From: Agrobacterium tumefaciens
GTDB lineage: Bacteria > Pseudomonadota > Alphaproteobacteria > Rhizobiales > Rhizobiaceae
Assembly: GCA_025559845.1 (NCBI GenBank)
Contig: CP048469.1
Coordinates: 496,001-560,000, forward strand
Length of the DNA stretch: 64,000 nt
Direction: 5' to 3'
The notes beneath the pieces are model-generated. The model was not told where the DNA came from. It saw only the letters and a program-made list of their open reading frames with translations, and ran no database searches. Both the position numbers and the translations under genes were made by a program. Below, in pieces: positions 1-64,000 of this stretch. The first letter of the stretch is position 1; every line of letters starts with the position of its first letter.

Positions 1-156
1 GATGAAAGGGCCAACAAGCCGTCGCTGCCGTGTTGGCAGGGCGCGACGCACAGCGAAGCCACCAATGTCGCTGGAACGCGGAATGATGAGATTTTCGATG
101 GCATCACAAGCGAAGGCATCGCCCGCGGCAGGATCATTTCCGGGAAAGAAGGACAT
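1..156 (-). CDS. Pirin family protein, N-terminal fragment
   Basis: The frame opens with ATG at 156 on the minus strand and runs off the window after 52 codons, so the C-terminal part is missing. The visible N-terminus contains the stretch IGGFAVRRALPTRQRRLVGPF, which matches the conserved start of pirin-type cupins (usually IPR..DLGGF.VRR.LP...R..VGPF). Pirins are non-haem iron bicupin proteins; some have quercetinase activity or act as redox-sensing cofactors, but the substrate cannot be told here. It lies 198 bp downstream of xseB in the same direction, with an inverted repeat between them, so it is probably a separate unit. The family call is firm; the function is open. Confidence 0.8.
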   Translation of the reverse strand, partial: MSFFPGNDPAAGDAFACDAIENLIIPRSSDIGGFAVRRALPTRQRRLVGPFI

Positions 157-311
157 CAACACTCTCCAAAGTCGATCTCGGCAGAGTAGCACAAAGCTGC
201 GCCCTTGGCAGATCGCGATAGTAAACAGTGCGTCAGTCTTTTTGCCTCAACCGCCTGAGCGCTCAACCATCGAAGCGGCCGCAACGCTCGGATCGGTAGA
301 CCATTGGTTGC

Positions 312-344
312 GAGTTCGGCAATTCTGATATGATTGCCGAACTC
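312..344. repeat. Perfect 12-bp inverted repeat between xseB and the pirin gene
   Basis: GAGTTCGGCAAT at 312-323 and its exact reverse complement at 333-344 enclose a 9-base loop. No T run follows on either strand, so it is not a typical intrinsic terminator. It sits 11 bp past the xseB stop and about 155 bp before the pirin start, so it may be a 3'-end stabiliser, a weak terminator or an operator for the pirin gene. Confidence 0.6.
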
Positions 345-354
345 AAGCTATGTA

Positions 355-609
355 TTATTCGCCGTCGAGAGGTTCTACGCCCTGCGGTCTGCCGGCGCGG
401 TCAAGACGGATTTTTTCGATACGCTTCTCGGCTGCGTTCAATAGCGTTTCGCAATGTTTTTTCAGGGCTTCGCCACGCTCGTAGATGGCGATGGATTCGT
501 CCAGAGCCACGTCGCCGCGCTCCAGCCTTGCGACAATGCTTTCCAGCTCGGCGACAGCTTTTTCGAAAGAATAACCGCTGACGTCGGCTGTGTTGGCATT
601 TTCCGTCAT
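355..609 (-). CDS. xseB: Exodeoxyribonuclease VII small subunit
   Basis: 84-residue protein that partners XseA in exonuclease VII, which degrades single-stranded DNA to oligonucleotides in repair. The sequence shows the family signature [20 protein letters not shown] followed by [14 protein letters not shown], which form the helical hairpin of the subunit. The usual length is 70-90 residues. I chose ATG at 609 because GAAGGG lies about 6 bases upstream; a TTG at 615 overlapping the previous stop would add two residues. It begins 2 bp after the stop of the histone-deacetylase-like gene, so the two are probably cotranscribed. The large subunit gene is not in this window. Confidence 0.95.
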
Positions 610-611
610 AT

Positions 612-1547
612 TCAACCCTTCATCATTCTCAAGATATGCATGGCTGCCGATTCCGCCAGCCCTTCCAGATCATAACCACCTTCGAGCAGGCTGACGACCC
701 GGTTTGACGCGTATTTGTCGGCCATTTCCAGAAGACGACCCGTCGCCCAGTCGAAATCCTCACCGACCAGATTGATGTGTGCCAGCGGATCGCGGTGATG
801 CGCGTCAAAACCGGCGGAAATGATGATCAGGTCAGGCGAAAAGTCGGCAATTGCTGGCAGGACTCGCGACTTGAATGCCTCGCGAAAATGGTCACTGCCG
901 GTATTCGGCGAAAGGGGCGCGTTGACGACGTTGTTCTTGACGCCGGTTTCATTCTTGTCACCACTCCATGGATAAAGCGGCATCTGGTGCGTGGAGCAGA
1001 ACAGCACCGATGTGTCGTTCCAAAAAATGTCCTGCGTGCCGTTTCCGTGGTGCACGTCCCAGTCAACAATGGCGACACGTTCGGCGCCATGAACCTTTTG
1101 TGCATGGCGGGCGGCAATGGCGGCGTTGTTGAAAAGGCAGAAGCCCATCGCCTTCGCGGTTTCGGCATGATGGCCAGGCGGGCGGGCAGCGACGAAAACA
1201 TTGTCGGCCTTGCCGGAGAAAACATCATCCACACCGGCCATCGCAGCGCCAATTCCGGTCAGTGCCGCCTGCAGGCTTTTCGGCGAAGCATAGGTGTCGG
1301 CTTCGATACGGTTGAGCTCTCCATCTTCTTCCGGAATGCTGCGCATCACGGAAAGCAGATGTTCTTCGGGATGCGCCAACAGCACGACATCTTCATTCGC
1401 CTGCGGTGCCTGCTTGCGCTCCAGCCTTTCGAAATTGGGATGCTCGAGGGCAATATTCAGGGAGCGCAGGCGATCAGGCCGCTCGGGATGGCCTTCAGGC
1501 ACGATGTGTTCGAGAAAAATCGGATGTTCGTAGAGGCGCGTCGCCAT
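612..1547 (-). CDS. Histone deacetylase / acetoin-utilisation (AcuC) family hydrolase
   Basis: 311 residues, the usual size of bacterial class II HDAC-like deacetylases. Zinc-site motifs are intact: RPPGHHAE around residues 122-129 (catalytic His pair), [11 protein letters not shown] at 162-172 (metal ligands Asp164 and His166), [13 protein letters not shown] around 245-257 (second metal Asp) and a C-terminal [10 protein letters not shown]. The family removes acetyl groups from acetyl-lysine, acetylpolyamines or related amides; the substrate is not predictable. ATG at 1547 follows GGGAGGGAAAGA, a good ribosome site. It is first in a likely two-gene unit with xseB. The AcuC-like label reflects the superfamily, not proof of acetoin metabolism. 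Confidence 0.9.
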
Positions 1548-1571
1548 TCTTTCCCTCCCGGAAAACGGTTT

Positions 1572-2135
1572 TCAGGCGCGTTGTGGCAGGAGCGGGTAAC
1601 CGGCCATGACGGCACGGCCTGCCAGAGCTGCCAGCAGCGCCTTCAACGCGTCACCGGGAATGAAGGCCATCGAACCGAGAAACGCCTTGGTAAAGCCCAT
1701 GCCGGTGACCAGAGCCAGATATGTGATGCCGAAAGCATAGAGGACGACAACGCCGCCGATCAGGCTGGCAACAAAAAAGCCTGCGCCCTGTGCCAGAGCC
1801 GACTGATTGCGGTTTACCAGCTTTTCCGAAAGATAGCCGGTGACGAATACCGCGGCGATCCAGCCGATGAGGAAGCCGGTCGTTGGGGTGGTGAAAATCG
1901 ACAGGCCGCCGCGCCCGCCGGAAAGAACCGGAAGACCGATGGCGGCAATGAGAATGGTCAGAAGCACGGCCAGCGTGCCGCGTTTTGCACCGAGTACCAC
2001 GCCCGCCAGCATCACACCGAGAGACTGTGCCGTTATCGGGACTGGAATGAAGCCGAGCGTAATCGGCGGCAACAGCCCAAGCGCAATAATGATGGCGGCA
2101 AACAGCGAGATCAGCACGAGGTCACGGGTTTTCAT
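1572..2135 (-). CDS. bioY: Biotin ECF transporter S component BioY
   Basis: 187-residue integral membrane protein with about six hydrophobic segments, the substrate-binding (S) component of the energy-coupling-factor biotin importer. The stretches PVPITAQSLGVMLAG and GGRGGLSIFTTPTTGFLIG (near residues 30-95) are characteristic of BioY. It is last in the order bioM-bioN-bioY, 29 bp after bioN, so T, A and S subunits come from one transcript. A second bioY is at 39213. BioY proteins bind biotin with high affinity and can work alone or with BioMN; the dedicated MN pair argues for high-rate uptake here. Confidence 0.93.
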   Translation of the reverse strand: MKTRDLVLISLFAAIIIALGLLPPITLGFIPVPITAQSLGVMLAGVVLGAKRGTLAVLLTILIAAIGLPVLSGGRGGLSIFTTPTTGFLIGWIAAVFVTGYLSEKLVNRNQSALAQGAGFFVASLIGGVVVLYAFGITYLALVTGMGFTKAFLGSMAFIPGDALKALLAALAGRAVMAGYPLLPQRA

Positions 2136-2164
2136 GGCAGCGGTTCCTGATGATTGTCAGGCTG

Positions 2165-2770
2165 TCAGCTTTGGCCTCTGAAACCGCGCGCGTCAATGGC
2201 GTCGGCAATCGCGTCCGCATCCTTCAACGTCATAATGATGACAGGAACGATGATTGTACCGGGTTTGGCCGGCACACCGCGCGCCCGGTGCGCATCCTTC
2301 ACCGCATGATAACGGTTGACGATTTCTGGTACGAAACGCACCACGAGTCCGACGGCAAGGCCAATGTCGGCGGCTCGGGCAAGTCCAAGCTTTTCAAGTG
2401 GTATTGCCGCCAGAGTTATCTCGTCCATAAACTGCGAAATGCTGACAGTGATGGTGATCGCCGTGGCGAGAAAGGCAAGCGAGGTCAATCGCAGCAGCGC
2501 AATCGTAGCATCATTTGCAGAAACAAAGGCGTAGCTGAAAGCGGCAACCAGAAGAATTGTCAGCATCACGGGACGAAGCCGGAAGGCGATATCCTTAAGG
2601 GGTAAGCGTGTCTGCTGCAGAACGACAGCGGCGACGATAACGGCCGCTGAGAGCAGCACGAGGTCACGCGTCAGGAACAACGCGACGCTGAAAGCGGCAA
2701 GTGCAACGAGCTTGATGCGCGGAGAAAGTCGATGAAGCCAACCAGATCCCTCAACGTGCAGCGATTTCAT
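2165..2770 (-). CDS. bioN: Energy-coupling factor transmembrane T component BioN
   Basis: 201 residues with four to five membrane spans. The C-terminal cytoplasmic part carries the T-component signature with Ala-Arg-Gly motifs (AHRARGVPAK near residue 167 and DAIDARGFRGQ near 190) that couple to the ATPase grooves. Its ATG overlaps the bioM stop by 4 bp (ATGA), which suggests translational coupling. T components link BioM ATP hydrolysis to toppling of BioY in the inner membrane. Shared family features cannot by themselves separate BioN from other T components (CbiQ-like); the neighbours make the assignment. Confidence 0.9.
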   Translation of the reverse strand: MKSLHVEGSGWLHRLSPRIKLVALAAFSVALFLTRDLVLLSAAVIVAAVVLQQTRLPLKDIAFRLRPVMLTILLVAAFSYAFVSANDATIALLRLTSLAFLATAITITVSISQFMDEITLAAIPLEKLGLARAADIGLAVGLVVRFVPEIVNRYHAVKDAHRARGVPAKPGTIIVPVIIMTLKDADAIADAIDARGFRGQS

Positions 2771-3447
2771 GATGCGGCCACCTCCAGATAGCGGTCGATC
2801 GCCTCTTCAGGTGCTGCATCGGCCACCAGCGATCCCTGATGGAACACCAGCACTCGGTCGAAATTTGCCAGCAACGGCAGATCGTGGGTGATAACGATCA
2901 GATCCTGCGACAGCGACGCCATTGTCTTTTCGACGATGGTGCGGTTTTTCAGGTCGAGCTGATTGGTCGGCTCATCGAGGATCAGCACTTTCGGCTCCGT
3001 GACGAGAAGCGCAGCAAGGGCCGAAAGCTGCAACTCGCCGCCGGACAGTTCATGGGCACGTCTGTCTTCGAGATGGGCAATGCCAAGATTGGTAAGGACT
3101 GTTTTTACTCGTCCCTCTGTTTCCGCTTTGCCAAGGCCAAGCCGCTTCAGGCCGAAGGCGATATCCTCGCGCACGATCGGCAGAATGATCTGGTTATGTG
3201 GGTTTTGAAAAATGAACCCGACAGTCCTGAGTACGGCCTCTGCGTCTCTCACCGTATCGAGCCGGTTGACTGTGACCGTACCGCTTGTCGGTTTGTTGAG
3301 GCCATTGATGAGGCGGGCGAATGTCGTCTTGCCCGAACCGTTGAGACCAACGACGCCGATACGCCGTTCCGTGAGTGTCAGTGACAGGGGGAGCAAGATG
3401 TGTCGGCTTTCAATGGTCACGCCGGCTGCTTCGAAACGAATGTCCAA
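2767..3447 (-). CDS. bioM: Energy-coupling factor ATPase BioM
   Basis: 226-residue ABC ATPase. Visible motifs are Walker A GLNGSGKT (34-41), Q-loop Gln81, signature LSGGE (134-138) and Walker B LILDEP (155-160) followed by the D-loop and a switch His in VITHDLPL. It powers biotin import with BioN and BioY. The start is probably TTG at 3447: AAGGA lies about 10 bases upstream and no in-frame ATG precedes it. It heads the bioMNY unit. The upstream region holds only a degenerate resemblance to a BioR box (GGTTCTATAACC at 3533-3544), so BioR control of this operon is not shown. Confidence 0.92.
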   Translation of the reverse strand: MDIRFEAAGVTIESRHILLPLSLTLTERRIGVVGLNGSGKTTFARLINGLNKPTSGTVTVNRLDTVRDAEAVLRTVGFIFQNPHNQIILPIVREDIAFGLKRLGLGKAETEGRVKTVLTNLGIAHLEDRRAHELSGGELQLSALAALLVTEPKVLILDEPTNQLDLKNRTIVEKTMASLSQDLIVITHDLPLLANFDRVLVFHQGSLVADAAPEEAIDRYLEVAAS

Positions 3448-3620
3448 GGTGCTGATGTCCTTACGAACGGAATGCGAAAACGGAGAACATTTCGCATGAG
3501 GTTCCGCTCAAATCATAATCGAGATCGGTTCGGGTTCTATAACCTCTCATCAAAAGAAGCGAAACAAGGAACAAAAAAAGAACATTGCAATCGCTGCAAA
3601 GCCGTCCTACCGTCAGCACC

Positions 3621-4811
3621 ATGGCGATTCAGATATCGAATGAAGCAGCAAGACGGATTTTCCTGGCGCGGCAGGGGCTTTGCTCACCGCCTGGAAGAGC
3701 GCTTTCGAAGGATGGGCTGCTTCAGCTCATCACGGATATCGGCTTCGTGCAGGTCGATAGTATCGGTACTGTCGAGCGTGCTCACCACCAGATTATCTTC
3801 TCCCGAAATCAGACCTACAAGCGCGAGCATCTGACCGCGTTGCTGGAAAAGGATCGGGCGCTTTTCGAACATTGGACGCATGATGCGTCCATTCTGCCCA
3901 CGGCTTTTTATCCCTATTGGAAACATCGCTTCCGCCGCCGTGAGCCGATCATCCAGGAACGTTGGCGCAAGTGGCACGGCGAAGGGTTCGATGCCGCGTT
4001 TGGCGATACGCTTGAGCGTATTTCGGCGGGCGGCCCGGTCATGGCACGAGAGCTGAAGGAAGACGGGCATCAGTCCGGAGGCTGGTGGAACTGGCATCCC
4101 TCCAAGACGGCGCTCGAATATCTTTGGCATACCGGCAAACTTGCGATTTCGGGGCGGGTGAACTTTCAGAAAGTGTACGACCTGGCCGAGCGCGTCATTC
4201 CTCTCGAACATCACGAGGCGGAAATAGAGCATGAAGCCTTTGTTGATTGGGCCTGCCGGGAGGCGCTGGGCAGGCTCGGCTTTGCGACGCATGGCGAAAT
4301 TGCCGCATTTTTCGATATCGTTACCCCGCAGGAAGCGAAGGATTGGGTTACCAGCCATCGCGATGAATTGAGCGAAGTCTTCGTCGGTGCGAATGATGGC
4401 AGCAGTGTCCGCCAGTCTTACGCCTTTGCGGATTTCAGCGCCGATGTTTCAGGTCAGCCGGAGCCGTCCTCCCGGGTTCGTGTTCTCAGCCCTTTTGATC
4501 CGTTGCTGCGCGACCGAAATCGAACCGAACGGCTGTTCGGGTTTTATTACCGCATCGAGGTTTTCGTACCGGAGCCGAAGCGGCAATACGGCTATTACGT
4601 TTTTCCGCTTCTCGAAGGCGACCGCCTGATCGGCCGTATCGACATGAAAGCGGACCGCAAGGGGGGAACGCTGGACGTGCGCAAGCTGTGGCTTGAAGCT
4701 GGTGTACGCGGCTCCGCCGGGCGCCTGGAAAAGCTGGATGCTGAGCTTGCCCGTCTTGCCCGTTTCACAGGGGTCGAGCGCGTGAATTACCTCGACGGTT
4801 GGCGGGACTAG
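3621..4811 (+). CDS. Winged-helix DNA glycosylase-like protein, YcaQ/AlkZ family
   Basis: 396 residues of the HTH_42 (DUF1006) family, winged-helix DNA glycosylases; E. coli YcaQ unhooks interstrand crosslinks and removes bulky alkylated bases. The motif FVQVDSI (Gln-Val-Asp, around residues 46-52 of the chosen protein) sits where the family has its catalytic QxQ or QxD motif; the Asp form is typical of the YcaQ subgroup. ATG at 3621 is chosen because homology starts at MAIQISNEAARR; a TTG at 3585 could add 12 residues. No clear ribosome site is seen. The gene stands alone, divergent from bioM and convergent with ribB. The activity on crosslinks is inferred from family. Confidence 0.85.
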   Translation: MAIQISNEAARRIFLARQGLCSPPGRALSKDGLLQLITDIGFVQVDSIGTVERAHHQIIFSRNQTYKREHLTALLEKDRALFEHWTHDASILPTAFYPYWKHRFRRREPIIQERWRKWHGEGFDAAFGDTLERISAGGPVMARELKEDGHQSGGWWNWHPSKTALEYLWHTGKLAISGRVNFQKVYDLAERVIPLEHHEAEIEHEAFVDWACREALGRLGFATHGEIAAFFDIVTPQEAKDWVTSHRDELSEVFVGANDGSSVRQSYAFADFSADVSGQPEPSSRVRVLSPFDPLLRDRNRTERLFGFYYRIEVFVPEPKRQYGYYVFPLLEGDRLIGRIDMKADRKGGTLDVRKLWLEAGVRGSAGRLEKLDAELARLARFTGVERVNYLDGWRD

Positions 4812-4838
4812 ATATTGCTGTTGTTCATGGTTTTGTTT

Positions 4839-4872
4839 CCATCCTCTCGGGCCTGAAACGCCGAGAGGATGG
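4839..4872. terminator. Hairpin between convergent YcaQ-like gene and ribB
   Basis: CCATCCTCTCGG at 4839-4850 pairs perfectly with 4861-4872 across a 10-base loop. There is no strong T tract on either side, so it may be a weak or Rho-assisted bidirectional terminator for the two converging genes. Confidence 0.5.
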
Positions 4873-4890
4873 GCATTGTGTTGCTCAGGA

Positions 4891-5991
4891 TCAGCAGATT
4901 TCCGTTGCGGAAATTTTGATGCCGAAGCCTTCCAGACCCACATAGTGACGCTCGCGGGTCGTCATCAGCTTGATTGAGCTGATGCCGAGATCCTTGAGAA
5001 TTTGCGCGCCAAGGCCGATTTCCAGCCATTCGTTTTCGCGTGAACGTGCCTGCGCATGCGCCTCTTCGGGATCACGCGCCTTTCGGCGGCCAGGCACCTG
5101 ACCGACACCAACCGAACCTTCGCGCAGGTAGATGATCACGCCTCGACCTTCTTCGGCGATCTTCTGCATATAGTGGCGTACCGGCTGGCGACTGCCGAAA
5201 ATGTCGTCGGCAACATTTTCCGGATGTAGGCGAACGGGAATGTCGATGCCGTCACGGATATCACCGAAAATGACGGCCATATGCTGCATAGGGTCCCAGG
5301 GCAGGGAGTAGGTTTGCGCCTTGGCGGGACCGAACGGGGTCTCGACGGTGAAAGACGATTCCATTTCCACCAGCGTTTCCTTGCGCTGGCGATAGGCGAT
5401 CAGATCGGCAACCGATACCTGCTTCAGACCGTGGGTTTCCGCAAAGGCGGAAACCTGTGGACCACGCGTAACCGTTCCATCGTCATTGACAAGTTCGCAG
5501 ATTACGCCAATCGGCGGCAGTCCTGCGAGCCTGCAGAGGTCGACGGCTGCTTCCGTATGGCCAGACCGCATCAGCACGCCGCCTTCGCGGGAGATGAGCG
5601 GGAAAATATGTCCGGGGCGGGTAAAGTCAGCCGGGCCGACATTGGGGTTGGCGAGGTTGCGAACCGTCAGCGTGCGGTCTTCCGCAGAAATGCCGGTTGT
5701 CGTGCCGTGCTTGAAATCGACCGTGACGGTGAACGCCGTTGTGTGGGCGCTGTCGTTTTCCGCCACCATGGCGTTAAGGTTCAGCCGCTTGGCTTCTTCG
5801 CGCGGCATCGGCGCACAGACGATGCCGGAGGTGTGGCGGACGATGAAGGCCATTTTTTCCGGCGTGCAGTGAACCGCCGCGATAATCAGGTCGCCTTCGT
5901 TTTCGCGATCGTCATCATCCGTCACGACGACGAGTTCACCGGCTTCAAATGCGCGGATAGCCTCAACGACGCGCTTCTGGTCATATGCCAT
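4891..5991 (-). CDS. ribB: 3,4-dihydroxy-2-butanone 4-phosphate synthase with degenerate GTP cyclohydrolase II domain
   Basis: 366 residues. Residues 1-205 form a complete DHBP synthase (riboflavin pathway, ribulose 5-phosphate to dihydroxybutanone phosphate), with the acidic loop DDDDRENEGD (25-34), RPGHIFPL and HTEAAVDL motifs. Residues from about 212 resemble GTP cyclohydrolase II (RibA), but where RibA has its zinc cysteines (C..GD.FGS..CDC) this protein reads LHPENVADDIFGSRQP, with no cysteine. The second domain is therefore probably catalytically dead, as in other proteobacterial RibB-RibX fusions, and a separate RibA is expected elsewhere. It starts 12 bp after aroC stops, in the same operon, and no FMN riboswitch precedes it. 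Confidence 0.92.
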   Translation of the reverse strand: MAYDQKRVVEAIRAFEAGELVVVTDDDDRENEGDLIIAAVHCTPEKMAFIVRHTSGIVCAPMPREEAKRLNLNAMVAENDSAHTTAFTVTVDFKHGTTTGISAEDRTLTVRNLANPNVGPADFTRPGHIFPLISREGGVLMRSGHTEAAVDLCRLAGLPPIGVICELVNDDGTVTRGPQVSAFAETHGLKQVSVADLIAYRQRKETLVEMESSFTVETPFGPAKAQTYSLPWDPMQHMAVIFGDIRDGIDIPVRLHPENVADDIFGSRQPVRHYMQKIAEEGRGVIIYLREGSVGVGQVPGRRKARDPEEAHAQARSRENEWLEIGLGAQILKDLGISSIKLMTTRERHYVGLEGFGIKISATEIC

Positions 5992-6003
5992 TTCGGGTGT
6001 TCC

Positions 6004-7101
6004 TCATTTCAGCCGGCCGGTCTGACCGCGGTCTCTCAAATAATGGTCGGCAACGGTGCAGGCGATCATTGCCTCACCGATCGGAACGGCACGAATGCCG
6101 ACGCAAGGGTCATGGCGACCCTTGGTGCGGACATCGACGTTCTTGCCATCGGCATCGATGGACTGACGCTCGGTCAGGATCGACGACGTGGGCTTGATCG
6201 CAAATCGCGCAATCACCGGCTCGCCCGTCGCAATGCCGCCGAGAATGCCACCGGCATGGTTGGACAGGAACAAAGGTTTACCGTCATTGCCCATGCGCAT
6301 TTCATCGGCGTTTTCTTCACCGGAAAGCTCTGCAGAGGCAAAACCTTCGCCAATCTCGACACCCTTGACGGCGTTGATCGACATCAGATTTGAGGCGATG
6401 TCCTGATCGAGCTTTGCGTAAATCGGCGCGCCAATGCCAGCAGGAACGCCCTCGGCGACCACTTCAATGACGGCGCCGATTGAAGAACCTGCCTTGCGAA
6501 TGCCGTCAAGATACTCTTCCCAGACGGGAACCATCGCGGCATCCGGGCAGAAGAATGGGTTCTGGTCGACCTGATCCCAGTCCCAGTTGTCGCGGTTGAT
6601 CTTGTGTTTACCGATCTGAACCAGCGCACCCCGGACATTCAGGCTTGGTACAACCTTGCGGGCAATGGCACCTGCGGCAACACGCGCAGCCGTCTCTCGG
6701 GCCGAAGAGCGGCCACCGCCACGATAGTCGCGGATGCCGTATTTGAGGTCATAGGTGAAATCGGCGTGGCCGGGGCGGAAGCGACGGGCAATCTCGCCAT
6801 AGTCCTTCGAGCGCTGGTCAGTGTTTTCGATCAGCATCGAGATCGGTGTGCCGGTGGTGATCAGCGTTTCGCCGTCCTCATCCAGCATCACGCCGGACAG
6901 AACCTTGACGATATCGTCTTCGCGACGCTGGGTGACGAACCGGCTTTGGCCGGGTTTTCTCTTGTCCATCCAGTGCTGCACTTCGGCAAGCGTAAAGCGG
7001 ATGCCGGGCGGGCAGCCATCTACCACGCAGCCCAATGCAGGACCGTGGCTTTCTCCCCAGGTGGTAACGCGAAAAAGATGACCGAAGCTATTATGCGACA
7101 T
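6004..7101 (-). CDS. aroC: Chorismate synthase
   Basis: 365 residues, normal length. AroC converts 5-enolpyruvylshikimate 3-phosphate to chorismate using reduced FMN, the last common step to aromatic amino acids. The three family signatures are present: [14 protein letters not shown] near the N-terminus, the [17 protein letters not shown] segment (near 130-147) and the C-terminal [19 protein letters not shown] stretch (here [15 protein letters not shown]). ATG at 7101. The downstream neighbour ribB makes the riboflavin precursor, which fits since AroC depends on flavin. A 413-bp gene-free region precedes it and should hold the promoter. Confidence 0.97.
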
Positions 7102-7514
7102 ACTGCTACAGACCAGAAAAAACAGGGCACACCTGCGGACAGGCAGCCGTTGGAAACAAGCGGACCTGTCATAGTGGAAAATCGGAATAAGGCAAAAGCC
7201 TTTCTTTCGATCAGCGTCGATGATCCGGTGACGCAGTGTTCATGGTTGTTCGGCGTTCGGAAAAAAGCGGCTTTAGAGCCTTGTCGCCAATGACCTTGAG
7301 GAGGCGATTCGATGTCCTTCGCGCGGAGCGCGGTCATGAAACAAATATGAAAGGAACGTCCTTTTTGATGAATACTGCAGGTTTTCCCGTGTTGCTGGAA
7401 AATGCGGTGTAAAATTTCCTAACGGCTTGATCGTTCCGCGAAATCCGTTCATCAATTGGGCCGAAAATGTCATGGTTGCGGGCAACTTCCGCCACATTCG
7501 AAAGGCACTTCTTC
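7102..7514. other. Gene-free region between aroC and the DUF1344 gene
   Basis: 413 bp separating two divergently transcribed genes. I see no convincing ORF with ribosome site, no EcfG-type promoter and no terminator. Short structures exist (for example AAAGGA-acg-TCCTTT near 7349-7363) but nothing I would call. It presumably carries the promoters of aroC and of the DUF1344 gene. Confidence 0.5.
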
Positions 7515-7817
7515 ATGCATCAAAAGTTTTCACGCAAATCCACGAAAGCTAGATCGATGCGTTTGATGATTGCCGCCCTTCTGGCCACCGCCAACCTGTT
7601 GGCCCCGATCAACGGGTACACCCAGAGTGTCGACGTGGAAGGCACGATCAGCAAGATCGACGTCAACGCGCTGACCATCACGCTTAACGATGGAAAAACC
7701 TACCGTGTGCCTGAGGAGTTCAACTTCGAAGGTTTGAAGGCGGGTGTGAAAGTCGTGGTCTTCTACACGGAAGTGGATGGAAAGCGCGTCGTCGATGACA
7801 TGGACGTGCTGCAATAA
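7515..7817 (+). CDS. Secreted DUF1344 domain protein
   Basis: 100 residues. Residues 1-40 look like a Sec signal peptide: a basic start (QKFSRKSTKARSMR) then LMIAALLATANLLAP and a likely cleavage before the mature part beginning near QSVDVEG. The mature part, about 62 residues, has the DUF1344 pattern EGTISKIDVNALTITLNDGK, a small beta-rich fold common in Rhizobiales. Function unknown. ATG at 7515 follows AAAGG at a suitable distance; an internal ATG at 7557 would give a shorter signal and is a real alternative. It stands alone between aroC and the convergent phosphatase gene. Confidence 0.8.
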   Translation: MHQKFSRKSTKARSMRLMIAALLATANLLAPINGYTQSVDVEGTISKIDVNALTITLNDGKTYRVPEEFNFEGLKAGVKVVVFYTEVDGKRVVDDMDVLQ

Positions 7818-7876
7818 GAGGATCTGCAGTCATTCTGGTCCGTCGCCGGAATGACATGGGGTGTTGTCCCGTTAGG

Positions 7877-8470
7877 TCAGGAAATCCATTCCGCGAAGTT
7901 CTTGTCTATTTCGACCTTCATGATGCGGTCCTGCGGGATTTGCGTCGTTGACGCTTCGTGCTTGTCCATGCCGGAAATCAGACGGAAGATCGAGCGAATG
8001 ACGCCGCCATGGCAGACGCAAACCGTCTGTCTGTCGATCGATGACAGCCATGCGCCGATCCGCCATGAGAGAATTTCGTAGCTTTCCGCATCCTGGCCCG
8101 GCGGGATGAAGTCCCACTTGTTGGCCTTGCGCTCCCTTACCCGCTCTGGAAAACTCTGTTTGAGTTCAGGCAGGGTGTGGCCTTCCCAGTCACCGAATGA
8201 CAATTCGACCAGTCGGTCGTCGGTGCGATAGGCGAGGGGATCAAGACCCATGGCGCCGCGCATCAGTTCCATCGTTTCGCGTGTACGCCCGAGTGGGCTT
8301 GCGACATAATCGAAATCGCCGGCGGTGGCGCCGAGAATACGCGAAAGCGTCTTGCCGTTTCCGGCCGCCTGCGAGCGGCCGAAATCATTGAGCGGGACAT
8401 CTTTCTGTCCCTGAAGCCGGCGTACCGCATTCCAGTCTGTCTGTCCGTGCCGGATCACATAGACGAGCAA
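7877..8470 (-). CDS. Histidine phosphatase family protein (phosphoglycerate mutase-like)
   Basis: 197 residues of the histidine phosphatase superfamily. The catalytic RHGQTDWN motif lies at residues 7-14 (phospho-accepting His8), and the partner His is in VCVCHGGVIRSI around residue 154. Substrate unknown: the family includes cofactor-dependent mutases, fructose-bisphosphatases and many small phosphatases. The start is TTG at 8470, since an in-frame stop lies a few codons upstream and starting later would remove the first strand before the RHG motif. It follows fabI by 32 bp in the same direction, so the two are probably cotranscribed. Confidence 0.85.
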   Translation of the reverse strand: MLVYVIRHGQTDWNAVRRLQGQKDVPLNDFGRSQAAGNGKTLSRILGATAGDFDYVASPLGRTRETMELMRGAMGLDPLAYRTDDRLVELSFGDWEGHTLPELKQSFPERVRERKANKWDFIPPGQDAESYEILSWRIGAWLSSIDRQTVCVCHGGVIRSIFRLISGMDKHEASTTQIPQDRIMKVEIDKNFAEWIS

Positions 8471-8502
8471 AGCGGTACCCCTGTTTCAGAAATGCCCTAA
8501 GG

Positions 8503-9321
8503 TCAGTCCTTGACCACGGAAATGTCAGGCGCGTCGACAGCCTTCATACCAATGGTATGGTAACCGGAATCCACGTGATGAATTTCCCCGGTAACGCCGG
8601 TCGACAGGTCGGACAGCAGATAGAGTGCCGATTTGCCGACTTCCTCGATCGAGACCGTGCGCTTCAGCGGCGCATTGTACTCGTTCCACTTCAGAATGTA
8701 GCGGAAATCGCCGATACCGGAAGCGGCAAGCGTCTTGATCGGGCCGGCAGAAACGGCGTTAACGCGAATGCCGCGGTTGCCGAGGTCGACGGCGAGGTAA
8801 CGTACGCTCGCCTCGAGTGCAGCCTTGGCAACGCCCATGACGTTGTAGTTCGGCATGACCTTCTCAGCGCCATAATAGGTCAGCGTGATGATCGATCCAC
8901 CATCGTTCATCACCGGCTCGGCACGTTTTGCAACCGCGGCCAGCGAGAAGACGGAGATATCCATGGTACGGTTGAAGTTGTCGCGGCTGGTATCGAGGTA
9001 GCGGCCGGTCAGTTCGTCCTTGTCGGAGAATGCGATTGCATGCACGACGAAGTCGATCTTGCCCCAATGCTGTTCCAGACCCGCAAAAACCGCATCGATC
9101 GTTTCGAGGTCCGTGACATCACAGTGGCCAGCCATAAAGGCGCCAAGCTCCTGGGCAAGCGGCTCGACGCGCTTCTTCAGCGCATCGCCCTGCCAGGTCA
9201 GTGCGATTTCTGCACCTGCATCTGCGCATGCCTTGGCGATACCCCAAGCGATTGAACGGTTATTTGCGACGCCCATGATGAGGCCGCGTTTGCCAGCCAT
9301 AAGGCCGGATGCCTGAGCCAT
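8503..9321 (-). CDS. fabI: Enoyl-[acyl-carrier-protein] reductase (NADH) FabI
   Basis: 272 residues. FabI carries out the last reduction of each fatty-acid elongation round and is the triclosan target. N-terminal cofactor motif GLIMGVANNRSIAWGIAK (13-30) and the catalytic Tyr-Lys arrangement (Tyr149, Tyr159, Lys166 in YNVMGVAK) are present, as in the E. coli enzyme (Tyr146, Tyr156, Lys163). ATG at 9321 is followed by MAQASGLMAGKRGL, the usual start in rhizobia. Its only operon partner is the downstream histidine phosphatase. Rhizobia often have more than one fabI; this could be the main or a second copy. Confidence 0.95.
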   Translation of the reverse strand: MAQASGLMAGKRGLIMGVANNRSIAWGIAKACADAGAEIALTWQGDALKKRVEPLAQELGAFMAGHCDVTDLETIDAVFAGLEQHWGKIDFVVHAIAFSDKDELTGRYLDTSRDNFNRTMDISVFSLAAVAKRAEPVMNDGGSIITLTYYGAEKVMPNYNVMGVAKAALEASVRYLAVDLGNRGIRVNAVSAGPIKTLAASGIGDFRYILKWNEYNAPLKRTVSIEEVGKSALYLLSDLSTGVTGEIHHVDSGYHTIGMKAVDAPDISVVKD

Positions 9322-9452
9322 CTTATGCTCCCTGATACTTTCGATTGATCCTGCCTATGGCATAGGCTGCAATCCTGTTCAAGATTGCCCAAGGTCATCA
9401 ACTGTTAGGGAGCGTAACAAAGGGTGCTTTGTCCAAGCTATTCGTGAAACAG

Positions 9453-10568
9453 TCACAAATAAAGGCCTTCGCGCATGTGGCGCATCAGGTCAGTGACCTT
9501 GTCGTCAGGCTTTTCGAGCAGCAGGATACGCAGTTCAACGACAAAATCGCCAAATCCGCCGTTGCCGTCGGGAAGACCCTTGCCGTCGAGCCGCAGCATC
9601 TTGTCGGACCCGGACCAGGCGGGAATTGCCACGGTTTCTTCGCCGCGCGGAGTTTGTACTGTCGTCTCACATCCGAGGACGGCATCGCTCAGAGAGACCG
9701 GTAAGGTTGTATGAATATCATAGCCGCGAATGGAAAAGGCGTCGTCTCTGGCCGCCAGCAAGGTAATCGAGAGGTCGCCCCGCGCCATGTTAGGAAGCTT
9801 CAATCCCTGTCCTTTTAGCCGCACGACATGGCCATCAGTCATGCCGGGTTCAAGCTGGAAACGGACTTCGCGGTCTTCGGGCAGCAAAAGGGTAATCCAC
9901 TTGCGGTCTAGAAGATCGGCGACGCTTACTGTCGCTTCCGCGGTGATGTCAGGCGCTTTTTCGAGCGCTGGCTGGTTCGGAAGGAAGCGGCGTACCAGCG
10001 CTCCGAACAGGTTGGAGGCGAGAGAAACCGGTGCTTCCGTCTTGTCCTCGTTGAGAGAGGGAGAGGCGGTCTCGCTGGGTGGCGTTGCCTCTGATTTTGC
10101 GGCAGTAGCCTTGGCAGCTTCGGCTGCCGCCTGCTGCACCTTGGGGTCGTTTTGCGCCTGTGCGCCGAAAATGCGTTCAACGACATCTTCGGCAGCTTCT
10201 ACCGTTCCATCGGCCTTCTGGCCGGCTGTGGCACGGTTGCGCGCTTCGGCACGCGCCAGCTCTTCCATAAGCTTTTCAGCGGCTTTTGCACGTTCAGCAG
10301 CTTCGCGTGCCGCCTGCCGTTGCTGCATGATGGTCTGATCGCGCCGCTTGTTTTCGGCAGCCTGACGGGCCTGATCGTAAAGACCACGTTTTTTGGGGTC
10401 CTTGAGAAGATCGTATGCCTGTCCGATTTCCGCAAAACGCGCGGTCGCGTCCGGGTCGTCACGATTGGCATCGGGATGAACGGATTTCGCCTTGGTCCGC
10501 CATGCGGCCTTGATTTCATCGTTGCCGGCGTCTCGTTGTACGCCAAGGATCGAATACGGATCGCGCAT
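9453..10568 (-). CDS. J-domain protein (DnaJ/CbpA-like co-chaperone)
   Basis: 371 residues. Residues 1-65 are a J domain: DPYSILGV, the HPD motif (His-Pro-Asp in KSVHPDANRDD) and F.EI.QAYDLLKD. Residues 65-210 are Ala/Glu/Lys-rich low complexity, probably partly coiled. The C-terminal part, from about 215, resembles DnaJ C-terminal substrate-binding domains (RLKGQGLKLP, GGFGDFVVELRI). It lacks the cysteine-rich zinc domain of DnaJ, so it is a CbpA-type (class B) co-chaperone stimulating DnaK. ATG at 10568 is chosen; a GTG three codons upstream is possible. It forms a single-gene unit, with a 212-bp gap upstream. Confidence 0.88.
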   Translation of the reverse strand: MRDPYSILGVQRDAGNDEIKAAWRTKAKSVHPDANRDDPDATARFAEIGQAYDLLKDPKKRGLYDQARQAAENKRRDQTIMQQRQAAREAAERAKAAEKLMEELARAEARNRATAGQKADGTVEAAEDVVERIFGAQAQNDPKVQQAAAEAAKATAAKSEATPPSETASPSLNEDKTEAPVSLASNLFGALVRRFLPNQPALEKAPDITAEATVSVADLLDRKWITLLLPEDREVRFQLEPGMTDGHVVRLKGQGLKLPNMARGDLSITLLAARDDAFSIRGYDIHTTLPVSLSDAVLGCETTVQTPRGEETVAIPAWSGSDKMLRLDGKGLPDGNGGFGDFVVELRILLLEKPDDKVTDLMRHMREGLYL

Positions 10569-10780
10569 GCGAAACACCAGTCACGTTGGCTCAGGTGCCT
10601 GCCGCCGTCTCATGGCGCAATCCTGAAACTAACCCCTCCGAAAAGGGATGCCCGCGTTCATTCGCGTTCATGCCCTCGGTTTATCAACGTCGACTGTTGC
10701 AATAAGTTGCTAATCACTCCTTTACGGAGGAGGGGCGTCAGGGTGTCGTCGGCTTTATTCCACGCGCCAAGGTAAACAGT

Positions 10781-11230
10781 TTATTTCTGCTCGAAACGGG
10801 TCAGCAACCATTCGCCGGTTTCGGAAAGGCAGGCCTGGCCTGCATAACTTGCCACACCTTCGAAAGAGTGGCGCGTCGTTCTGAAATCGCGGCAGACGAA
10901 GCCGCTGGCACTGTTTTCATGGATGGCAGTCACGACGCCAGCGCTGCCGGTGGTTGCATTGGCCCAGGGCAGGGGCTGATCGGCAATCTTGGTCAGATCG
11001 GCCGACGTGACGGCGTTTCTGATGGTCGCGTCATCGGTCTGCGGTGCATTGTTTGGCTGGTTGGGAACGGAAGCGGTTGAAAGCGAGCGGTCAACCTTGT
11101 CGCCACCGAACAGATCGAGGCTGACGCATCCGCTCAGCACCACAAGCATTGAAACGACTGCGGAAATTTCCGCCGCCGATGACAGGAGGCTCTTTGTTCG
11201 ACTGTTCGACTTTGCTATGACGATCACCAT
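10781..11230 (-). CDS. Putative outer-surface lipoprotein (surface antigen 16-kDa-like)
   Basis: 149 residues. After a basic start ([14 protein letters not shown]) comes a hydrophobic segment ending in the lipobox VLSGC near residue 36, so a lipidated envelope protein is predicted. The C-terminal half ([14 protein letters not shown] ... [13 protein letters not shown]) has the pattern of the RT0821/Lpp0805 surface-antigen family found in Rickettsiales and Rhizobiales. Its role is unknown. ATG at 11230 begins just upstream of the basic region; an alternative start 12 codons upstream would lengthen the signal region. It is divergent from pdxH with 57 bp between starts, so the two share a promoter region. 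Confidence 0.78.
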
Positions 11231-11287
11231 CTTTCGCCAGACTACATCTCTGGTGCCCAAACACAACTCGGGAGCATTTTAGTCAAT

Positions 11288-11908
11288 ATGTCGGAAACGG
11301 GGTTAACATCCAGTGACTTCACTGAAGAAAATGAACCGTTCACACTTTTTGCCGAGTGGCTGAAGGACGCAACGGCTTCCGAAATCAACGATCCGAACGC
11401 TGTCGCGCTGGCAACGGTGGATGAAAACGGGCTGCCCAATGTGCGCATGGTGCTGTTGAAGGGCGTAGATGACCGCGGCTTCGTTTTCTACACGAACTTC
11501 GAAAGCCAGAAGGGCCGAGAGATTCTCGGACAGAAAAAAGCGGCCATGTGTTTCCATTGGAAGAGCCTGCGCCGTCAGGTGCGCCTGCGTGGTGAGGTGG
11601 AGGTCGTCAGCGACGCGGAAGCGGATGCCTATTATGCATCGCGTCCTCGCGGCAGCAGGATTGGCGCATGGGCATCGAAGCAGTCGCGGCCACTGGAAGG
11701 ACGTTTCGCCTTGGAAAAGGCCGTCGCCGAATACACGCTGAAATATGCTGTTGGTGAGATCCCGCGTCCGCCACACTGGTCCGGGTTCCGAATTCGTCCT
11801 CTCAGCATCGAGTTCTGGCATGATCGACCGTTCCGTCTGCACGACCGTATGGAATTCCGTCGTGAGACGCCGGATGCTCCCTGGTCTAAGGTTCGGATGT
11901 TCCCGTAA
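11288..11908 (+). CDS. pdxH: Pyridoxine/pyridoxamine 5'-phosphate oxidase
   Basis: 206 residues, typical length. PdxH is an FMN enzyme that oxidises pyridoxine or pyridoxamine phosphate to pyridoxal 5'-phosphate. FMN and substrate motifs are visible: [20 protein letters not shown] (48-67), [16 protein letters not shown] (about 127-142) and the C-terminal signature [17 protein letters not shown] at 11288. It ends 18 bp from the convergent permease gene. The product cofactor is used by enzymes such as ThrC in this window. Confidence 0.96.
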
Positions 11909-11926
11909 CGCCGATTGGCGGCGCGC

Positions 11927-12706
11927 TTATTTCAGCAGGGAATCGAAGATCGGCAGGCCGATGACGGCGGAGATGGCAATCAGGCTGTAGCAGATCCGGC
12001 GGAACGTTACGTCATCTGCGACCCCGTGCAGTCGCGCGCCGCAATAAAGACCAGCGGCATAAAATGGGACGGCGAGCAGCGAGAAGATGACGACACTCGC
12101 CGTAAAAAGGCCTCCAAGGAAGTAGCTCGTGACGGACAGCACGGTCGAAATGGCGAAATAGAGAATCACATTGGCCCGTACGAATGGGCCTTTCAACGCG
12201 CCACCCAGCCAATAGGCAACAACGGGCGGACCGCCCAGTTGCGCTGCGCCGGAAAACAGCCCCGCGACAAAGCCGGTGACAATGGTCAGGGGTGTTTTAG
12301 GCCGTCCGCTATAACGCCAACCGGAAATCAAAAAGAGCAGCAACAACACGACGACGCAGGAAATCAACCAGCGCAGTGTCAGCGGATTGCCGTAGGAAAG
12401 GAGCGCAGTTCCCGCCGGGACACCGATGACGGCTCCCGCCGACATCGTGAAAACCTCGCGCCGATCGGCCATGCGCCACGCCGCCGGTATCATGCCGAGC
12501 GTCAAAACACCGTCGACAACGAGAAGAACAGCTGATGCGATCCGAGGGCCGACGATGGCGCTTGCGAGCGGGATGAAAATGAGCGCTGCGCCAAATCCCG
12601 AAAAACCACGCGCAAGACCAGCCAGAAGTGCCGCGCCGGCGAACATCGCCAGAACCGCAGGGCTTCGCCCGTCGGTAAGTTGGTAAAAAAGATCGGGGTA
12701 GGGCAT
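11927..12706 (-). CDS. TauE/SafE (DUF81) family membrane transporter
   Basis: 259 residues with seven to eight hydrophobic segments and two repeated halves, the layout of the TauE/SafE sulfite or sulfonate exporter family. The GFSGFGAALIF motif at residues 34-44 and its second-half counterpart GLFSGAAQLGGPPVVAYW near 150-167 are typical. Substrate cannot be assigned: relatives move sulfite, sulfoacetate or other organic anions. ATG at 12706. It is a single gene convergent with pdxH, and no sulfur gene lies nearby. Confidence 0.85.
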   Translation of the reverse strand: MPYPDLFYQLTDGRSPAVLAMFAGAALLAGLARGFSGFGAALIFIPLASAIVGPRIASAVLLVVDGVLTLGMIPAAWRMADRREVFTMSAGAVIGVPAGTALLSYGNPLTLRWLISCVVVLLLLFLISGWRYSGRPKTPLTIVTGFVAGLFSGAAQLGGPPVVAYWLGGALKGPFVRANVILYFAISTVLSVTSYFLGGLFTASVVIFSLLAVPFYAAGLYCGARLHGVADDVTFRRICYSLIAISAVIGLPIFDSLLK

Positions 12707-12885
12707 GGCGGGCAGCAGTCGGAGAATTTCGTTTGCCTCAGTCGTAGCTGCTTGTCTGCCATTTGTCGTGAGAAATTACCGCCTTTCCTAAGGGAAGTCG
12801 CAGGCTGATCGGTCCCGGTGATTCCGTTCGACAACATCGGGGAATCATGATTAGAGTTGGGCGAATTAGAACAAAGGATGAACAA

Positions 12886-13224
12886 ATGCTTGCGGTAATG
12901 ATGCGTCAATTCGAAAGCGCGTCGCAGAAATATGCCGATGCGAATGGCATTACGCGTGATTCCGACTGGTTCATGCTCAAGCTTCAGGAAGAGGTGGGCG
13001 AGGTTACGCAAGCGTGGAACCGGCTCAGTGGCCGCGGACGCAGTAAAGGCAAAACACAGGAAGAAATGCGCCAGGAACTTGCCGATGAAACCGCTGATCT
13101 TCTCGGTCATGTCCTGCTTCTGGCCTACCAAAACGGTCTTGATATCGAAGCATCGGTCAAACGCAAATGGCGTTTTACGCTTGCCGGGATGGATGCTCAA
13201 GCACCACTGAAAACGCCGGAATGA
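12886..13224 (+). CDS. MazG-like nucleotide pyrophosphohydrolase domain protein
   Basis: 112 residues. The MazG/all-alpha NTP pyrophosphatase pattern is visible: LQEEVGEVTQAW (EExxE metal motif, residues 31-35 region) then ELADETADLLGHVLLLA with the ExxD motif. Such small proteins hydrolyse non-canonical or excess NTPs to NMP. ATG at 12886 follows AAAGGA by 6 bases; an in-frame ATG at 12847 has no clear ribosome site. Its last 28 bp overlap the 3' end of the convergent HAD gene, so termination of the two must interleave. Confidence 0.8.
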   Translation: MLAVMMRQFESASQKYADANGITRDSDWFMLKLQEEVGEVTQAWNRLSGRGRSKGKTQEEMRQELADETADLLGHVLLLAYQNGLDIEASVKRKWRFTLAGMDAQAPLKTPE

Positions 13225-13880
13225 GCGATTTCCAGAAGTTTGGCGACGGCAAATAGGTCGTCACAGATCGCCACGCAACGTTCCTGCATTTCGGGCGTCG
13301 GTGGTGCTACATCGGGCACCATGATCGCCGCCATGCCCGCCGCCGAGGCCGATCGGATGCCATGATAGGAATCTTCCAGGGCAAGGCATTGGGTTGGGTC
13401 GATGTTCAGCCACTGAGCAGCCGTCAGATAGGGATGTGGAGCTGGTTTCGGTTCGGCATAATCACCACGCGCCACGATCCGGTCGAAACGTCGGGGAAGA
13501 TCGAATGGCGACAGATGCCGTTGCACGGCTTCATGTTGTGACGACGTTGCTATAGCGCGCCGGATATCGAGGCGATCCAGCAGATCGAGGATTTCGATGA
13601 CGCCAGGTTTAAGTGCCACGCCCTCTGCCATCATTGTGCGAAGATTGCGCAGCCACGCGTCGCGAAATGTATCGATCGGAAAATTCGCGCCATAGTCCGC
13701 GATGATGGTTTTGGTAATCACCGCCCAGGGGCTACCGCAAACCTTCTGGTATGTTTCAACCTGCATGCCATGGCCGCCTTCATCGGAGGCCGCCAGGAAT
13801 GCATCGCGGTAGAGAACTTCACTTTCGATCAGCAGCCCGTCCATATCGAAGATGACGGCTTGGGGCATAAAGGGAAGCAT
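13197..13880 (-). CDS. HAD-IA family phosphatase (beta-phosphoglucomutase-like)
   Basis: 227 residues. HAD motif I is FDMDGLLIESE (nucleophile and acid Asp pair) right after the start, motif II ATSSQHEAV, then a Lys and motif III in ALEDSYHGI. The small helical cap places it with the beta-phosphoglucomutase/GS1-like group, so a sugar-phosphate or nucleotide substrate is likely. ATG at 13880 follows GAGGA; another ATG four codons later is possible. It begins 7 bp after the VOC gene stops and its 3' end overlaps the MazG-like gene by 28 bp. Confidence 0.83.
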   Translation of the reverse strand: MLPFMPQAVIFDMDGLLIESEVLYRDAFLAASDEGGHGMQVETYQKVCGSPWAVITKTIIADYGANFPIDTFRDAWLRNLRTMMAEGVALKPGVIEILDLLDRLDIRRAIATSSQHEAVQRHLSPFDLPRRFDRIVARGDYAEPKPAPHPYLTAAQWLNIDPTQCLALEDSYHGIRSASAAGMAAIMVPDVAPPTPEMQERCVAICDDLFAVAKLLEIAHSGVFSGA

Positions 13881-13887
13881 TCTGTCC

Positions 13888-14325
13888 TCAACCAAACCGG
13901 AACGGGCGTTCGCCAAGGCTTTCGAACGGTCGAATGAGGTAACCATCCGGATCGGAAACGATGAACTGGCGGTTGCCAGATTCGATCGGGCCACGCCTGT
14001 ACCATTTCTCTTCGAGCGCCAGCACCAGTTCAATGCCGGCCCGTTCAAGGCGCGACAGGATCGGCTGCAAGGAGGGAACGGCGAGCTGAAGATTCATGCC
14101 GCGTCCGAGCGGCGTTTCGAGTGGCGCGTTGCCAGAAACGAAAGTACGGGTCGCGCCGATCTGATCGATCATCAGTTGCGCATCACCCAGGCCCAGATAG
14201 GCGAAGCCTTCTTCCGGGCGTTCAAAAATCACATGAAAACCGATGAGATCGCAGTAGAAGGCGCGGCTTTTTTGCCAGTCGCTGACGGCGAGTTCGGGAA
14301 CGAGAGCATTACTGAGACCGGTCAT
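13888..14325 (-). CDS. VOC family (glyoxalase/bleomycin-resistance fold) protein
   Basis: 145 residues. The vicinal-oxygen-chelate pattern is clear: PELAVSDWQKSRAFYCDLIGF at the N-terminus and QFIVSDPDGYLIRPFE near the C-terminus. Similar proteins bind bleomycin-type drugs or act as small metalloenzymes; the present one resembles the non-enzymatic bleomycin-resistance type, but no substrate can be inferred. It is first in a two-gene unit with the HAD phosphatase. Confidence 0.82.
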   Translation of the reverse strand: MTGLSNALVPELAVSDWQKSRAFYCDLIGFHVIFERPEEGFAYLGLGDAQLMIDQIGATRTFVSGNAPLETPLGRGMNLQLAVPSLQPILSRLERAGIELVLALEEKWYRRGPIESGNRQFIVSDPDGYLIRPFESLGERPFRFG

Positions 14326-14410
14326 TTCATCCTTTTGAACTGATAAAAACGCAGGGTCGTATTCCTCCCAATAGAGACAAAACCTTATCGATTTCTCACG
14401 GTCCTGTCAT

Positions 14411-14447
14411 AAAAATCTGCCCGGGCGCTATTGATCGCCGGGGCAGA
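14411..14447 (-). terminator. Intrinsic terminator after tldD
   Basis: On the minus strand a 12-bp stem with one mismatch (14447-14436 with 14427-14416, 8-base loop) is followed by TTTTTATG. It lies 10 bp past the tldD stop. Confidence 0.8.
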
Positions 14448-14456
14448 CACGCCTTG

Positions 14457-15872
14457 TCAGGCCTTGGTGCCGCCCACTGTAATCTGGTCCATGCGCAGAT
14501 GCGGTTGGCCAACGCCGACCGGAACCCATTGTCCAGCCTTGCCGCAATTGCCGATCCCCGTGTCCAGCTTCGAGTCGTTACCGATCATCGTCACGCGCTT
14601 CATGGCATCAGGGCCGTTGCCGATCAGCATTGCGCCCTTGACCGGTGCGCCAATCTTGCCGTTTTCAATCATGTAGGCTTCGGTGCAGCCGAAAACGAAT
14701 TTTCCGGAGGTGATATCCACCTGACCGCCGCCAAACGACACGGCATAAATGCCCCGCTTGACGGAGGCAATGATTTCTTCCGGCGTCTTGTCGCCTGAAA
14801 GCATGTAGGTATTCGTCATGCGCGGCATTGGAATATGCGAATAGCCTTGACGGCGGCCATTGCCGGTGGGGCGCATACCCATCAGACGGGCGTTCTGCCT
14901 GTCCTGCATGTAACCGACGAGTTTGCCGTTTTCGATCAGGACATTGTAACCGGACGGCGTCCCCTCGTCGTCGATGGTCAGCGAACCACGACGGGCGTCA
15001 ATCGTGCCGTCATCGACCACCGTTACGCCGGGTGCGGCGACCATCTCGCCCATGAGCCCGGCAAAGGCGGAGGTCTTTTTGCGATTGAAGTCTCCTTCCA
15101 GGCCATGTCCGACGGCTTCATGCAGCATGACGCCAGGCCAGCCGGAACCCAGCACGACGTCCATCGTGCCAGCGGGGGCATCAATCGCCGTCAGATTGAC
15201 GAGCGCCTGCCGCAACGCTTCATCCGCACCACGCTGCCAGTTTTCCGTGGTGATGAAATCGCCGAAGCCGATGCGACCGCCAATGCCGTAAGAGCCGCTT
15301 TCCTGTCTATCGCCTTCGCCGGCAACGACGGAAATATTGATGCGGGTCATCGGTCGAATGTCGCTGACGCGGTGTCCGTCGGCGCGCAGGATGTCAACAA
15401 CCTGCCAGCTTGCCGAAACAGTCGCCGTTACCTGACGGACTTTGGGGTCCTTGTCGCGCAGATAGGCGTCGATCTCGGTGAGCAGCCGAACCTTTTCTTC
15501 GAAGCTTGGGGAGCCGATCGGGTTTTCGTCGCCATAGAGCTTCTTGTTCGTGCGCTGGGGCGCTGCGGCATAGGAGCCGGAATAGCCCTTGGTGACGGCG
15601 CCGACGGCGTCGGATGCGCGCTTCAGCGCCGCCTGCGAAAGCTCGCCCGCATGAGCGTAACCAACCGTTTCGCCAGCAACGGCGCGCAGGCCAAAGCCCT
15701 GATCCGTGTTGAAAGAGCCGCCCTTGAGGCGACCGTTGTCGAATGTCAGCGATTCTGCCTGGGCATGCTCGATGAACAATTCGCCGTCGTCGGCTCCGGC
15801 AAGCGCTTCGCCGACCGCCTTGCGCAGCGTCCCTTCGTCACAGTCGAAAAGGCTCACAAGATCATTGGTCAT
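14457..15872 (-). CDS. tldD: Metalloprotease TldD
   Basis: 471 residues, typical of TldD. TldD with TldE/PmbA forms a heterodimeric zinc protease that trims microcin B17 leader and degrades the CcdA antitoxin. The zinc motif HEAVGHGLEGD (HExxxH, near residue 255) is intact, as are MQDRQNARLMG and the C-terminal GNCGKAGQ stretch with a cysteine. A partner PmbA is not in the window. ATG at 15872; a good terminator follows. Substrate in this organism is unknown. Confidence 0.95.
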   Translation of the reverse strand: MTNDLVSLFDCDEGTLRKAVGEALAGADDGELFIEHAQAESLTFDNGRLKGGSFNTDQGFGLRAVAGETVGYAHAGELSQAALKRASDAVGAVTKGYSGSYAAAPQRTNKKLYGDENPIGSPSFEEKVRLLTEIDAYLRDKDPKVRQVTATVSASWQVVDILRADGHRVSDIRPMTRINISVVAGEGDRQESGSYGIGGRIGFGDFITTENWQRGADEALRQALVNLTAIDAPAGTMDVVLGSGWPGVMLHEAVGHGLEGDFNRKKTSAFAGLMGEMVAAPGVTVVDDGTIDARRGSLTIDDEGTPSGYNVLIENGKLVGYMQDRQNARLMGMRPTGNGRRQGYSHIPMPRMTNTYMLSGDKTPEEIIASVKRGIYAVSFGGGQVDITSGKFVFGCTEAYMIENGKIGAPVKGAMLIGNGPDAMKRVTMIGNDSKLDTGIGNCGKAGQWVPVGVGQPHLRMDQITVGGTKA

Positions 15873-15953
15873 TCGAACGGCTCCGGTCTTTATCGTTTCA
15901 AGACCGATTTAGGCACTGATGCGACCAGAAGCAAGGCCGGGCTTGTCAGCCGA

Positions 15954-16475
15954 TTACGGCAGGGCGTCGTAGCCTTCAGCAAAACCGGTAAGCTCGATCG
16001 GAATGCCGACACGGTCCTGGTCCACCGATTCACGCAGGGCAAACACGGCATTCTTTCCGGCGCGCAGCACTTTCAGCAACTCGTCGTCGATATCGACTTC
16101 GACGTAGCACCCTTCCGAGAAGCAGCGTGTGAAATAGGCGCGGCCGATGTTGTTGTTGTCGATGTAGAGCTCCATGCCATCCTTCAGCAGCACGCCGAGG
16201 GGAGCAAGGATACGCAGAATGCGCGACTTGCGATCTGCCGTTTTCAGCACGACCACCGAAAGTCCGACTTCAGGCCGGTCGTCGGCAATGACGTTCTGCA
16301 TCAGGGCGCATTGGTCGTCCGACGCACCGGCGGGCTTGTCGCAGATTACCGACCAGGCACCATGCGTCGATTTCGGCGTTCCGGGCTGTTGCTGGGCAAC
16401 GCTCGGCACGGCGGACGCGATGAAGGCAAAACCGGCAGCGGCGAGAAAAGTGCGCGCGAGCGGGGAGAGACGCAT
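15954..16475 (-). CDS. Invasion-associated locus B (IalB) family periplasmic protein
   Basis: 173 residues. A classical signal peptide (MRLSPLARTFLAAAGFAFIA, then SAVPSVAQ) precedes a mature domain with the IalB pattern: GAWSVICD near the start, a DDQCALMQ cysteine stretch, and RCFSEGCYVEVDID. In Bartonella IalB promotes erythrocyte invasion, but family members are widespread in free-living Rhizobiales, where the role is unknown. ATG at 16475 was chosen because the frame upstream has no signal-like sequence. It is divergent from ctaC across a 364-bp region. Confidence 0.88.
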   Translation of the reverse strand: MRLSPLARTFLAAAGFAFIASAVPSVAQQQPGTPKSTHGAWSVICDKPAGASDDQCALMQNVIADDRPEVGLSVVVLKTADRKSRILRILAPLGVLLKDGMELYIDNNNIGRAYFTRCFSEGCYVEVDIDDELLKVLRAGKNAVFALRESVDQDRVGIPIELTGFAEGYDALP

Positions 16476-16839
16476 GGAAACCTCTGGAATTCGAATCAGT
16501 GCGGCTATTTTGACGCTGTAATCGGGAAAAAAAAGCCTTCCCCCTTCAATTCCAGTGGAGTTGGGCGGAAATAGGACTGCTAAGCTCTTATTGATCTTCG
16601 TTTTTAACATACGGATGTGCCCGGAATCAAAGGTCCGTGATGTCTTCTGGCTACCATTCAGGCGCATTTGGTTCGATTGTTCGCGCAGAACTGACGAATG
16701 GCAAAATTGCCTTGCCTCCGTGTCGCCGGGCATATTGCGACAAAGGGCAAACTGTGGTTTGAAGTTAGTACCATAAGCATGGATTCTGCGTTTGTGATTG
16801 ATGGAGATCAAGCAACAAGCGCGTGAGGGAGAGGGTACC
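16476..16839. other. Divergent promoter region between ialB-like gene and ctaC
   Basis: 364 bp with no supported gene. It must carry the promoters for the ialB-like gene and for the oxidase operon. I see no EcfG-type match and no clear sigma-70 box. A GAGGGAGAGGG ribosome site at its end serves the ctaC GTG start. Confidence 0.5.
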
Positions 16840-19454
<2,615 letters not shown>

Positions 19455-19478
19455 GGCATTTTGTCCAAGCGAACCTTG

Positions 19479-19510
19479 CGGCTGCACATGATAAATGTCA
19501 GATGCAGCCG
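19479..19510 (+). other. Hairpin between ctaD and ctaB
   Basis: CGGCTGCA (19479-19486) pairs with TGCAGCCG (19503-19510) over a 16-base loop, with no T tract. It may stabilise the ctaCD 3' end or attenuate reading into ctaB. Confidence 0.4.
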
Positions 19511-19595
19511 TATTGCATGCGCTATGAAGCATGCCGGTGGAGGACAAGCAGAGGTGTCGCGGTGGAGCGGCACCTGAAGAAAAGCAGGATAGGAA

Positions 19596-20549
19596 ATGAC
19601 CGTAATCGACAATCGCGAAACGCTGGGCGTTGAAAGCTCCGGGCTCTCGGAAGCCGGCGCGCGCGATTATTTCGAGTTGTTGAAGCCGCGCGTCATGTCG
19701 CTCGTCGTCTTCACCGCGTTCGCAGGCCTCGTGCTGGCACCGGGAGAAATCAATCCCATTCTCGGCATCGTCGCTGTTCTCTGTATTGCCGTGGGCGCTG
19801 GGGCGTCCGGCGCGTTGAACATGTGGTATGACGCCGACATCGATGCCGTTATGAGCCGCACTGCCAAGCGTCCAATTCCGTCAGGACGTATTGCTCCGCG
19901 TGAGGCGCTCGCCTTCGGTCTGACGCTTTCAGCCTTTTCGGTCGTCATCCTTGGCCTGGCGGTCAATTGGTTTTCGGCCGCACTTCTGGCTTTTACCATC
20001 TTCTTTTATGCTGTCGTCTATACGATGTGGCTGAAGCGCTCGACGCCGCAGAACATCGTGATCGGCGGCGCCGCAGGCGCATTTCCGCCCATGCTCGGCT
20101 GGGCCTGTGTCACCGGTGGCGTCTCGCTCGATAGCATCATTCTGTTTCTCATCATCTTTCTTTGGACGCCGGCGCACTTCTGGGCGCTCGCGCTTTTCAA
20201 GATGCGTGACTATGGCTCTGTCGGTGTTCCGATGATGCCGAATGTCGCGGGTGAGCGGTCTACTAAGAACCAGATGATTGCCTACGCCGTTTTGACGGCG
20301 GCTGCAGCCGTTGCCCCGTGGTTCACCGGGCTCGCCAGTGCTGGTTACGGAATTTTCGCAGCGGTCTTGAGCGCCATTTTCGTCTACTGTTCGTTCGACG
20401 TGCGACGCATGCCGGAAGGCGATGAAAAGATGCTGCCTGCAAAGAAGATGTTCGCCTATTCGATCCTTTATCTTTTTGCGATCTTTTCGGGTTTGCTGGC
20501 GGATCATTACGCCGTAGCTCTGAAGTCTGCGATGTCGGGAGTGTTTTGA
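19596..20549 (+). CDS. ctaB: Protohaem IX farnesyltransferase (haem O synthase)
   Basis: 317 residues, a UbiA-superfamily membrane prenyltransferase that farnesylates haem B to make haem O, the first step to haem A for CtaD. The prenyl diphosphate motif [20 protein letters not shown] (NxxxDxxxD) lies near residue 73, and about nine hydrophobic spans follow. The ATG at 19596 follows GGATAGGAA. Its stop overlaps the start of ctaF by one base (TGATG), coupling the two. Confidence 0.96.
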
Positions 20550-20680
20550 TGGAAACGGTCGAACTGAGCGAAACGCAGAAGAAATCGAGACGCGGTCGCA
20601 ACATCGCGCTCGGCGTTCTGCTGGCTGGTCTTGTGGTGCTGTTTTACATCATCACCATCATCAAGATTGGTTCTCACTGA
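20549..20680 (+). CDS. ctaF: CtaF/CoxF-type small single-span protein of the oxidase operon
   Basis: 43 residues: a charged N-terminus [18 protein letters not shown] and one membrane span from about residue 19 to 39, ending IKIGSH. Alphaproteobacterial oxidase operons carry a gene of this size and topology between ctaB and ctaG, often called coxF or ctaF. The start overlaps the ctaB stop by one base, and the next gene begins 30 bp after its stop. Its role in oxidase assembly is not established; the call rests on position and topology. Easily missed because of its length. Confidence 0.8.
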
Positions 20681-20710
20681 CCATGTGAGACCGGAGGAGG
20701 GGAGGAGGAC

Positions 20711-21328
20711 ATGGCGAATATGGGCGCGGATACGGGAACGACCGGCACGCAACGGGTGAGCAATCGCTCGATCCTCGTGCTCTGTCTTGTTTTCTTTTTC
20801 GCCATGATCGGCATGGCCTATGCTGCAGTGCCGCTTTACACGCTGTTTTGCCGGGTGACGGGATATAACGGCACCACGCAACGGGTGGAGCAATATTCCG
20901 ACGTTATTCTCGACAAGACGATCAATGTGACCTTCGACGCCAATACGTCGAACGGCCTCAACTGGGATTTCCGTCCAGTCGACAAGATGGTGAAGCCGAA
21001 GATCGGCGAAACCGTACAGGTGATGTTCAAGGCGACGAATCGCTCACCGGTTCCAACGACCGGCACGGCCGTGTTCAACGTCACGCCGATGGAAGCTGGC
21101 GCCTATTTCAACAAGGTAGAGTGTTTCTGCTTTACGGAAACGACGCTGCAGCCGGGTGAAACCCTGGAAATGCCGGTTGTGTTCTTTGTCGATCCTGAGA
21201 TCGTCAATGCGCGTGAAACACGCAACATTCATACTTTGACGCTTTCTTATACGTTTTATCCGGCGAAAACGGAAAAACCGGTTGCGTCGTTGCCGGCCAA
21301 GACAGAAGCTGGCGTAAGCAAATTGTGA
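20711..21328 (+). CDS. ctaG: Cytochrome c oxidase copper-assembly protein (Cox11 family)
   Basis: 205 residues. CtaG/Cox11 delivers copper to the CuB site of subunit I. One membrane span near residues 20-42 anchors an immunoglobulin-like periplasmic domain with the copper motif ECFCFTE (CxC) near residue 137 and the conserved [11 protein letters not shown] stretch. ATG at 20711 follows GGAGGGGAGGAGG, a very strong ribosome site. It lies between ctaF and ctaE. Confidence 0.96.
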
Positions 21329-21390
21329 GAGGAGGCCCGGTCTTCGATCGAAGACCTGGTCAGGGAAGAGACATTCGGGGATTGTCGCAC

Positions 21391-22269
21391 ATGGCAGATA
21401 CGCATCAGAAAAACCACGACTACCATATCATAGACCCCAGCCCCTGGCCGCTTCTTGCGTCCATCGGCGCTTTCGTGATGACCTTTGGCGGCGTCTGTTA
21501 CATGCGGTATCTCTCGGGCGGCACATTCAAGCTGTTCGGGCTTGAGCTTGCCAATCCCTGGCTGTTCTATATCGGCCTCGTTATCGTGCTTTACACCATG
21601 TACGCCTGGTGGGCGGACACGATCAAGGAAGGCAACGAAGGTGCCCATACGCGCGTCGTGTCACTGCATCTGCGTTACGGCATGATCATGTTCATCGCTT
21701 CTGAAGTGATGTTCTTCGTGGCCTGGTTCTGGGCTTACTTCGATGCCAGCCTTTTCCCCCATGAAGCCATTCAGGCATCGCGCCTTGAATATACGGGCGG
21801 GCAGTGGCCGCCCAAGGGCATCGAGGTCATCGACCCCTGGCACCTGCCACTCTACAACACGGTTATCCTGCTTCTCTCCGGCACCTGCGTAACCTGGGCG
21901 CACCACGCCCTGCTGCACAATGACCGCAAGGGTTTGATTTCCGGTCTTGCTTTGACCGTCGCGCTCGGCGTTTTGTTCTCGACCGTGCAGGTCTATGAGT
22001 ACATGCACGCGCCGTTCGACTTCAAGAACTCCATTTATGGCGCCACGTTCTTCATGGCGACCGGCTTCCACGGTTTCCACGTGTTCGTCGGAACGGTCTT
22101 CCTGCTGGTGTGCCTGTTCAGGGCGATCGCCGGTGGCTTCACGCCGAAACAGCATTTTGGTTTCGAGGCGGCTGCCTGGTACTGGCACTTCGTTGACGTG
22201 GTATGGCTGTTCCTGTTCTTCGCGATCTATATCTGGGGCGGTTGGGGCGCACCTCTGGCGCACGGTTGA
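21391..22269 (+). CDS. ctaE: Cytochrome c oxidase subunit III
   Basis: 292 residues with seven membrane spans. Subunit III stabilises the aa3 complex and supports proton uptake. Family features include [10 protein letters not shown], the [20 protein letters not shown] segment and the C-terminal [17 protein letters not shown] at 21391 is chosen because [20 protein letters not shown] is the usual rhizobial start; the frame is open upstream into the ctaG stop but has no homology. It follows ctaG by 62 bp. Confidence 0.96.
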
Positions 22270-22359
22270 TCGTTTCCGAAACAAGCGTAAGAGCGGCTTG
22301 CGGGCCGCTCTTTCTGTTTGTCCGGGAGGAGAAAGGTCCAGTGCGAGAGGGAGATCGTC

Positions 22360-22746
22360 ATGTCCGGACCGGAGGGTAACGCTTTTGCGCCCGTCGATCC
22401 CGTAAAGACGGGTTTGGGCGGTTGCTGTCCACGCTGTGGAAACGGGCGGCTGTTCGACGGATTTCTCAAACTGCAGCCGGAATGCAGCGCGTGCGGCCTG
22501 GATTATTCCTTCGCTGACGCGGGCGATGGCCCGGCCGTCTTCGTCATGTTGATCGTTGGTTTTCTGGTCATTGGGCTCGCTCTGTGGGTGGATGCCCGTT
22601 TTGCCCCGCCCGTCTGGGTGCACGCCATGCTCTGGCTTCCATTCACGATCATTATTTCCCTCATCCTCCTGCGCAAGCTGAAGGGCATCATGATTGCCCT
22701 GCAATATCGCAACAATGCAAGCGAAGGCAAAATCGATCGTGAATGA
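22360..22746 (+). CDS. DUF983 family membrane protein
   Basis: 128 residues. An N-terminal zinc-ribbon-like part (CCPRCGNGRLF ... CSACGLDYS, four cysteines) precedes two membrane spans (about 58-78 and 84-105). DUF983 genes recur in oxidase clusters between ctaE and surf1 in alphaproteobacteria, but no function is proven. ATG at 22360 follows GAGAGGGAGA. It ends 10 bp before the surf1 start. Confidence 0.88.
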   Translation: MSGPEGNAFAPVDPVKTGLGGCCPRCGNGRLFDGFLKLQPECSACGLDYSFADAGDGPAVFVMLIVGFLVIGLALWVDARFAPPVWVHAMLWLPFTIIISLILLRKLKGIMIALQYRNNASEGKIDRE

Positions 22747-22756
22747 CGGATCTCAT

Positions 22757-23491
22757 ATGAAGGCTGCAGAACGACGCGTCGGCTTCGCGGCGCCACTCGT
22801 GCTGCTTGCTCTCGCCATTTTGCTCGGCCTTGGCACATGGCAGGTCAAGCGGCTCTATTGGAAAGAAGGACTGATCGCCGATATTGCTGAAAGACGTGTG
22901 GCAAGTCCCGCATCGCTTTCCGATATCGAGGCAATGGCAAGGGCTGGTGAAGACATCGAGTATCGCCGGCTCAGCGTGAAAGGTGTTTTCGACCACAATC
23001 GCGAGCGGCATTTCTTCGCAACATATAACGGAAGTACCGGTTACTATATCTATACGCCGCTGACACTGGCAGACGGGCGGGTGGTCCTCATCAATCGCGG
23101 TTTTGTACCTTTCGAAATGAAGGAAGCGGCCAAGCGCGTGGAAGGGCAGGTTGGCGGCGAGGTTGCGGTCGAAGGACTGGCGCGCGCCCGGCTTGCCGGC
23201 AAGCCATCGTTGATGCTACCCGACAACGACATCGCCAAGAATATCTTCTACTGGAAAGACATGACGGCGATGGCAGAGAGCGTGGGTATTCCTGCCACGC
23301 AGCTTGTTCCGATCTTTATTGACGCGAATGATGCCCCAAATCCGGGCGGTTGGCCGAAAGGTGGCGTAACGCTCACAGATTTGCCGAACAATCACCTTCA
23401 ATATGCGATAACGTGGTATGGCTTGGCAGCAGCCCTTGTCATTGTCGCCGGTTTTGCCTATTTCCGAAACGGGAAGGGGCAGGACGAGTAA
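22757..23491 (+). CDS. SURF1 family oxidase assembly protein
   Basis: 244 residues with a membrane span at each end (about 10-28 and 215-232) around a periplasmic domain, the SURF1 layout. Conserved features are LGTWQVKRL.WKE near residue 27, GYYIYTPL, VLINRGFVP and the terminal NNHLQYAITWYGLA. SURF1 supplies haem a to subunit I of aa3 oxidases. ATG at 22757. It is the last oxidase assembly gene; ispH follows after 63 bp. Confidence 0.93.
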   Translation: MKAAERRVGFAAPLVLLALAILLGLGTWQVKRLYWKEGLIADIAERRVASPASLSDIEAMARAGEDIEYRRLSVKGVFDHNRERHFFATYNGSTGYYIYTPLTLADGRVVLINRGFVPFEMKEAAKRVEGQVGGEVAVEGLARARLAGKPSLMLPDNDIAKNIFYWKDMTAMAESVGIPATQLVPIFIDANDAPNPGGWPKGGVTLTDLPNNHLQYAITWYGLAAALVIVAGFAYFRNGKGQDE

Positions 23492-23554
23492 TCGGCGCGT
23501 GCCATCCGCAAGGAAGGCCAAAACCGAAGGCCAGGGAGAGGTACAGGAGCAGGA

Positions 23555-24607
23555 ATGAACATTGCCGTTACCAAACCCCCTTTGACGATCCGGCTGTGCG
23601 GGCCGCGCGGTTTCTGCGCAGGTGTTGACCGCGCTATCCAGATTGTCGTGCTGGCGTTGAAGGCCTACGGTGCCCCTGTCTATGTGCGTCACGAAATCGT
23701 GCACAATCGCTACGTCGTTGAAGGGCTGGAAGCCAAGGGTGCGGTCTTCGTCGAGGAACTGCATGAGATACCATCCGAGCACCGCGAACAGCCCGTCGTC
23801 TTTTCCGCACATGGTGTGCCGAAGTCCGTGCCCGCTGATGCCGAGGCACGCAATCTCTTTTATCTTGATGCCACATGCCCGCTGGTTTCCAAGGTTCACA
23901 AGCAGGCCATGCGGCATCAACGCCTCGGCCGCCACGTCGTACTGATCGGCCATGCCGGCCACCCGGAAGTCATCGGCACGATGGGCCAGCTTCCCGAGGG
24001 AACAGTCTCGTTGGTCGAGACGGTGGACGATGTCGATCACTACGAGCCAGCGGATCGTGAAAATCTCGGCTTCGTGACCCAGACGACGCTTTCCGTCGAC
24101 GATACAGCGGGCGTGATCGCCAGACTTCAGGAACGGTTCCCTGCCATTCAGGCTCCGGCTGCCGACAGCATCTGTTACGCCACCACCAATCGACAGGATG
24201 CGGTGAAACAGGCAGCTCCCGGCTGCGATCTTTTCATCGTCGTCGGCGCACCCAACTCCTCGAATTCGAAGCGCCTGGTCGAGGTTGCCCTGCGGGCCGG
24301 TGCAAAGCGCTCCGTGCTGGTGCAGCGCGCATCTGAAATCGATTGGGACGAAATTGGCGATGTCAAAACCGTTGGTCTGTCGGCGGGCGCATCAGCGCCG
24401 GAGGTGATCGTCGATGAGATCATCGAAGCCTTCAAAGCACGGTTCGACACGACGCTTGACCTTGCCGTTACGGTTGAGGAAACAGAGCATTTCCTCGTGA
24501 ACCGCGAGCTTCGCGCCATCGAACTGACAACCGAGGATATGGCTTTCGTCAATGGCAATGCCAGCAACGCGCTGCCACCAAAGACGGCCGCAGGCAGCAT
24601 CTCCTGA
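23555..24607 (+). CDS. ispH: 4-hydroxy-3-methylbut-2-enyl diphosphate reductase
   Basis: 350 residues. IspH (LytB) uses a [4Fe-4S] cluster to make IPP and DMAPP in the last step of the MEP pathway. The three cluster cysteines are seen in GFCAGVDRA (Cys21), DATCPLV and [11 protein letters not shown]; substrate motifs HGVP and the conserved Glu-containing [10 protein letters not shown] region are also present. ATG at 23555. It runs in the same direction as thrB, which starts 39 bp later. Confidence 0.97.
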
Positions 24608-24646
24608 TCCCGAATTTCAATCCTGTCCCTAGCAAGAGATTTTAAA

Positions 24647-25615
24647 TTGGCAGTTTACACGGACATCACCGAAGATGATCTGAGGAATTTCCTCACGCAA
24701 TACGATGTCGGCGAACTCACCTCCTATAAGGGAATTGCCGAAGGTGTCGAAAACTCCAATTTCCTGCTGCACACGACCAAAGACCCGCTGATCCTGACGC
24801 TCTATGAGAAGCGTGTGGAAAAGTCGGACCTGCCGTTTTTCCTGGGTTTGATGCAGCACCTGTCGGCAAAGGGCTTGTCCTGCCCATTGCCTCTACCGCG
24901 CAAGGATGGTGCGCTGCTTGGCGAACTGTCCGGTCGTCCCGCCGCACTGATCTCTTTCCTGGAAGGTATGTGGCTGAGAAAACCGGAAGCCAAACATTGC
25001 CGGGAAGTCGGCAAGGCGCTGGCTGCCATGCATCTTGCTGGAGAAGGCTTCGAGATCAAGCGCCCCAACGCACTGTCCGTTGAGGGCTGGAGGGTTCTTT
25101 GGGACAAATCCGAAGAGCGCGCCGACGAAGTGGAAAAGGGCCTGAAGGCCGAGATCGCGCCGGAGCTCGAATATCTCGCCGCGAACTGGCCCGCTGATCT
25201 GCCCGCCGGCGTCATTCATGCAGATCTGTTCCAGGACAACGTGTTTTTCCTGGGCGACGCGCTTTCTGGCCTGATTGATTTCTACTTTGCCTGCAACGAT
25301 TTGCTGGCCTATGACGTATCGATCTGCCTCAACGCCTGGTGCTTCGAAAAGGACGGCGCTTATAACGTTACCAAGGGCAAGGCGTTGCTGGAAGGCTACC
25401 AGTCGGTGCGCCCGTTGAGCAAGGACGAACTCGAGGCATTACCGCTTCTGGCACGCGGCTCTGCGCTGCGCTTTTTCCTCACCCGTCTCTACGACTGGCT
25501 GACGACGCCGGCTGGCGCACTGGTCGTCAAGAAAGATCCGATGGAATATCTGCGCAAGCTGCGTTTCCACCGGACGATTGGCCACGTTGCCGAGTACGGA
25601 CTGGCAGACGCATGA
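24647..25615 (+). CDS. thrB: Homoserine kinase (ThrB2, phosphotransferase-family type)
   Basis: 322 residues. This form belongs to the aminoglycoside phosphotransferase/choline kinase fold rather than the GHMP kinase fold of E. coli ThrB. Motifs are [13 protein letters not shown] (catalytic loop, near 190) and [18 protein letters not shown] (metal Asp). It phosphorylates homoserine for ThrC, which is encoded at 35206. The start is TTG at 24647, directly before [16 protein letters not shown] homology with AAGAGA upstream. Its stop overlaps the rnhA start by 4 bp. Confidence 0.94.
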
Positions 25616-26052
25616 AACATATCGATATTTTCACCGACGGTGCCTGCTCCGGAAATCCTGGGCCTGGCGGCTGGGGCGCTGTCCTGCGCTTCGGCGAAAT
25701 CGAGAAAGAGCTGTCAGGCGGTGAAGCCGAAACCACCAACAACCGCATGGAATTGATGGCGGCGATCTCTGCGCTTAACGCCTTGAAAGAACCTTGCGAG
25801 GTCGACCTCTATACGGATAGCTCCTACGTAAAGGACGGCATCACCAAGTGGATTTTCGGCTGGAAGAAAAAAGGCTGGAAAACCGCTGACAACAAGCCGG
25901 TCAAGAATGTCGAGCTTTGGCAAGCACTTGAGACGGCCCGCGAGCGCCACAAGGTGACGCTGCACTGGGTCAAGGGCCACGCTGGACATCCTGAAAACGA
26001 ACGTGCCGACGAATTGGCACGCAAAGGCATGGAGCCTTTCAAACGGCGGTAA
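25612..26052 (+). CDS. rnhA: Ribonuclease HI
   Basis: 146 residues. It cleaves the RNA strand of RNA-DNA hybrids. All four metal-binding carboxylates are visible: Asp9 ([12 protein letters not shown]), Glu47 ([10 protein letters not shown]), Asp69 (YTDSSYV) and Asp133 (NERADELA), plus the catalytic His loop KGHAGHPEN. The start overlaps the thrB stop (ATGA), so it is translationally coupled to thrB. Confidence 0.97.
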
Positions 26053-26207
26053 TGAAAGCCTGTTCTATTCCGCATCGCGCTCGATGCAGGACGAGAATAT
26101 GGGGTTGAGAAAACTGAAACCCGACTTATCTTGTCGGCAATCATCCGCCTCGATGCCAACTGCGTCTGTCATCGGCGGGAACGGAAACGCAGACGAAGAG
26201 GTATCTC

Positions 26208-26516
26208 ATGATCCTGCATTGTGTATTTTTGCGTTTTAAGGCAGCAACTGCGTCTTCTGAAAAACAGGCAGTCTTCGAGGCCATTGCAGCCCTGAAAGAC
26301 GATATTCCTGGTATCGTGGATGTCAAATACGGCCAGAATGTCTCGCCGGAAGGCTTGAACGGTGGCTTTGTCGACGGTTTTATCGTGACTTTGGAGAGCC
26401 CGGAGGCGCGCGATGACTATCTCGCTCATCCCAAGCACATCGAAGTTGGCGAACGTCTTGTTTCGCTGACGGATGGCGGCCTGGCGGGACTTCTGGTTTT
26501 CGATATGAACACATGA
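26208..26516 (+). CDS. Dabb (stress-responsive A/B barrel) domain protein
   Basis: 102 residues, a dimeric alpha-beta barrel. The signature MILHCVFLRFKAAT at the start and GFVVTLES-like strand (here GFIVTLESPEARDDYLAHPKH) match the Dabb family. Related proteins are stress-induced in plants, and some bacterial members are small enzymes. Function unknown. ATG at 26208 follows AAGAGG. It is a single gene closed by a strong terminator, 155 bp after rnhA. Confidence 0.85.
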   Translation: MILHCVFLRFKAATASSEKQAVFEAIAALKDDIPGIVDVKYGQNVSPEGLNGGFVDGFIVTLESPEARDDYLAHPKHIEVGERLVSLTDGGLAGLLVFDMNT

Positions 26517-26548
26517 AAAAGGGCGGTTTTACCGCCCTTTTCTTTTTT
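26517..26548. terminator. Bidirectional intrinsic terminator
   Basis: An 11-bp perfect stem (26517-26527 with 26531-26541, 3-base loop) is followed by CTTTTTT on the plus strand and by a T run on the minus strand. It closes the Dabb gene and the convergent peroxiredoxin gene. Confidence 0.93.
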
Positions 26549-26563
26549 CCATGATCGTCAGGA

Positions 26564-27049
26564 TCAAAGCTGTTCGATCATCGTCGCAGCCGACGAGACG
26601 GTCGCCTGACCGGGGTTTTCTTCGATGTTGAGCGATTTTACCACGCCGTTCTCGACCAGCATGGAATAACGCTTGGAGCGGACACCAAGGCCGCCGCCGG
26701 AGAGATCGGCATCAAGGCCGAGCGCCTTCGTAAAGGAGGCGTCCCAATCGGCGAGGAAGTGGATTTTGCCCTGTCCGCCGGAAGCCTGTGCCCAGGCGCC
26801 CATGACGTGCCAGTCGTTGACAGCGATCACGGCAATGTCGTCAACGCCCTTGCCAAGAATGGTGTCTCGGTTTTCCAGGTAACCAGGCAGATGGTTCAGC
26901 GTGCATGTTGGCGTGAAAGCTCCTGGCACGGCAAACAGCACCACCGTTTTGCCGTTGAAGAGGTCATCGGTGTTTGTTTCCACCGGGCCGTCAGCGGTCT
27001 TTTCCTTGAATGTCGCGGAAGGCAGCTTGTCGCCGATCTTGATGGTCAT
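26564..27049 (-). CDS. Peroxiredoxin, Prx5 (AhpE/type II) family
   Basis: 161 residues. The peroxidatic cysteine lies in VPGAFTPTCTLNHLPGY (Cys48), the Prx5-type motif (PxxxTxxC). The resolving cysteine of two-Cys forms is not evident, so it probably relies on glutathione or glutaredoxin. It reduces hydrogen and alkyl peroxides in the cytoplasm. ATG at 27049. It is monocistronic, closed by the shared terminator, and 99 bp from the next minus-strand gene upstream. Confidence 0.93.
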   Translation of the reverse strand: MTIKIGDKLPSATFKEKTADGPVETNTDDLFNGKTVVLFAVPGAFTPTCTLNHLPGYLENRDTILGKGVDDIAVIAVNDWHVMGAWAQASGGQGKIHFLADWDASFTKALGLDADLSGGGLGVRSKRYSMLVENGVVKSLNIEENPGQATVSSAATMIEQL

Positions 27050-27148
27050 GTCTTTGCTCCTGTGGCAATGCGGTCCACCGGACTATAGAGCATCAATATT
27101 GAAAATCGAGTGCCGTTTTCCACTCTTCCGCATGCGATGCCACACCCG

Positions 27149-27991
27149 TCAAGGCTTTGGAAAATTAAGGTTCGTCTCCATCGCCCGATTGCCGCTCTTG
27201 ACCAGAATAGGCCAGCTTTGGCCCGGCACCTGATAGGTCTTGGGAAGTCCCTTGATGTTCATGTAGAATGATAACTTGCGTTTGTCGCGCACCAGGTTCT
27301 GTGGCTCGAAATAGGCAAAACCAGATGGCCCGGCGACAAATATTTCCGTTTCTTTCGGTGCGTTTTCCGGCAGCAGCAATTGTACGCCGAGCATGGTTTT
27401 GTCCGGGGTAATGTGAAAATCGGTGACCTTGAAATCGTCGGAGGCAGCCTCCGGCAAGGTCGCGCGTGCTTCATTCAGCAACTTGCGCTCCTCGTCATTG
27501 GTGTCTTCAGGTTTACCACGGCCGATCTCGAACGTCGCCTCGAAGGGAATGCAGATATTCTGGCATACCCCGATGAAGGCAGTCATCCGGACTTTCTCAT
27601 TGGTGGCATTGCCGAGGGTCTTGAGCTCGAAGGGGAGCCCGACAGCCTGATCGTATCCGATGTCGTTGAGATCGCCATTCTCGATCAGTTTGGGAACGGG
27701 ATAAGACATCGAAGACAACGTCACGCCACTGGCCGGATCGAGGTTGATCTGTGGTGGTATGCCTGCTTCGCCCGGTTCCCGCCAATAGGTAATCCAGCCA
27801 GGGTTGGGCTCGATTTGCAGGACACCACGGATACTACCGTTTTCGTCGCCCGAAAGGGCAACGACTCGCATCCGCCCGCCCTCGCTGCTGGCCCAGTCGG
27901 TGATTTCCGCCTGCGCTGCGTGCGCACTGCCCGCGATGATGGCGATTGCAATACAAGAACGTGAAAACTGCAAGAATGTCCTGATGCTCAT
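27149..27991 (-). CDS. Exported DsbD N-terminal (DsbC/DsbD-alpha) domain protein
   Basis: 280 residues. A signal peptide ends near AHAAQAE (about residue 28). The mature part has the immunoglobulin-like DsbD-alpha fold, recognisable by GWITYWREPGEAG and the redox pair in GVCQNICIPFE (C-x4-C, near residue 145). In DsbD this domain passes electrons to periplasmic thiol proteins; here it is a free-standing periplasmic protein without the membrane and thioredoxin domains. Its partner is unknown. It is divergent from yqgE. Confidence 0.87.
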   Translation of the reverse strand: MSIRTFLQFSRSCIAIAIIAGSAHAAQAEITDWASSEGGRMRVVALSGDENGSIRGVLQIEPNPGWITYWREPGEAGIPPQINLDPASGVTLSSMSYPVPKLIENGDLNDIGYDQAVGLPFELKTLGNATNEKVRMTAFIGVCQNICIPFEATFEIGRGKPEDTNDEERKLLNEARATLPEAASDDFKVTDFHITPDKTMLGVQLLLPENAPKETEIFVAGPSGFAYFEPQNLVRDKRKLSFYMNIKGLPKTYQVPGQSWPILVKSGNRAMETNLNFPKP

Positions 27992-28152
27992 ACTTCCCGT
28001 CTAACGCAACATTGTCGGGTGGGCCAGTTACGAATTTGTGCCGTTCATCATTTTCGGTTGATTGATAACGCACTATGCCTCATCCTATTGACTGTCGAAA
28101 TGCGAGCGCCGCATTCCGCTGACGTGCGGATGACGGCCTTCTGGAGGCGCCT

Positions 28153-28758
28153 GTGAGCTTTTCAACCCTGATGGAAAAACGCGAACGTGGCTTTCTCGAC
28201 GGTCAGTTTCTGATCGCCATGCCAGGATTGGACGATGGAAACTTCGCCCGTTCGGTCGTTTACATCTGCGCCCATTCGGACGCAGGTGCCATGGGATTTA
28301 TCATCAATCGGCCACAGCAGATAACGTTCACGGACATTCTTCTGCATCTCAAACTGGTGGATAGCAATGATGCCATCATGCTGCCCAACCGCACTCGCGA
28401 TTTCCCCATACAGTCCGGTGGCCCGGTCGAAACTGGCCGTGGTTTCGTGCTTCACTCGGATGACTATGGGAGCGAGTCGAGTATTCCCGTAAGCGATGAG
28501 ATTTCACTGACGGCGACGCTTGATATCGTCAGAGCCATTTCCAACGGCCATGGTCCGAAGCGGGCGACAATGCTGCTCGGCTACGCGGGTTGGGGGCCAG
28601 GCCAGCTTGAAAACGAAATCGCCAACAATGGCTGGCTCAATTGCCCCGCATCCGATGATCTGATCTTCGACAGGCTTTTGGATAACAAGTACGAACGCGC
28701 CCTGGCACTGATGGGCGTTGATCCGCGCATGCTGTCGGCTGAGGCCGGGCACGCCTGA
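28153..28758 (+). CDS. YqgE/AlgH family protein
   Basis: 201 residues of the UPF0301 family. The hallmark [20 protein letters not shown] begins near residue 16, followed by [10 protein letters not shown]. In Pseudomonas, AlgH affects alginate and virulence, but the biochemical role remains unknown. The GTG at 28153 follows GGAGG and is chosen; an ATG six codons later is possible. The stop precedes the EcfG promoter of csbD by 27 bp. Confidence 0.93.
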
Positions 28759-28785
28759 GCCCTCATTGAAGTGCGTTTTGTTGTC

Positions 28786-28811
28786 GGAACCAAATTCCGA
28801 TCCCTGACGTT
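28786..28811 (+). promoter_or_regulatory. EcfG-type general-stress promoter of csbD
   Basis: GGAAC at 28786-28790 and CGTT at 28808-28811 with a 17-bp spacer match the alphaproteobacterial EcfG (RpoE2/SigT) consensus GGAAC-N16/17-CGTT exactly. The CsbD start lies 51 bp further on. The downstream gene type fits a stress regulon. Confidence 0.85.
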
Positions 28812-28861
28812 ACTCCCCCGAAAACCGGACGACTAGTTCGGTTCAACAAGGGAGAAATACC

Positions 28862-29053
28862 ATGGGTAGCACATCCGATAAGATCGCCGGCAAAGCAAAC
28901 GAAGTCGCAGGCAAGGTGAAGAAAAACGTCGGCGAAGCGACCGGCGACAATGAGTTGCGCGCCAAGGGTGCCGCCCAGGAAGCAAAGGGCAAGGTGCAGA
29001 CCAGCGTCGGCAAGGCGAAAGACGCCGTAAAGGGCGCGGTCGACCGGATGTAA
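28862..29053 (+). CDS. CsbD family general-stress protein
   Basis: 63 residues, strongly hydrophilic and Lys/Ala/Gly-rich, with the repeated CsbD pattern [16 protein letters not shown] and [15 protein letters not shown]. CsbD proteins are among the most induced small proteins of bacterial stress responses, with no known biochemical activity. The exact EcfG promoter upstream indicates control by the general stress sigma factor. ATG at 28862 follows AAGGGAGA. A hairpin follows the stop. Confidence 0.92.
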
Positions 29054-29093
29054 CAAGGGATCTGACCGCGAACCTTCCGCGGCCTGAAACTTC

Positions 29094-29123
29094 GAGCGCA
29101 TGTGTCTTTCGATACATGCGCTC
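29094..29123 (+). terminator. Hairpin after csbD
   Basis: GAGCGCATGT (29094-29103) pairs perfectly with 29114-29123, followed by TTCTCGT. The T tract is weak, so this is a probable but not strong terminator. Confidence 0.6.
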
Positions 29124-29180
29124 TTCTCGTAGAAGCGCCTGTTTTGGCGTTTTCCCTTCTGCTCAGCACACAGGTCACTC

Positions 29181-30293
29181 ATGAAGCTCTTCTCCTGCGC
29201 CTCCTGCGGACAACCCGTCCATTTTGACAATCGCTTTTGTGTGTCCTGCGGTCATCGGCTGGCCTTCGTGCCGGAGCGACTTTCCATGGAAGCCCTGGCG
29301 CCGGTTGGTGAACCAAACTGGCAGCTTGTGGCTGAACCTGAGAAGCAGGTGCGTTTTTGCGCCAATGAAGTCAACGATATCTGTAACTGGTCTGTCCCGG
29401 CGCAAAGCGAAAGTGCCTTTTGTCCGGCATGCAGCCATAACCGCCTAGTGCCGGATATCGCGACGGAGCAAGGGATCGGGCAGTGGCGGCGGATCAGCCA
29501 GGCCCAGCGTCACCTCTTTTATTCGCTGTTGCGTCTCAAGCTTCCTCACCCCAACAGGGATGTCGATCCTGCTGGTGGGCTCGTCTTTGATTTCCTTGTC
29601 GATGAGGTTGCGCCTGATGGGTCGGTCATCCCGGCTATGACGGGGCATGACGAAGGGCTGATTGCCATCAGGGCGGCGGAAGCCGATGATGTGACGCGCG
29701 AACAGGTGCGCGCCAACATGAACGAGCCCTATCGAACCATGTTGGGGCATTTCCGTCATGAGGTGGGGCATTTCATCTGGAACAAGCTGGTCCGCGACAA
29801 AAACCTGTTCGAGCCATTCCGTGCTGCGTTCGGTGACGAACGCGAGGATTACGGAGCGGCGCTGCAACGGAACTATGAGCAGGGTCCCAGACCCGACTGG
29901 CAGGATAGTTTCATCAGCTCTTATGCCTCCGTACATCCCTGGGAGGATTTCGCGGAGTGTTTCGCTCATTATCTGCACATCGTCGACACGCTGGAAACGG
30001 CGCGGGCCTTTGGTGTTGCTGTTGATCCCGATGGGCACGAGGAAATGGCTGCGGAAGTCACGTTTGATCCCTACAATGCCCGTAGTGCCGAGCAAATCGT
30101 CAAGGCGTGGATTCCTCTCAGCGTTGCCATCAATTCCATCCAGCGCAGCATGGGGGAGGCGGACCTATATCCCTTCGTGCTGACACCGCCGGTGGTTTCG
30201 AAACTGGAGTTCATTCGTGCATTGCTGCACGGAAAAATCGTTGGCGTAAGCGAAACGCAGCAAGACGTGCAGCAGACGGCAATGGTTCAGTAA
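29181..30293 (+). CDS. Zinc-ribbon metallopeptidase-like protein (Peptidase_Mx)
   Basis: 370 residues. The N-terminus holds cysteine pairs of a zinc ribbon (CASCG, CVSCGHR, then CNW and CPACS, residues 6-90). A gluzincin-type motif HEVGHF lies near residues 192-197, with Glu-rich EDFAECFAHYLH near 253-264 giving the further metal ligand. The layout matches the DUF2248/Peptidase_Mx family, common in Rhizobiales, whose substrate is unknown. No signal peptide is visible, so it is probably cytoplasmic. ATG at 29181. A strong terminator follows the stop. Confidence 0.85.
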   Translation: MKLFSCASCGQPVHFDNRFCVSCGHRLAFVPERLSMEALAPVGEPNWQLVAEPEKQVRFCANEVNDICNWSVPAQSESAFCPACSHNRLVPDIATEQGIGQWRRISQAQRHLFYSLLRLKLPHPNRDVDPAGGLVFDFLVDEVAPDGSVIPAMTGHDEGLIAIRAAEADDVTREQVRANMNEPYRTMLGHFRHEVGHFIWNKLVRDKNLFEPFRAAFGDEREDYGAALQRNYEQGPRPDWQDSFISSYASVHPWEDFAECFAHYLHIVDTLETARAFGVAVDPDGHEEMAAEVTFDPYNARSAEQIVKAWIPLSVAINSIQRSMGEADLYPFVLTPPVVSKLEFIRALLHGKIVGVSETQQDVQQTAMVQ

Positions 30294-30309
30294 GGCGCGC
30301 TATATCTGC

Positions 30310-30346
30310 GGCATCCTCGGCATGACCCGAGGATGCCTGCATTTTT
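30310..30346. terminator. Terminator between the metallopeptidase and the GGDEF-EAL gene
   Basis: An 11-bp perfect stem (30310-30320 with 30327-30337, 6-base loop) is followed by TGCATTTTTT on the plus strand. It ends the metallopeptidase transcript and overlaps the end of the opposite gene. Confidence 0.85.
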
Positions 30347-33261
30347 TACGAAGCTCTTTTGGTCTGCTGGAACTGCTCACGAAGCAGCTTCAGTGCCGTT
30401 TCGGCGGTGCCCGGGGTGCCAAACAGGAAGCTCTGTCCGTAATGGCAGTTCATGCGGGCAAGTTCCGCCGCATCCTCAGGTGTTTCGATACCTTCCGCCA
30501 CCACCTGCATGTCCAGTGCACGCGCCATGGCAATGACGGAACGCAACAAAACATTGCGCTTGTCGCTTGTATTGGCAACCAGCGCCTTGTCGAGCTTTAT
30601 CGTGTCGAAGGGGAAACGGGTCAGATAGGCCAGCGACGAATAACCCGTGCCGAAATCGTCCATCGCAAGGCTGAGGCCGGTTTCCTTGAGTTTGGACAGA
30701 ACAAGGCGTGCCTGTTCTGGGTTTTCCATCACCACCGATTCCGTCAGTTCCAGCTTCAACTGCTGCGGATTGCAGCGCGTGCGCGTCAGCATGCTGCGCA
30801 CATCGTTGTACAACTCGTTGTTCAGCAATTGCGCGCTGGAAATATTGACCGAAATGAAGATCGGCATCTTGTCGATGGCATGCTGCCAGTCCATCAGGTC
30901 GGTCGCAGCACGCTCAAGGGCGAACATGCCAAGCGGTTCGATCAATCCGGATGCTTCCGCGACGGGGATGAACTCGCTCGGCGGAATATTGCCGCGCTTC
31001 GGGTGTTCCCATCGCATCAGCGCTTCGAATCCGGCAAGCCCGCCGTCATCGAGTTTGATGATTGGCTGATAGGCAAGCGAGAGTTCCTTGCGCTCGATGG
31101 CGCGGCGCAGATCACTCTCCATCTGCAGACGATCCGTACCGGAGGTGCGGAAGGCCGGGCGGAACGGTTCAACGCGGTTGCCGCCGGCGCGCTTGGCCCG
31201 GTACATCGCCAGTTCGGCGTCGCTGAGGAGACCGGCAGCACTTTCCTGCTGGTCGATCCAAGAGACAAGGCCGATTGAGGCTGTCAGGATGATTTCGCGA
31301 TTGGCGAAATTGATTGGCACCATGATCGCCTTGTTCACAGCATCGGCGAAATCTGCAACACGTTGCGGATCGCGCTCCGACGTGAGGATCAGACCGAATT
31401 CATCACCGCCAAGACGGGCAAGCGTATCCTGCGGCTTCAGAAGGCGACGCAGACGTCGTGTCAGCGCAATCAGAATGTTGTCGCCAGCAGCAATGCCCAG
31501 CGTGTCGTTGACCAGCTTGTAGCGATCAATATCGATCGCCATCACGGTCGGGCGCACGCTTTCGCCATCGGAGGACAGGTTGAGGATTGACTGCAGGCGG
31601 TCAAGGAACACCTGCCGGTTCGGAAGGCCGGTCAGGTTGTCATTCATCGCATCCTGCAGCAGCCGCTCGACCGAGTTTTTCTGTTCGGTGATATCGGTGA
31701 TGGTGCCAACGCAGCGAATGATTTCACCGTTCGAGCCAAGAACCGGACGGGCGCGGATCTGCAGCCAGTGGAAATGGCCGTCTTCGGCGCGGATGCGGAA
31801 CTCGTGGTTGAGACGTCCCTTGCGATGATCCAGCAGCACATCCAGCGTCGCCTTGAAGCGGTCGCGGTCGTCTGGATGCAGGCGCGGCAGCCAGTTGCGG
31901 GCTGCGCCATGCATCGTGCCAGGTTCCAGGCCAAGCCGGTTGGAAATATCCGGGGTGGTGACGATGCGGTCACGGGTCACGTCCCAGTCCCACACCGTAT
32001 CGCCAGACCCTGTCAATGCCAGGGACTGGCGCTCCAGATCGGAGAACAGGCCCTGCTGGTACGCACTGCCGGCAAAGGCATGCTGGATCACGGTGAAGCC
32101 GATCAGAAGCACGATCAAAACCAGCCCGCCGCCAAGCGCCGGCTGCACGATGTCGTTGTCCAGTTGCCCCGTCACTGTCAGCCAGCTTCCGAACAGCCAG
32201 ACAAGAATGAGGGCCCATGACGGCACGAGCAGAATAGCCCGGTCGTAGCGGTTAAAGCCGAGATAGATGATCAGCGCGATCCCCGCCGTCGCGGTCAGTG
32301 CGAAGGAAACGCGCGCGATCCCCGACGCCACCGAAGGGTCGTAGATCGCCACACCGAACAGTACCGCAAGGCCCACTACCCAGGCAAAGGTCGCATAACC
32401 AAGATGTGCGTGCCATCGGTTGAGGTTGAGATAGGTGAACAGGAAGACCACGAAGCTGGAGGCGAGCGCCACTTCGGCGCCCGCCCTCCATATTCGTTGA
32501 TCGCTGGATGTGACGGTTATGAGCTTTTCAAGAAAGCCGAAGTCAACGCAGATATAGGCAAGCACGGCCCAGGCAAGAGCGGCCGACGCCGGTAGAACCG
32601 AGGTGCCCTTCACGACGAACAGGATCGTCAACAGCACGGCCAGTAGGCCGGCAATGCCGAGCACGATGCCGCGATAGAGGGTGAAGGCGTTGATGGTATC
32701 CTTGTAGGCTTCCGGCTCCCACAGATAGATCTGCGGCAATTGCGGTGTCGAAAGCTCGGCAACAAAGGTAATGACGGAGCCGGGGTTCAGCGTAATGCGG
32801 AACACGTCAGCATCGGGGCTCGGTTGCCGGTCAAGCGCAAAGCCTTCCGAAGGCGTGATGGCGATGATGCGTTGCGAACCAAGATCAGGCCAGAACAGCT
32901 TGGAATTGACCAGACGGAAATGCGGCGCGACGATAACGCGCTCGAGCTGCTCTTCCGAGACGTTGGCAAGCGCAAAGACAGCCCAGTCGCCCTGGTGGTC
33001 TGGCGAGCTGGCGCGCACCTCGATACGCCGGCGGATGCCATCTGGTCCCGGCGCGGTCGATACCTGGAAGGCTTCACCCTGGTTGGCGTAGATGTCGGTG
33101 GTCGCGGTCAGGTCAAGCGCGGTGTCGTCACGGGAAATCTTGACGGGTTCGAAGGCTTGCGATGCAGAGGCAAAAAACAACAGCAGCAAGAAGATCGGTG
33201 CGGCCAGCGACAACGCCGCCATACGTCGAGCAGTGCGGAGCGCAAAGTGATCGTTGGTCAT
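30346..33261 (-). CDS. Membrane 7TMR-DISM-like sensor with PAS, GGDEF and EAL domains
   Basis: 971 residues. A signal-like hydrophobic start (about 15-35) leads into a periplasmic sensing region (about 38-185), seven membrane spans (about 190-405), a PAS domain (about 425-540, ending IRCVGTITDITEQK), a GGDEF domain with an intact GGDEF at 618-622, and an EAL domain starting near 715 with FEALMRWEH near 746 and DDFGTGYSSLAYL. Both catalytic signatures are intact, so it could make and break cyclic di-GMP. ATG at 33261 overlaps the acetyltransferase stop by 4 bp. The ligand of the sensor region is unknown. Confidence 0.9.
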   Translation of the reverse strand: MTNDHFALRTARRMAALSLAAPIFLLLLFFASASQAFEPVKISRDDTALDLTATTDIYANQGEAFQVSTAPGPDGIRRRIEVRASSPDHQGDWAVFALANVSEEQLERVIVAPHFRLVNSKLFWPDLGSQRIIAITPSEGFALDRQPSPDADVFRITLNPGSVITFVAELSTPQLPQIYLWEPEAYKDTINAFTLYRGIVLGIAGLLAVLLTILFVVKGTSVLPASAALAWAVLAYICVDFGFLEKLITVTSSDQRIWRAGAEVALASSFVVFLFTYLNLNRWHAHLGYATFAWVVGLAVLFGVAIYDPSVASGIARVSFALTATAGIALIIYLGFNRYDRAILLVPSWALILVWLFGSWLTVTGQLDNDIVQPALGGGLVLIVLLIGFTVIQHAFAGSAYQQGLFSDLERQSLALTGSGDTVWDWDVTRDRIVTTPDISNRLGLEPGTMHGAARNWLPRLHPDDRDRFKATLDVLLDHRKGRLNHEFRIRAEDGHFHWLQIRARPVLGSNGEIIRCVGTITDITEQKNSVERLLQDAMNDNLTGLPNRQVFLDRLQSILNLSSDGESVRPTVMAIDIDRYKLVNDTLGIAAGDNILIALTRRLRRLLKPQDTLARLGGDEFGLILTSERDPQRVADFADAVNKAIMVPINFANREIILTASIGLVSWIDQQESAAGLLSDAELAMYRAKRAGGNRVEPFRPAFRTSGTDRLQMESDLRRAIERKELSLAYQPIIKLDDGGLAGFEALMRWEHPKRGNIPPSEFIPVAEASGLIEPLGMFALERAATDLMDWQHAIDKMPIFISVNISSAQLLNNELYNDVRSMLTRTRCNPQQLKLELTESVVMENPEQARLVLSKLKETGLSLAMDDFGTGYSSLAYLTRFPFDTIKLDKALVANTSDKRNVLLRSVIAMARALDMQVVAEGIETPEDAAELARMNCHYGQSFLFGTPGTAETALKLLREQFQQTKRAS

Positions 33262-33857
33262 ATATCGTACTTCGTTCCGCCGGAGCTTTGCTTGTCGGCA
33301 AGAAGGGAAAACATCACATGATCCCGCCATTCGCCGTTGATTTTCAGATATTCCCGCAAGAGACCTTCCCGCTGGAAACCGGCATTTTCAAGAAGCCGGA
33401 TGCTTTTGAAGTTTTCCGGAATACAGGCTGCCTCGATGCGGTGCAACTGAAGTCCGTTAAAGATGTAGGGAATTACCAATTTTAATGCGGCAGACATATG
33501 GCCTTGAGCGGCGTATCGCTCCCCAATCCAATAGCCGATCATGCAGCTTTGCGCCGCGCCGCGGCGAATATAGCCAACGGTAAGCCCACCGAGCAGCGTC
33601 GCCTCTTTTTCGAAAAGCAGAAATGATACGGCAGTGCCGGAGGAAAACTCCTGGCCGTTGCGCACGACGCGCATGCGAAACGAGCTTTCTGTCAGCTCAT
33701 CGGAGCGCCACGCCGGTTCCCACGGCTGAAGAAACTGCCGGCTCTCCGATCGCAATGTGTGCCATTGTTTGAAATCGCCATAACGCGGCAATCTCAAAAG
33801 GTGGTTGTCGCTGCGCAATTCTGGCGTGTCATGGTGTCGGGAAAGAAAACGCAGCAT
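33258..33857 (-). CDS. GNAT acetyltransferase, RimJ/RimL type
   Basis: 199 residues. The acetyl-CoA binding pattern is in GYWIGERYAAQGHMSAALKLV (near residues 110-130) and the RimJ/RimL-type tail HRIEAACIPENFKSIRLLENAGF near 140-162. In E. coli the type acetylates ribosomal proteins; relatives acetylate other amines. The gene begins 29 bp after the M16 peptidase and overlaps the GGDEF-EAL gene by 4 bp, so thrC, peptidase, acetyltransferase and signalling protein may form one transcript. Confidence 0.9.
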   Translation of the reverse strand: MLRFLSRHHDTPELRSDNHLLRLPRYGDFKQWHTLRSESRQFLQPWEPAWRSDELTESSFRMRVVRNGQEFSSGTAVSFLLFEKEATLLGGLTVGYIRRGAAQSCMIGYWIGERYAAQGHMSAALKLVIPYIFNGLQLHRIEAACIPENFKSIRLLENAGFQREGLLREYLKINGEWRDHVMFSLLADKQSSGGTKYDI

Positions 33858-33886
33858 TCAAGTCCCTGTGCGGAACGCCTCCGCTC

Positions 33887-35185
33887 TCAGCCGTTTGCGA
33901 TGATCTTTGCAGGCTGCTGCGCAGAAAGCGCCGCAGTGATGTCCGAGAGCGGCGCCAGATTTTCAAGCGGGCCGATTGCGGACAATGTAGGAACTCTATC
34001 GAAAAACAGCCGTCCCGCAAGATCGGTCAGGCGCTCGACGGTGATGTCGCCAAGGCGCTGCATCATTTCCTCGTTCGGAATGGGGCGACCATAAAGCATC
34101 ATCTGGCGGGCGATCTGACCGGCGCGAGCCGCAGGGCTTTCCTGGCCCATCAGCAATTGTGCCCTGATCTGGGCGCGGGCGCGGTCGATTTCCTGCTGAT
34201 TGATCGTTTCTGAGGATTTTGCCAGTTCGTGGACGATGACAGGCACCAGTTCCGCCAGATCGGCGCTGCCGGTTGCCGCGTGAACGCCGAAAACGCCGGT
34301 ATCGGAAAAACCCCAATGGAAGGCATAGACGGAATAGCAAAGGCCGCGATGTTCACGCACTTCCTGGAAAAGTCTGGATGACATCCCGCCGCCGAGGATA
34401 TTGGCGAGGATCTGCGAACAATAGAAGTCACGGGCGTGATACGCCTTGCCTTCAAAGCCGAGCAGAACCTGTGCGTCCATCAGGTCGCGCGTTTCGCGGA
34501 TTTCGCCGCCGGTATAAATCGCTTTTTCGAAGACGGGCGGTGCGCTGGGAACCAGCGGCAGCGAAGCGAAGCGCGCTTCCACCTGCTTGACGAAGCTGTC
34601 ATGATCGACAGCGCCCGCCGCAACGACGAAAATCCTGTCCGTCGTGTAGTTGCGGGAGAGGTAATTACGGATCTGGCCGGTGGTGAAGGACTGCACCGTC
34701 TCGGGTGTGCCGAGGATCGGACGACCAATGGTCTGGTCGCGATAGGCGACACCGGAAAAATTGTCGAAGATCACGTCGTCAGGCGTATCGGTTGCAGCAC
34801 CGATCTCCTGGAGAATGACGTTCTTTTCACGCTCCAGTTCGTCTTCGTCGAACAGCGACTCCGTCAGGATGTCAGCAAGAATATCGACGGCGAGGGGGAC
34901 GTGGTCTTTGAGGACACGGGCGTAATAGGACGTGGTTTCCGTCGATGTCGCCGCATTGACCTCTCCGCCGACATTCTCGATCTCTTCGGCGATCTGTCGG
35001 GCTGTGCGCCGCGACGTGCCCTTGAAGGCCATATGTTCGAGAAGGTGGGCAATGCCGTGTTCGGCATTCGTTTCGTTGCGGGAGCCTGACTTGATCCACA
35101 CCCCGAGAGCGACGCTTTCGAGATGTGGCATTCTTTCCGTCACAACGGTTAACCCGGACGAAAGCCGGGTCAAATTTACTTTCAT
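33887..35185 (-). CDS. M16 family zinc peptidase (processing peptidase-like)
   Basis: 432 residues. The inverted zinc motif HLLEH (His47, Glu50, His51) and the distal Glu127 in KNVILQEIGA mark an active M16B peptidase, the bacterial relative of the mitochondrial processing peptidase beta subunit and of insulinase. The second half shows the substrate-binding repeat (GGGMSSRLFQEVREHRGLCYSV). No signal peptide is evident. It follows thrC by 20 bp. Substrate unknown. Confidence 0.93.
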   Translation of the reverse strand: MKVNLTRLSSGLTVVTERMPHLESVALGVWIKSGSRNETNAEHGIAHLLEHMAFKGTSRRTARQIAEEIENVGGEVNAATSTETTSYYARVLKDHVPLAVDILADILTESLFDEDELEREKNVILQEIGAATDTPDDVIFDNFSGVAYRDQTIGRPILGTPETVQSFTTGQIRNYLSRNYTTDRIFVVAAGAVDHDSFVKQVEARFASLPLVPSAPPVFEKAIYTGGEIRETRDLMDAQVLLGFEGKAYHARDFYCSQILANILGGGMSSRLFQEVREHRGLCYSVYAFHWGFSDTGVFGVHAATGSADLAELVPVIVHELAKSSETINQQEIDRARAQIRAQLLMGQESPAARAGQIARQMMLYGRPIPNEEMMQRLGDITVERLTDLAGRLFFDRVPTLSAIGPLENLAPLSDITAALSAQQPAKIIANG

Positions 35186-35205
35186 ATCAGCGTCTTTCCG
35201 CGTCT

Positions 35206-36603
35206 CTATTTGCTGGCGCGCGCATGTTTGCCGATAAATGTTTCCACGGCTTTAAGCTCTGCGTCCAGAACGTCGAAACGCTCCTCCCGGTTCATCAGAT
35301 CGGAGAGCCATACTGGAAGCGCCGGATCGATTGCGCAAGCGGATTTTACAGCGGCCGGGAATTTAGCCGGGTGGGCCGTCGACAGAACGACCATCGGGCT
35401 TGTCGGCTTTTCATACTTCTCAGCCACAAAAACACCGGTCGCCGTATGCGGGTCGATCAGATAGCCTGTCTTTTCCAGGGTGTCGCGAATGGTTGCGGCA
35501 ACCTGCTTTTCCGTGGCGCGTCCGGCGCGGAAGTCGCGCTTGATGAATTTCATGGCCTTAGCCGGAATTTCGAAAGCGCCTGACTGTTTCAGGCCGTCCA
35601 TCGATGCTTTCACAGCGCTGGCGTCGCGGTCATATGCTTCGAACAGCAGACGCTCGAAGTTGGATGAAATCTGAATGTCCATCGACGGCGAAGTGGTGGC
35701 TTTGACGCCGCGCATTTCGTAGCGGCCGGTTTTCAGCGTGCGTGCGAGGATGTCGTTGTCGTTGGTTGCGACCACCAGCTTGTCGATCGGCAGCCCCATT
35801 TTCTTGGCGACGTAACCGGCGAAGATGTCACCGAAGTTGCCGGTCGGCACAGTGAAGGAAATCTTGCGGTCCGGACCACCGAGTGCAAGCGAGGCGGTGA
35901 AGTAGTACACAACCTGCGCCATGATGCGCGCCCAGTTGATGGAGTTGACGCCCGAGAGCTTCACGCCATCGCGGAACTTCCCATCATTGAACATTTCTTT
36001 GACGAGGTTCTGGCAGTCGTCGAAATTGCCGTTGATCGCCAGCGCGTGCACGTTCGAAGCGGTCGAGGTCGTCATCTGGCGCTGCTGCACCGGTGAAACC
36101 TTGCCGTTCGGAAAGAGAATGAAGATGTCGGTGCGTTCGCGGCCTGCAAAGGCATCGATGGCTGCGCCGCCGGTATCACCGGAGGTGGCGCCAACGATCG
36201 TGGCGCGTTCGCCGCGCTGGGTCAGCGTGTAATCCATCAGGCGGGCGAGGAGTTGCATCGCCACGTCCTTGAACGCCAGCGTGGTACCGTGGAACAGTTC
36301 CAAAACAAAGCTGTTGGGGCCCGTCTGAACCAATGGAACAACGGCCGGATGACGGAATGTCGCGTAGGCGTCGTCGATCATGGAGCGGAAAGTGTCGGCT
36401 GGAATTTCGCCGCCGGTAAAGCGGTAGAGAACCTCGAAGGCGACCTCCTGATAGGTCTTGCCGCGAAGATTGCGGATTTCCTTTTTGGACATGGAAGGCC
36501 ATTCGCGCGGCACATAAAGCCCGCCATCGCGCGCCAGACCCGCCAGAAGCGCGTCGCAAAAACCAAGCGATGGGGCGGTACCCCTGGTCGATATATATTT
36601 CAC
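35206..36603 (-). CDS. thrC: Threonine synthase
   Basis: 465 residues, the longer threonine synthase type. It turns homoserine phosphate into threonine with PLP. The Schiff-base Lys112 lies in HGTTLAFKDVAMQ, and the phosphate-binding loop appears in TSGDTGGAAIDAF. The start is GTG at 36603, preceded by AGGGAA. The partner homoserine kinase is at 24647. It is first in the likely thrC-peptidase-acetyltransferase-GGDEF-EAL unit. Confidence 0.96.
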   Translation of the reverse strand: MKYISTRGTAPSLGFCDALLAGLARDGGLYVPREWPSMSKKEIRNLRGKTYQEVAFEVLYRFTGGEIPADTFRSMIDDAYATFRHPAVVPLVQTGPNSFVLELFHGTTLAFKDVAMQLLARLMDYTLTQRGERATIVGATSGDTGGAAIDAFAGRERTDIFILFPNGKVSPVQQRQMTTSTASNVHALAINGNFDDCQNLVKEMFNDGKFRDGVKLSGVNSINWARIMAQVVYYFTASLALGGPDRKISFTVPTGNFGDIFAGYVAKKMGLPIDKLVVATNDNDILARTLKTGRYEMRGVKATTSPSMDIQISSNFERLLFEAYDRDASAVKASMDGLKQSGAFEIPAKAMKFIKRDFRAGRATEKQVAATIRDTLEKTGYLIDPHTATGVFVAEKYEKPTSPMVVLSTAHPAKFPAAVKSACAIDPALPVWLSDLMNREERFDVLDAELKAVETFIGKHARASK

Positions 36604-36826
36604 GAGATGTTCCCTTGTCCTTGACCTGCACGTCTACCGGCTTTCCGCCTCGAAAGCGGCGATTGGCGAGGTAATGAAGGGCTTTCTGCAAAATTCAAGC
36701 AAAACCGAACATCAGCCAATCGATTTTTTCTGGCGTCGCTGCTATAGACCATCGCCACCCGGCGTGAAAGGCCAATAAACAGCGTCTCCGGTTCGGTTCC
36801 GGGGCAAGGGATGAGGAATTAGCAGA

Positions 36827-37408
36827 GTGTCAGGGAATTTCTTGCGTTTGTCCGCCGCGATGTCGCTTCTGGTTGTCGTTGCGGGCTGCAACTCATCCAA
36901 TCCGTCGGAGTCCCTGGCGGTCAATCCTCCTGCGAATGCGGCCAATCCGGTCGCTCCAGTCGTTCAGGCCAATTGCCCGACGGTTACCATTCTCGATACC
37001 AACGCCGTCCATCGCGTATATGCCGGTGGCGCCAAGGATGACCCGACCAAGCTCGCCTATCAGGTCTCTCTGTCTGATACGACGCGTTCTTGCAGCATGA
37101 ACGAGTCGACGTTGACCGTGAACGTGCTGGCCCAGGGACGTCTGGTGCCTGGTCCGATGGCGAAGCCCGGCCGCGTTACGGTGCCGATCCGCGTGACGGT
37201 GAAGGATGGCGACGGTGAGATCTTTGGTGAGACGACGAATTTTGCTGTTGACGTGCCGGCGGGTTCCGCAGGGACGCAGTTCATTTTCAGCAACGATCAC
37301 GTTGCCATTCCGAACGCTCCAGGCGGTGCGCCGAAGACGGCAAACGTCTTCATCGGCTTTGCCGATCAGGCTGCCAAGGGCGCACGAGCCAAGACATCGC
37401 GCCGTTAA
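36827..37408 (+). CDS. Conserved lipoprotein of unknown function
   Basis: 193 residues. The N-terminus FLRLSAAMSLLVVVAGC is a type II signal with lipobox ending at Cys21 (VVAGC). The mature part begins with a Ser/Asn/Pro-rich linker and continues as a beta-rich domain with two cysteines (NCPTVTIL, RSCSMNES). I do not recognise a named domain. It starts at GTG 36827 after GAGGA and is divergent from thrC. A strong terminator follows. Confidence 0.75.
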   Translation: MSGNFLRLSAAMSLLVVVAGCNSSNPSESLAVNPPANAANPVAPVVQANCPTVTILDTNAVHRVYAGGAKDDPTKLAYQVSLSDTTRSCSMNESTLTVNVLAQGRLVPGPMAKPGRVTVPIRVTVKDGDGEIFGETTNFAVDVPAGSAGTQFIFSNDHVAIPNAPGGAPKTANVFIGFADQAAKGARAKTSRR

Positions 37409-37424
37409 ACTCGGCCAAGAATGA

Positions 37425-37464
37425 AAAAAGCCGGGGCAGCAGGTGCGGCCCCGGCTTTTTCTTT
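37425..37464. terminator. Bidirectional intrinsic terminator
   Basis: A 13-bp perfect stem (37425-37437 with 37448-37460, 10-base loop) with a T run on both strands lies between the lipoprotein gene and the convergent HAD gene. Confidence 0.93.
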
Positions 37465-37478
37465 GATTGTGATAGGGC

Positions 37479-38168
37479 TTAGAACGCGCCCTGCCATTCA
37501 GCCATGGCGGCAATGACGGCAGGCAAATCCTGCATACGGGAAATCACAGTCTCAGCACCGGCGTCCGTCAAGCGGTCGGCATGGCTTGGGTAGGTGTGAG
37601 ACGCGCCGGTAAAGCCGACAACGCGCATGCCTGCAGCCCGTGCACCATGGATGCCATGAACGGAATCCTCGACCACGACCACGCGATCGGGAGAAACACC
37701 GAACTGCGCCGCGCCGTGCAGGAAAATGTCCGGCTTCGGTTTTACGCGATCAGCCCCGAGATCCTTCGCTGAATAGATATGCGGCGCGAAATATGGCTTC
37801 AGACCGACCTTCGTCAGCATCATATCGAGACGGTGGCTGGATGAATTGGAGCAGATGCAGCGAGGTGTCGTCAGGCGCGACAGTGCAAATTTCACGCCTT
37901 CGATGATTTTAACATCCCGTTCCAGTCGTGCGTCGAGCAGTTTTTCCGACTTTTCAAGCAACGAAGCCGAAAATGGAATGCTGGCTTCGCTTTCGACCTG
38001 AAGAAGAATGTTCTTCCAGGTCATGCCGGCGAAGCGCTCACCCATCTCCTCGACTGAGATCGGGTAACCCGCCTCTGTCAGCAGGCGGGATTCCACCTGC
38101 GCTGCAATGATTTCGGAATCGACGAGAACGCCGTCGCAGTCGAAAATAATGAGGTCGAAGCCGCTCAT
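37479..38168 (-). CDS. HAD-IA family hydrolase (beta-phosphoglucomutase-like)
   Basis: 229 residues. HAD motif I is IIFDCDGVLVDSE (Asp pair) just after the start, motif II CSNSSSHRLD, Lys in RVKPKPDIF and motif III VVVEDSVHGI. The cap is the small four-helix type of beta-phosphoglucomutase relatives, so a sugar phosphate is a reasonable guess. ATG at 38168 follows AGGGAG; an ATG-like GTG two codons before is possible. Independent gene, divergent from bioR across 182 bp. Confidence 0.84.
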   Translation of the reverse strand: MSGFDLIIFDCDGVLVDSEIIAAQVESRLLTEAGYPISVEEMGERFAGMTWKNILLQVESEASIPFSASLLEKSEKLLDARLERDVKIIEGVKFALSRLTTPRCICSNSSSHRLDMMLTKVGLKPYFAPHIYSAKDLGADRVKPKPDIFLHGAAQFGVSPDRVVVVEDSVHGIHGARAAGMRVVGFTGASHTYPSHADRLTDAGAETVISRMQDLPAVIAAMAEWQGAF

Positions 38169-38307
38169 GGGCACTCCCTGTATCGGATCTGTTATGGAGG
38201 AAAAGCGATGCCGGGCTTTTAGACCATGTGGGCATCAATCTCAACCAGCCTGTTTGCAAGGGATATTTCCGCACACGACATGGCTCGCCGTGAATGTCGT
38301 CGCCGTA

Positions 38308-38326
38308 AAAACTGCTACACAGTTTT
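38308..38326. promoter_or_regulatory. Inverted repeat AAAACTG-N5-CAGTTTT upstream of bioR
   Basis: A perfect 7-bp inverted repeat with 5-base spacer, 25 bp before the bioR start. It could be an operator or a promoter-region structure. It does not match the BioR box, and no BioR box was found in this region. Confidence 0.35.
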
Positions 38327-38350
38327 GCGCGACATGCGCTATGTGAGGTC

Positions 38351-39031
38351 ATGCCCAAAACCGCCAAAACCAGACCTGAAGATACGATTGCCGCCCGAAT
38401 AAGCCGCGCCCTGGCGGATCGCATCGTGCGTGGTGAACTGGCGCCGGGTGAGCGTCTGCGTCAGGACCATATCGCCGCTGAATTCGGTGCCTCGCACGTA
38501 CCGGTACGCGAAGCTTTTCGCAGGCTTGAGGCGCAGGGGCTTGCCGCCAGCATTCCACGGCGCGGCGTGCGTGTCGCCGATTTCGGTCTTTCCGACGTGC
38601 GCGAGGTGGCCGAAATGCGAGCCGCGCTCGAGGTGCTGGCGCTGCGTCACGCCATTCCGAACATGACGGCAAACATTCTCGATGCTGCGGAAGCGGCAAC
38701 GCTTGAGGGAGATCGGGCTCTCAATGTCCAGCATTGGGAAGACGCAAACCGTCGCTTCCATCGACTGATCACCGAACCGTGCAATATGCCGCGCCTGATG
38801 GAGGCGATCGACGGGCTTCACGCAGCCAGCGCACGGTTCCTGTTTTCCGCGTGGCGGGCAGGGTGGGAGCGGCGCACCGATACGGATCACCGTGCCATCA
38901 TAGACGCCTTGCGCGGTGGACGTGCGGAGGAGGCTGTTCGCATCCTTGATGGCCACGTACAGTGGATTGGGCGCACTGCAATCCGGACATCATCCGGTTC
39001 CGTCCATGACGCATTCGCGATCGTTGGGTAA
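38351..39031 (+). CDS. bioR: GntR-family biotin regulator BioR
   Basis: 226 residues. A GntR winged helix at the N-terminus (ISRALADRIVRGELAPGERL ... HVPVREAFRRLEAQGL, residues 17-70) precedes an all-helical FCD-type ligand domain (about 90-215). BioR is the alphaproteobacterial repressor of biotin genes that replaces BirA regulation; it binds TTATAGATAA. Two matching boxes lie immediately downstream, flanking the promoter region of bioY, which is why I name it BioR. The ligand is not known from sequence. ATG at 38351 follows GAGG. Confidence 0.88.
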   Translation: MPKTAKTRPEDTIAARISRALADRIVRGELAPGERLRQDHIAAEFGASHVPVREAFRRLEAQGLAASIPRRGVRVADFGLSDVREVAEMRAALEVLALRHAIPNMTANILDAAEAATLEGDRALNVQHWEDANRRFHRLITEPCNMPRLMEAIDGLHAASARFLFSAWRAGWERRTDTDHRAIIDALRGGRAEEAVRILDGHVQWIGRTAIRTSSGSVHDAFAIVG

Positions 39032-39032
39032 A

Positions 39033-39042
39033 TTATAGATAA
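39033..39042 (+). promoter_or_regulatory. BioR box 1 (TTATAGATAA)
   Basis: Exact match to the published BioR consensus TTATMKATAA, beginning one base after the bioR stop codon. Its reverse complement occurs 151 bp downstream, just before bioY. Confidence 0.82.
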
Positions 39043-39043
39043 T

Positions 39044-39059
39044 TTTATATCGATATAAA
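39044..39059. repeat. 16-bp perfect palindrome next to BioR box 1
   Basis: TTTATATCGATATAAA at 39044-39059 is a perfect palindrome, one base after the first BioR box. It could be a second operator or an AT-rich DNA element. No known regulator is assigned. Confidence 0.6.
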
Positions 39060-39183
39060 TTATTGATTATGCGTCGTTATATTCGACGCTGTCCACAATC
39101 GCCGTTCTTGATTGATGCTGCTTGCTCCTTCTTCTGTTGCGTTTTTGTGAGATTCTCGCGTACCAATAGGCCGCTCGTAGAAA

Positions 39184-39193
39184 TTATCTATAA
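39184..39193 (-). promoter_or_regulatory. BioR box 2 (TTATCTATAA) before bioY
   Basis: The reverse complement of TTATAGATAA, 19 bp before the bioY start. It overlaps TATAAT at 39189-39194, a possible -10 element, so bound repressor would block initiation. I see no good -35 element for it. Confidence 0.85.
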
Positions 39194-39212
39194 TTTTTAA
39201 AAGGAGAGATAG

Positions 39213-39791
39213 ATGGCGACCGAGATACGCAATTCCACGATTGCATTTTTTGACATTCCCGCGCGATCCTATGTGCAGCAGGCGATATTCATCGTTGCCG
39301 GAACTTTGGTCCTCGCACTTGCGTCGCAGATTTCGGTGCCGATGGTGCCTGTGCCGATCACCATGCAGACATTTGCGGTGACGATGATAGGTGCGCTTTA
39401 CGGCTGGCGTCTTGGCACGTTGACGGTCTTGGCCTGGCTTGGTGAAGCCATGATCGGTCTGCCGGTGCTTGCGGGTCTCAAATCCGGCATCGCGCCGTTT
39501 ATCGGCCCGACCGCCGGCTACCTCGTTGCCTTTCCGGTGATGGCGGCACTTGTCGGTTTTGTCACCGAACGCGGTGTAACGGGCGAACGCCCGGTTGCGG
39601 GTTTCCTTCTCCACCTGCTTGCGAACATCCTTTGCCTTGCGCTCGGCTGGGTTTGGCTGGCAGGTGTTATCGGCGCTGAAAAGGCCTGGATTGCGGGTGT
39701 GGCACCCTTCATCCTGGGTGCGGTGTTGAAGTCGGCACTCGCAGCATCTGTCCTGAAAGCCGCGTCGGTGCGCCGGAAGAACGCCGCGTGA
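39213..39791 (+). CDS. bioY: Second BioY biotin transporter S component
   Basis: 192 residues with about six membrane spans. BioY features are PVPITMQTFAVTMIGALYG and KSGIAPFIGPTAGYLVAFP. It differs clearly from the BioY of the bioMNY operon, so it is a divergent paralogue, not a recent duplicate. No BioM or BioN is adjacent; it may share BioMN or act alone as a low-capacity importer. The ATG follows AAGGAGAG. Two BioR boxes precede it, and its stop overlaps the GTG start of the DUF1284 gene by 4 bp. Confidence 0.92.
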   Translation: MATEIRNSTIAFFDIPARSYVQQAIFIVAGTLVLALASQISVPMVPVPITMQTFAVTMIGALYGWRLGTLTVLAWLGEAMIGLPVLAGLKSGIAPFIGPTAGYLVAFPVMAALVGFVTERGVTGERPVAGFLLHLLANILCLALGWVWLAGVIGAEKAWIAGVAPFILGAVLKSALAASVLKAASVRRKNAA

Positions 39792-40237
39792 CGATACGCC
39801 TTCGCGCCCATCATCTTCTCTGCATACTCACCTATGTGGGGAAGGGGTACACACCAGGCTTCACGGTCAACTATGACCGTGTTGCCAGGCGTATGAACGA
39901 TGGCGAGGAGATCGAACTCGTTGAAGGCCCTGACGACATTTGCCAGGGTCTTCTCTGCGAGAAAGACGCGCATTGCTTCAATGACAGCGTACGCCGTAGA
40001 GACGAGACCGCTCGGCATTTGGTGTCTGCCTTGATGAACGAGACCTTCACTCCCGGCAAACGCTTTCAGCTTTCACCGGAATTCCTGTTGAAACTGCGCC
40101 TTGCCTTCGCCGCTGGCGAACTGAGGCGGGCCTGTCAGGGGTGCCAGTGGCAAAAGTTATGTGATCGGGTGGCCACATCGGGATTTTACGGTGTCAGGAT
40201 CGGGGAACCGATCACCGCGGTCGAGATCACTCCGTGA
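39788..40237 (+). CDS. DUF1284 family cysteine-rich protein
   Basis: 149 residues. The family start TIRLRAHHLLCILTYVGKGY is followed by cysteines in ICQGLLCEKDAHC and CQGCQWQKLC, suggesting iron-sulfur or other metal binding. Function unknown. GTG at 39788 overlaps the bioY stop (GTGA), so it is coupled to bioY and is probably under BioR control. Its last 11 bp overlap the convergent gene. Confidence 0.86.
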   Translation: MTIRLRAHHLLCILTYVGKGYTPGFTVNYDRVARRMNDGEEIELVEGPDDICQGLLCEKDAHCFNDSVRRRDETARHLVSALMNETFTPGKRFQLSPEFLLKLRLAFAAGELRRACQGCQWQKLCDRVATSGFYGVRIGEPITAVEITP

Positions 40238-41327
40238 CGTTAATTTCGGTTCGCTCAGCAGCCTTGACCGTGGCCTTGATCTCTTTCGGGTCGCGGTTCG
40301 CTTTCTTCTCGTAACTCACTCTCACGGAGTAGTCGCCGGGATGCAATGTCTCCTGATGCTCGGTGCCATAGCGGCCGGAAATCTCCTCCGGTGTGCCCTG
40401 CAGATCCCTGGTAATTGCCATGATGTCGATTCTCTCGGCCCCAGTCGCTTTGACGACCAGGATGCCGGCGTCGAGATTGACGGTTATTTCGGTCCGCTTT
40501 CCAGCCGTTACCGTAAAGGGTTGCTGCACGGTCACTTTGCCGAGGCGCGCGCTCATCATGAAGTCGCCCGCCGGCATCTCCATAACCTTGCCAACGCCAT
40601 AAACGCCGTTGATGGACTGGCGTGTGCCGTCCAGTGTCTCCTTGGCCGAAAGCGCCTCGAAGCGGATATCGCCCGTCTCGACGGCTTTTCCATCCTGCGC
40701 ATAAACGGCCTTTGCAATGACAACGCCGCTTGGAATGATCAGGTCGTGACGCAAGGTTTCACCAGCTTTCACGGCAAGGGTTTCCTCTGCACGCGCCGGG
40801 CCAATGCTGCCGATAAGCTTGACAGTTCCTGCCGGCACGAAGGCGTGGGTTTCTCCGTAAATGCTTTCCTTGAACGGTCCTTGGGTGACTTCTGTTCGCG
40901 CCTGCGCTTCAACGTCTCCGCCGGGGCTGCGTCTTGGTATCACCGTCAATTCAGCGGCGTCGAAATTGGCTTTTGGTCTCGCCGTCGCGCCATCCTTAAC
41001 TTCGAATGGGATTTCGCGAACGATGTTACCAAGAGCAGCAACGGCCACATACTTGCCGACAGGCAGTTTGGCCTCGAAGGTGGCGTCATAGGAGCCGCCG
41101 GCATTGACGTCGGAGCGTTGCCCGGATGCATCCGCTTTGTAGAAGTCCCATCGCACCGTCGCGCTGTCGCCAAGTGATGGACCACCATCGTAAAGCACCG
41201 CATCCGTGACAACGTTGAAAGCAGCTTTCGGTACCTGTGACCATGAGGGTGTAGCGAGAGCCATCAGGATGGCGGCGGAGGATACGGCACCTGCCGCGAA
41301 CGGGACCGTTTTTTCCATGATGCGCAT
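40227..41327 (-). CDS. Secreted beta-rich protein of unknown function
   Basis: 366 residues. The start (MRIMEKTVPFAAGAVSSAAI ... PSWSQVP) is a signal peptide cleaved near residue 30. The mature part has several beta-sandwich-like repeats; similar units recur (KLPVGKYVAVAAL, EMPAGDFMMSARLG, LHPGDYSVRVSYE: a Gly-Asp/Lys-Y/F motif before each strand pair), resembling carboxypeptidase-regulatory or PEGA-like domains. No catalytic motif. Start ambiguous between ATG 41327 and 41318; a farther upstream frame lacks a signal. An exact EcfG promoter lies upstream, so it is probably stress-induced. Confidence 0.78.
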   Translation of the reverse strand: MRIMEKTVPFAAGAVSSAAILMALATPSWSQVPKAAFNVVTDAVLYDGGPSLGDSATVRWDFYKADASGQRSDVNAGGSYDATFEAKLPVGKYVAVAALGNIVREIPFEVKDGATARPKANFDAAELTVIPRRSPGGDVEAQARTEVTQGPFKESIYGETHAFVPAGTVKLIGSIGPARAEETLAVKAGETLRHDLIIPSGVVIAKAVYAQDGKAVETGDIRFEALSAKETLDGTRQSINGVYGVGKVMEMPAGDFMMSARLGKVTVQQPFTVTAGKRTEITVNLDAGILVVKATGAERIDIMAITRDLQGTPEEISGRYGTEHQETLHPGDYSVRVSYEKKANRDPKEIKATVKAAERTEINVTE

Positions 41328-41399
41328 CTGTAAATTTACCCCCGCGTTTCCGGTCTTTTTGCGACGCCGACGCGTCGGCACGAATGACCTGTTGTGCGC

Positions 41400-41425
41400 A
41401 ACGTTTATACGCGCCCACCGGTTCC
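41400..41425 (-). promoter_or_regulatory. EcfG-type promoter of the secreted-protein gene
   Basis: On the minus strand GGAAC (41425-41421) and CGTT (41403-41400) are separated by 17 bp, an exact match to GGAAC-N16/17-CGTT. The gene start is 73 bp downstream. Divergent from ccrM. Confidence 0.8.
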
Positions 41426-41505
41426 ATTCCGGATCGAGAACGCGGACGCACAGACGGTCGCTTGCGTGTTTATTTCGAAATTTCCGTGACTTGTTCAGTC
41501 TTTGA

Positions 41506-41525
41506 TAACCATCTTCGGTAACCAT
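41506..41525 (+). promoter_or_regulatory. Two TAACCAT repeats upstream of ccrM (possible CtrA half-sites)
   Basis: TAACCAT occurs at 41506-41512 and 41519-41525, 13 bp apart, 38 bp before the chosen ccrM start. Seven of eight positions match the CtrA half-site TTAACCAT described for alphaproteobacteria (first base is A and G here). CtrA controls ccrM in Caulobacter, so the position is suggestive. Confidence 0.5.
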
Positions 41526-41527
41526 AA

Positions 41528-42709
<1,182 letters not shown>

Positions 42710-42809
42710 TCTTGAGGCCGCAAGGCTGAAGGCGAACGATCCACCGCCCGCCCTTGTCAGTGACACGTCTCCATCCGGTTTTAGTACCTTCAGTCCCGGA
42801 TGGGGAACG

Positions 42810-42850
42810 ACCAACGCCCAGCACTTCACGGTGCTGGGCGTTGGTGTTTT
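42810..42850 (+). terminator. Intrinsic terminator after ccrM
   Basis: A perfect 15-bp stem (42810-42824 with 42831-42845, 6-base loop) is followed by GTTTT. It lies 100 bp after the ccrM stop. Confidence 0.88.
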
Positions 42851-43014
42851 AAATTCGCTTTAATGTTGCAATTTTTTGACGATCATCAAGTTCGCTGTAA
42901 GGTTCACGCAAGTGTGACCCCATAGTTTCATGTCAGCGGGATGATTTAGCGGAGAAACAAGCCGCAGCGCTTCCCCGGAAAATGATTTGAAAATCCCGGC
43001 CGGTTTCGGCCAGG

Positions 43015-43053
43015 CTGACGCAGGCAGGAGACCGCCATTTCCGCCTGCGTCAG
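43015..43053 (-). terminator. Inverted repeat at the end of the HAD gene
   Basis: CTGACGCAGGC (43015-43025) pairs perfectly with 43043-43053 over a 17-base loop, beginning 6 bp past the HAD stop on the minus strand. The T tract is missing on that strand, so termination is only probable. Confidence 0.5.
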
Positions 43054-43059
43054 AAGTTT

Positions 43060-43671
43060 TCAGAGTGTCACGCCGTAGTGCGCAAGATCTTTTTTCAGCG
43101 TCGCCGCATCAATAAAGCGAACCGCCTGCCAGCCGGCTTCTTTTGCCCCGTCAACATTGATTGCCGTATCGTCGATGAACAAGCTTGAGGCCGGATCAAG
43201 GTTGAAATTTTTCGCGTGCAGTTCGTAGATTGCCACATCCGGCTTGATCAGCCCGACGTCGCCTGAGACGGTCACGCCGCGCGTCTTCGTCAGAAATGGA
43301 AACATCTTCTGGGCTTCGCGGAAAGTGTCGGATGCAAAATTGGTCAGCATCGTCACATCGCGCCCCTGATCGATCAGGCCAAGCATGACGGCGACGGATT
43401 CGTCGTAGGAGTGCGAGACCATCTCATGCCAGTATTTGCGAAATGCGCGAATGTGCTCTTCGCGATCAGGAAATTTTTCGACCAGCAGCGCTTCGGCATC
43501 CTCCCAGCGACGCCCACGATCCTGCTCCAGATTCCAGTCGTGCGTGCAGACGTTCTCGAAGAACCACTTGCGCTCGTCAGCATCCGGAATGAGTCGGCTA
43601 TAGGGAATATGGGGATCGTAATGGATCAGCACCTTGCCGATGTCGAATACGATATGCTCGATCTTGGTCAT
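43060..43671 (-). CDS. HAD-IA family hydrolase (YihX-like)
   Basis: 203 residues. Motif I reads VFDIGKVLIHYD: the nucleophile Asp is present but the usual second Asp two residues on is Gly, as in the YihX/alpha-glucose-1-phosphatase group. Motif II is MLTNFAS and motif III FIDDTAINVDGA. The cap region is helical. ATG at 43671 overlaps the mutY stop by 4 bp, so it is cotranscribed with mutY. A repair-linked role is not implied by the sequence. Confidence 0.85.
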   Translation of the reverse strand: MTKIEHIVFDIGKVLIHYDPHIPYSRLIPDADERKWFFENVCTHDWNLEQDRGRRWEDAEALLVEKFPDREEHIRAFRKYWHEMVSHSYDESVAVMLGLIDQGRDVTMLTNFASDTFREAQKMFPFLTKTRGVTVSGDVGLIKPDVAIYELHAKNFNLDPASSLFIDDTAINVDGAKEAGWQAVRFIDAATLKKDLAHYGVTL

Positions 43672-44771
43672 AAAACTTTCCTGTTTTTCTCGAAGGCCAT
43701 CGGGATAGCCTGCGAGATGGCTTTTTTCATTACGGTTGGCAGCGCCTGCGCATCAAGATTTGTGACGGGCTCCCACCATCCGTCATTGCGGCCGGTTTGC
43801 AGACCATCTGGCACCTGCGCGCGGAAAACCGAAAGCCTCAATTCGAAATGGGTGAAGACATGCACAATCGCCCCCGCGGGTTGCCAGTTGGCGGCAAAAG
43901 GCGCGTAGCTTTCGTCCGTGCCACCGTCGATCCTCGCGGTCCAGGCTGTTGTCGGCACTTCGGTCATGCCACCCAGCAGGCCGCTTTCCTCCCGGCGTCT
44001 CAGCAGAATTTCTCCTCTGCTGTTCACGGCAATGAAGGCGGCACCCAGCCGCACAGGCTTTTGCTTTTTGGCAGCCTTGACCGGAAAACGTTCCGGATCG
44101 TCGTTCGCCAGCGCCAGACAGTCGCTGTTGAAAGGACAGAGTGCGCAGGCAGGCCGCTTCGGCGTACAGATTGTTGCGCCGAGATCCATCATGGCCTGCG
44201 CGAAATCGCCGGGCCGGTCGCTCGGCGTTATCTCCGCCACCCGTGTTTTCATGGCAGGTTTCGACCCGGGAAGGGGAGCATCGATGGCAAATAGCCGCGA
44301 GATGACACGCTCGACATTGCCGTCCATCACCGCTGCCTGCCGATTAAAGGCGATAGCTGCGACTGCCGCTGCCGTGTAATCGCCGATGCCGGGAAGCTGC
44401 CGCAACCCGTCTTCGGTATCAGGAAAAATGCCGCCATGAGCGCTCGCGACTGTTTCGGCGCATCTTTTTAGATTGCGGGCACGCGCGTAATAACCAAGGC
44501 CCGCCCAGGCGGCCATGACATCCTCGGATGGTGCCGCGGCCAGATCGCGAACGGTTGGCCACAAGCCAAGAAACTTGGCGAAATAGGGTTTGACCGCCTG
44601 CACAGTGGTCTGCTGCAGCATCACTTCCGAAAGCCATACATGATAGGGGTCGGCGCGTTTGCCCTTTTCGGCCATGGCAGGCGAGGTGCGCCAGGGTAAC
44701 TCGCGATGGTGCCGGTCGTACCACCGAAGCAAAGCGATCGCATGGGACGTTGAGGCAGTTTTTTGAAGCAT
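43668..44771 (-). CDS. mutY: A/G-specific adenine DNA glycosylase
   Basis: 367 residues. MutY removes adenine mispaired with 8-oxoguanine. Helix-hairpin-helix motif LPGIGDYTAAAVAAIAF and the [4Fe-4S] cysteines CTPKRPACALCPFNSDC (C-x6-C-x2-C-x5-C) are intact, and a C-terminal NUDIX-like 8-oxoG recognition domain follows (about 235-360). ATG at 44771 is chosen; a GTG at 44816 could extend it by 15 residues, but neither has a clear ribosome site. It is divergent from the DUF721 gene and overlaps the HAD gene by 4 bp. Confidence 0.95.
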   Translation of the reverse strand: MLQKTASTSHAIALLRWYDRHHRELPWRTSPAMAEKGKRADPYHVWLSEVMLQQTTVQAVKPYFAKFLGLWPTVRDLAAAPSEDVMAAWAGLGYYARARNLKRCAETVASAHGGIFPDTEDGLRQLPGIGDYTAAAVAAIAFNRQAAVMDGNVERVISRLFAIDAPLPGSKPAMKTRVAEITPSDRPGDFAQAMMDLGATICTPKRPACALCPFNSDCLALANDDPERFPVKAAKKQKPVRLGAAFIAVNSRGEILLRRREESGLLGGMTEVPTTAWTARIDGGTDESYAPFAANWQPAGAIVHVFTHFELRLSVFRAQVPDGLQTGRNDGWWEPVTNLDAQALPTVMKKAISQAIPMAFEKNRKVL

Positions 44772-44870
44772 GGTTTGCCGTTTCACTTGGATTTGGCCTA
44801 TACTTGGTTCATTCACCGAAGCCGATCAAGAAGATGCAGGCTGCTTGCAGTCCGAAAACCCTGGTAAACC

Positions 44871-45383
44871 ATGCGATATCCCCAGAAGGGCGTCATACAG
44901 ATCGCCGAAATCGCCAACGGAATCATGGACCCCGTCCTGTCCAAGCGTGCGGGAATCAATACCGCGCTGCTTGGTTCGTGGGATGAGATCGCCGGCGAGG
45001 ACTTCGCCGACTGCACGCGGCCTGAAAAAATCACCTGGCCACGGCGCGATGAAGGACCGGATCGCGGTGGCTATCAGTCTGGCGTGCTGACTATCGCCTG
45101 CGAGGGCGCCCGGGCACTGTTTCTCACCCATGCGCAGGGTGAGTTGATCGCCCGCATCAACGGCTTCTTCGGATTTCCCGCCATCCGCCAGATCAGGATC
45201 GTGCAGAAACCCGTTTCCCAGACGATGTCTCGCAAGAGAAAACCGCAGCCCCTGCGTGGCGATGCGGCGAGACGTCTCGAAGATATGATGGACGGCATCG
45301 AGAGCGAGGCGCTGCGCAAGGCCGTCACCAGGCTGGGAACGGCAGTCCTCCAGCGCAAGCCTGTCCGCAAAGGGGCATTTTGA
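44871..45383 (+). CDS. DUF721 (DciA-like) protein
   Basis: 170 residues of the DUF721 family; the first part shows the conserved ILDPVL-type start (here IMDPVLSKRAGIN) and WDEIAGEDFADCTRPEKI followed by a KH-like fold (GVLTIACEGARALFLTHAQGELIARIN). Some DUF721 proteins (DciA) load or interact with the replicative helicase; that role has not been shown for this branch. ATG at 44871 has no strong ribosome site. It is divergent from mutY and upstream of the dsbA-like and smc genes. Confidence 0.82.
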   Translation: MRYPQKGVIQIAEIANGIMDPVLSKRAGINTALLGSWDEIAGEDFADCTRPEKITWPRRDEGPDRGGYQSGVLTIACEGARALFLTHAQGELIARINGFFGFPAIRQIRIVQKPVSQTMSRKRKPQPLRGDAARRLEDMMDGIESEALRKAVTRLGTAVLQRKPVRKGAF

Positions 45384-45429
45384 AGCAGCAGCTGATCTGT
45401 CGCAGGTCTGTCCTTGACTGGTCACAATT

Positions 45430-45452
45430 CTTTGACAAGAAGAATGTCAAAG
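45430..45452. promoter_or_regulatory. Perfect inverted repeat CTTTGACA-N7-TGTCAAAG before dsbA
   Basis: An 8-bp perfect inverted repeat at 45430-45437 and 45445-45452, 74 bp before the dsbA-like start. It contains TTGACA, a -35-like hexamer, so a repressor bound here could control the gene. No known regulator is assigned. Confidence 0.4.
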
Positions 45453-45525
45453 GCCGCTTGTGATGAACAGATGGCCGCTATATCGGATTCGCAGACAATA
45501 GAGTCTAATAAAACAGGGTGCTTTC

Positions 45526-46191
45526 ATGCATTTTTCCGAATTGACCGTTTCCCGCCGCAGCCTGCTTGGCGGTGTTGCATTCGCATCCGTCGCTGCGTCG
45601 TTGCCCGGCATCGTGCAGGCGCAGGAACTGCCGGAATCCACCGGCGATGTGGACATGGCAGAAGTCCTGAAGCCGGGTCCGTTGCCAGAGGCAGCGCTGG
45701 GTGATGCGAACGCGCCGGTCAAGATCGTCGAATACATGTCGATGACCTGCCCGCACTGCGCGCATTTCCACAACACGACCTTCGAAGAGATCAAGAAGAA
45801 GTATATCGATACCGGCAAGGTCTACTTCGTCATTCGCGAATTCCCGTTCGATCCACGTGCTGCCGCCGCCTTCATGCTGGCGCGTTGCGCACCGCAGGGT
45901 CAGTACTTCCCGTTCGTTTCCATGCTCTTCAAGCAACAGCAGACCTGGGCCGTTGCTCAGGATGCACGCGCCGCACTGCTGCAAATGTCGAAAATGGCCG
46001 GTTTTTCACAGGAGTCCTTCGAGGCCTGCTTGACGAACCAGAAGCTTCTGGATGATGTGAACGCAACGATGCAACGCGGTGCGACGGAGTTTGGCGTCAA
46101 TTCCACGCCGACGTTCATCATCAACGGCAAGAAATACGCGGGAGACATGTCGGTTGAAACCATGTCGGCTGTCATCGACAAGGCTATCTGA
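45526..46191 (+). CDS. DsbA family thiol-disulfide oxidoreductase
   Basis: 221 residues. The N-terminus [20 protein letters not shown] has a twin-arginine-like motif (SRRSLLG), so export may be through Tat. The mature thioredoxin fold has the active site MTCPHCAHF (CPHC, near residue 76) and a cis-Pro loop [13 protein letters not shown]. Such proteins introduce disulfides into periplasmic proteins. ATG at 45526. A strong terminator separates it from smc. Confidence 0.92.
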
Positions 46192-46207
46192 TCCGCTTTT
46201 TTTGATG

Positions 46208-46244
46208 AAAACGGGCGGCGGATATTTCCGTGCGCCCGTTTTTT
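46208..46244 (+). terminator. Terminator between dsbA-like gene and smc
   Basis: A 10-bp perfect stem (46208-46217 with 46233-46242, 15-base loop) ends in a run of six T. It lies 17 bp after the stop, and smc starts 32 bp later, so the smc promoter must be inside this short gap or transcription reads through. Confidence 0.85.
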
Positions 46245-46275
46245 ATTGCCCTTTTCTTCTTGAAGGCGCGTTGGC

Positions 46276-49200
46276 ATGAAGTTCAACAAGCTTCGCCTCC
46301 TCGGCTTCAAATCCTTTGTCGAACCTTCCGAATTCATTATCGAGCCGGGGTTGACGGGTGTCGTCGGCCCAAACGGTTGCGGCAAATCCAACCTCGTCGA
46401 AGCCCTCCGTTGGGTCATGGGCGAAAATTCCTACAAGAACATGCGCGCATCCGGCATGGATGACGTCATTTTTTCGGGGTCCGGCAATCGCCCGGCCAGA
46501 AATACCGCTGAAGTCGGCCTTTTTCTCGACAATTCGGATCGCACTGCGCCTGCTGCTTTCAACGATGCCGACGAAATTCAGGTGACGCGCCGCATCGAGC
46601 GCGAAAACGGCTCAGTTTATCGCATCAATGGCAAGGAGGCCCGTGCCAAGGATGTGCAGCTTCTCTTTGCGGATGCGTCAACCGGCGCGCGCTCGCCCTC
46701 CATGGTGGGGCAGGGCCGTATTGGCGAGCTCATCAATGCCAAGCCACAGGCACGGCGACAGCTTCTGGAAGAGGCGGCCGGCATTTCCGGTCTGCATTCG
46801 CGCCGCCACGAAGCGGAACTACGCCTGCGTGCTGCCGAGACCAATCTCGAACGGCTTGAAGATGTCACTGCTCAGCTAGAAAGCCAGATCGAAAGCCTGA
46901 AGCGTCAGGCGCGTCAGGCCAATCGCTTCAAGATGCTGTCTGCCGATATTCGCGCCCGTGAGGCGACGCTGCTTCATATCCGCTGGGTCGAAGCGAAGCA
47001 GCTGGAGGGCGAGTCCGAAAGCGCACTCAATCAGGCAACCGTCATTGTCGCCGAGAAGGCGCAGGCGCAGATGGAAGCTGCAAAGCAGCAGGGTATTGCC
47101 AGCCTCAAATTGCCTGAACTGCGCGAGAATGAGGCGAAGATCGCTGCCACGCTTCAGCGTTTGCAGATTGCCCGCAGCCAGCTCGACGACGAGGCGAACC
47201 GTCTGCTTCGCCGCCGCGATGAACTGGCGCGGCGTTTGGCTCAGCTTGGCGAGGATATTGTTCGTGAGGAGCGGCTGGTTTCCGATAATGCGCTGATCCT
47301 GTCCCGTCTGGATGAGGAAGAAGCAGAGCTTCTGGAAATCCTGTCCGATTCCGGCCGTTACGCTGAAGAAACGAAGGAAGCCTTTGAGACAGCGGCGGCA
47401 AAGCTCATTGAAAGCGAAGCTGTTTTTGCGGCCTTGACCGCCGAACGTGCGGCCGCATCGGCATCTCGGCAGCAGCTTGAACGTGCTATCCGCGATCTCT
47501 CCGATCGTCGTCTCAGGCTTGAGAAACAATCGCAGGACGCGTCGGCTGAAATCGATGCCATCGATGAAAAGCTCTCCGTTCTGCCTGATCCGGCTGAACG
47601 GAGCGAAGCTGTCGAGGCAGCAGAAATGGCGGTCGAGGATGCTGCGGTCGTTGTAGAGGAAGCTGAAGCGTTGGTTGCGCAGGCACGTTCTACCGAAGCG
47701 CTTGCCCGTGGTCCGCTGGAGGCGGCGCGAAACAGGTTGAATGGGCTGGAAACCGAGGCGAGGACCATCGCCAAAATCCTCGCCAGCGGCGCTGCCACAG
47801 GTGATTTTACGCCGGTCGCAGAAGAGCTGATGGTTGAGCGCGGTTTCGAGGCAGCGCTTGGCGCAGCCTTGGGAGATGATCTGGAGAGCTCGCTCGATCG
47901 GTCCGCACCGGCCTATTGGCAGGTGAACGGCGTTGGCACGGAAGATCCGGCATTGCCGCAGGGCGTGAAGCCGCTTCTCGATTATGCCAGCGCGCCATCG
48001 GCGCTTGCGCGGGCGCTGGCCCAGATCGGTGTCGTCTCTGATATCGCGCAGGCTCAGTCATTGATGCCCTCGCTCAAGGCGGGTCAGCGGCTTGTCACCC
48101 GCGAAGGCGCGCTTTTCCGTTGGGACGGCCACGTCACCAGTGCCGACGCACCGGGCGCTGCCGCACTGCGCCTGTCGCAGAAAAATCGCCTTGCCGAAAT
48201 CGAAGCTGAGCTGGATGAAGCTCGTGATGTTTTGGCTGAGGCCGAGGAGCAATTGGCGGCCGCCAGCGAGGAAATCCGCATCTCCGAGCTCAGGCTTTCC
48301 GAAGCGCGCGACCGAAATCGCCTTGCCGCCCGGCAGCTTTCCGAAGCGCGCGACGCGCTTTCTGCGGCAGAGCGCGCCTCCGGTGATCTCCTGCGCCGTC
48401 GCGATGTCGTCTCCGAGGCGCTGAACCAGATTGCTGCTCAGGTCGAAGAGGTTGCTTTTCAGGAGGAAAATGCCCGCATCGAGATGGACGATGCGCCTGA
48501 TCTTTCGTCGCTTGATCTTCGGTTGCGCGAAAGCCAGCTTGATGTCGCGACCGACCGCAGCCTGGTGGCCGAAGCGCGTGCCAGGCACGAAGGCTTGAAC
48601 CGCGAGGCGGAGAGCCGCCAGCGTCGTCTTCAGGCGATCGCGCAGGAACGCTCCACGTGGCAGGCACGGGTTGCCAGTGCGGCGGATCACATTTCAACGT
48701 TGCGCGAGCGCGAGGAAGAAGCCCGGGAAGAAATCGCCGAACTCGATATCGCGCCGGAAGAGTTCGATGAGAAGCGACGAACACTTCTCAACGAGTTGCA
48801 GAAGGCCGAGGAGGGTCGCCGCGCTGCTGCGGATCGGTTGGTGGAAGCCGAAAACCTGCAACGGGATGCCGACAGAATTGCCGCCACCGCTTTGTCTGAA
48901 TTGGCGGAAGCGCGCGAAAAGCGTGGCCGTGCAGAAGAGCGGCTGGTTTCAGCACGGGAGAAACGCCAGGAAACCGAACACCGTATTCGCGAGGCTTTGA
49001 ACTCCGAACCGCATATGGCGCTGCGATTGACCGGCCTTGCACCGGACGCTCCGTTGCCGGACGTTCGTGAGGTTGAACGCGATCTCGACCGATTAAAGAT
49101 CGAGCGCGAAAGGCTTGGGGCGGTCAACCTGCGTGCTGAAGAGGAACAGGCGGAGCTGTCGCAGAAGCTTGCGACCCTTATCAAGGAACGCGATGACATC

Positions 49201-49740
49201 ATCGATGCGGTGCGCAAGCTGCGTGCGGGTATTCAGAACCTTAACCGCGAGGGACGTGAACGCCTGATTGCCGCCTTTGATGTGGTCAACACCCAGTTTC
49301 AGCGGCTTTTCACCCACCTGTTCGGCGGCGGTACGGCAGAACTGCAACTGATCGAGTCCGATGACCCGCTGGAAGCCGGACTGGAAATTCTTGCCCGCCC
49401 GCCGGGCAAGAAGCCGCAAACCATGACGCTTTTGTCGGGTGGCGAGCAGGCACTGACAGCCATGGCATTGATCTTTGCCGTCTTCCTGACCAACCCCGCA
49501 CCGATCTGCGTGCTGGACGAGGTGGACGCGCCGCTGGATGATCACAATGTCGAGCGATATTGCAATCTGATGGACGAGATGGTGGCGTCGACGGAAACAC
49601 GTTTCGTCATCATTACCCACAATCCGATCACCATGGCGCGCATGAACCGCCTGTTCGGCGTTACCATGGCAGAGCAGGGTGTTTCACAACTCGTATCCGT
49701 GGATTTGCAGACCGCCGAGCAATTGCGCGAAGCCGGTTAA
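46276..49740 (+). CDS. smc: Chromosome segregation protein SMC
   Basis: 1154 residues, full length. Walker A is GPNGCGKS at 31-38; the C-terminal head has the signature [11 protein letters not shown] and Walker [15 protein letters not shown]. Two long coiled coils (about 165-490 and 640-980) flank a hinge near 500-620. SMC with ScpA/ScpB compacts and aligns the chromosome. ATG at 46276. A terminator and further hairpins follow. The order DUF721, dsbA-like, smc is worth noting for comparison in other rhizobia. Confidence 0.97.
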
Positions 49741-49800
49741 GTTTTCCCGCACTCTCGTCGGAGCATTGAAGCTGCACCTACGTTGTTTGACGTAACCATA

Positions 49801-49949
49801 TCACCCATTCGGGTGAGCGACATGGGCTGTTGTTTTGATATCTTGCAATGAAGGCATGGGTCTCCCAACCGCCCGCTTGCCGACCCCCCATCCGGGTTCC
49901 TGTACCGGATGGTATGCCTTGCGAGGCCAGCGCTGTGGTCTCGCAAGGC
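49801..49949 (+). other. Three successive hairpins after smc, possible small RNA or structured 3' end
   Basis: Perfect stems occur at 49801-49806/49811-49816, 49888-49895/49905-49912 and 49916-49925/49940-49949. The last two are only 3 bp apart. The third is followed by TTTCTTTT and ends transcription. The first lies 60 bp after the smc stop. No ORF is present. I cannot tell a separate small RNA from the smc 3' end. Confidence 0.35.
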
Positions 49950-49957
49950 TTTCTTTT
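49916..49957 (+). terminator. Intrinsic terminator downstream of smc
   Basis: GCCTTGCGAG (49916-49925) pairs perfectly with 49940-49949, and the T-rich TTTCTTTT follows. The stem can be extended with one mismatch. Confidence 0.82.
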
Positions 49958-49966
49958 GCGTGAAGA

Positions 49967-50944
49967 TCAGGCCGGCATCAGCCGCAGCCGCGTTCCCCAG
50001 GGATCTATCGCCTCAACAGCGCCACTCTCCATCTCAACCAGAACATAACCCGCTTTGCGGAGCCGCTCCTTCTGCGCCTCCAGATCGGCAGCGTTACGCA
50101 CGCTCAAGGAAAACCAGTCGAGGCCCGTTTCCGCAGTATTGCGTTCTTTCGCGCCTTTGCTGTTCCAGATGTTGACGGCGAGGTGATGATGATAGCGTCC
50201 CGACGACAGGAAAGATGCGTCACTGCGCTCTGCGCGCGTCGATTGCAAGCCCACGGCTTCTTCATAAAATGCCCGCGCCGCTGCGATCTCTCCGACTTTC
50301 AGATGAATATGGCCGATCCGCAAGGCCTCCGGCGCAATCTCATAGTCGTCTTTCCTGATATTGGTCAGAGACACGAGGTCGTCGATATCAAGCTGTTCGG
50401 TGCCCATCTTCACCACTTCGTCGGTCCAGATCCATTGCTCGCGCGGCCTGTCGCTATAGACCTCTATGCCGTTTCCTTCGGGATCGTTCAGATAGATCGC
50501 TTCACTGACATTATGGTCCGCAAATCCGGTGAGTGGGACCTGCGTGGTGGCAGCATGCACAAGCCAGCGGGCGAGATCTTTTCGGGTCGGCATCAGATAC
50601 GCGATATGGAAGAGACCAGCCGAGGTCGGGCTTTCAAAATCAGCCGCCGGTTTATGCACCAGATGCAGCAAGGGCGTGCCGTTGACACCGAGCGTCAGTC
50701 CGCGGGCGGTCTGCTCTATTTCCCTGAGGCCGAGTACAGACTGGTAAAAGGCCTGCATTGCATCGATATCGCGGACCTTTAATGCCGCCTCGCCGACATG
50801 CATTGGAGTGGTCAGGGCGAAGGGAAGGGCATTTGTCGCAGGCGGAGGAACAGCTCCCCCTTCAGCGTGCACGGCATTGGCCAGAGCCGATGCGGCGCAG
50901 GAAATTCCGGCGAGTTTCAACGTATGGCGTCTTGTCAGCAGCAT
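49967..50944 (-). CDS. Tat-type exported VOC (extradiol dioxygenase-like) protein
   Basis: 325 residues. The N-terminus LTRRHTLKLAGISCAASALA has a twin-arginine motif followed by a hydrophobic stretch. Two VOC modules follow: ALKVRDIDAMQAFYQSVLGLRE (about 53-165) and GHIHLKVGEIAAARAFYEEAVGL (about 200-320). His and Glu residues of a metal site (GNGIEVYSD, HHHLAVNIW) are present, as in CatE-like catechol 2,3-dioxygenases or ring-cleaving relatives. Export of such a protein is unusual. ATG at 50944. Substrate not assignable. It is divergent from ppdK. Confidence 0.8.
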   Translation of the reverse strand: MLLTRRHTLKLAGISCAASALANAVHAEGGAVPPPATNALPFALTTPMHVGEAALKVRDIDAMQAFYQSVLGLREIEQTARGLTLGVNGTPLLHLVHKPAADFESPTSAGLFHIAYLMPTRKDLARWLVHAATTQVPLTGFADHNVSEAIYLNDPEGNGIEVYSDRPREQWIWTDEVVKMGTEQLDIDDLVSLTNIRKDDYEIAPEALRIGHIHLKVGEIAAARAFYEEAVGLQSTRAERSDASFLSSGRYHHHLAVNIWNSKGAKERNTAETGLDWFSLSVRNAADLEAQKERLRKAGYVLVEMESGAVEAIDPWGTRLRLMPA

Positions 50945-51235
50945 GGAAAATCTCTTTTTGGTAATGGAATCTGCTTAGGGAACACTCCGTTTCTGCGCAC
51001 TACACGAGTGCGTTACAGCTTTGGCTCTATAAATCACCATCATCTGCAAAGAACGTGATTGACCGATTCTCCAAGCCTGATCGTCCTGATAAATCCGTTT
51101 TGCGGCAATTCTTGAACCGACTTTGCCGCAATTATGCTGCACTGCGATGTAAACTTGGAATCGCAACGTTTCCAATGCGCTGCCAATGCTGTACATGATA
51201 GAAAAATGACAACGCTTCTGGGTGGAGAGCGTGCA

Positions 51236-53962
51236 ATGAAAAAGTGGGTTTACACCTTCGGCAACGGTGCTGCCGAAGGCGGAGCAGGTGACACTGCGAT
51301 ACTGGGCGGCAAGGGGGCGAACCTTGCCGAAATGGCAAGTCTCGGCCTGCCTGTCCCCCCTGGCCTCACAATCATTGCCGATGCCTGCGCGCTCTATCAT
51401 AAAAACGGTCGCGATCTCCCCGAAGACCTGAAACTGCAGGTGATGTCCGGCCTTTGCGGCATGGAAGTCTCCACCGGAAAAAAGTTCGGTGGCAGCGCGC
51501 ACCCTTTGCTGCTCTCCGTTCGTTCAGGCGCACGCGCTTCGATGCCCGGCATGATGGATACGGTTTTGAACCTCGGCCTGAACGACCAGACGGTGCAGGC
51601 GCTTGGTCATGACGCGGGCGACGCACGTTTCGCATGGGACAGCTACCGTCGCTTCATCCAGATGTATGCCGATGTCGTCATGGGCCTCGATCATGAAATG
51701 TTCGAGGAAATTCTGGAAGACGAAAAAAGCCGCCTCGGCCACGAATATGATACCGACCTCGGCGCCGTTGAATGGCAGCATGTCGTCTCGCTCTACAAGA
51801 AGCTGATAGAGGATGAGCTGGGTGAGGAGTTCCCGCAGGACTGTCATGTTCAGCTTTGGGGTGCAATCGGTGCGGTGTTCGCTAGCTGGACGAACCATCG
51901 CGCTGTCACTTACCGCCATTTGCACAATATTCCGGGCGACTGGGGAACCGCGGTCAACGTTCAGGCCATGGTATTCGGCAATCTCGGTTCATCCTCGGCA
52001 ACCGGGGTTGCTTTCACCCGCAATCCGTCCACGGGTGAAGCTGAGCTCTATGGCGAGTTTCTCGTCAATGCACAGGGAGAAGACGTCGTTGCGGGTATCC
52101 GCACACCGCAATCCATCACGGAGGCCGCCCGGATCGTTTCTGGTTCCGACAAGCCTTCAATGGAAAAGCTGATGCCGGAGGCTTTCGCCGAGTTCACGGC
52201 GATCTGCAAGCGGCTTGAGACCCACTATCAAGACATGCAGGATCTGGAGTTCACCATCGAGCGTGGCACGCTCTGGATGCTCCAGACCCGCAACGGCAAA
52301 CGCACCACGCGTGCCGCCATGAAGATCGCCGTCGATATGGTCGAGGAAGGGCTGATCTCGGAGGACGAAGCCGTCTGCCGCATCGAGCCATCATCGCTCG
52401 ACCAGCTTCTCCACCCGACGATTGATCCGGATATCTCCCGGCCCATTATCGGCTCCGGTCTGCCGGCTTCACCCGGTGCTGCAACGGGTGAGATTGTCTT
52501 TACGGCAGAAGAGGCCGTTGCCGCAGAAGCGGAAGGTCGGCGCGTCATTCTGGTGCGCATCGAAACCAGCCCCGAAGACATTCACGGTATGCACGCCGCT
52601 GAAGGCATTTTGACCACGCGTGGTGGAATGACCAGCCACGCCGCCGTTGTGGCGCGTGGCATGGGCATCCCCTGTGTCACCGGTGCAGGCTCGATGCGCG
52701 TCGATATGCGCAACAGAGTTCTGATCGGCGTTGGCTGCATGCTGAAGCGTGGCGATATCATTACCATCGATGGCTCGTCCGGCCGCGTGCTGAAAGGCGA
52801 GGTGCCGATGACACAGCCCGAGCTTTCGGGTGACTTCGGCAAGTTGATGGTGTGGGCCGACCGCGCTCGCCGTATGACGGTGCGCACCAATGCCGATACG
52901 CCGGCCGATGCCCGTGCGGCACGCGCCTTCGGTGCGGAAGGCATTGGTCTTTGCCGAACGGAGCACATGTTCTTCGAGGGCGACCGCATTCATGTAATGC
53001 GTGAGATGATCCTAGCGGAAAGCGAAAAGGGCAGGCGCGCTGCACTCGATGAGCTTTTGCCGATGCAGCGATCGGATTTCACCGAACTGTTTACGATCAT
53101 GCACGGTCTGCCGGTCACGATCCGTCTGCTCGATCCACCACTGCACGAGTTTTTGCCCAAGACGGATGGTGAGATCGTAGAAGTCGCGGCTGCGATGGGA
53201 ATGCCGCAGACGGTCTTCCGTCAGCGTCTGGACGCGCTGCATGAGTTCAACCCGATGCTGGGTCATCGCGGTTGCCGTCTTGCCATTTCCTATCCGGAAA
53301 TCGCCGAAATGCAGGCCCGTGCGATTTTCGAAGCGGCCGTAGAGGCCGCTCGGATCACGGGTGCACCGGTTGTGCCTGAGATCATGGTTCCACTGGTCGG
53401 CCTGCGATCGGAACTCGATTACGTGCGCGGCGTCATCGACCGTGTCGCGGCTGCCGTCGCGGAAGAGACCGGCATGACCATCGAATATCTCTCCGGCACG
53501 ATGATCGAGCTGCCGCGTGCAGCGCTGCGCGCGCACGTTATCGCAGAGGCGGCGGAGTTCTTCTCCTTCGGCACGAACGACTTGACGCAAACGACCTTCG
53601 GCATCTCCCGCGATGATGCGGCGCGGTTCATCGATACCTATCAGCGCAAGGGTATCATCGAGCGTGATCCGTTTATCTCGCTTGATTTCGACGGGGTTGG
53701 AGAGTTGATCCGTATTGCCGCAGAACGCGGGCGTCAGACGCGCCCGGATCTGAAACTCGGCATTTGCGGTGAACATGGTGGTGATCCGGCATCGATCCAC
53801 TTCTGTGAAGATGCCGGCTTGGACTATGTGTCCTGTTCACCGTTCCGCGTGCCGATCGCACGCCTTGCAGCGGCGCAGGCCGCACTGATTGAGAAGACTG
53901 GAGACGGCGATACGACGAGCAACGTCGCCGTCATTCCCGTCAGGGCCTCGGTTGGACGATAA
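51236..53962 (+). CDS. ppdK: Pyruvate, phosphate dikinase
   Basis: 908 residues. PPDK interconverts ATP, phosphate and pyruvate with AMP, PPi and PEP. The swivelling His lies near residue 467 in GGMTSHAAVVARGMG, and the catalytic Cys near 843 in GICGEHGGDP; the nucleotide-binding domain is N-terminal. ATG at 51236 begins MKKWVYTFGNGAAEG and follows GGTGGAGAG; the open frame extends upstream without homology. The last 23 bp overlap a small lipoprotein gene on the opposite strand. It may serve gluconeogenesis together with the malate enzymes of the window. Confidence 0.97.
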   Translation: MKKWVYTFGNGAAEGGAGDTAILGGKGANLAEMASLGLPVPPGLTIIADACALYHKNGRDLPEDLKLQVMSGLCGMEVSTGKKFGGSAHPLLLSVRSGARASMPGMMDTVLNLGLNDQTVQALGHDAGDARFAWDSYRRFIQMYADVVMGLDHEMFEEILEDEKSRLGHEYDTDLGAVEWQHVVSLYKKLIEDELGEEFPQDCHVQLWGAIGAVFASWTNHRAVTYRHLHNIPGDWGTAVNVQAMVFGNLGSSSATGVAFTRNPSTGEAELYGEFLVNAQGEDVVAGIRTPQSITEAARIVSGSDKPSMEKLMPEAFAEFTAICKRLETHYQDMQDLEFTIERGTLWMLQTRNGKRTTRAAMKIAVDMVEEGLISEDEAVCRIEPSSLDQLLHPTIDPDISRPIIGSGLPASPGAATGEIVFTAEEAVAAEAEGRRVILVRIETSPEDIHGMHAAEGILTTRGGMTSHAAVVARGMGIPCVTGAGSMRVDMRNRVLIGVGCMLKRGDIITIDGSSGRVLKGEVPMTQPELSGDFGKLMVWADRARRMTVRTNADTPADARAARAFGAEGIGLCRTEHMFFEGDRIHVMREMILAESEKGRRAALDELLPMQRSDFTELFTIMHGLPVTIRLLDPPLHEFLPKTDGEIVEVAAAMGMPQTVFRQRLDALHEFNPMLGHRGCRLAISYPEIAEMQARAIFEAAVEAARITGAPVVPEIMVPLVGLRSELDYVRGVIDRVAAAVAEETGMTIEYLSGTMIELPRAALRAHVIAEAAEFFSFGTNDLTQTTFGISRDDAARFIDTYQRKGIIERDPFISLDFDGVGELIRIAAERGRQTRPDLKLGICGEHGGDPASIHFCEDAGLDYVSCSPFRVPIARLAAAQAALIEKTGDGDTTSNVAVIPVRASVGR

Positions 53963-54212
53963 CGCGACGTTCGACAACGACAGGTCGATAGAACATGTCG
54001 CGGTCAACGCGGGCCTGCCAGGCGCGATTGTCCGCACGACGATCGAGCTCGAGATCGAGCAGGCATCCTGCCATCGGGTCGGTACCGGGGCGGAAACCGT
54101 AACCACGGCACGTGGCCTCGTCGCGTGCACGGCGTTCTTCCGGGGTTAAAGTCTGGCACGCGGTCAACGTCAGCATGGCGGCCAGCGAACCGAGGACGAT
54201 GGAAACGCGCAT
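53940..54212 (-). CDS. Small conserved lipoprotein
   Basis: 90 residues. The signal MRVSIVLGSLAAMLTLTAC ends in lipobox LTAC at Cys19. The mature part is charged, with TLTPEERRARDEATCRGYGF and two more cysteines. Function unknown; similar small lipoproteins are common in Rhizobiales. It overlaps the 3' end of ppdK by 23 bp on the opposite strand. No ribosome site stands out. Confidence 0.72.
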   Translation of the reverse strand: MRVSIVLGSLAAMLTLTACQTLTPEERRARDEATCRGYGFRPGTDPMAGCLLDLELDRRADNRAWQARVDRDMFYRPVVVERRVIVQPRP

Positions 54213-54330
54213 TTTTTATCTCCCTACACCTGTATCGAACGCGGCACTTGTTCTTCGCGTTTGATACGCCTGTTTCCTATTCGGGAAAAGCGGTTTAAGC
54301 CGGTAAAGTTGCATCCTCCGCGCCGCTGCG

Positions 54331-54918
54331 TCAGGTTTGATCAAAGCGCGCCATTTCGGAGCGCATCCAGCTTGAATCTCCCCAGGTGGAAAGCCAGATC
54401 ATCAAATCGGTAAGCGCGCTTATAACGGGCAAAAGCACCGCGTGACTTAGACCCTGCTTCATCTGGTTTTTCTCCGCTTCCTTCAGATGCGCGAGTTCTT
54501 GCATTTGTATGGAAGCAATCAGCCCATGCAGTTCAGGATCGATTGTTTGCAGGAATGTCAGTTGGTCTTGCAGGTGGCGGTGAACAGTGCTCTCGACGGC
54601 TTCCGTGCAGATCCAGACCATGTTGCGGCCGCCAAGCGCTGTCAAAAAACCAAGCACATAACCACCAAGGCTCCAGAGCGCCATGATGCGGCAAGGTTTT
54701 GCCTTTCTCGAAGGCATTGCATCCCGGAACAGGCGGCAATGATCTATCTCATCGTTTCGCATCTCTTGAAGTGCAGGGACGATATCCGGAAACAGGCGAC
54801 GTGCCATCCAGATCTGCGCACCATAAATGCGAATGGCGCCGAATTCGCCAGCATGATTGACCTTCAGGATGCGCCGAACCGTAAGAGCAAGATCGCGTTT
54901 GTCTTCATTGCTCGACAT
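54331..54918 (-). CDS. coq7: Demethoxyubiquinone hydroxylase (Coq7 family)
   Basis: 195 residues, a di-iron oxygenase. Ligand motifs are visible: NHAGEFGA near residue 20, EMRNDEIDHCRLF (ExxH) near 55, and QELAHLKEAEKNQM near 140, which together provide the carboxylates and His of the di-iron site. Coq7 hydroxylates demethoxyubiquinone in ubiquinone synthesis, used by the respiratory chain that ends in the aa3 oxidase here. ATG at 54918 follows GAGGGA. Single gene. Confidence 0.93.
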   Translation of the reverse strand: MSSNEDKRDLALTVRRILKVNHAGEFGAIRIYGAQIWMARRLFPDIVPALQEMRNDEIDHCRLFRDAMPSRKAKPCRIMALWSLGGYVLGFLTALGGRNMVWICTEAVESTVHRHLQDQLTFLQTIDPELHGLIASIQMQELAHLKEAEKNQMKQGLSHAVLLPVISALTDLMIWLSTWGDSSWMRSEMARFDQT

Positions 54919-55004
54919 GTCGGATGTCCCTCGGTGAGTTGCTTCAGCCACATCTCATGGACGAAAGACGTTTCGATTTCAATTACAGCGTTTGCCCATT
55001 CAAC

Positions 55005-55039
55005 GAAAGCGCCGCTCCGATGGTCATCGTGAGCGGCGC
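55005..55039 (-). terminator. Hairpin after the dicarboxylate symporter gene
   Basis: GCGCCGCTC (55009-55017) pairs with 55031-55039, followed on the minus strand by TTTCG. It begins 28 bp past the symporter stop. The T tract is short, so the terminator is weak. Confidence 0.6.
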
Positions 55040-55067
55040 GGGCCTTTGCAGAAGCTGGTAGCAGCGG

Positions 55068-56432
55068 TTACGCCGTCGCAACCTCACGGTCGTCGAGTGT
55101 GTCGATATCCTTGGCGTTGTTGTAGACGGCCTCGTTCAGAATGCCCTCGCGCTTGGCAACGATGGTGGGCACGAGCGCCTGACCGGCGACGTTGACTGCC
55201 GTGCGACCCATGTCGAGGATAGGATCGATAGCAAGCAGCAGGCCGACACCTTCGAGAGGCAGGCCAAGTGTCGATAGCGTCAACGTCAGCATGACGACCG
55301 CGCCTGTGAGGCCGGCTGTTGCGGCAGAGCCGAGGACGGACACAAAGACGATCAGAACGTATTCCTGAATGCCGAGCGGCACCTGGAAGAACTGCGCGAT
55401 GAAGATCGCCGAAATTGCCGGATAGATTGCGGCGCAACCGTCCATCTTGGTTGTCGCACCGAGCGGAACGGAAAAGGCGGCATACTCGCGCGGCACACCA
55501 AGGCTCTTTTCAGTGACGGTTTCCGTGACGGGCAGGGTGCCTATGGAGGAACGCGAAACGAATGCGAGCTGAATGGCAGGCCATGCGCCCGCAAAGAAAC
55601 GCGATGGTTTCAGGCCATGAGCAAGCAGCAGCGCGGGATAGACCACGAAGAGCACAAGCGCCAGTCCGATATAGACCGCAGCCGCGTACCAGCCGAGTTG
55701 CGAAAGCGTCGTCCAGCCATACTGGTCGACAGCGCGACCCAGAAGGCCGATCGTGCCGATGGGCGTGAGGCGAATGACCCACCACAAAATCTTGCGCACG
55801 ATGGCGAGAAGAGACTGATTGAAGGCCAGGAACGGCTCGGCTGCCTTGCCCGCTTTCAGTGCGGCTACGCCAAAAGCAATCGATACCACGAGCAGTTGCA
55901 ACACGTTGAAATTCAGCGATGTGCTGGCCGAACCGTTGTTGAGTTTGGTCGAGGCTTCAAGACCGAAGATATTGGCCGGAACGAGGCCCTTGAGGAAATC
56001 GAGCCAGGAGCCCGTGGACGACGGTGCTGCGGCTGCGGTATTTGCGATCGCGGTGTTGACCCCAGGCTGGATGATGAGACCAAGTGCTATGCCGATCACC
56101 ACCGAAATGAGCGCCGTAATCGCGAACCACAGCAATGTTTGCCAGACGAGCTTGGCGGCATTGCTCAGGTTTTTCAGATTGGCAATCGAGGCGACGATGG
56201 CAGTGAAGATCAGCGGCGGAACGAGTGCGCGCAACAACTGCACAAAGATGCTGCCAATTGTCTGAAGCGTGACGGAAAGCCAGTTCTGACTGCCTGCGGC
56301 ATCGGGGCCAATGTTGCGCGCAACGAGGCCAAGCAGCAGGCCGACGACCATGGCGGTCAGCACCTGAAAGCCGAAATTACGATAAAAGGGTTTTGCCCCC
56401 GAGGGGCGAGGGGACGTCGTTGCCTGTGACAT
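55068..56432 (-). CDS. Dicarboxylate/amino acid:cation symporter (DAACS family)
   Basis: 454 residues, eight spans and two re-entrant loops, as in GltPh. The HP1 serine motif SRSSIGTLPV and the TM7/HP2 region (ATTKMDGCAAIYP and GGLTGAVVM-like ATAGLTGAVVM) are present. It imports C4-dicarboxylates or acidic amino acids with sodium or protons; DctA cannot be told from GltP-type by sight. ATG at 56432 is preferred over one at 56444 and over a longer start, none with a clear ribosome site. It is monocistronic. Confidence 0.9.
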   Translation of the reverse strand: MSQATTSPRPSGAKPFYRNFGFQVLTAMVVGLLLGLVARNIGPDAAGSQNWLSVTLQTIGSIFVQLLRALVPPLIFTAIVASIANLKNLSNAAKLVWQTLLWFAITALISVVIGIALGLIIQPGVNTAIANTAAAAPSSTGSWLDFLKGLVPANIFGLEASTKLNNGSASTSLNFNVLQLLVVSIAFGVAALKAGKAAEPFLAFNQSLLAIVRKILWWVIRLTPIGTIGLLGRAVDQYGWTTLSQLGWYAAAVYIGLALVLFVVYPALLLAHGLKPSRFFAGAWPAIQLAFVSRSSIGTLPVTETVTEKSLGVPREYAAFSVPLGATTKMDGCAAIYPAISAIFIAQFFQVPLGIQEYVLIVFVSVLGSAATAGLTGAVVMLTLTLSTLGLPLEGVGLLLAIDPILDMGRTAVNVAGQALVPTIVAKREGILNEAVYNNAKDIDTLDDREVATA

Positions 56433-56762
56433 GATGTGTCTCATTTTTAAGCAGGAAATCGAGAATGTTGCACTTTTAGCATGCATTCCCGGATAGGCGC
56501 TGCAGAATATGCGAAATTTCTCAGCATTTAAGAGATGGACTTGCGTAATTCGCGTATTGATGGTGTTTCATTCCGAAAAATATGGCGTTTTAGAAATGAA
56601 GTTCCAGTTCTGCCGATCTCGATCTTGGAAGCGGTCCGGTCGGTCGCTCCTTTATTTTCCTCGCCGCAAATCCGGTTTATGACACCATATACCGGTGATT
56701 CTTTCGCCAGACCTCGGGTGCAACGCGTATAGGCCCATGCAATCTAACGGATATCCGCTTTC
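56433..56762. other. Divergent intergenic region between symporter and DUF1499 genes
   Basis: 330 bp, AT-richer than the surrounding genes. No supported ORF, terminator or EcfG-type match was found. It presumably carries promoters for the two divergent genes. Confidence 0.5.
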
Positions 56763-57683
56763 ATGACTGTGCGTTTCGTCCGGCCCGTATCTTTTGCGGC
56801 CTACCTTTCCCGTTATCTCGGCTTTGCCGGTCTGGTGTTGTCTCTCATCGCCGCCGGGCTTCACCGTTTCGGGCCTTTGACCACCCCGGACTTCGTCGGT
56901 CTGGTGTTGATTGCCGCCGCCATAGCCGTGCTGGCCGTGCTTCTGGCTTTGATCGGGCTGGAGCGTCTTTGGACGAAAGGATCGAAAGGCGGTCTCTGGG
57001 CACTGGCGGCTCTGATCTTTTCGAGCCTGCCATTGGGTGTCGTCGGCTATGGTGCTTTCCTCTATTGGCAACAGCCGAAGATTTATGATGTTTCCACTGA
57101 TCTGACGGACGTGCCGGATTGGCTGGTGCCGCCTGTGGCCAATCAGCAATGGCTTGTTCGCCCTGCCATCATTGGTGCTGAAGATCGTGCAGCACAGGCC
57201 ACCGCTTATGCAAGCCTTGCCGGCCGCCGTTATGAGGGTGCAATCGACCGCATTTATGCTGCCGCACGAAAAACCGCGGCTGCACGCAAAATTCGTATCG
57301 CACACACTAAAGGTGTCATTGGAGCCACCACGGAGCCTTCCATTGGTGTGCCGGAGCAGGACAGGACGCCGCCTTCTGAGGAAACGCCGCTGGATGATCT
57401 GCCGTTGAATGTGCCCGTTCCGATGGCGCGCCCGGCCGATGCACCGCCGCCGACCTTCTTCAGTGGCAGCGGGGTCGTTTTCATGCAGGGTGAGATGCGC
57501 ACTCTCGTCTGGGGATTGCGCTTCGATGTGTTGATCCGGTTGAAGGAAGAGGCAGAGACAACAGTTGTCGATGTCCGCGTTGCTTCGCGTTACGGGCCCC
57601 ATGATCTTGGCATGGGCGCCGATATCGCTGAGACGTTCCTCGATGCGCTGGATGCAGAAATGCAGGGCCTTAACGACAGTTGA
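56763..57683 (+). CDS. DUF1499 domain membrane protein
   Basis: 306 residues. Three hydrophobic segments near the N-terminus (about 17-35, 43-65 and 78-100) are followed by a DUF1499 domain (ITDVSTDL-like, here IYDVSTDLTDVP at about 107) with VDVRVASRYGPHDLGMGADI near the C-terminus. Residues 170-240 include a Pro-rich linker (PEQDRTPPSEETPLDD). Function unknown. ATG at 56763. It ends 9 bp from the convergent MBL gene with no visible terminator between them. Confidence 0.85.
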   Translation: MTVRFVRPVSFAAYLSRYLGFAGLVLSLIAAGLHRFGPLTTPDFVGLVLIAAAIAVLAVLLALIGLERLWTKGSKGGLWALAALIFSSLPLGVVGYGAFLYWQQPKIYDVSTDLTDVPDWLVPPVANQQWLVRPAIIGAEDRAAQATAYASLAGRRYEGAIDRIYAAARKTAAARKIRIAHTKGVIGATTEPSIGVPEQDRTPPSEETPLDDLPLNVPVPMARPADAPPPTFFSGSGVVFMQGEMRTLVWGLRFDVLIRLKEEAETTVVDVRVASRYGPHDLGMGADIAETFLDALDAEMQGLNDS

Positions 57684-57692
57684 GACGGGCCT

Positions 57693-58601
57693 TCAGGCCG
57701 GAATATATTCGCCGAGAAGCGAGGGCGGGCCATCCGTCTGCACCAGCCCTTTTTCAATCAGATCCTCGATATGAGCTAGAACGGAAAGCGCTGCTGCGCC
57801 ATGCAGGCGCTTGTCTGTGCTGGCGTAGATGACTTTCACCATGTCGGCAATCAGCCGGTCGCCTTCCTTGATGCGCTTGAGAACGGCTTTTTCCCGCATC
57901 CGTCGGTGGGCACGCAGTCCACGCATGAATGCGGAAGGATCACGCAACGGGCCGCCATGTCCCGGAAGAAAAAGCCGGTCATCACGCTGAAGAAGACGAT
58001 CGAGTGATTTCATGTAGTCGCTCATCGCTCCATCTGGAGGCGCGACGATGGTGGTGGCCCACGCCATGACATGGTCGGCAGAAAAGACAATGCCGGTGCC
58101 CTCAAGTGCAAAGGCGGCATGATTGGCCGTATGACCCGGCGTGTGCAGGGCGGTAAGCTGCCAGCCGTCGCCGGAAAGGCTCTCACCATCACCAAGTGCA
58201 ATATCCGGTACGAAGTCCGTATCGGAGCTTTCTGCGAAAGGATTGGTTTCGCCAACATGCAGCGGTCTTGCGGCGCGGTGCGGTCCTTCGGCCACGGTCA
58301 GTGCGCCGGTTGCCGCTTTCAGGCGTTTTGCCAAGGGCGAATGGTCGCGATGCGTGTGGCTCACGAAGATATGCGTTACCTCGCGGCCTTTCAGCGCAGC
58401 CATCAGGGCTTGGAAATGTGCCTCATCTTCGGGGCCGGGATCGATCACTGCAACAGAGCGGTCACCGACGATATAGCTGTTCGTGCCGTGAAAGGTGAAG
58501 GCGGAAGGATTGTTGACGGTCATCCGCTGGATGCCGGTGGTAACGGGTACCGGTTCGCCATAGGCGGGCTGGAAATCGAGATCGAATGCCGGGTCCGCCA
58601 T
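57693..58601 (-). CDS. MBL-fold metallo-hydrolase
   Basis: 302 residues. The zinc motif HTHRDHSPLAK (HxHxDH) lies near residue 86, with His ligands in LHTPGHTANHAAF and a downstream Asp in FSADHVMAW; the C-terminus is LACTB2-like. Related proteins are hydrolases or nucleases; the role here is unknown. ATG at 58601 follows CAGGAGG; the frame stays open upstream, where it would begin MLGLEDCA. The tRNA-Gln gene lies 202 bp upstream on the opposite strand. Confidence 0.86.
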   Translation of the reverse strand: MADPAFDLDFQPAYGEPVPVTTGIQRMTVNNPSAFTFHGTNSYIVGDRSVAVIDPGPEDEAHFQALMAALKGREVTHIFVSHTHRDHSPLAKRLKAATGALTVAEGPHRAARPLHVGETNPFAESSDTDFVPDIALGDGESLSGDGWQLTALHTPGHTANHAAFALEGTGIVFSADHVMAWATTIVAPPDGAMSDYMKSLDRLLQRDDRLFLPGHGGPLRDPSAFMRGLRAHRRMREKAVLKRIKEGDRLIADMVKVIYASTDKRLHGAAALSVLAHIEDLIEKGLVQTDGPPSLLGEYIPA

Positions 58602-58803
58602 CGAGACCTCCTGAAGTAATGCCATGCCAACCAAAGCCGCGGTCGACGCCGCGCAATCTTCAAGCCCTAACATGCCCTATCAGGTGCGACACTCAAAAAG
58701 CTTGGGTTTTGTGAAAAAATAACGAGAAAGGTGATTGCCGCTGCGGCCCGGCTTTGCTAATCAGGCGCGGTTCGGACAGCGGTGTTTCACCTTGCTGTCC
58801 TGT

Positions 58804-58878
58804 TGGGGCGTCGCCAAGCGGTAAGGCACCGGTTTTTGGTACCGGCATTCCCAGGTTCGAATCCTGGCGCCCCAGCCA
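58804..58878 (+). tRNA. tRNA-Gln (anticodon TTG)
   Basis: A complete cloverleaf of 75 nt including the encoded CCA. Acceptor TGGGGCG/CGCCCCA with the U1-A72 pair typical of bacterial tRNA-Gln, D stem GCC/GGC, anticodon stem CCGGT/ACCGG with loop TTTTGGT (anticodon TTG), and T stem CCAGG/CCTGG with TTCGAAT. Discriminator G. Confidence 0.96.
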
Positions 58879-59047
58879 TTCAAGATACCCTCCCGAAATT
58901 CTTTTGCTGCGATATGAATAAGCAGATTGCAGGATTTTGCGCCTGCATATTTGCGTTGTGCCAATTCCCAAAGGCCACTGAATTTAACACGTCTTGCAAG
59001 AACATAAAGTTTTGGCATGATTGACGTGTTGTTGGTGGGAGATTCTC

Positions 59048-59332
59048 ATGGAACAGATCTTGATAAATCTGATCGCCGGCGCTGTCGGTGGGAATGCTAT
59101 CGGAAAAACATCATCAAACTTTGATATCGGCACCATAGGCAACACGATTGCCGGAGCCTTGGGGGGAGGTCTTTTAGGTCAACTGGTAACGCTTTTGATA
59201 CCCGCGATTTCCGCGGCAGCTCAGGCGGGCAATCTGTCCGTGGGAGGCGTGGTGACGCAATTGGTTGCTGGCGGCGCGGGTGGCGCCATACTGACGGCGA
59301 TCATCGGTGCAATTAAAAACCGCAGTGCTTGA
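59048..59332 (+). CDS. Small glycine-rich membrane protein, unknown
   Basis: 94 residues. It is Gly/Ala/Ile-rich, with alternating hydrophobic stretches (LINLIAGAVGGNAIGK, NTIAGALGGGLLGQLVTLLIPAISAA, VVTQLVAGGAGGAILTAIIGA), suggesting a membrane or glycine-zipper structure. No named domain recognised. ATG at 59048 follows GTGGGAG. The DUF1508 gene begins 10 bp after its stop, so the two are likely cotranscribed. Confidence 0.72.
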   Translation: MEQILINLIAGAVGGNAIGKTSSNFDIGTIGNTIAGALGGGLLGQLVTLLIPAISAAAQAGNLSVGGVVTQLVAGGAGGAILTAIIGAIKNRSA

Positions 59333-59342
59333 GGAGGCCTGA

Positions 59343-59519
59343 ATGGCTCATAAATTCGAAATTTATAAAGACAAGGCTGGCGAATTCCGTGTTCGCTTCA
59401 AATACAACAATGAAGTCATCTTCTCGACGGAAGGTTATGCTTCCAAGGCGAGTGCGCAAAACGCCATCGCCTCAATCAAGAAGAATGGCCCGGACGCACC
59501 GACCGAAGATAACAGCTAG
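59343..59519 (+). CDS. DUF1508 (YegP-like) small protein
   Basis: 58 residues: MAHKFEIYKDKAGEFRVRF begins a single DUF1508 repeat, ending KASAQNAIASIKKNG. E. coli YegP contains two such repeats; function unknown. ATG at 59343 follows GAGGAGG. It sits 10 bp after the preceding small membrane-protein gene. It is short enough to be missed by simple gene finding. Confidence 0.85.
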   Translation: MAHKFEIYKDKAGEFRVRFKYNNEVIFSTEGYASKASAQNAIASIKKNGPDAPTEDNS

Positions 59520-59683
59520 GTCGAATGAACGGCTTGCTCTTTGGGGCGAGCTTTTCAGAAGACGTAACCGCATCGCGCCCACTGGTCACCGCGCTTCATC
59601 GGTGATGTGAGGTCTGCGAGGTAGCTGCGGCGATTGCGTTTTGAGCACTCGCCGCAGACTGTGTCAGTGTTTTGAAGCCCGAT

Positions 59684-61402
59684 TTACAGGGCGATATCGG
59701 GAACCTTTTTCGCAGGCTCGCCAGCCGGTGCCGTTGTGGCGGAGTTCAGCGCGTCGCGATTGATCTGCGGCGGCGTCGGCAGTTGCAGCTTTTCGGCGGT
59801 GTAGGCCCATTCCTGCTGTACCATGTCGGCGGAATCGTTCAGCTTCGTACCGTAGCTTGGAACGATTTGGCGGATTTTGGCTTGCCATTCCGGAGTTGCT
59901 ACCTTGTCCTTGAAGACCTTTTCCAGAACGTTGAGCATGATCGGGGCTGCCGTAGACGCGCCTGGCGATGCGCCGAGCAGACCGGCAATGCTGCCATCCT
60001 GCGAGGCGACAATTTCCGTGCCGAGCTTCAGAACGCCACCCTTGTCGGCATCGCGCTTGATGATCTGGACGCGCTGGCCTGCCTGCCACAGACGCCAGTC
60101 GTTCTGCTTGGCATTCGGGAAATATTCCTGCAATGCCGCGAAGCGATCGTCGTCCGACATCATCAACTGACCCGCGAGATATTCTACCAGTGGGTATTCA
60201 TCGACGCCGACGCGCACCATCGGCCAGGCATTGCTGGTCGTTACAGAAGAAACCAGGTCGAAATAGGAACCGTTCTTGAGGAACTTTGTCGAGAAGGTTG
60301 CGAAAGGTCCAAACAGGATGACGCGCTTGCCACCGATAACCCGTGTATCGAGGTGCGGAACGGACATGGGCGGAGAGCCGACCGATGCCTTGCCATAAGC
60401 CTTTGCCAGATGCTGCATCGTCACGTCGGGATTTTCGTTGACGAGGAAGGAGCCGCCGACCGGGAAGCCCGCATAGTCGTCGCCTTCAGGAATGCCGGAC
60501 ATCTGCAGGAGATGTAGCGCGCCGCCGCCAGCACCGATAAAGACGAACTTGGCGTCCACGGTTTCTTCGGTGGAATCGTTCACGTTGGCGTAGGTCACAC
60601 GCCAGCTTCCATCGGGATTGCGCTGGATGTCGGAAACCTCACTGTTGACCTTGAGGTCAAAGTTAGGCTGGCTTTGCAGATGCGAGGCGAACTGGCGGGT
60701 AATCTCGCCGAATTCCATGTCGGTGCCGAGCGGCGACCAGGTTGCGCCGATCTTCTGGGAAGGATCGCGACCTTCCATCATCAGCGGCACCCACTTCTTG
60801 ATCTGCTCCGGATCGGTAGAGAATTCCATTCCGGCGAAAAGCGGGCTGGCCTTCAGCGCCTCATAGCGCTTTTCAAGATAGGCGATATTCTCGTCGCCCC
60901 AGACGAAGCTCATATGCGGCGTGTGGTTGATGAACGAGCGAGGGTTCTTCAGAACGCCGTTCTTCACCTGCCATGCCCAGAACTGACGGGAAATCTGGAA
61001 TGCTTCGTTGATTGCAATCGCCTGAGTGATCTTGACGTTGCCGTTGGCATCTTCGGGCGTGTAATTCAGTTCGGCGAGCGCGGAGTGGCCCGTGCCGGCA
61101 TTGTTCCAGCCATTCGAGCTTTCGAGTGCGACGCTGTCCATCCGCTCGATCATCTTGATCGACCAGTTCGGCTCGAGTTCGCGCAGCCAAACACCGAGGG
61201 TCGTGCTCATGATGCCGCCGCCAATCAGCAGCACGTCGACCTTCTGCGTCGGGCTATTTGCCGATACCGGCGAAGATGGCAATGCGGCTGCGGCAAGTCC
61301 TGCCAGCGCGGTGCCGAGAACCTGTCTACGGTTCATGGGAAGCGAATTGTTGGAAAAATCGGTGGTCTGAAATTTGTCTTGATCGATGGGAGTCACGGCC
61401 AT
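59684..61402 (-). CDS. mqo: Malate:quinone oxidoreductase with Tat-type leader
   Basis: 572 residues. The FAD-binding start [15 protein letters not shown] (GGG at 61-63) and the motifs [14 protein letters not shown] and [12 protein letters not shown] are those of Mqo, which oxidises malate and passes electrons to quinone. Before it, residues 20-50 read [20 protein letters not shown] with a hydrophobic stretch and SPVSANS: a twin-arginine signal, so periplasmic location is possible. Most described Mqo are cytoplasmic peripheral membrane proteins. ATG at 61402 is used; an internal ATG at 61336 would start directly at the Tat motif. Confidence 0.9.
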
Positions 61403-61771
61403 ACCTGGTTCTTGTTGTTTGTCAAAACACTCCTCCCAGCGGCCCCGTTATAGCAATCAACTGGTGGGCACAACCCGGCGATCGGCTGCTTCTGTCAAGC
61501 GAATTACCTCTAAATTGATGGGGGCATATGGTCGCGCCCCTGCTTTTCAGGCGTCTTTTTTGACGCATATTTGCCATCTTCGGGACGATGCGGCGTCATT
61601 CAAACGGTTGAAACGTCAAAACCAGCAGAACGGGTGCAAAGGTTAGGAAACGCTGCCGTCAAGCGTGTCGTGCATGGGTGATATGCGCTCAGAGACACGA
61701 AAAAAGCTCAAAAAATAACAAGGCCCGCCTGTTTTCTGGGCGGGCCTCTCTGTTTTTAGACGATTTCAGGC
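61403..61771. other. Gene-free region between mqo and the lipoprotein gene
   Basis: 369 bp upstream of mqo on its strand. It holds the terminator of the next minus-strand gene at 61711-61747. The rest shows only a small GCGTC-T6-GACGC hairpin. No ORF or promoter match I can support. Confidence 0.55.
61711..61747 (-). terminator. Intrinsic terminator after the lipoprotein gene
   Basis: A 9-bp GC-rich perfect stem (61739-61747 with 61721-61729) is followed on the minus strand by TGTTATTTTTT, 24 bp past the stop of the lipoprotein gene. Confidence 0.88.
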
Positions 61772-62191
61772 TCAGTCTGCGGCGAGAAACTCTGCGCAAT
61801 AGCTTGGGCCGTTGACGCCGGGGCGATCAGAGACGGTACGAACGGAGGTGATCCGGTAATCGCTCGAAACGGTCAACTGCACCGTGCAGGAAAGATAGGC
61901 GGTGCGGGCAGGAGAAATCTGGCGGCCACGCTTGCCGTCCTTACCTTCCTCGAACTTCGCCGGAACGGTTGCCTTCTTGTAACCACCGCGCCAGTTGTAG
62001 ATGGTCGAGCTACCGGATTCAGTGTCGCTCTGCGGAGGGCCAAACTTTGCGAAGAAAATGCCAGCCGACTGACCGACCCAACGGGCTTCAACGGGGCTCT
62101 TCTGGATGAATGAGGGAGCGGAGCCTGTCGAGGTGGTGCAGGCGGAGAGCGCAATTGCCAGTCCTGCGAGCGTTACGCTGCGAAATTGCAT
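61772..62191 (-). CDS. Small lipoprotein of unknown function
   Basis: 139 residues. Signal MQFRSVTLAGLAIALSAC has lipobox LSAC at Cys18. The mature part has a region with WVGQSAGIFFAKFGPP and paired cysteines later (LSCTVQL, PSYCAEF). The pattern resembles small outer-membrane-assembly lipoproteins but no named family is recognised. ATG at 62191. Closed by a good terminator. Confidence 0.75.
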   Translation of the reverse strand: MQFRSVTLAGLAIALSACTTSTGSAPSFIQKSPVEARWVGQSAGIFFAKFGPPQSDTESGSSTIYNWRGGYKKATVPAKFEEGKDGKRGRQISPARTAYLSCTVQLTVSSDYRITSVRTVSDRPGVNGPSYCAEFLAAD

Positions 62192-62413
62192 GGTGAGATG
62201 TCCTTTGTGCCGTGTCCGGCCCTTCTGCCGTTCATTCTGTTCCCCTAGCAGATTTGATGACGAGCGGCAGGGGAGGCTTCAGCTTTGACGAAAATTTCCT
62301 GCCACAATTGCTTTTTTGTAACGTTCTGTAACCTGAAATACCGTCGGAGCGGGCTTTACCTCCGGGACGTCAACCATCCGCCGGAACTTGTCATAAAAAA
62401 TGCAATATCCCGC

Positions 62414-62441
62414 TTGTCGAACGCCAGAGGCTGGTCTATAG
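62414..62441 (+). promoter_or_regulatory. Possible sigma-70 promoter of tRNA-Pro
   Basis: TTGTCG at 62414-62419 and CTATAG at 62436-62441 with a 16-bp spacer lie 16 bp before the tRNA, matching the rhizobial pattern CTTGAC-N17-CTATAT loosely. Confidence 0.5.
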
Positions 62442-62456
62442 AAGCGCCGCTGGTCA

Positions 62457-62533
62457 CGGAGTGTAGCGCAGTCTGGTAGCGCACCACGTTCGGGACGTGG
62501 GGGTCGGAGGTTCGAATCCTCTCACTCCGACCA
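62457..62533 (+). tRNA. tRNA-Pro (anticodon CGG)
   Basis: A complete 77-nt cloverleaf with encoded CCA: acceptor CGGAGTG/CACTCCG, D stem GCGC/GCGC, anticodon stem CCACG/CGTGG with loop TTCGGGA (anticodon CGG), T stem GGAGG/CCTCT with TTCGAAT (one wobble pair). Discriminator A. Confidence 0.96.
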
Positions 62534-62673
62534 GCTGAAAAAAGCCTCTAAATCAAAGGCTTAAAAATTTCCCGATATTTCATGGACATCTACGTATTTA
62601 CCTGCGGACTGGAAATAGGACCGTTTGATGTCCAATTCGTCAACGCAACTTCGTAGTTTCCTGTCCTAAAAAG

Positions 62674-62698
62674 GGAACACGAACGCTCCCCAGCCGTT
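62674..62698 (+). promoter_or_regulatory. EcfG-type promoter before the 25-residue membrane peptide gene
   Basis: GGAAC at 62674-62678 and CGTT at 62695-62698 with a 16-bp spacer match the EcfG consensus exactly. The ribosome site GGAGGA follows at 62718-62723 and the ATG at 62728. Confidence 0.85.
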
Positions 62699-62727
62699 AT
62701 TCATCCAGAACAGCAATGGAGGATAAC

Positions 62728-62805
62728 ATGCTGAAGGGTATTGCACTTTGGGCCATGGGCGTTCCGATCTTCGTGATCATTCTGCTTTACATGTTCGTAT
62801 TTTAA
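62728..62805 (+). CDS. 25-residue single-span membrane peptide
   Basis: The peptide is MLKGIALWAMGVPIFVIILL followed by YMFVF, almost entirely a single membrane span with one Lys at the start. It has an ideal ribosome site (GGAGGA, 4 bp spacing), an exact EcfG promoter and a strong terminator, so it looks like a deliberate single-gene unit of the general stress response. Shorter than usual gene-finder limits. I recognise no named family; similar tiny proteins may exist in rhizobial genomes. Function unknown. Confidence 0.8.
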   Translation: MLKGIALWAMGVPIFVIILLYMFVF

Positions 62806-62831
62806 GCGAGCCCGTATCTTGGGTACGCAAT

Positions 62832-62870
62832 AAAAAAGGCGACCGCGAGTGCGGTCGCCTTTTTTGTTTT
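62832..62870. terminator. Bidirectional intrinsic terminator
   Basis: A 15-bp perfect stem (62832-62846 with 62851-62865, loop GAGT) with flanking A and T runs on both sides. It closes the small membrane peptide gene and cysN. Confidence 0.95.
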
Positions 62871-62882
62871 ATTCCAAGTGAC

Positions 62883-64000
62883 TTAGTCCAGTTCGCTGAT
62901 GATACGCGATGCTGTTGCCGTATCCGTGCGACGGATTTCAATGTCATCGCGGTGCTTGGCGAGGAGTTCGCTGGCAAGCAGCTTTTCAGCCAGTTCGGCG
63001 GGTAGGGACAGCACGACCCTGTCACCCTTAACCTCTGCATCACCGGCGTTGCGCTTGCCGAGGATCATGCCACCGGCCACCGTGTTGTTGGTGTCGGGAT
63101 CGATCAGAATGAAAGAGCCGGTTGAGCGGTTCTGCTCATAGGGATCGAAGATCGCTGTTTCGTCGAAGGAAAGCCGCACCTTGCCGATCGCATTCATCGG
63201 CAAAGTGGTTTCATGTGCCTTCCACTCTCCAACCTTGAGATCAAGCTGTGTGACTGGCTGGACGCTGACGCGCTGGCGGCGGCTGCCGCTTTTCAACCAG
63301 TAGCGTTTGCCGGGTTCGATACCGCCTGGCTGCAACGCCACGAGCTGCGCATCAAAGGCAAGGCCCGTCTGCGGCTGCGCCTCGATGGAGACAATCATGT
63401 CGCCACGCGAAACATCGACCTGGCGGTCGAGAACCAGCGTGACGGCATCGCCTGCGACGGCGGCATTGCGCACCAGATCGAATGTCACGATCTGCTTGAT
63501 ATTTGCCACCATGCCGGAGGGAAGAACTACGACGCTGTCGCCCGGCTTTACCGAGCCGCCCGCGACGGTGCCCTGATAACCACGAAAGCTTTCACCGGGG
63601 CGCGATACGCGCTGTACTGGCAGACGGAAACCACCGGATTGTGCAGAACGCACTGTTGCCAGCTCCAGGGTTTCCACCAGCGTCGGTCCCTCATACCAGG
63701 GCATGGACGCCTTGCCGGAGAGAACGACGTTCTCACCCTTCAATGCCGACATTGGAATGGCGGTGATCTGCTTGATGCCGAGTGCCGAGGCAAAATCGCG
63801 GAATTCATGCGCGATCAACTCGAAGCCGGCCTTGTCGTAACCCGTCAGGTCGATCTTGTTGATCGCGAGTACGAACTGACGGATGCCCATCAGAGCGGCA
63901 ATGGTGGCGTGGCGGCGGGTCTGCTCGAGAATGCCCACACGCGCATCGATCAGCAGAACGGCAAGATCGGCCGTCGAGGCGCCGGTTGCCATGTTGCGGG
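62883..64000 (-). CDS. cysN: Sulfate adenylyltransferase subunit 1 CysN, C-terminal part
   Basis: The frame is open to the window edge, so the N-terminus is missing; about 372 codons are visible. The GTPase G-domain part remains (TRNMATGASTADLAVLLIDA, then AINKIDLTGYD as the G4 motif), followed by EF-Tu-like beta domains II and III. CysN activates sulfate to APS with CysD. The linked APS kinase domain of NodQ-type fusions is absent, because the protein ends about 370 residues after the G domain begins. A strong terminator follows. cysD should lie upstream, outside the window. Confidence 0.92.
   Translation of the reverse strand, partial: RNMATGASTADLAVLLIDARVGILEQTRRHATIAALMGIRQFVLAINKIDLTGYDKAGFELIAHEFRDFASALGIKQITAIPMSALKGENVVLSGKASMPWYEGPTLVETLELATVRSAQSGGFRLPVQRVSRPGESFRGYQGTVAGGSVKPGDSVVVLPSGMVANIKQIVTFDLVRNAAVAGDAVTLVLDRQVDVSRGDMIVSIEAQPQTGLAFDAQLVALQPGGIEPGKRYWLKSGSRRQRVSVQPVTQLDLKVGEWKAHETTLPMNAIGKVRLSFDETAIFDPYEQNRSTGSFILIDPDTNNTVAGGMILGKRNAGDAEVKGDRVVLSLPAELAEKLLASELLAKHRDDIEIRRTDTATASRIISELD

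Follow-up and report, generated by a model that had tools for sequence, protein, structure and literature searches.

Within the window, a 64,000-nt stretch of Agrobacterium tumefaciens DNA, lies a conserved gene for a microprotein; its pattern of conservation indicates selection on the coding sequence, and it stands behind an EcfG-type promoter. The gene falls into an unnamed family of the alphaproteobacteria whose core is L-W-x-x-G-x-P, and we lean towards the view that its product spans the membrane once and serves, under EcfG control, as an accessory subunit of a membrane complex induced by stress. This role is the best supported of the readings, by the linkage and co-occurrence of relatives of the gene with a larger membrane protein; physical contact between the two proteins and the function of the complex are what we infer around it. 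According to the proposed mechanism, EcfG would transcribe the one-gene unit under stress, giving a single-span protein of 25 residues. Its short, positively charged N-terminus would stay in the cytoplasm, and its helix, kinked at G-x-P, would pack in the membrane against the glycine-rich partner of about 300 residues. A second microprotein of 24 residues would join the complex, which the window peptide would stabilise or gate.

The original prediction, which saw here a complete minimal transcription unit and perhaps an undescribed member of the general stress response, is supported overall. Beyond it, the family extends across the class and its relatives have a recurrent membrane-protein neighbour. 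A protein of 25 residues is easily overlooked by genome annotation, and this one represents a widely kept candidate target. The peptide, its promoter and the membrane protein linked to it are each defined genetically, so an effect of the stress response on the membrane is directly testable in laboratory rhizobia.

The window locus and selection on its reading frame

The locus spans 62674-62865 on the plus strand, where an EcfG-type box, a Shine-Dalgarno sequence, the ORF with its TAA stop and a 15-bp palindrome with A and T tails follow one another (Table 1). The exact promoter, the strong GGAGGA site and the ORF amounting to a single membrane span are thus present as predicted, with the box 54 nt before the ATG. 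The peptide has a GRAVY of 2.2 and a best 19-residue mean hydrophobicity of 2.49. An alternative in-frame start is probably not used: the MEDN/MEDS extension that it would add is present in L001-L023 only, among loci L001-L057. The terminator had been described as belonging to the gene itself; its stem and loop are there, but it is common to the convergent cysN gene on the other strand. Since it sits between convergent genes, it would be usable in both directions and can serve cysN too. A tRNA-Pro gene, downstream of which relatives were to be sought, is present in 22 of the 30 genus loci (in stretches of up to 3 kb); the class-wide family is not tied to this tRNA. The source genome (6.3 Mb, 4 contigs) holds a single copy of the peptide gene in a search at E<=10. 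Farther upstream, there is a 139-aa ORF on the minus strand (window 61772-62191) whose start (LSACTT) resembles that of a lipoprotein and which matches no family above cut-off.

Table 1. Features of the microprotein locus in the window, with the locus of the second microprotein (microprotein B).
Feature	Position	Strand	Details
tRNA-Pro(CGG)	62457..62533	+	upstream context, separate gene
EcfG-type promoter GGAAC-N16-CGTT	62674..62698	+	-35 at 62674-62678, 16-nt spacer, -10 at 62695-62698
Alternative in-frame ATG, MEDN extension	62716..62727	+	overlaps the Shine-Dalgarno region
Shine-Dalgarno GGAGGA	62718..62723	+	4 nt before the ATG
25-codon ORF MLKGIALWAMGVPIFVIILLYMFVF	62728..62805	+	ATG at 62728, TAA at 62803-62805; one hydrophobic stretch of membrane-span length
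Palindromic terminator AAAAAAGGCGACCGC-GAGT-GCGGTCGCCTTTTTT	62832..62865	.	15-bp stem 62832-62846/62851-62865, GAGT loop
cysN (sulfate adenylyltransferase large subunit)	62883..63998	-	convergent context gene, cut by the window end
Microprotein B and partner homologue	L254 (G000:C1:1319000-1324000), about 2252-3535	reverse

Conservation of the reading frame with synonymous bias, on which the original prediction had staked itself, is what we found. The pN/pS ratio is 0.09 in a close group comprising 18 distinct coding sequences and 0.19 across all 25 distinct ones from 30 genus loci; random change of the window sequence, taken as the unconstrained reference, gives a simulated median of 0.90. 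The variable sites in the close group, of 25, number 5 at codon position 1, 1 at position 2 and 15 at position 3. Alignment columns of the ORF and of the ten bases just upstream are conserved at 0.93-0.98; the value falls to 0.83 at -20 to -11 and ranges from 0.39 to 0.68 farther out. This pattern indicates that the window ORF is under purifying selection as a coding sequence.

Spread of the peptide family and of its promoter

Peptide matches were obtained in all 39 genus genomes and in 161 of the 297 family genomes (both at E<=1); a broader profile matched 96 of 190 family genomes, the two weakest matches lying within frames longer than 460 aa and possibly being false. At higher ranks, a profile matched 169 of 397 order genomes at E<=0.01, and matches were also present in 42 of 289 class genomes and 27 of 200 phylum genomes, seven of the last outside the class. 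Residues W8, G11, P13 and L19 are invariant in 40 aligned members. Among 117 distinct peptides, 113 carry the W-x-x-G-x-P motif, 113 have K or R among the first five residues and 86 have a second proline two residues past the first. The predicted topology is one span with the N-terminus inside.

The family had no match in Pfam, NCBIfam, PHROGs, PADLOC or PDB sequences, nor did the window peptide in Pfam and NCBIfam at E<=1. A single NCBIfam line for one relative (E 0.058) was far under its cut-off and was taken as chance. The Rfam scan gave nothing above gathering score except tRNA; sub-threshold matches, e.g. CsrC and STnc240, which cover the terminator hairpin, were rejected. The plasmid search with the Rhizobium-type peptide as query yielded no match. 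For the 30 Sinorhizobium plasmid records among the matches listed, the gene table, itself incomplete, gives no listed gene at the match in 17, a hypothetical protein in 12 and an unannotated entry in 1. In two loci (L091 and L185) a small gene starting MSIGTIILI lies close behind the peptide; we take it to resemble DUF3309 proteins.

Taken by itself, the promoter motif stays within chance expectation. The window holds 3 exact matches to the EcfG pattern where 1.21 are expected, a number that 13 of 100 shuffles also attain; in the whole genome the 132 matches are outnumbered by the 173 of the reversed control pattern. Lacking enrichment in either, the motif was rejected as sole evidence, and the case is therefore decided by conservation of the ORF and the box across relatives. 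One of the other two matches in the window (plus strand, N17 spacer) starts 76 nt ahead of a gene for a 63-aa CsbD-like stress protein, both within 28786-29053; the other (41400-41425, minus strand) lies within a mechanical 445-aa frame without a Pfam match and may be chance.

Across relatives, the box is kept ahead of many members despite their differing other flanks. In a first set, an exact box lay within 300 nt of the start in 65 of the 84 located members (from 85 loci, L060 being left out) and a relaxed box in 74 of 84, against 0.007 exact and 0.010 relaxed boxes per 300 nt in control stretches of the same loci. A larger set comprised 147 distinct members from 156 loci, fetched regardless of promoter as the best-scoring loci per search rather than as a random draw. 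Here an exact box occurred within 150 nt in 86 members and a relaxed one in 97, and 85 of these 97 relaxed boxes stood 50-69 nt ahead of the start; the background was 22 exact (0.24%) and 29 relaxed boxes in 9,088 windows. The proportion varies with rank: exact and relaxed boxes were found in 16 and 25 of 28 genus members, 35 and 37 of 48 family-level members, and 24 and 24 of 28 order-level members, but in only 11 and 11 of 43 members from class and phylum. Class and phylum members with the partner in the locus had a box in only 1 of 18 cases, a count that covers partners in loci up to L255 and leaves out those beside L258-L282. Among the 50 members without even a relaxed box, 20 show, within 100 nt, an intact GGAAC paired with a CGTT altered at a single position; 0.6% of background windows do so.

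Nine genus members have GGATC instead of GGAAC. In the accessible text of one report, the EcfG consensus is given as GGAAC-N16-CGTT with a flexible -10 box, and the AAC triplet of the -35 as almost invariant (PMC7083833); because GGATC breaks this triplet, EcfG control may be weak in those nine. A scan of the genome collection for the box together with the peptide codons returned at least 119 stretches, and 119 of 119 encode a member of 20-28 aa, one of them cut by the locus end; about 0.06 matches were expected by a hand estimate with equal base frequencies. Among the matches listed (80 titles) are Rhizobiales, Sphingomonadales, Rhodobacterales, Caulobacterales, Rhodospirillales and others, and four metagenome bins carry other names as recorded (Marinimicrobia, Gammaproteobacteria).

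The genome itself encodes PhyR and NepR (identified by Pfam/NCBIfam), an adjacent sigma factor and an HWE kinase, all within 3 kb, and we call the sigma factor EcfG because of its place beside PhyR and NepR. We infer that the window gene would depend on EcfG in this strain. Among 289 class genomes, 28 hold both the peptide and NepR (42 and 56 singly; p=1.2e-13). A box accompanied the peptide in 8 of 20 NepR-positive and 2 of 10 NepR-negative genomes (p=0.25), so NepR was rejected as a predictor of the box; as the box is not significantly commoner with NepR, EcfG control may not extend to every member of the family.

The membrane-protein partner and a second microprotein

In 14 loci from Rhizobium, Kaistia, Beijerinckiaceae and others, the peptide gene is followed within 6-13 nt by a gene for a glycine-rich membrane protein of about 300 aa, and in four loci outside the class this same protein precedes the peptide. 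Within 400 nt, the partner lies downstream on the same strand in 28 loci, upstream on the same strand in 4 and on the opposite strand in 2; these loci are a non-random sample, many chosen by the peptide pattern, and the count leaves out L247, which also has the partner beside the peptide. As a control, GxP peptides next to long frames of other kinds were counted (82 of 905), but the figure was discarded because its loci had been chosen for holding the peptide. The class sample, in which the two were sought independently, contains 24 genomes with both (42 and 32 singly; p=3.1e-17), and in 10 of these 24 they lie within 152 nt of each other. The association holds in NepR-negative (p=3.8e-7) as well as NepR-positive genomes (p=0.0013). 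Eight of the 32 partner genomes were without the peptide, and three of those eight have a divergent GxP peptide adjoining the partner.

The partner matched nothing above cut-off in Pfam and NCBIfam. Its homologues numbered 5,391 among 7,999 scored candidates, with record names shown as hypothetical, transmembrane, membrane or uncharacterized and once as PhnA-like. That last name is the UniRef label of one homologue (P0005), a record label only, for a protein without a Pfam or NCBIfam match above cut-off; the literature retrieved on “PhnA-like protein” was, by title, not about the partner family. An AlphaFold model of the partner shows long helices at modest quality (pLDDT 65.9, pTM 0.48) and had no match in the PDB at E<=0.001, so no function follows from the structure.

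In the source genome the window peptide and the partner homologue, which is distant at 40% identity, are unlinked. There, a different 24-aa membrane ORF, MNSIIYLVGLVVVVLFILSLLGLR (microprotein B), has its stop overlapping the start of the partner homologue (Table 1). It lies 129 nt behind an EcfG-like box, GGAAC-N16-TGTT, and adjoins csbD, itself with an exact EcfG box. Microprotein B is unlike the window peptide by eye and had no match in Pfam and NCBIfam or in a plasmid search. Of 38 partner regions from the class (45 rows minus the own genome and split pieces), nine have a B-like peptide ahead of the partner gene. Scored by script, these 38 regions have a GxP peptide beside the partner in 12, another transmembrane microprotein in 7 (six of the MNxIIYLVGL kind) and none in 19, the last group including the divergent L313, which is the L230 peptide-partner pair.

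Three loci (L286, L294 and L298) show the order microprotein B, partner, divergent GxP peptide; these GxP peptides have profile E-values of 0.0003-0.009 among 1,528 small ORFs. In a Bosea locus (L134), an intergenic stretch separates a GxP peptide from a second microprotein and the partner, which face it. We read microprotein B, the partner and the GxP peptide as one putative module whose parts can disperse. More tentatively, and with rather more doubt than confidence, the alphaproteobacterial general stress response may build an undescribed three-part membrane module from the glycine-rich protein of about 300 residues and a pair of microproteins, each some 23-28 residues long (GxP and MNxIIYLVGL), together or dispersed and often under EcfG, with the window gene encoding the GxP subunit. 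Two GxP peptides share a further locus (L188, 4718-7465): the first stands behind an EcfG box, and 1.7 kb beyond it comes a partner gene with the second peptide after it.

Alternative readings and relation to known systems

A subunit role has one sizeable competitor, which we nevertheless judge the less probable: the EcfG-driven membrane microprotein could act alone or on another target, such as the lipid bilayer, a respiratory complex or, by feedback, a stress-sensing histidine kinase, its linkage to the partner reflecting shared regulation only. This reading gains from the downstream neighbours, which are mostly unrelated (102 clusters among the 193 loci with a called downstream neighbour, 28 of them with a cysN homologue); a same-strand frame of at least 60 aa starts within 100 nt in only 49 of these 193 loci (mechanical frames). 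Likewise, 18 of the 42 class genomes with the peptide have no partner match at E<=1e-6. It accounts less well for close linkage that recurs in different orders and on different strands, also outside the class, and for a co-occurrence with the partner that persists in NepR-negative genomes.

The other readings are far weaker. TisB and Hok are hydrophobic toxin peptides, and the window gene, with its short hydrophobic product, stress promoter and strong terminator, could encode a stress-induced peptide of this type that depolarises the membrane and slows growth. We consider this improbable, given that the genome has a single copy, that every genus genome has a match, that the gene is strongly conserved and that relatives are linked to a membrane protein; moreover, no antitoxin was noticed incidentally, and the Rfam scan added only tRNA. 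That the promoter match is fortuitous, another sigma factor driving a real peptide gene in this species, is very unlikely: the motif count in the genome does not exceed the control and 50 of 147 relatives lack even a relaxed box, but the window box stands at the same distance from the ATG as in many relatives, against a background of 0.24% of windows. Least credible is a regulatory small RNA or leader with an incidental ORF. The predicted short transcript does fold better than 200 of 200 shuffles (z -4.3), its strongest part by eye being the terminator stem. Against this reading stand the bias towards synonymous change, the concentration of conservation in the coding part, an SD-like sequence ahead of 142 of 147 distinct members and the lack of any Rfam match besides tRNA above gathering score.

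The subunit role that we favour has precedents in the class of KdpF, CydX, AcrZ and MgtS, proteins of 20-50 residues with one helix that act through a larger membrane partner. The window peptide resembles them in being short, with one helix and no domain; it differs in having no match in Pfam, NCBIfam or PDB sequences, an unnamed neighbour protein and an EcfG-type promoter. The promoter agrees with the EcfG (sigma-T, RpoE2) regulon, as does the presence in the genome of phyR and nepR with a sigma factor gene beside them; the gene, a predicted member, differs in its product of only 25 aa.

The closest described protein may be SEP6 of Sinorhizobium meliloti, which has fewer than 30 aa and a predicted transmembrane helix, is found mainly in the P100 pellet and is conserved in Hyphomicrobiales, according to the accessible part of that report (PMC10117765). 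The window family is likewise short, with a predicted transmembrane helix and a member in S. meliloti, so that SEP6 may belong to it. A literature search, with most subscription journals and supplements outside its scope, found no description of the peptide family, and a search by six peptide strings gave no match. Intergenic transcripts dependent on rpoE2 have been reported, three of them sRNAs with SMb names in the part of the article available (PMC3616915). Within the succinoglycan cluster on S. meliloti pSymB, the family member sits between exoT and exoI, behind GGAACGGTTTGCGGCACGCCGCGTT. In two S. meliloti pSymB loci (L256 and L257), the annotation makes it the end of a hypothetical protein of 62 aa, whose start is placed upstream of the EcfG box.
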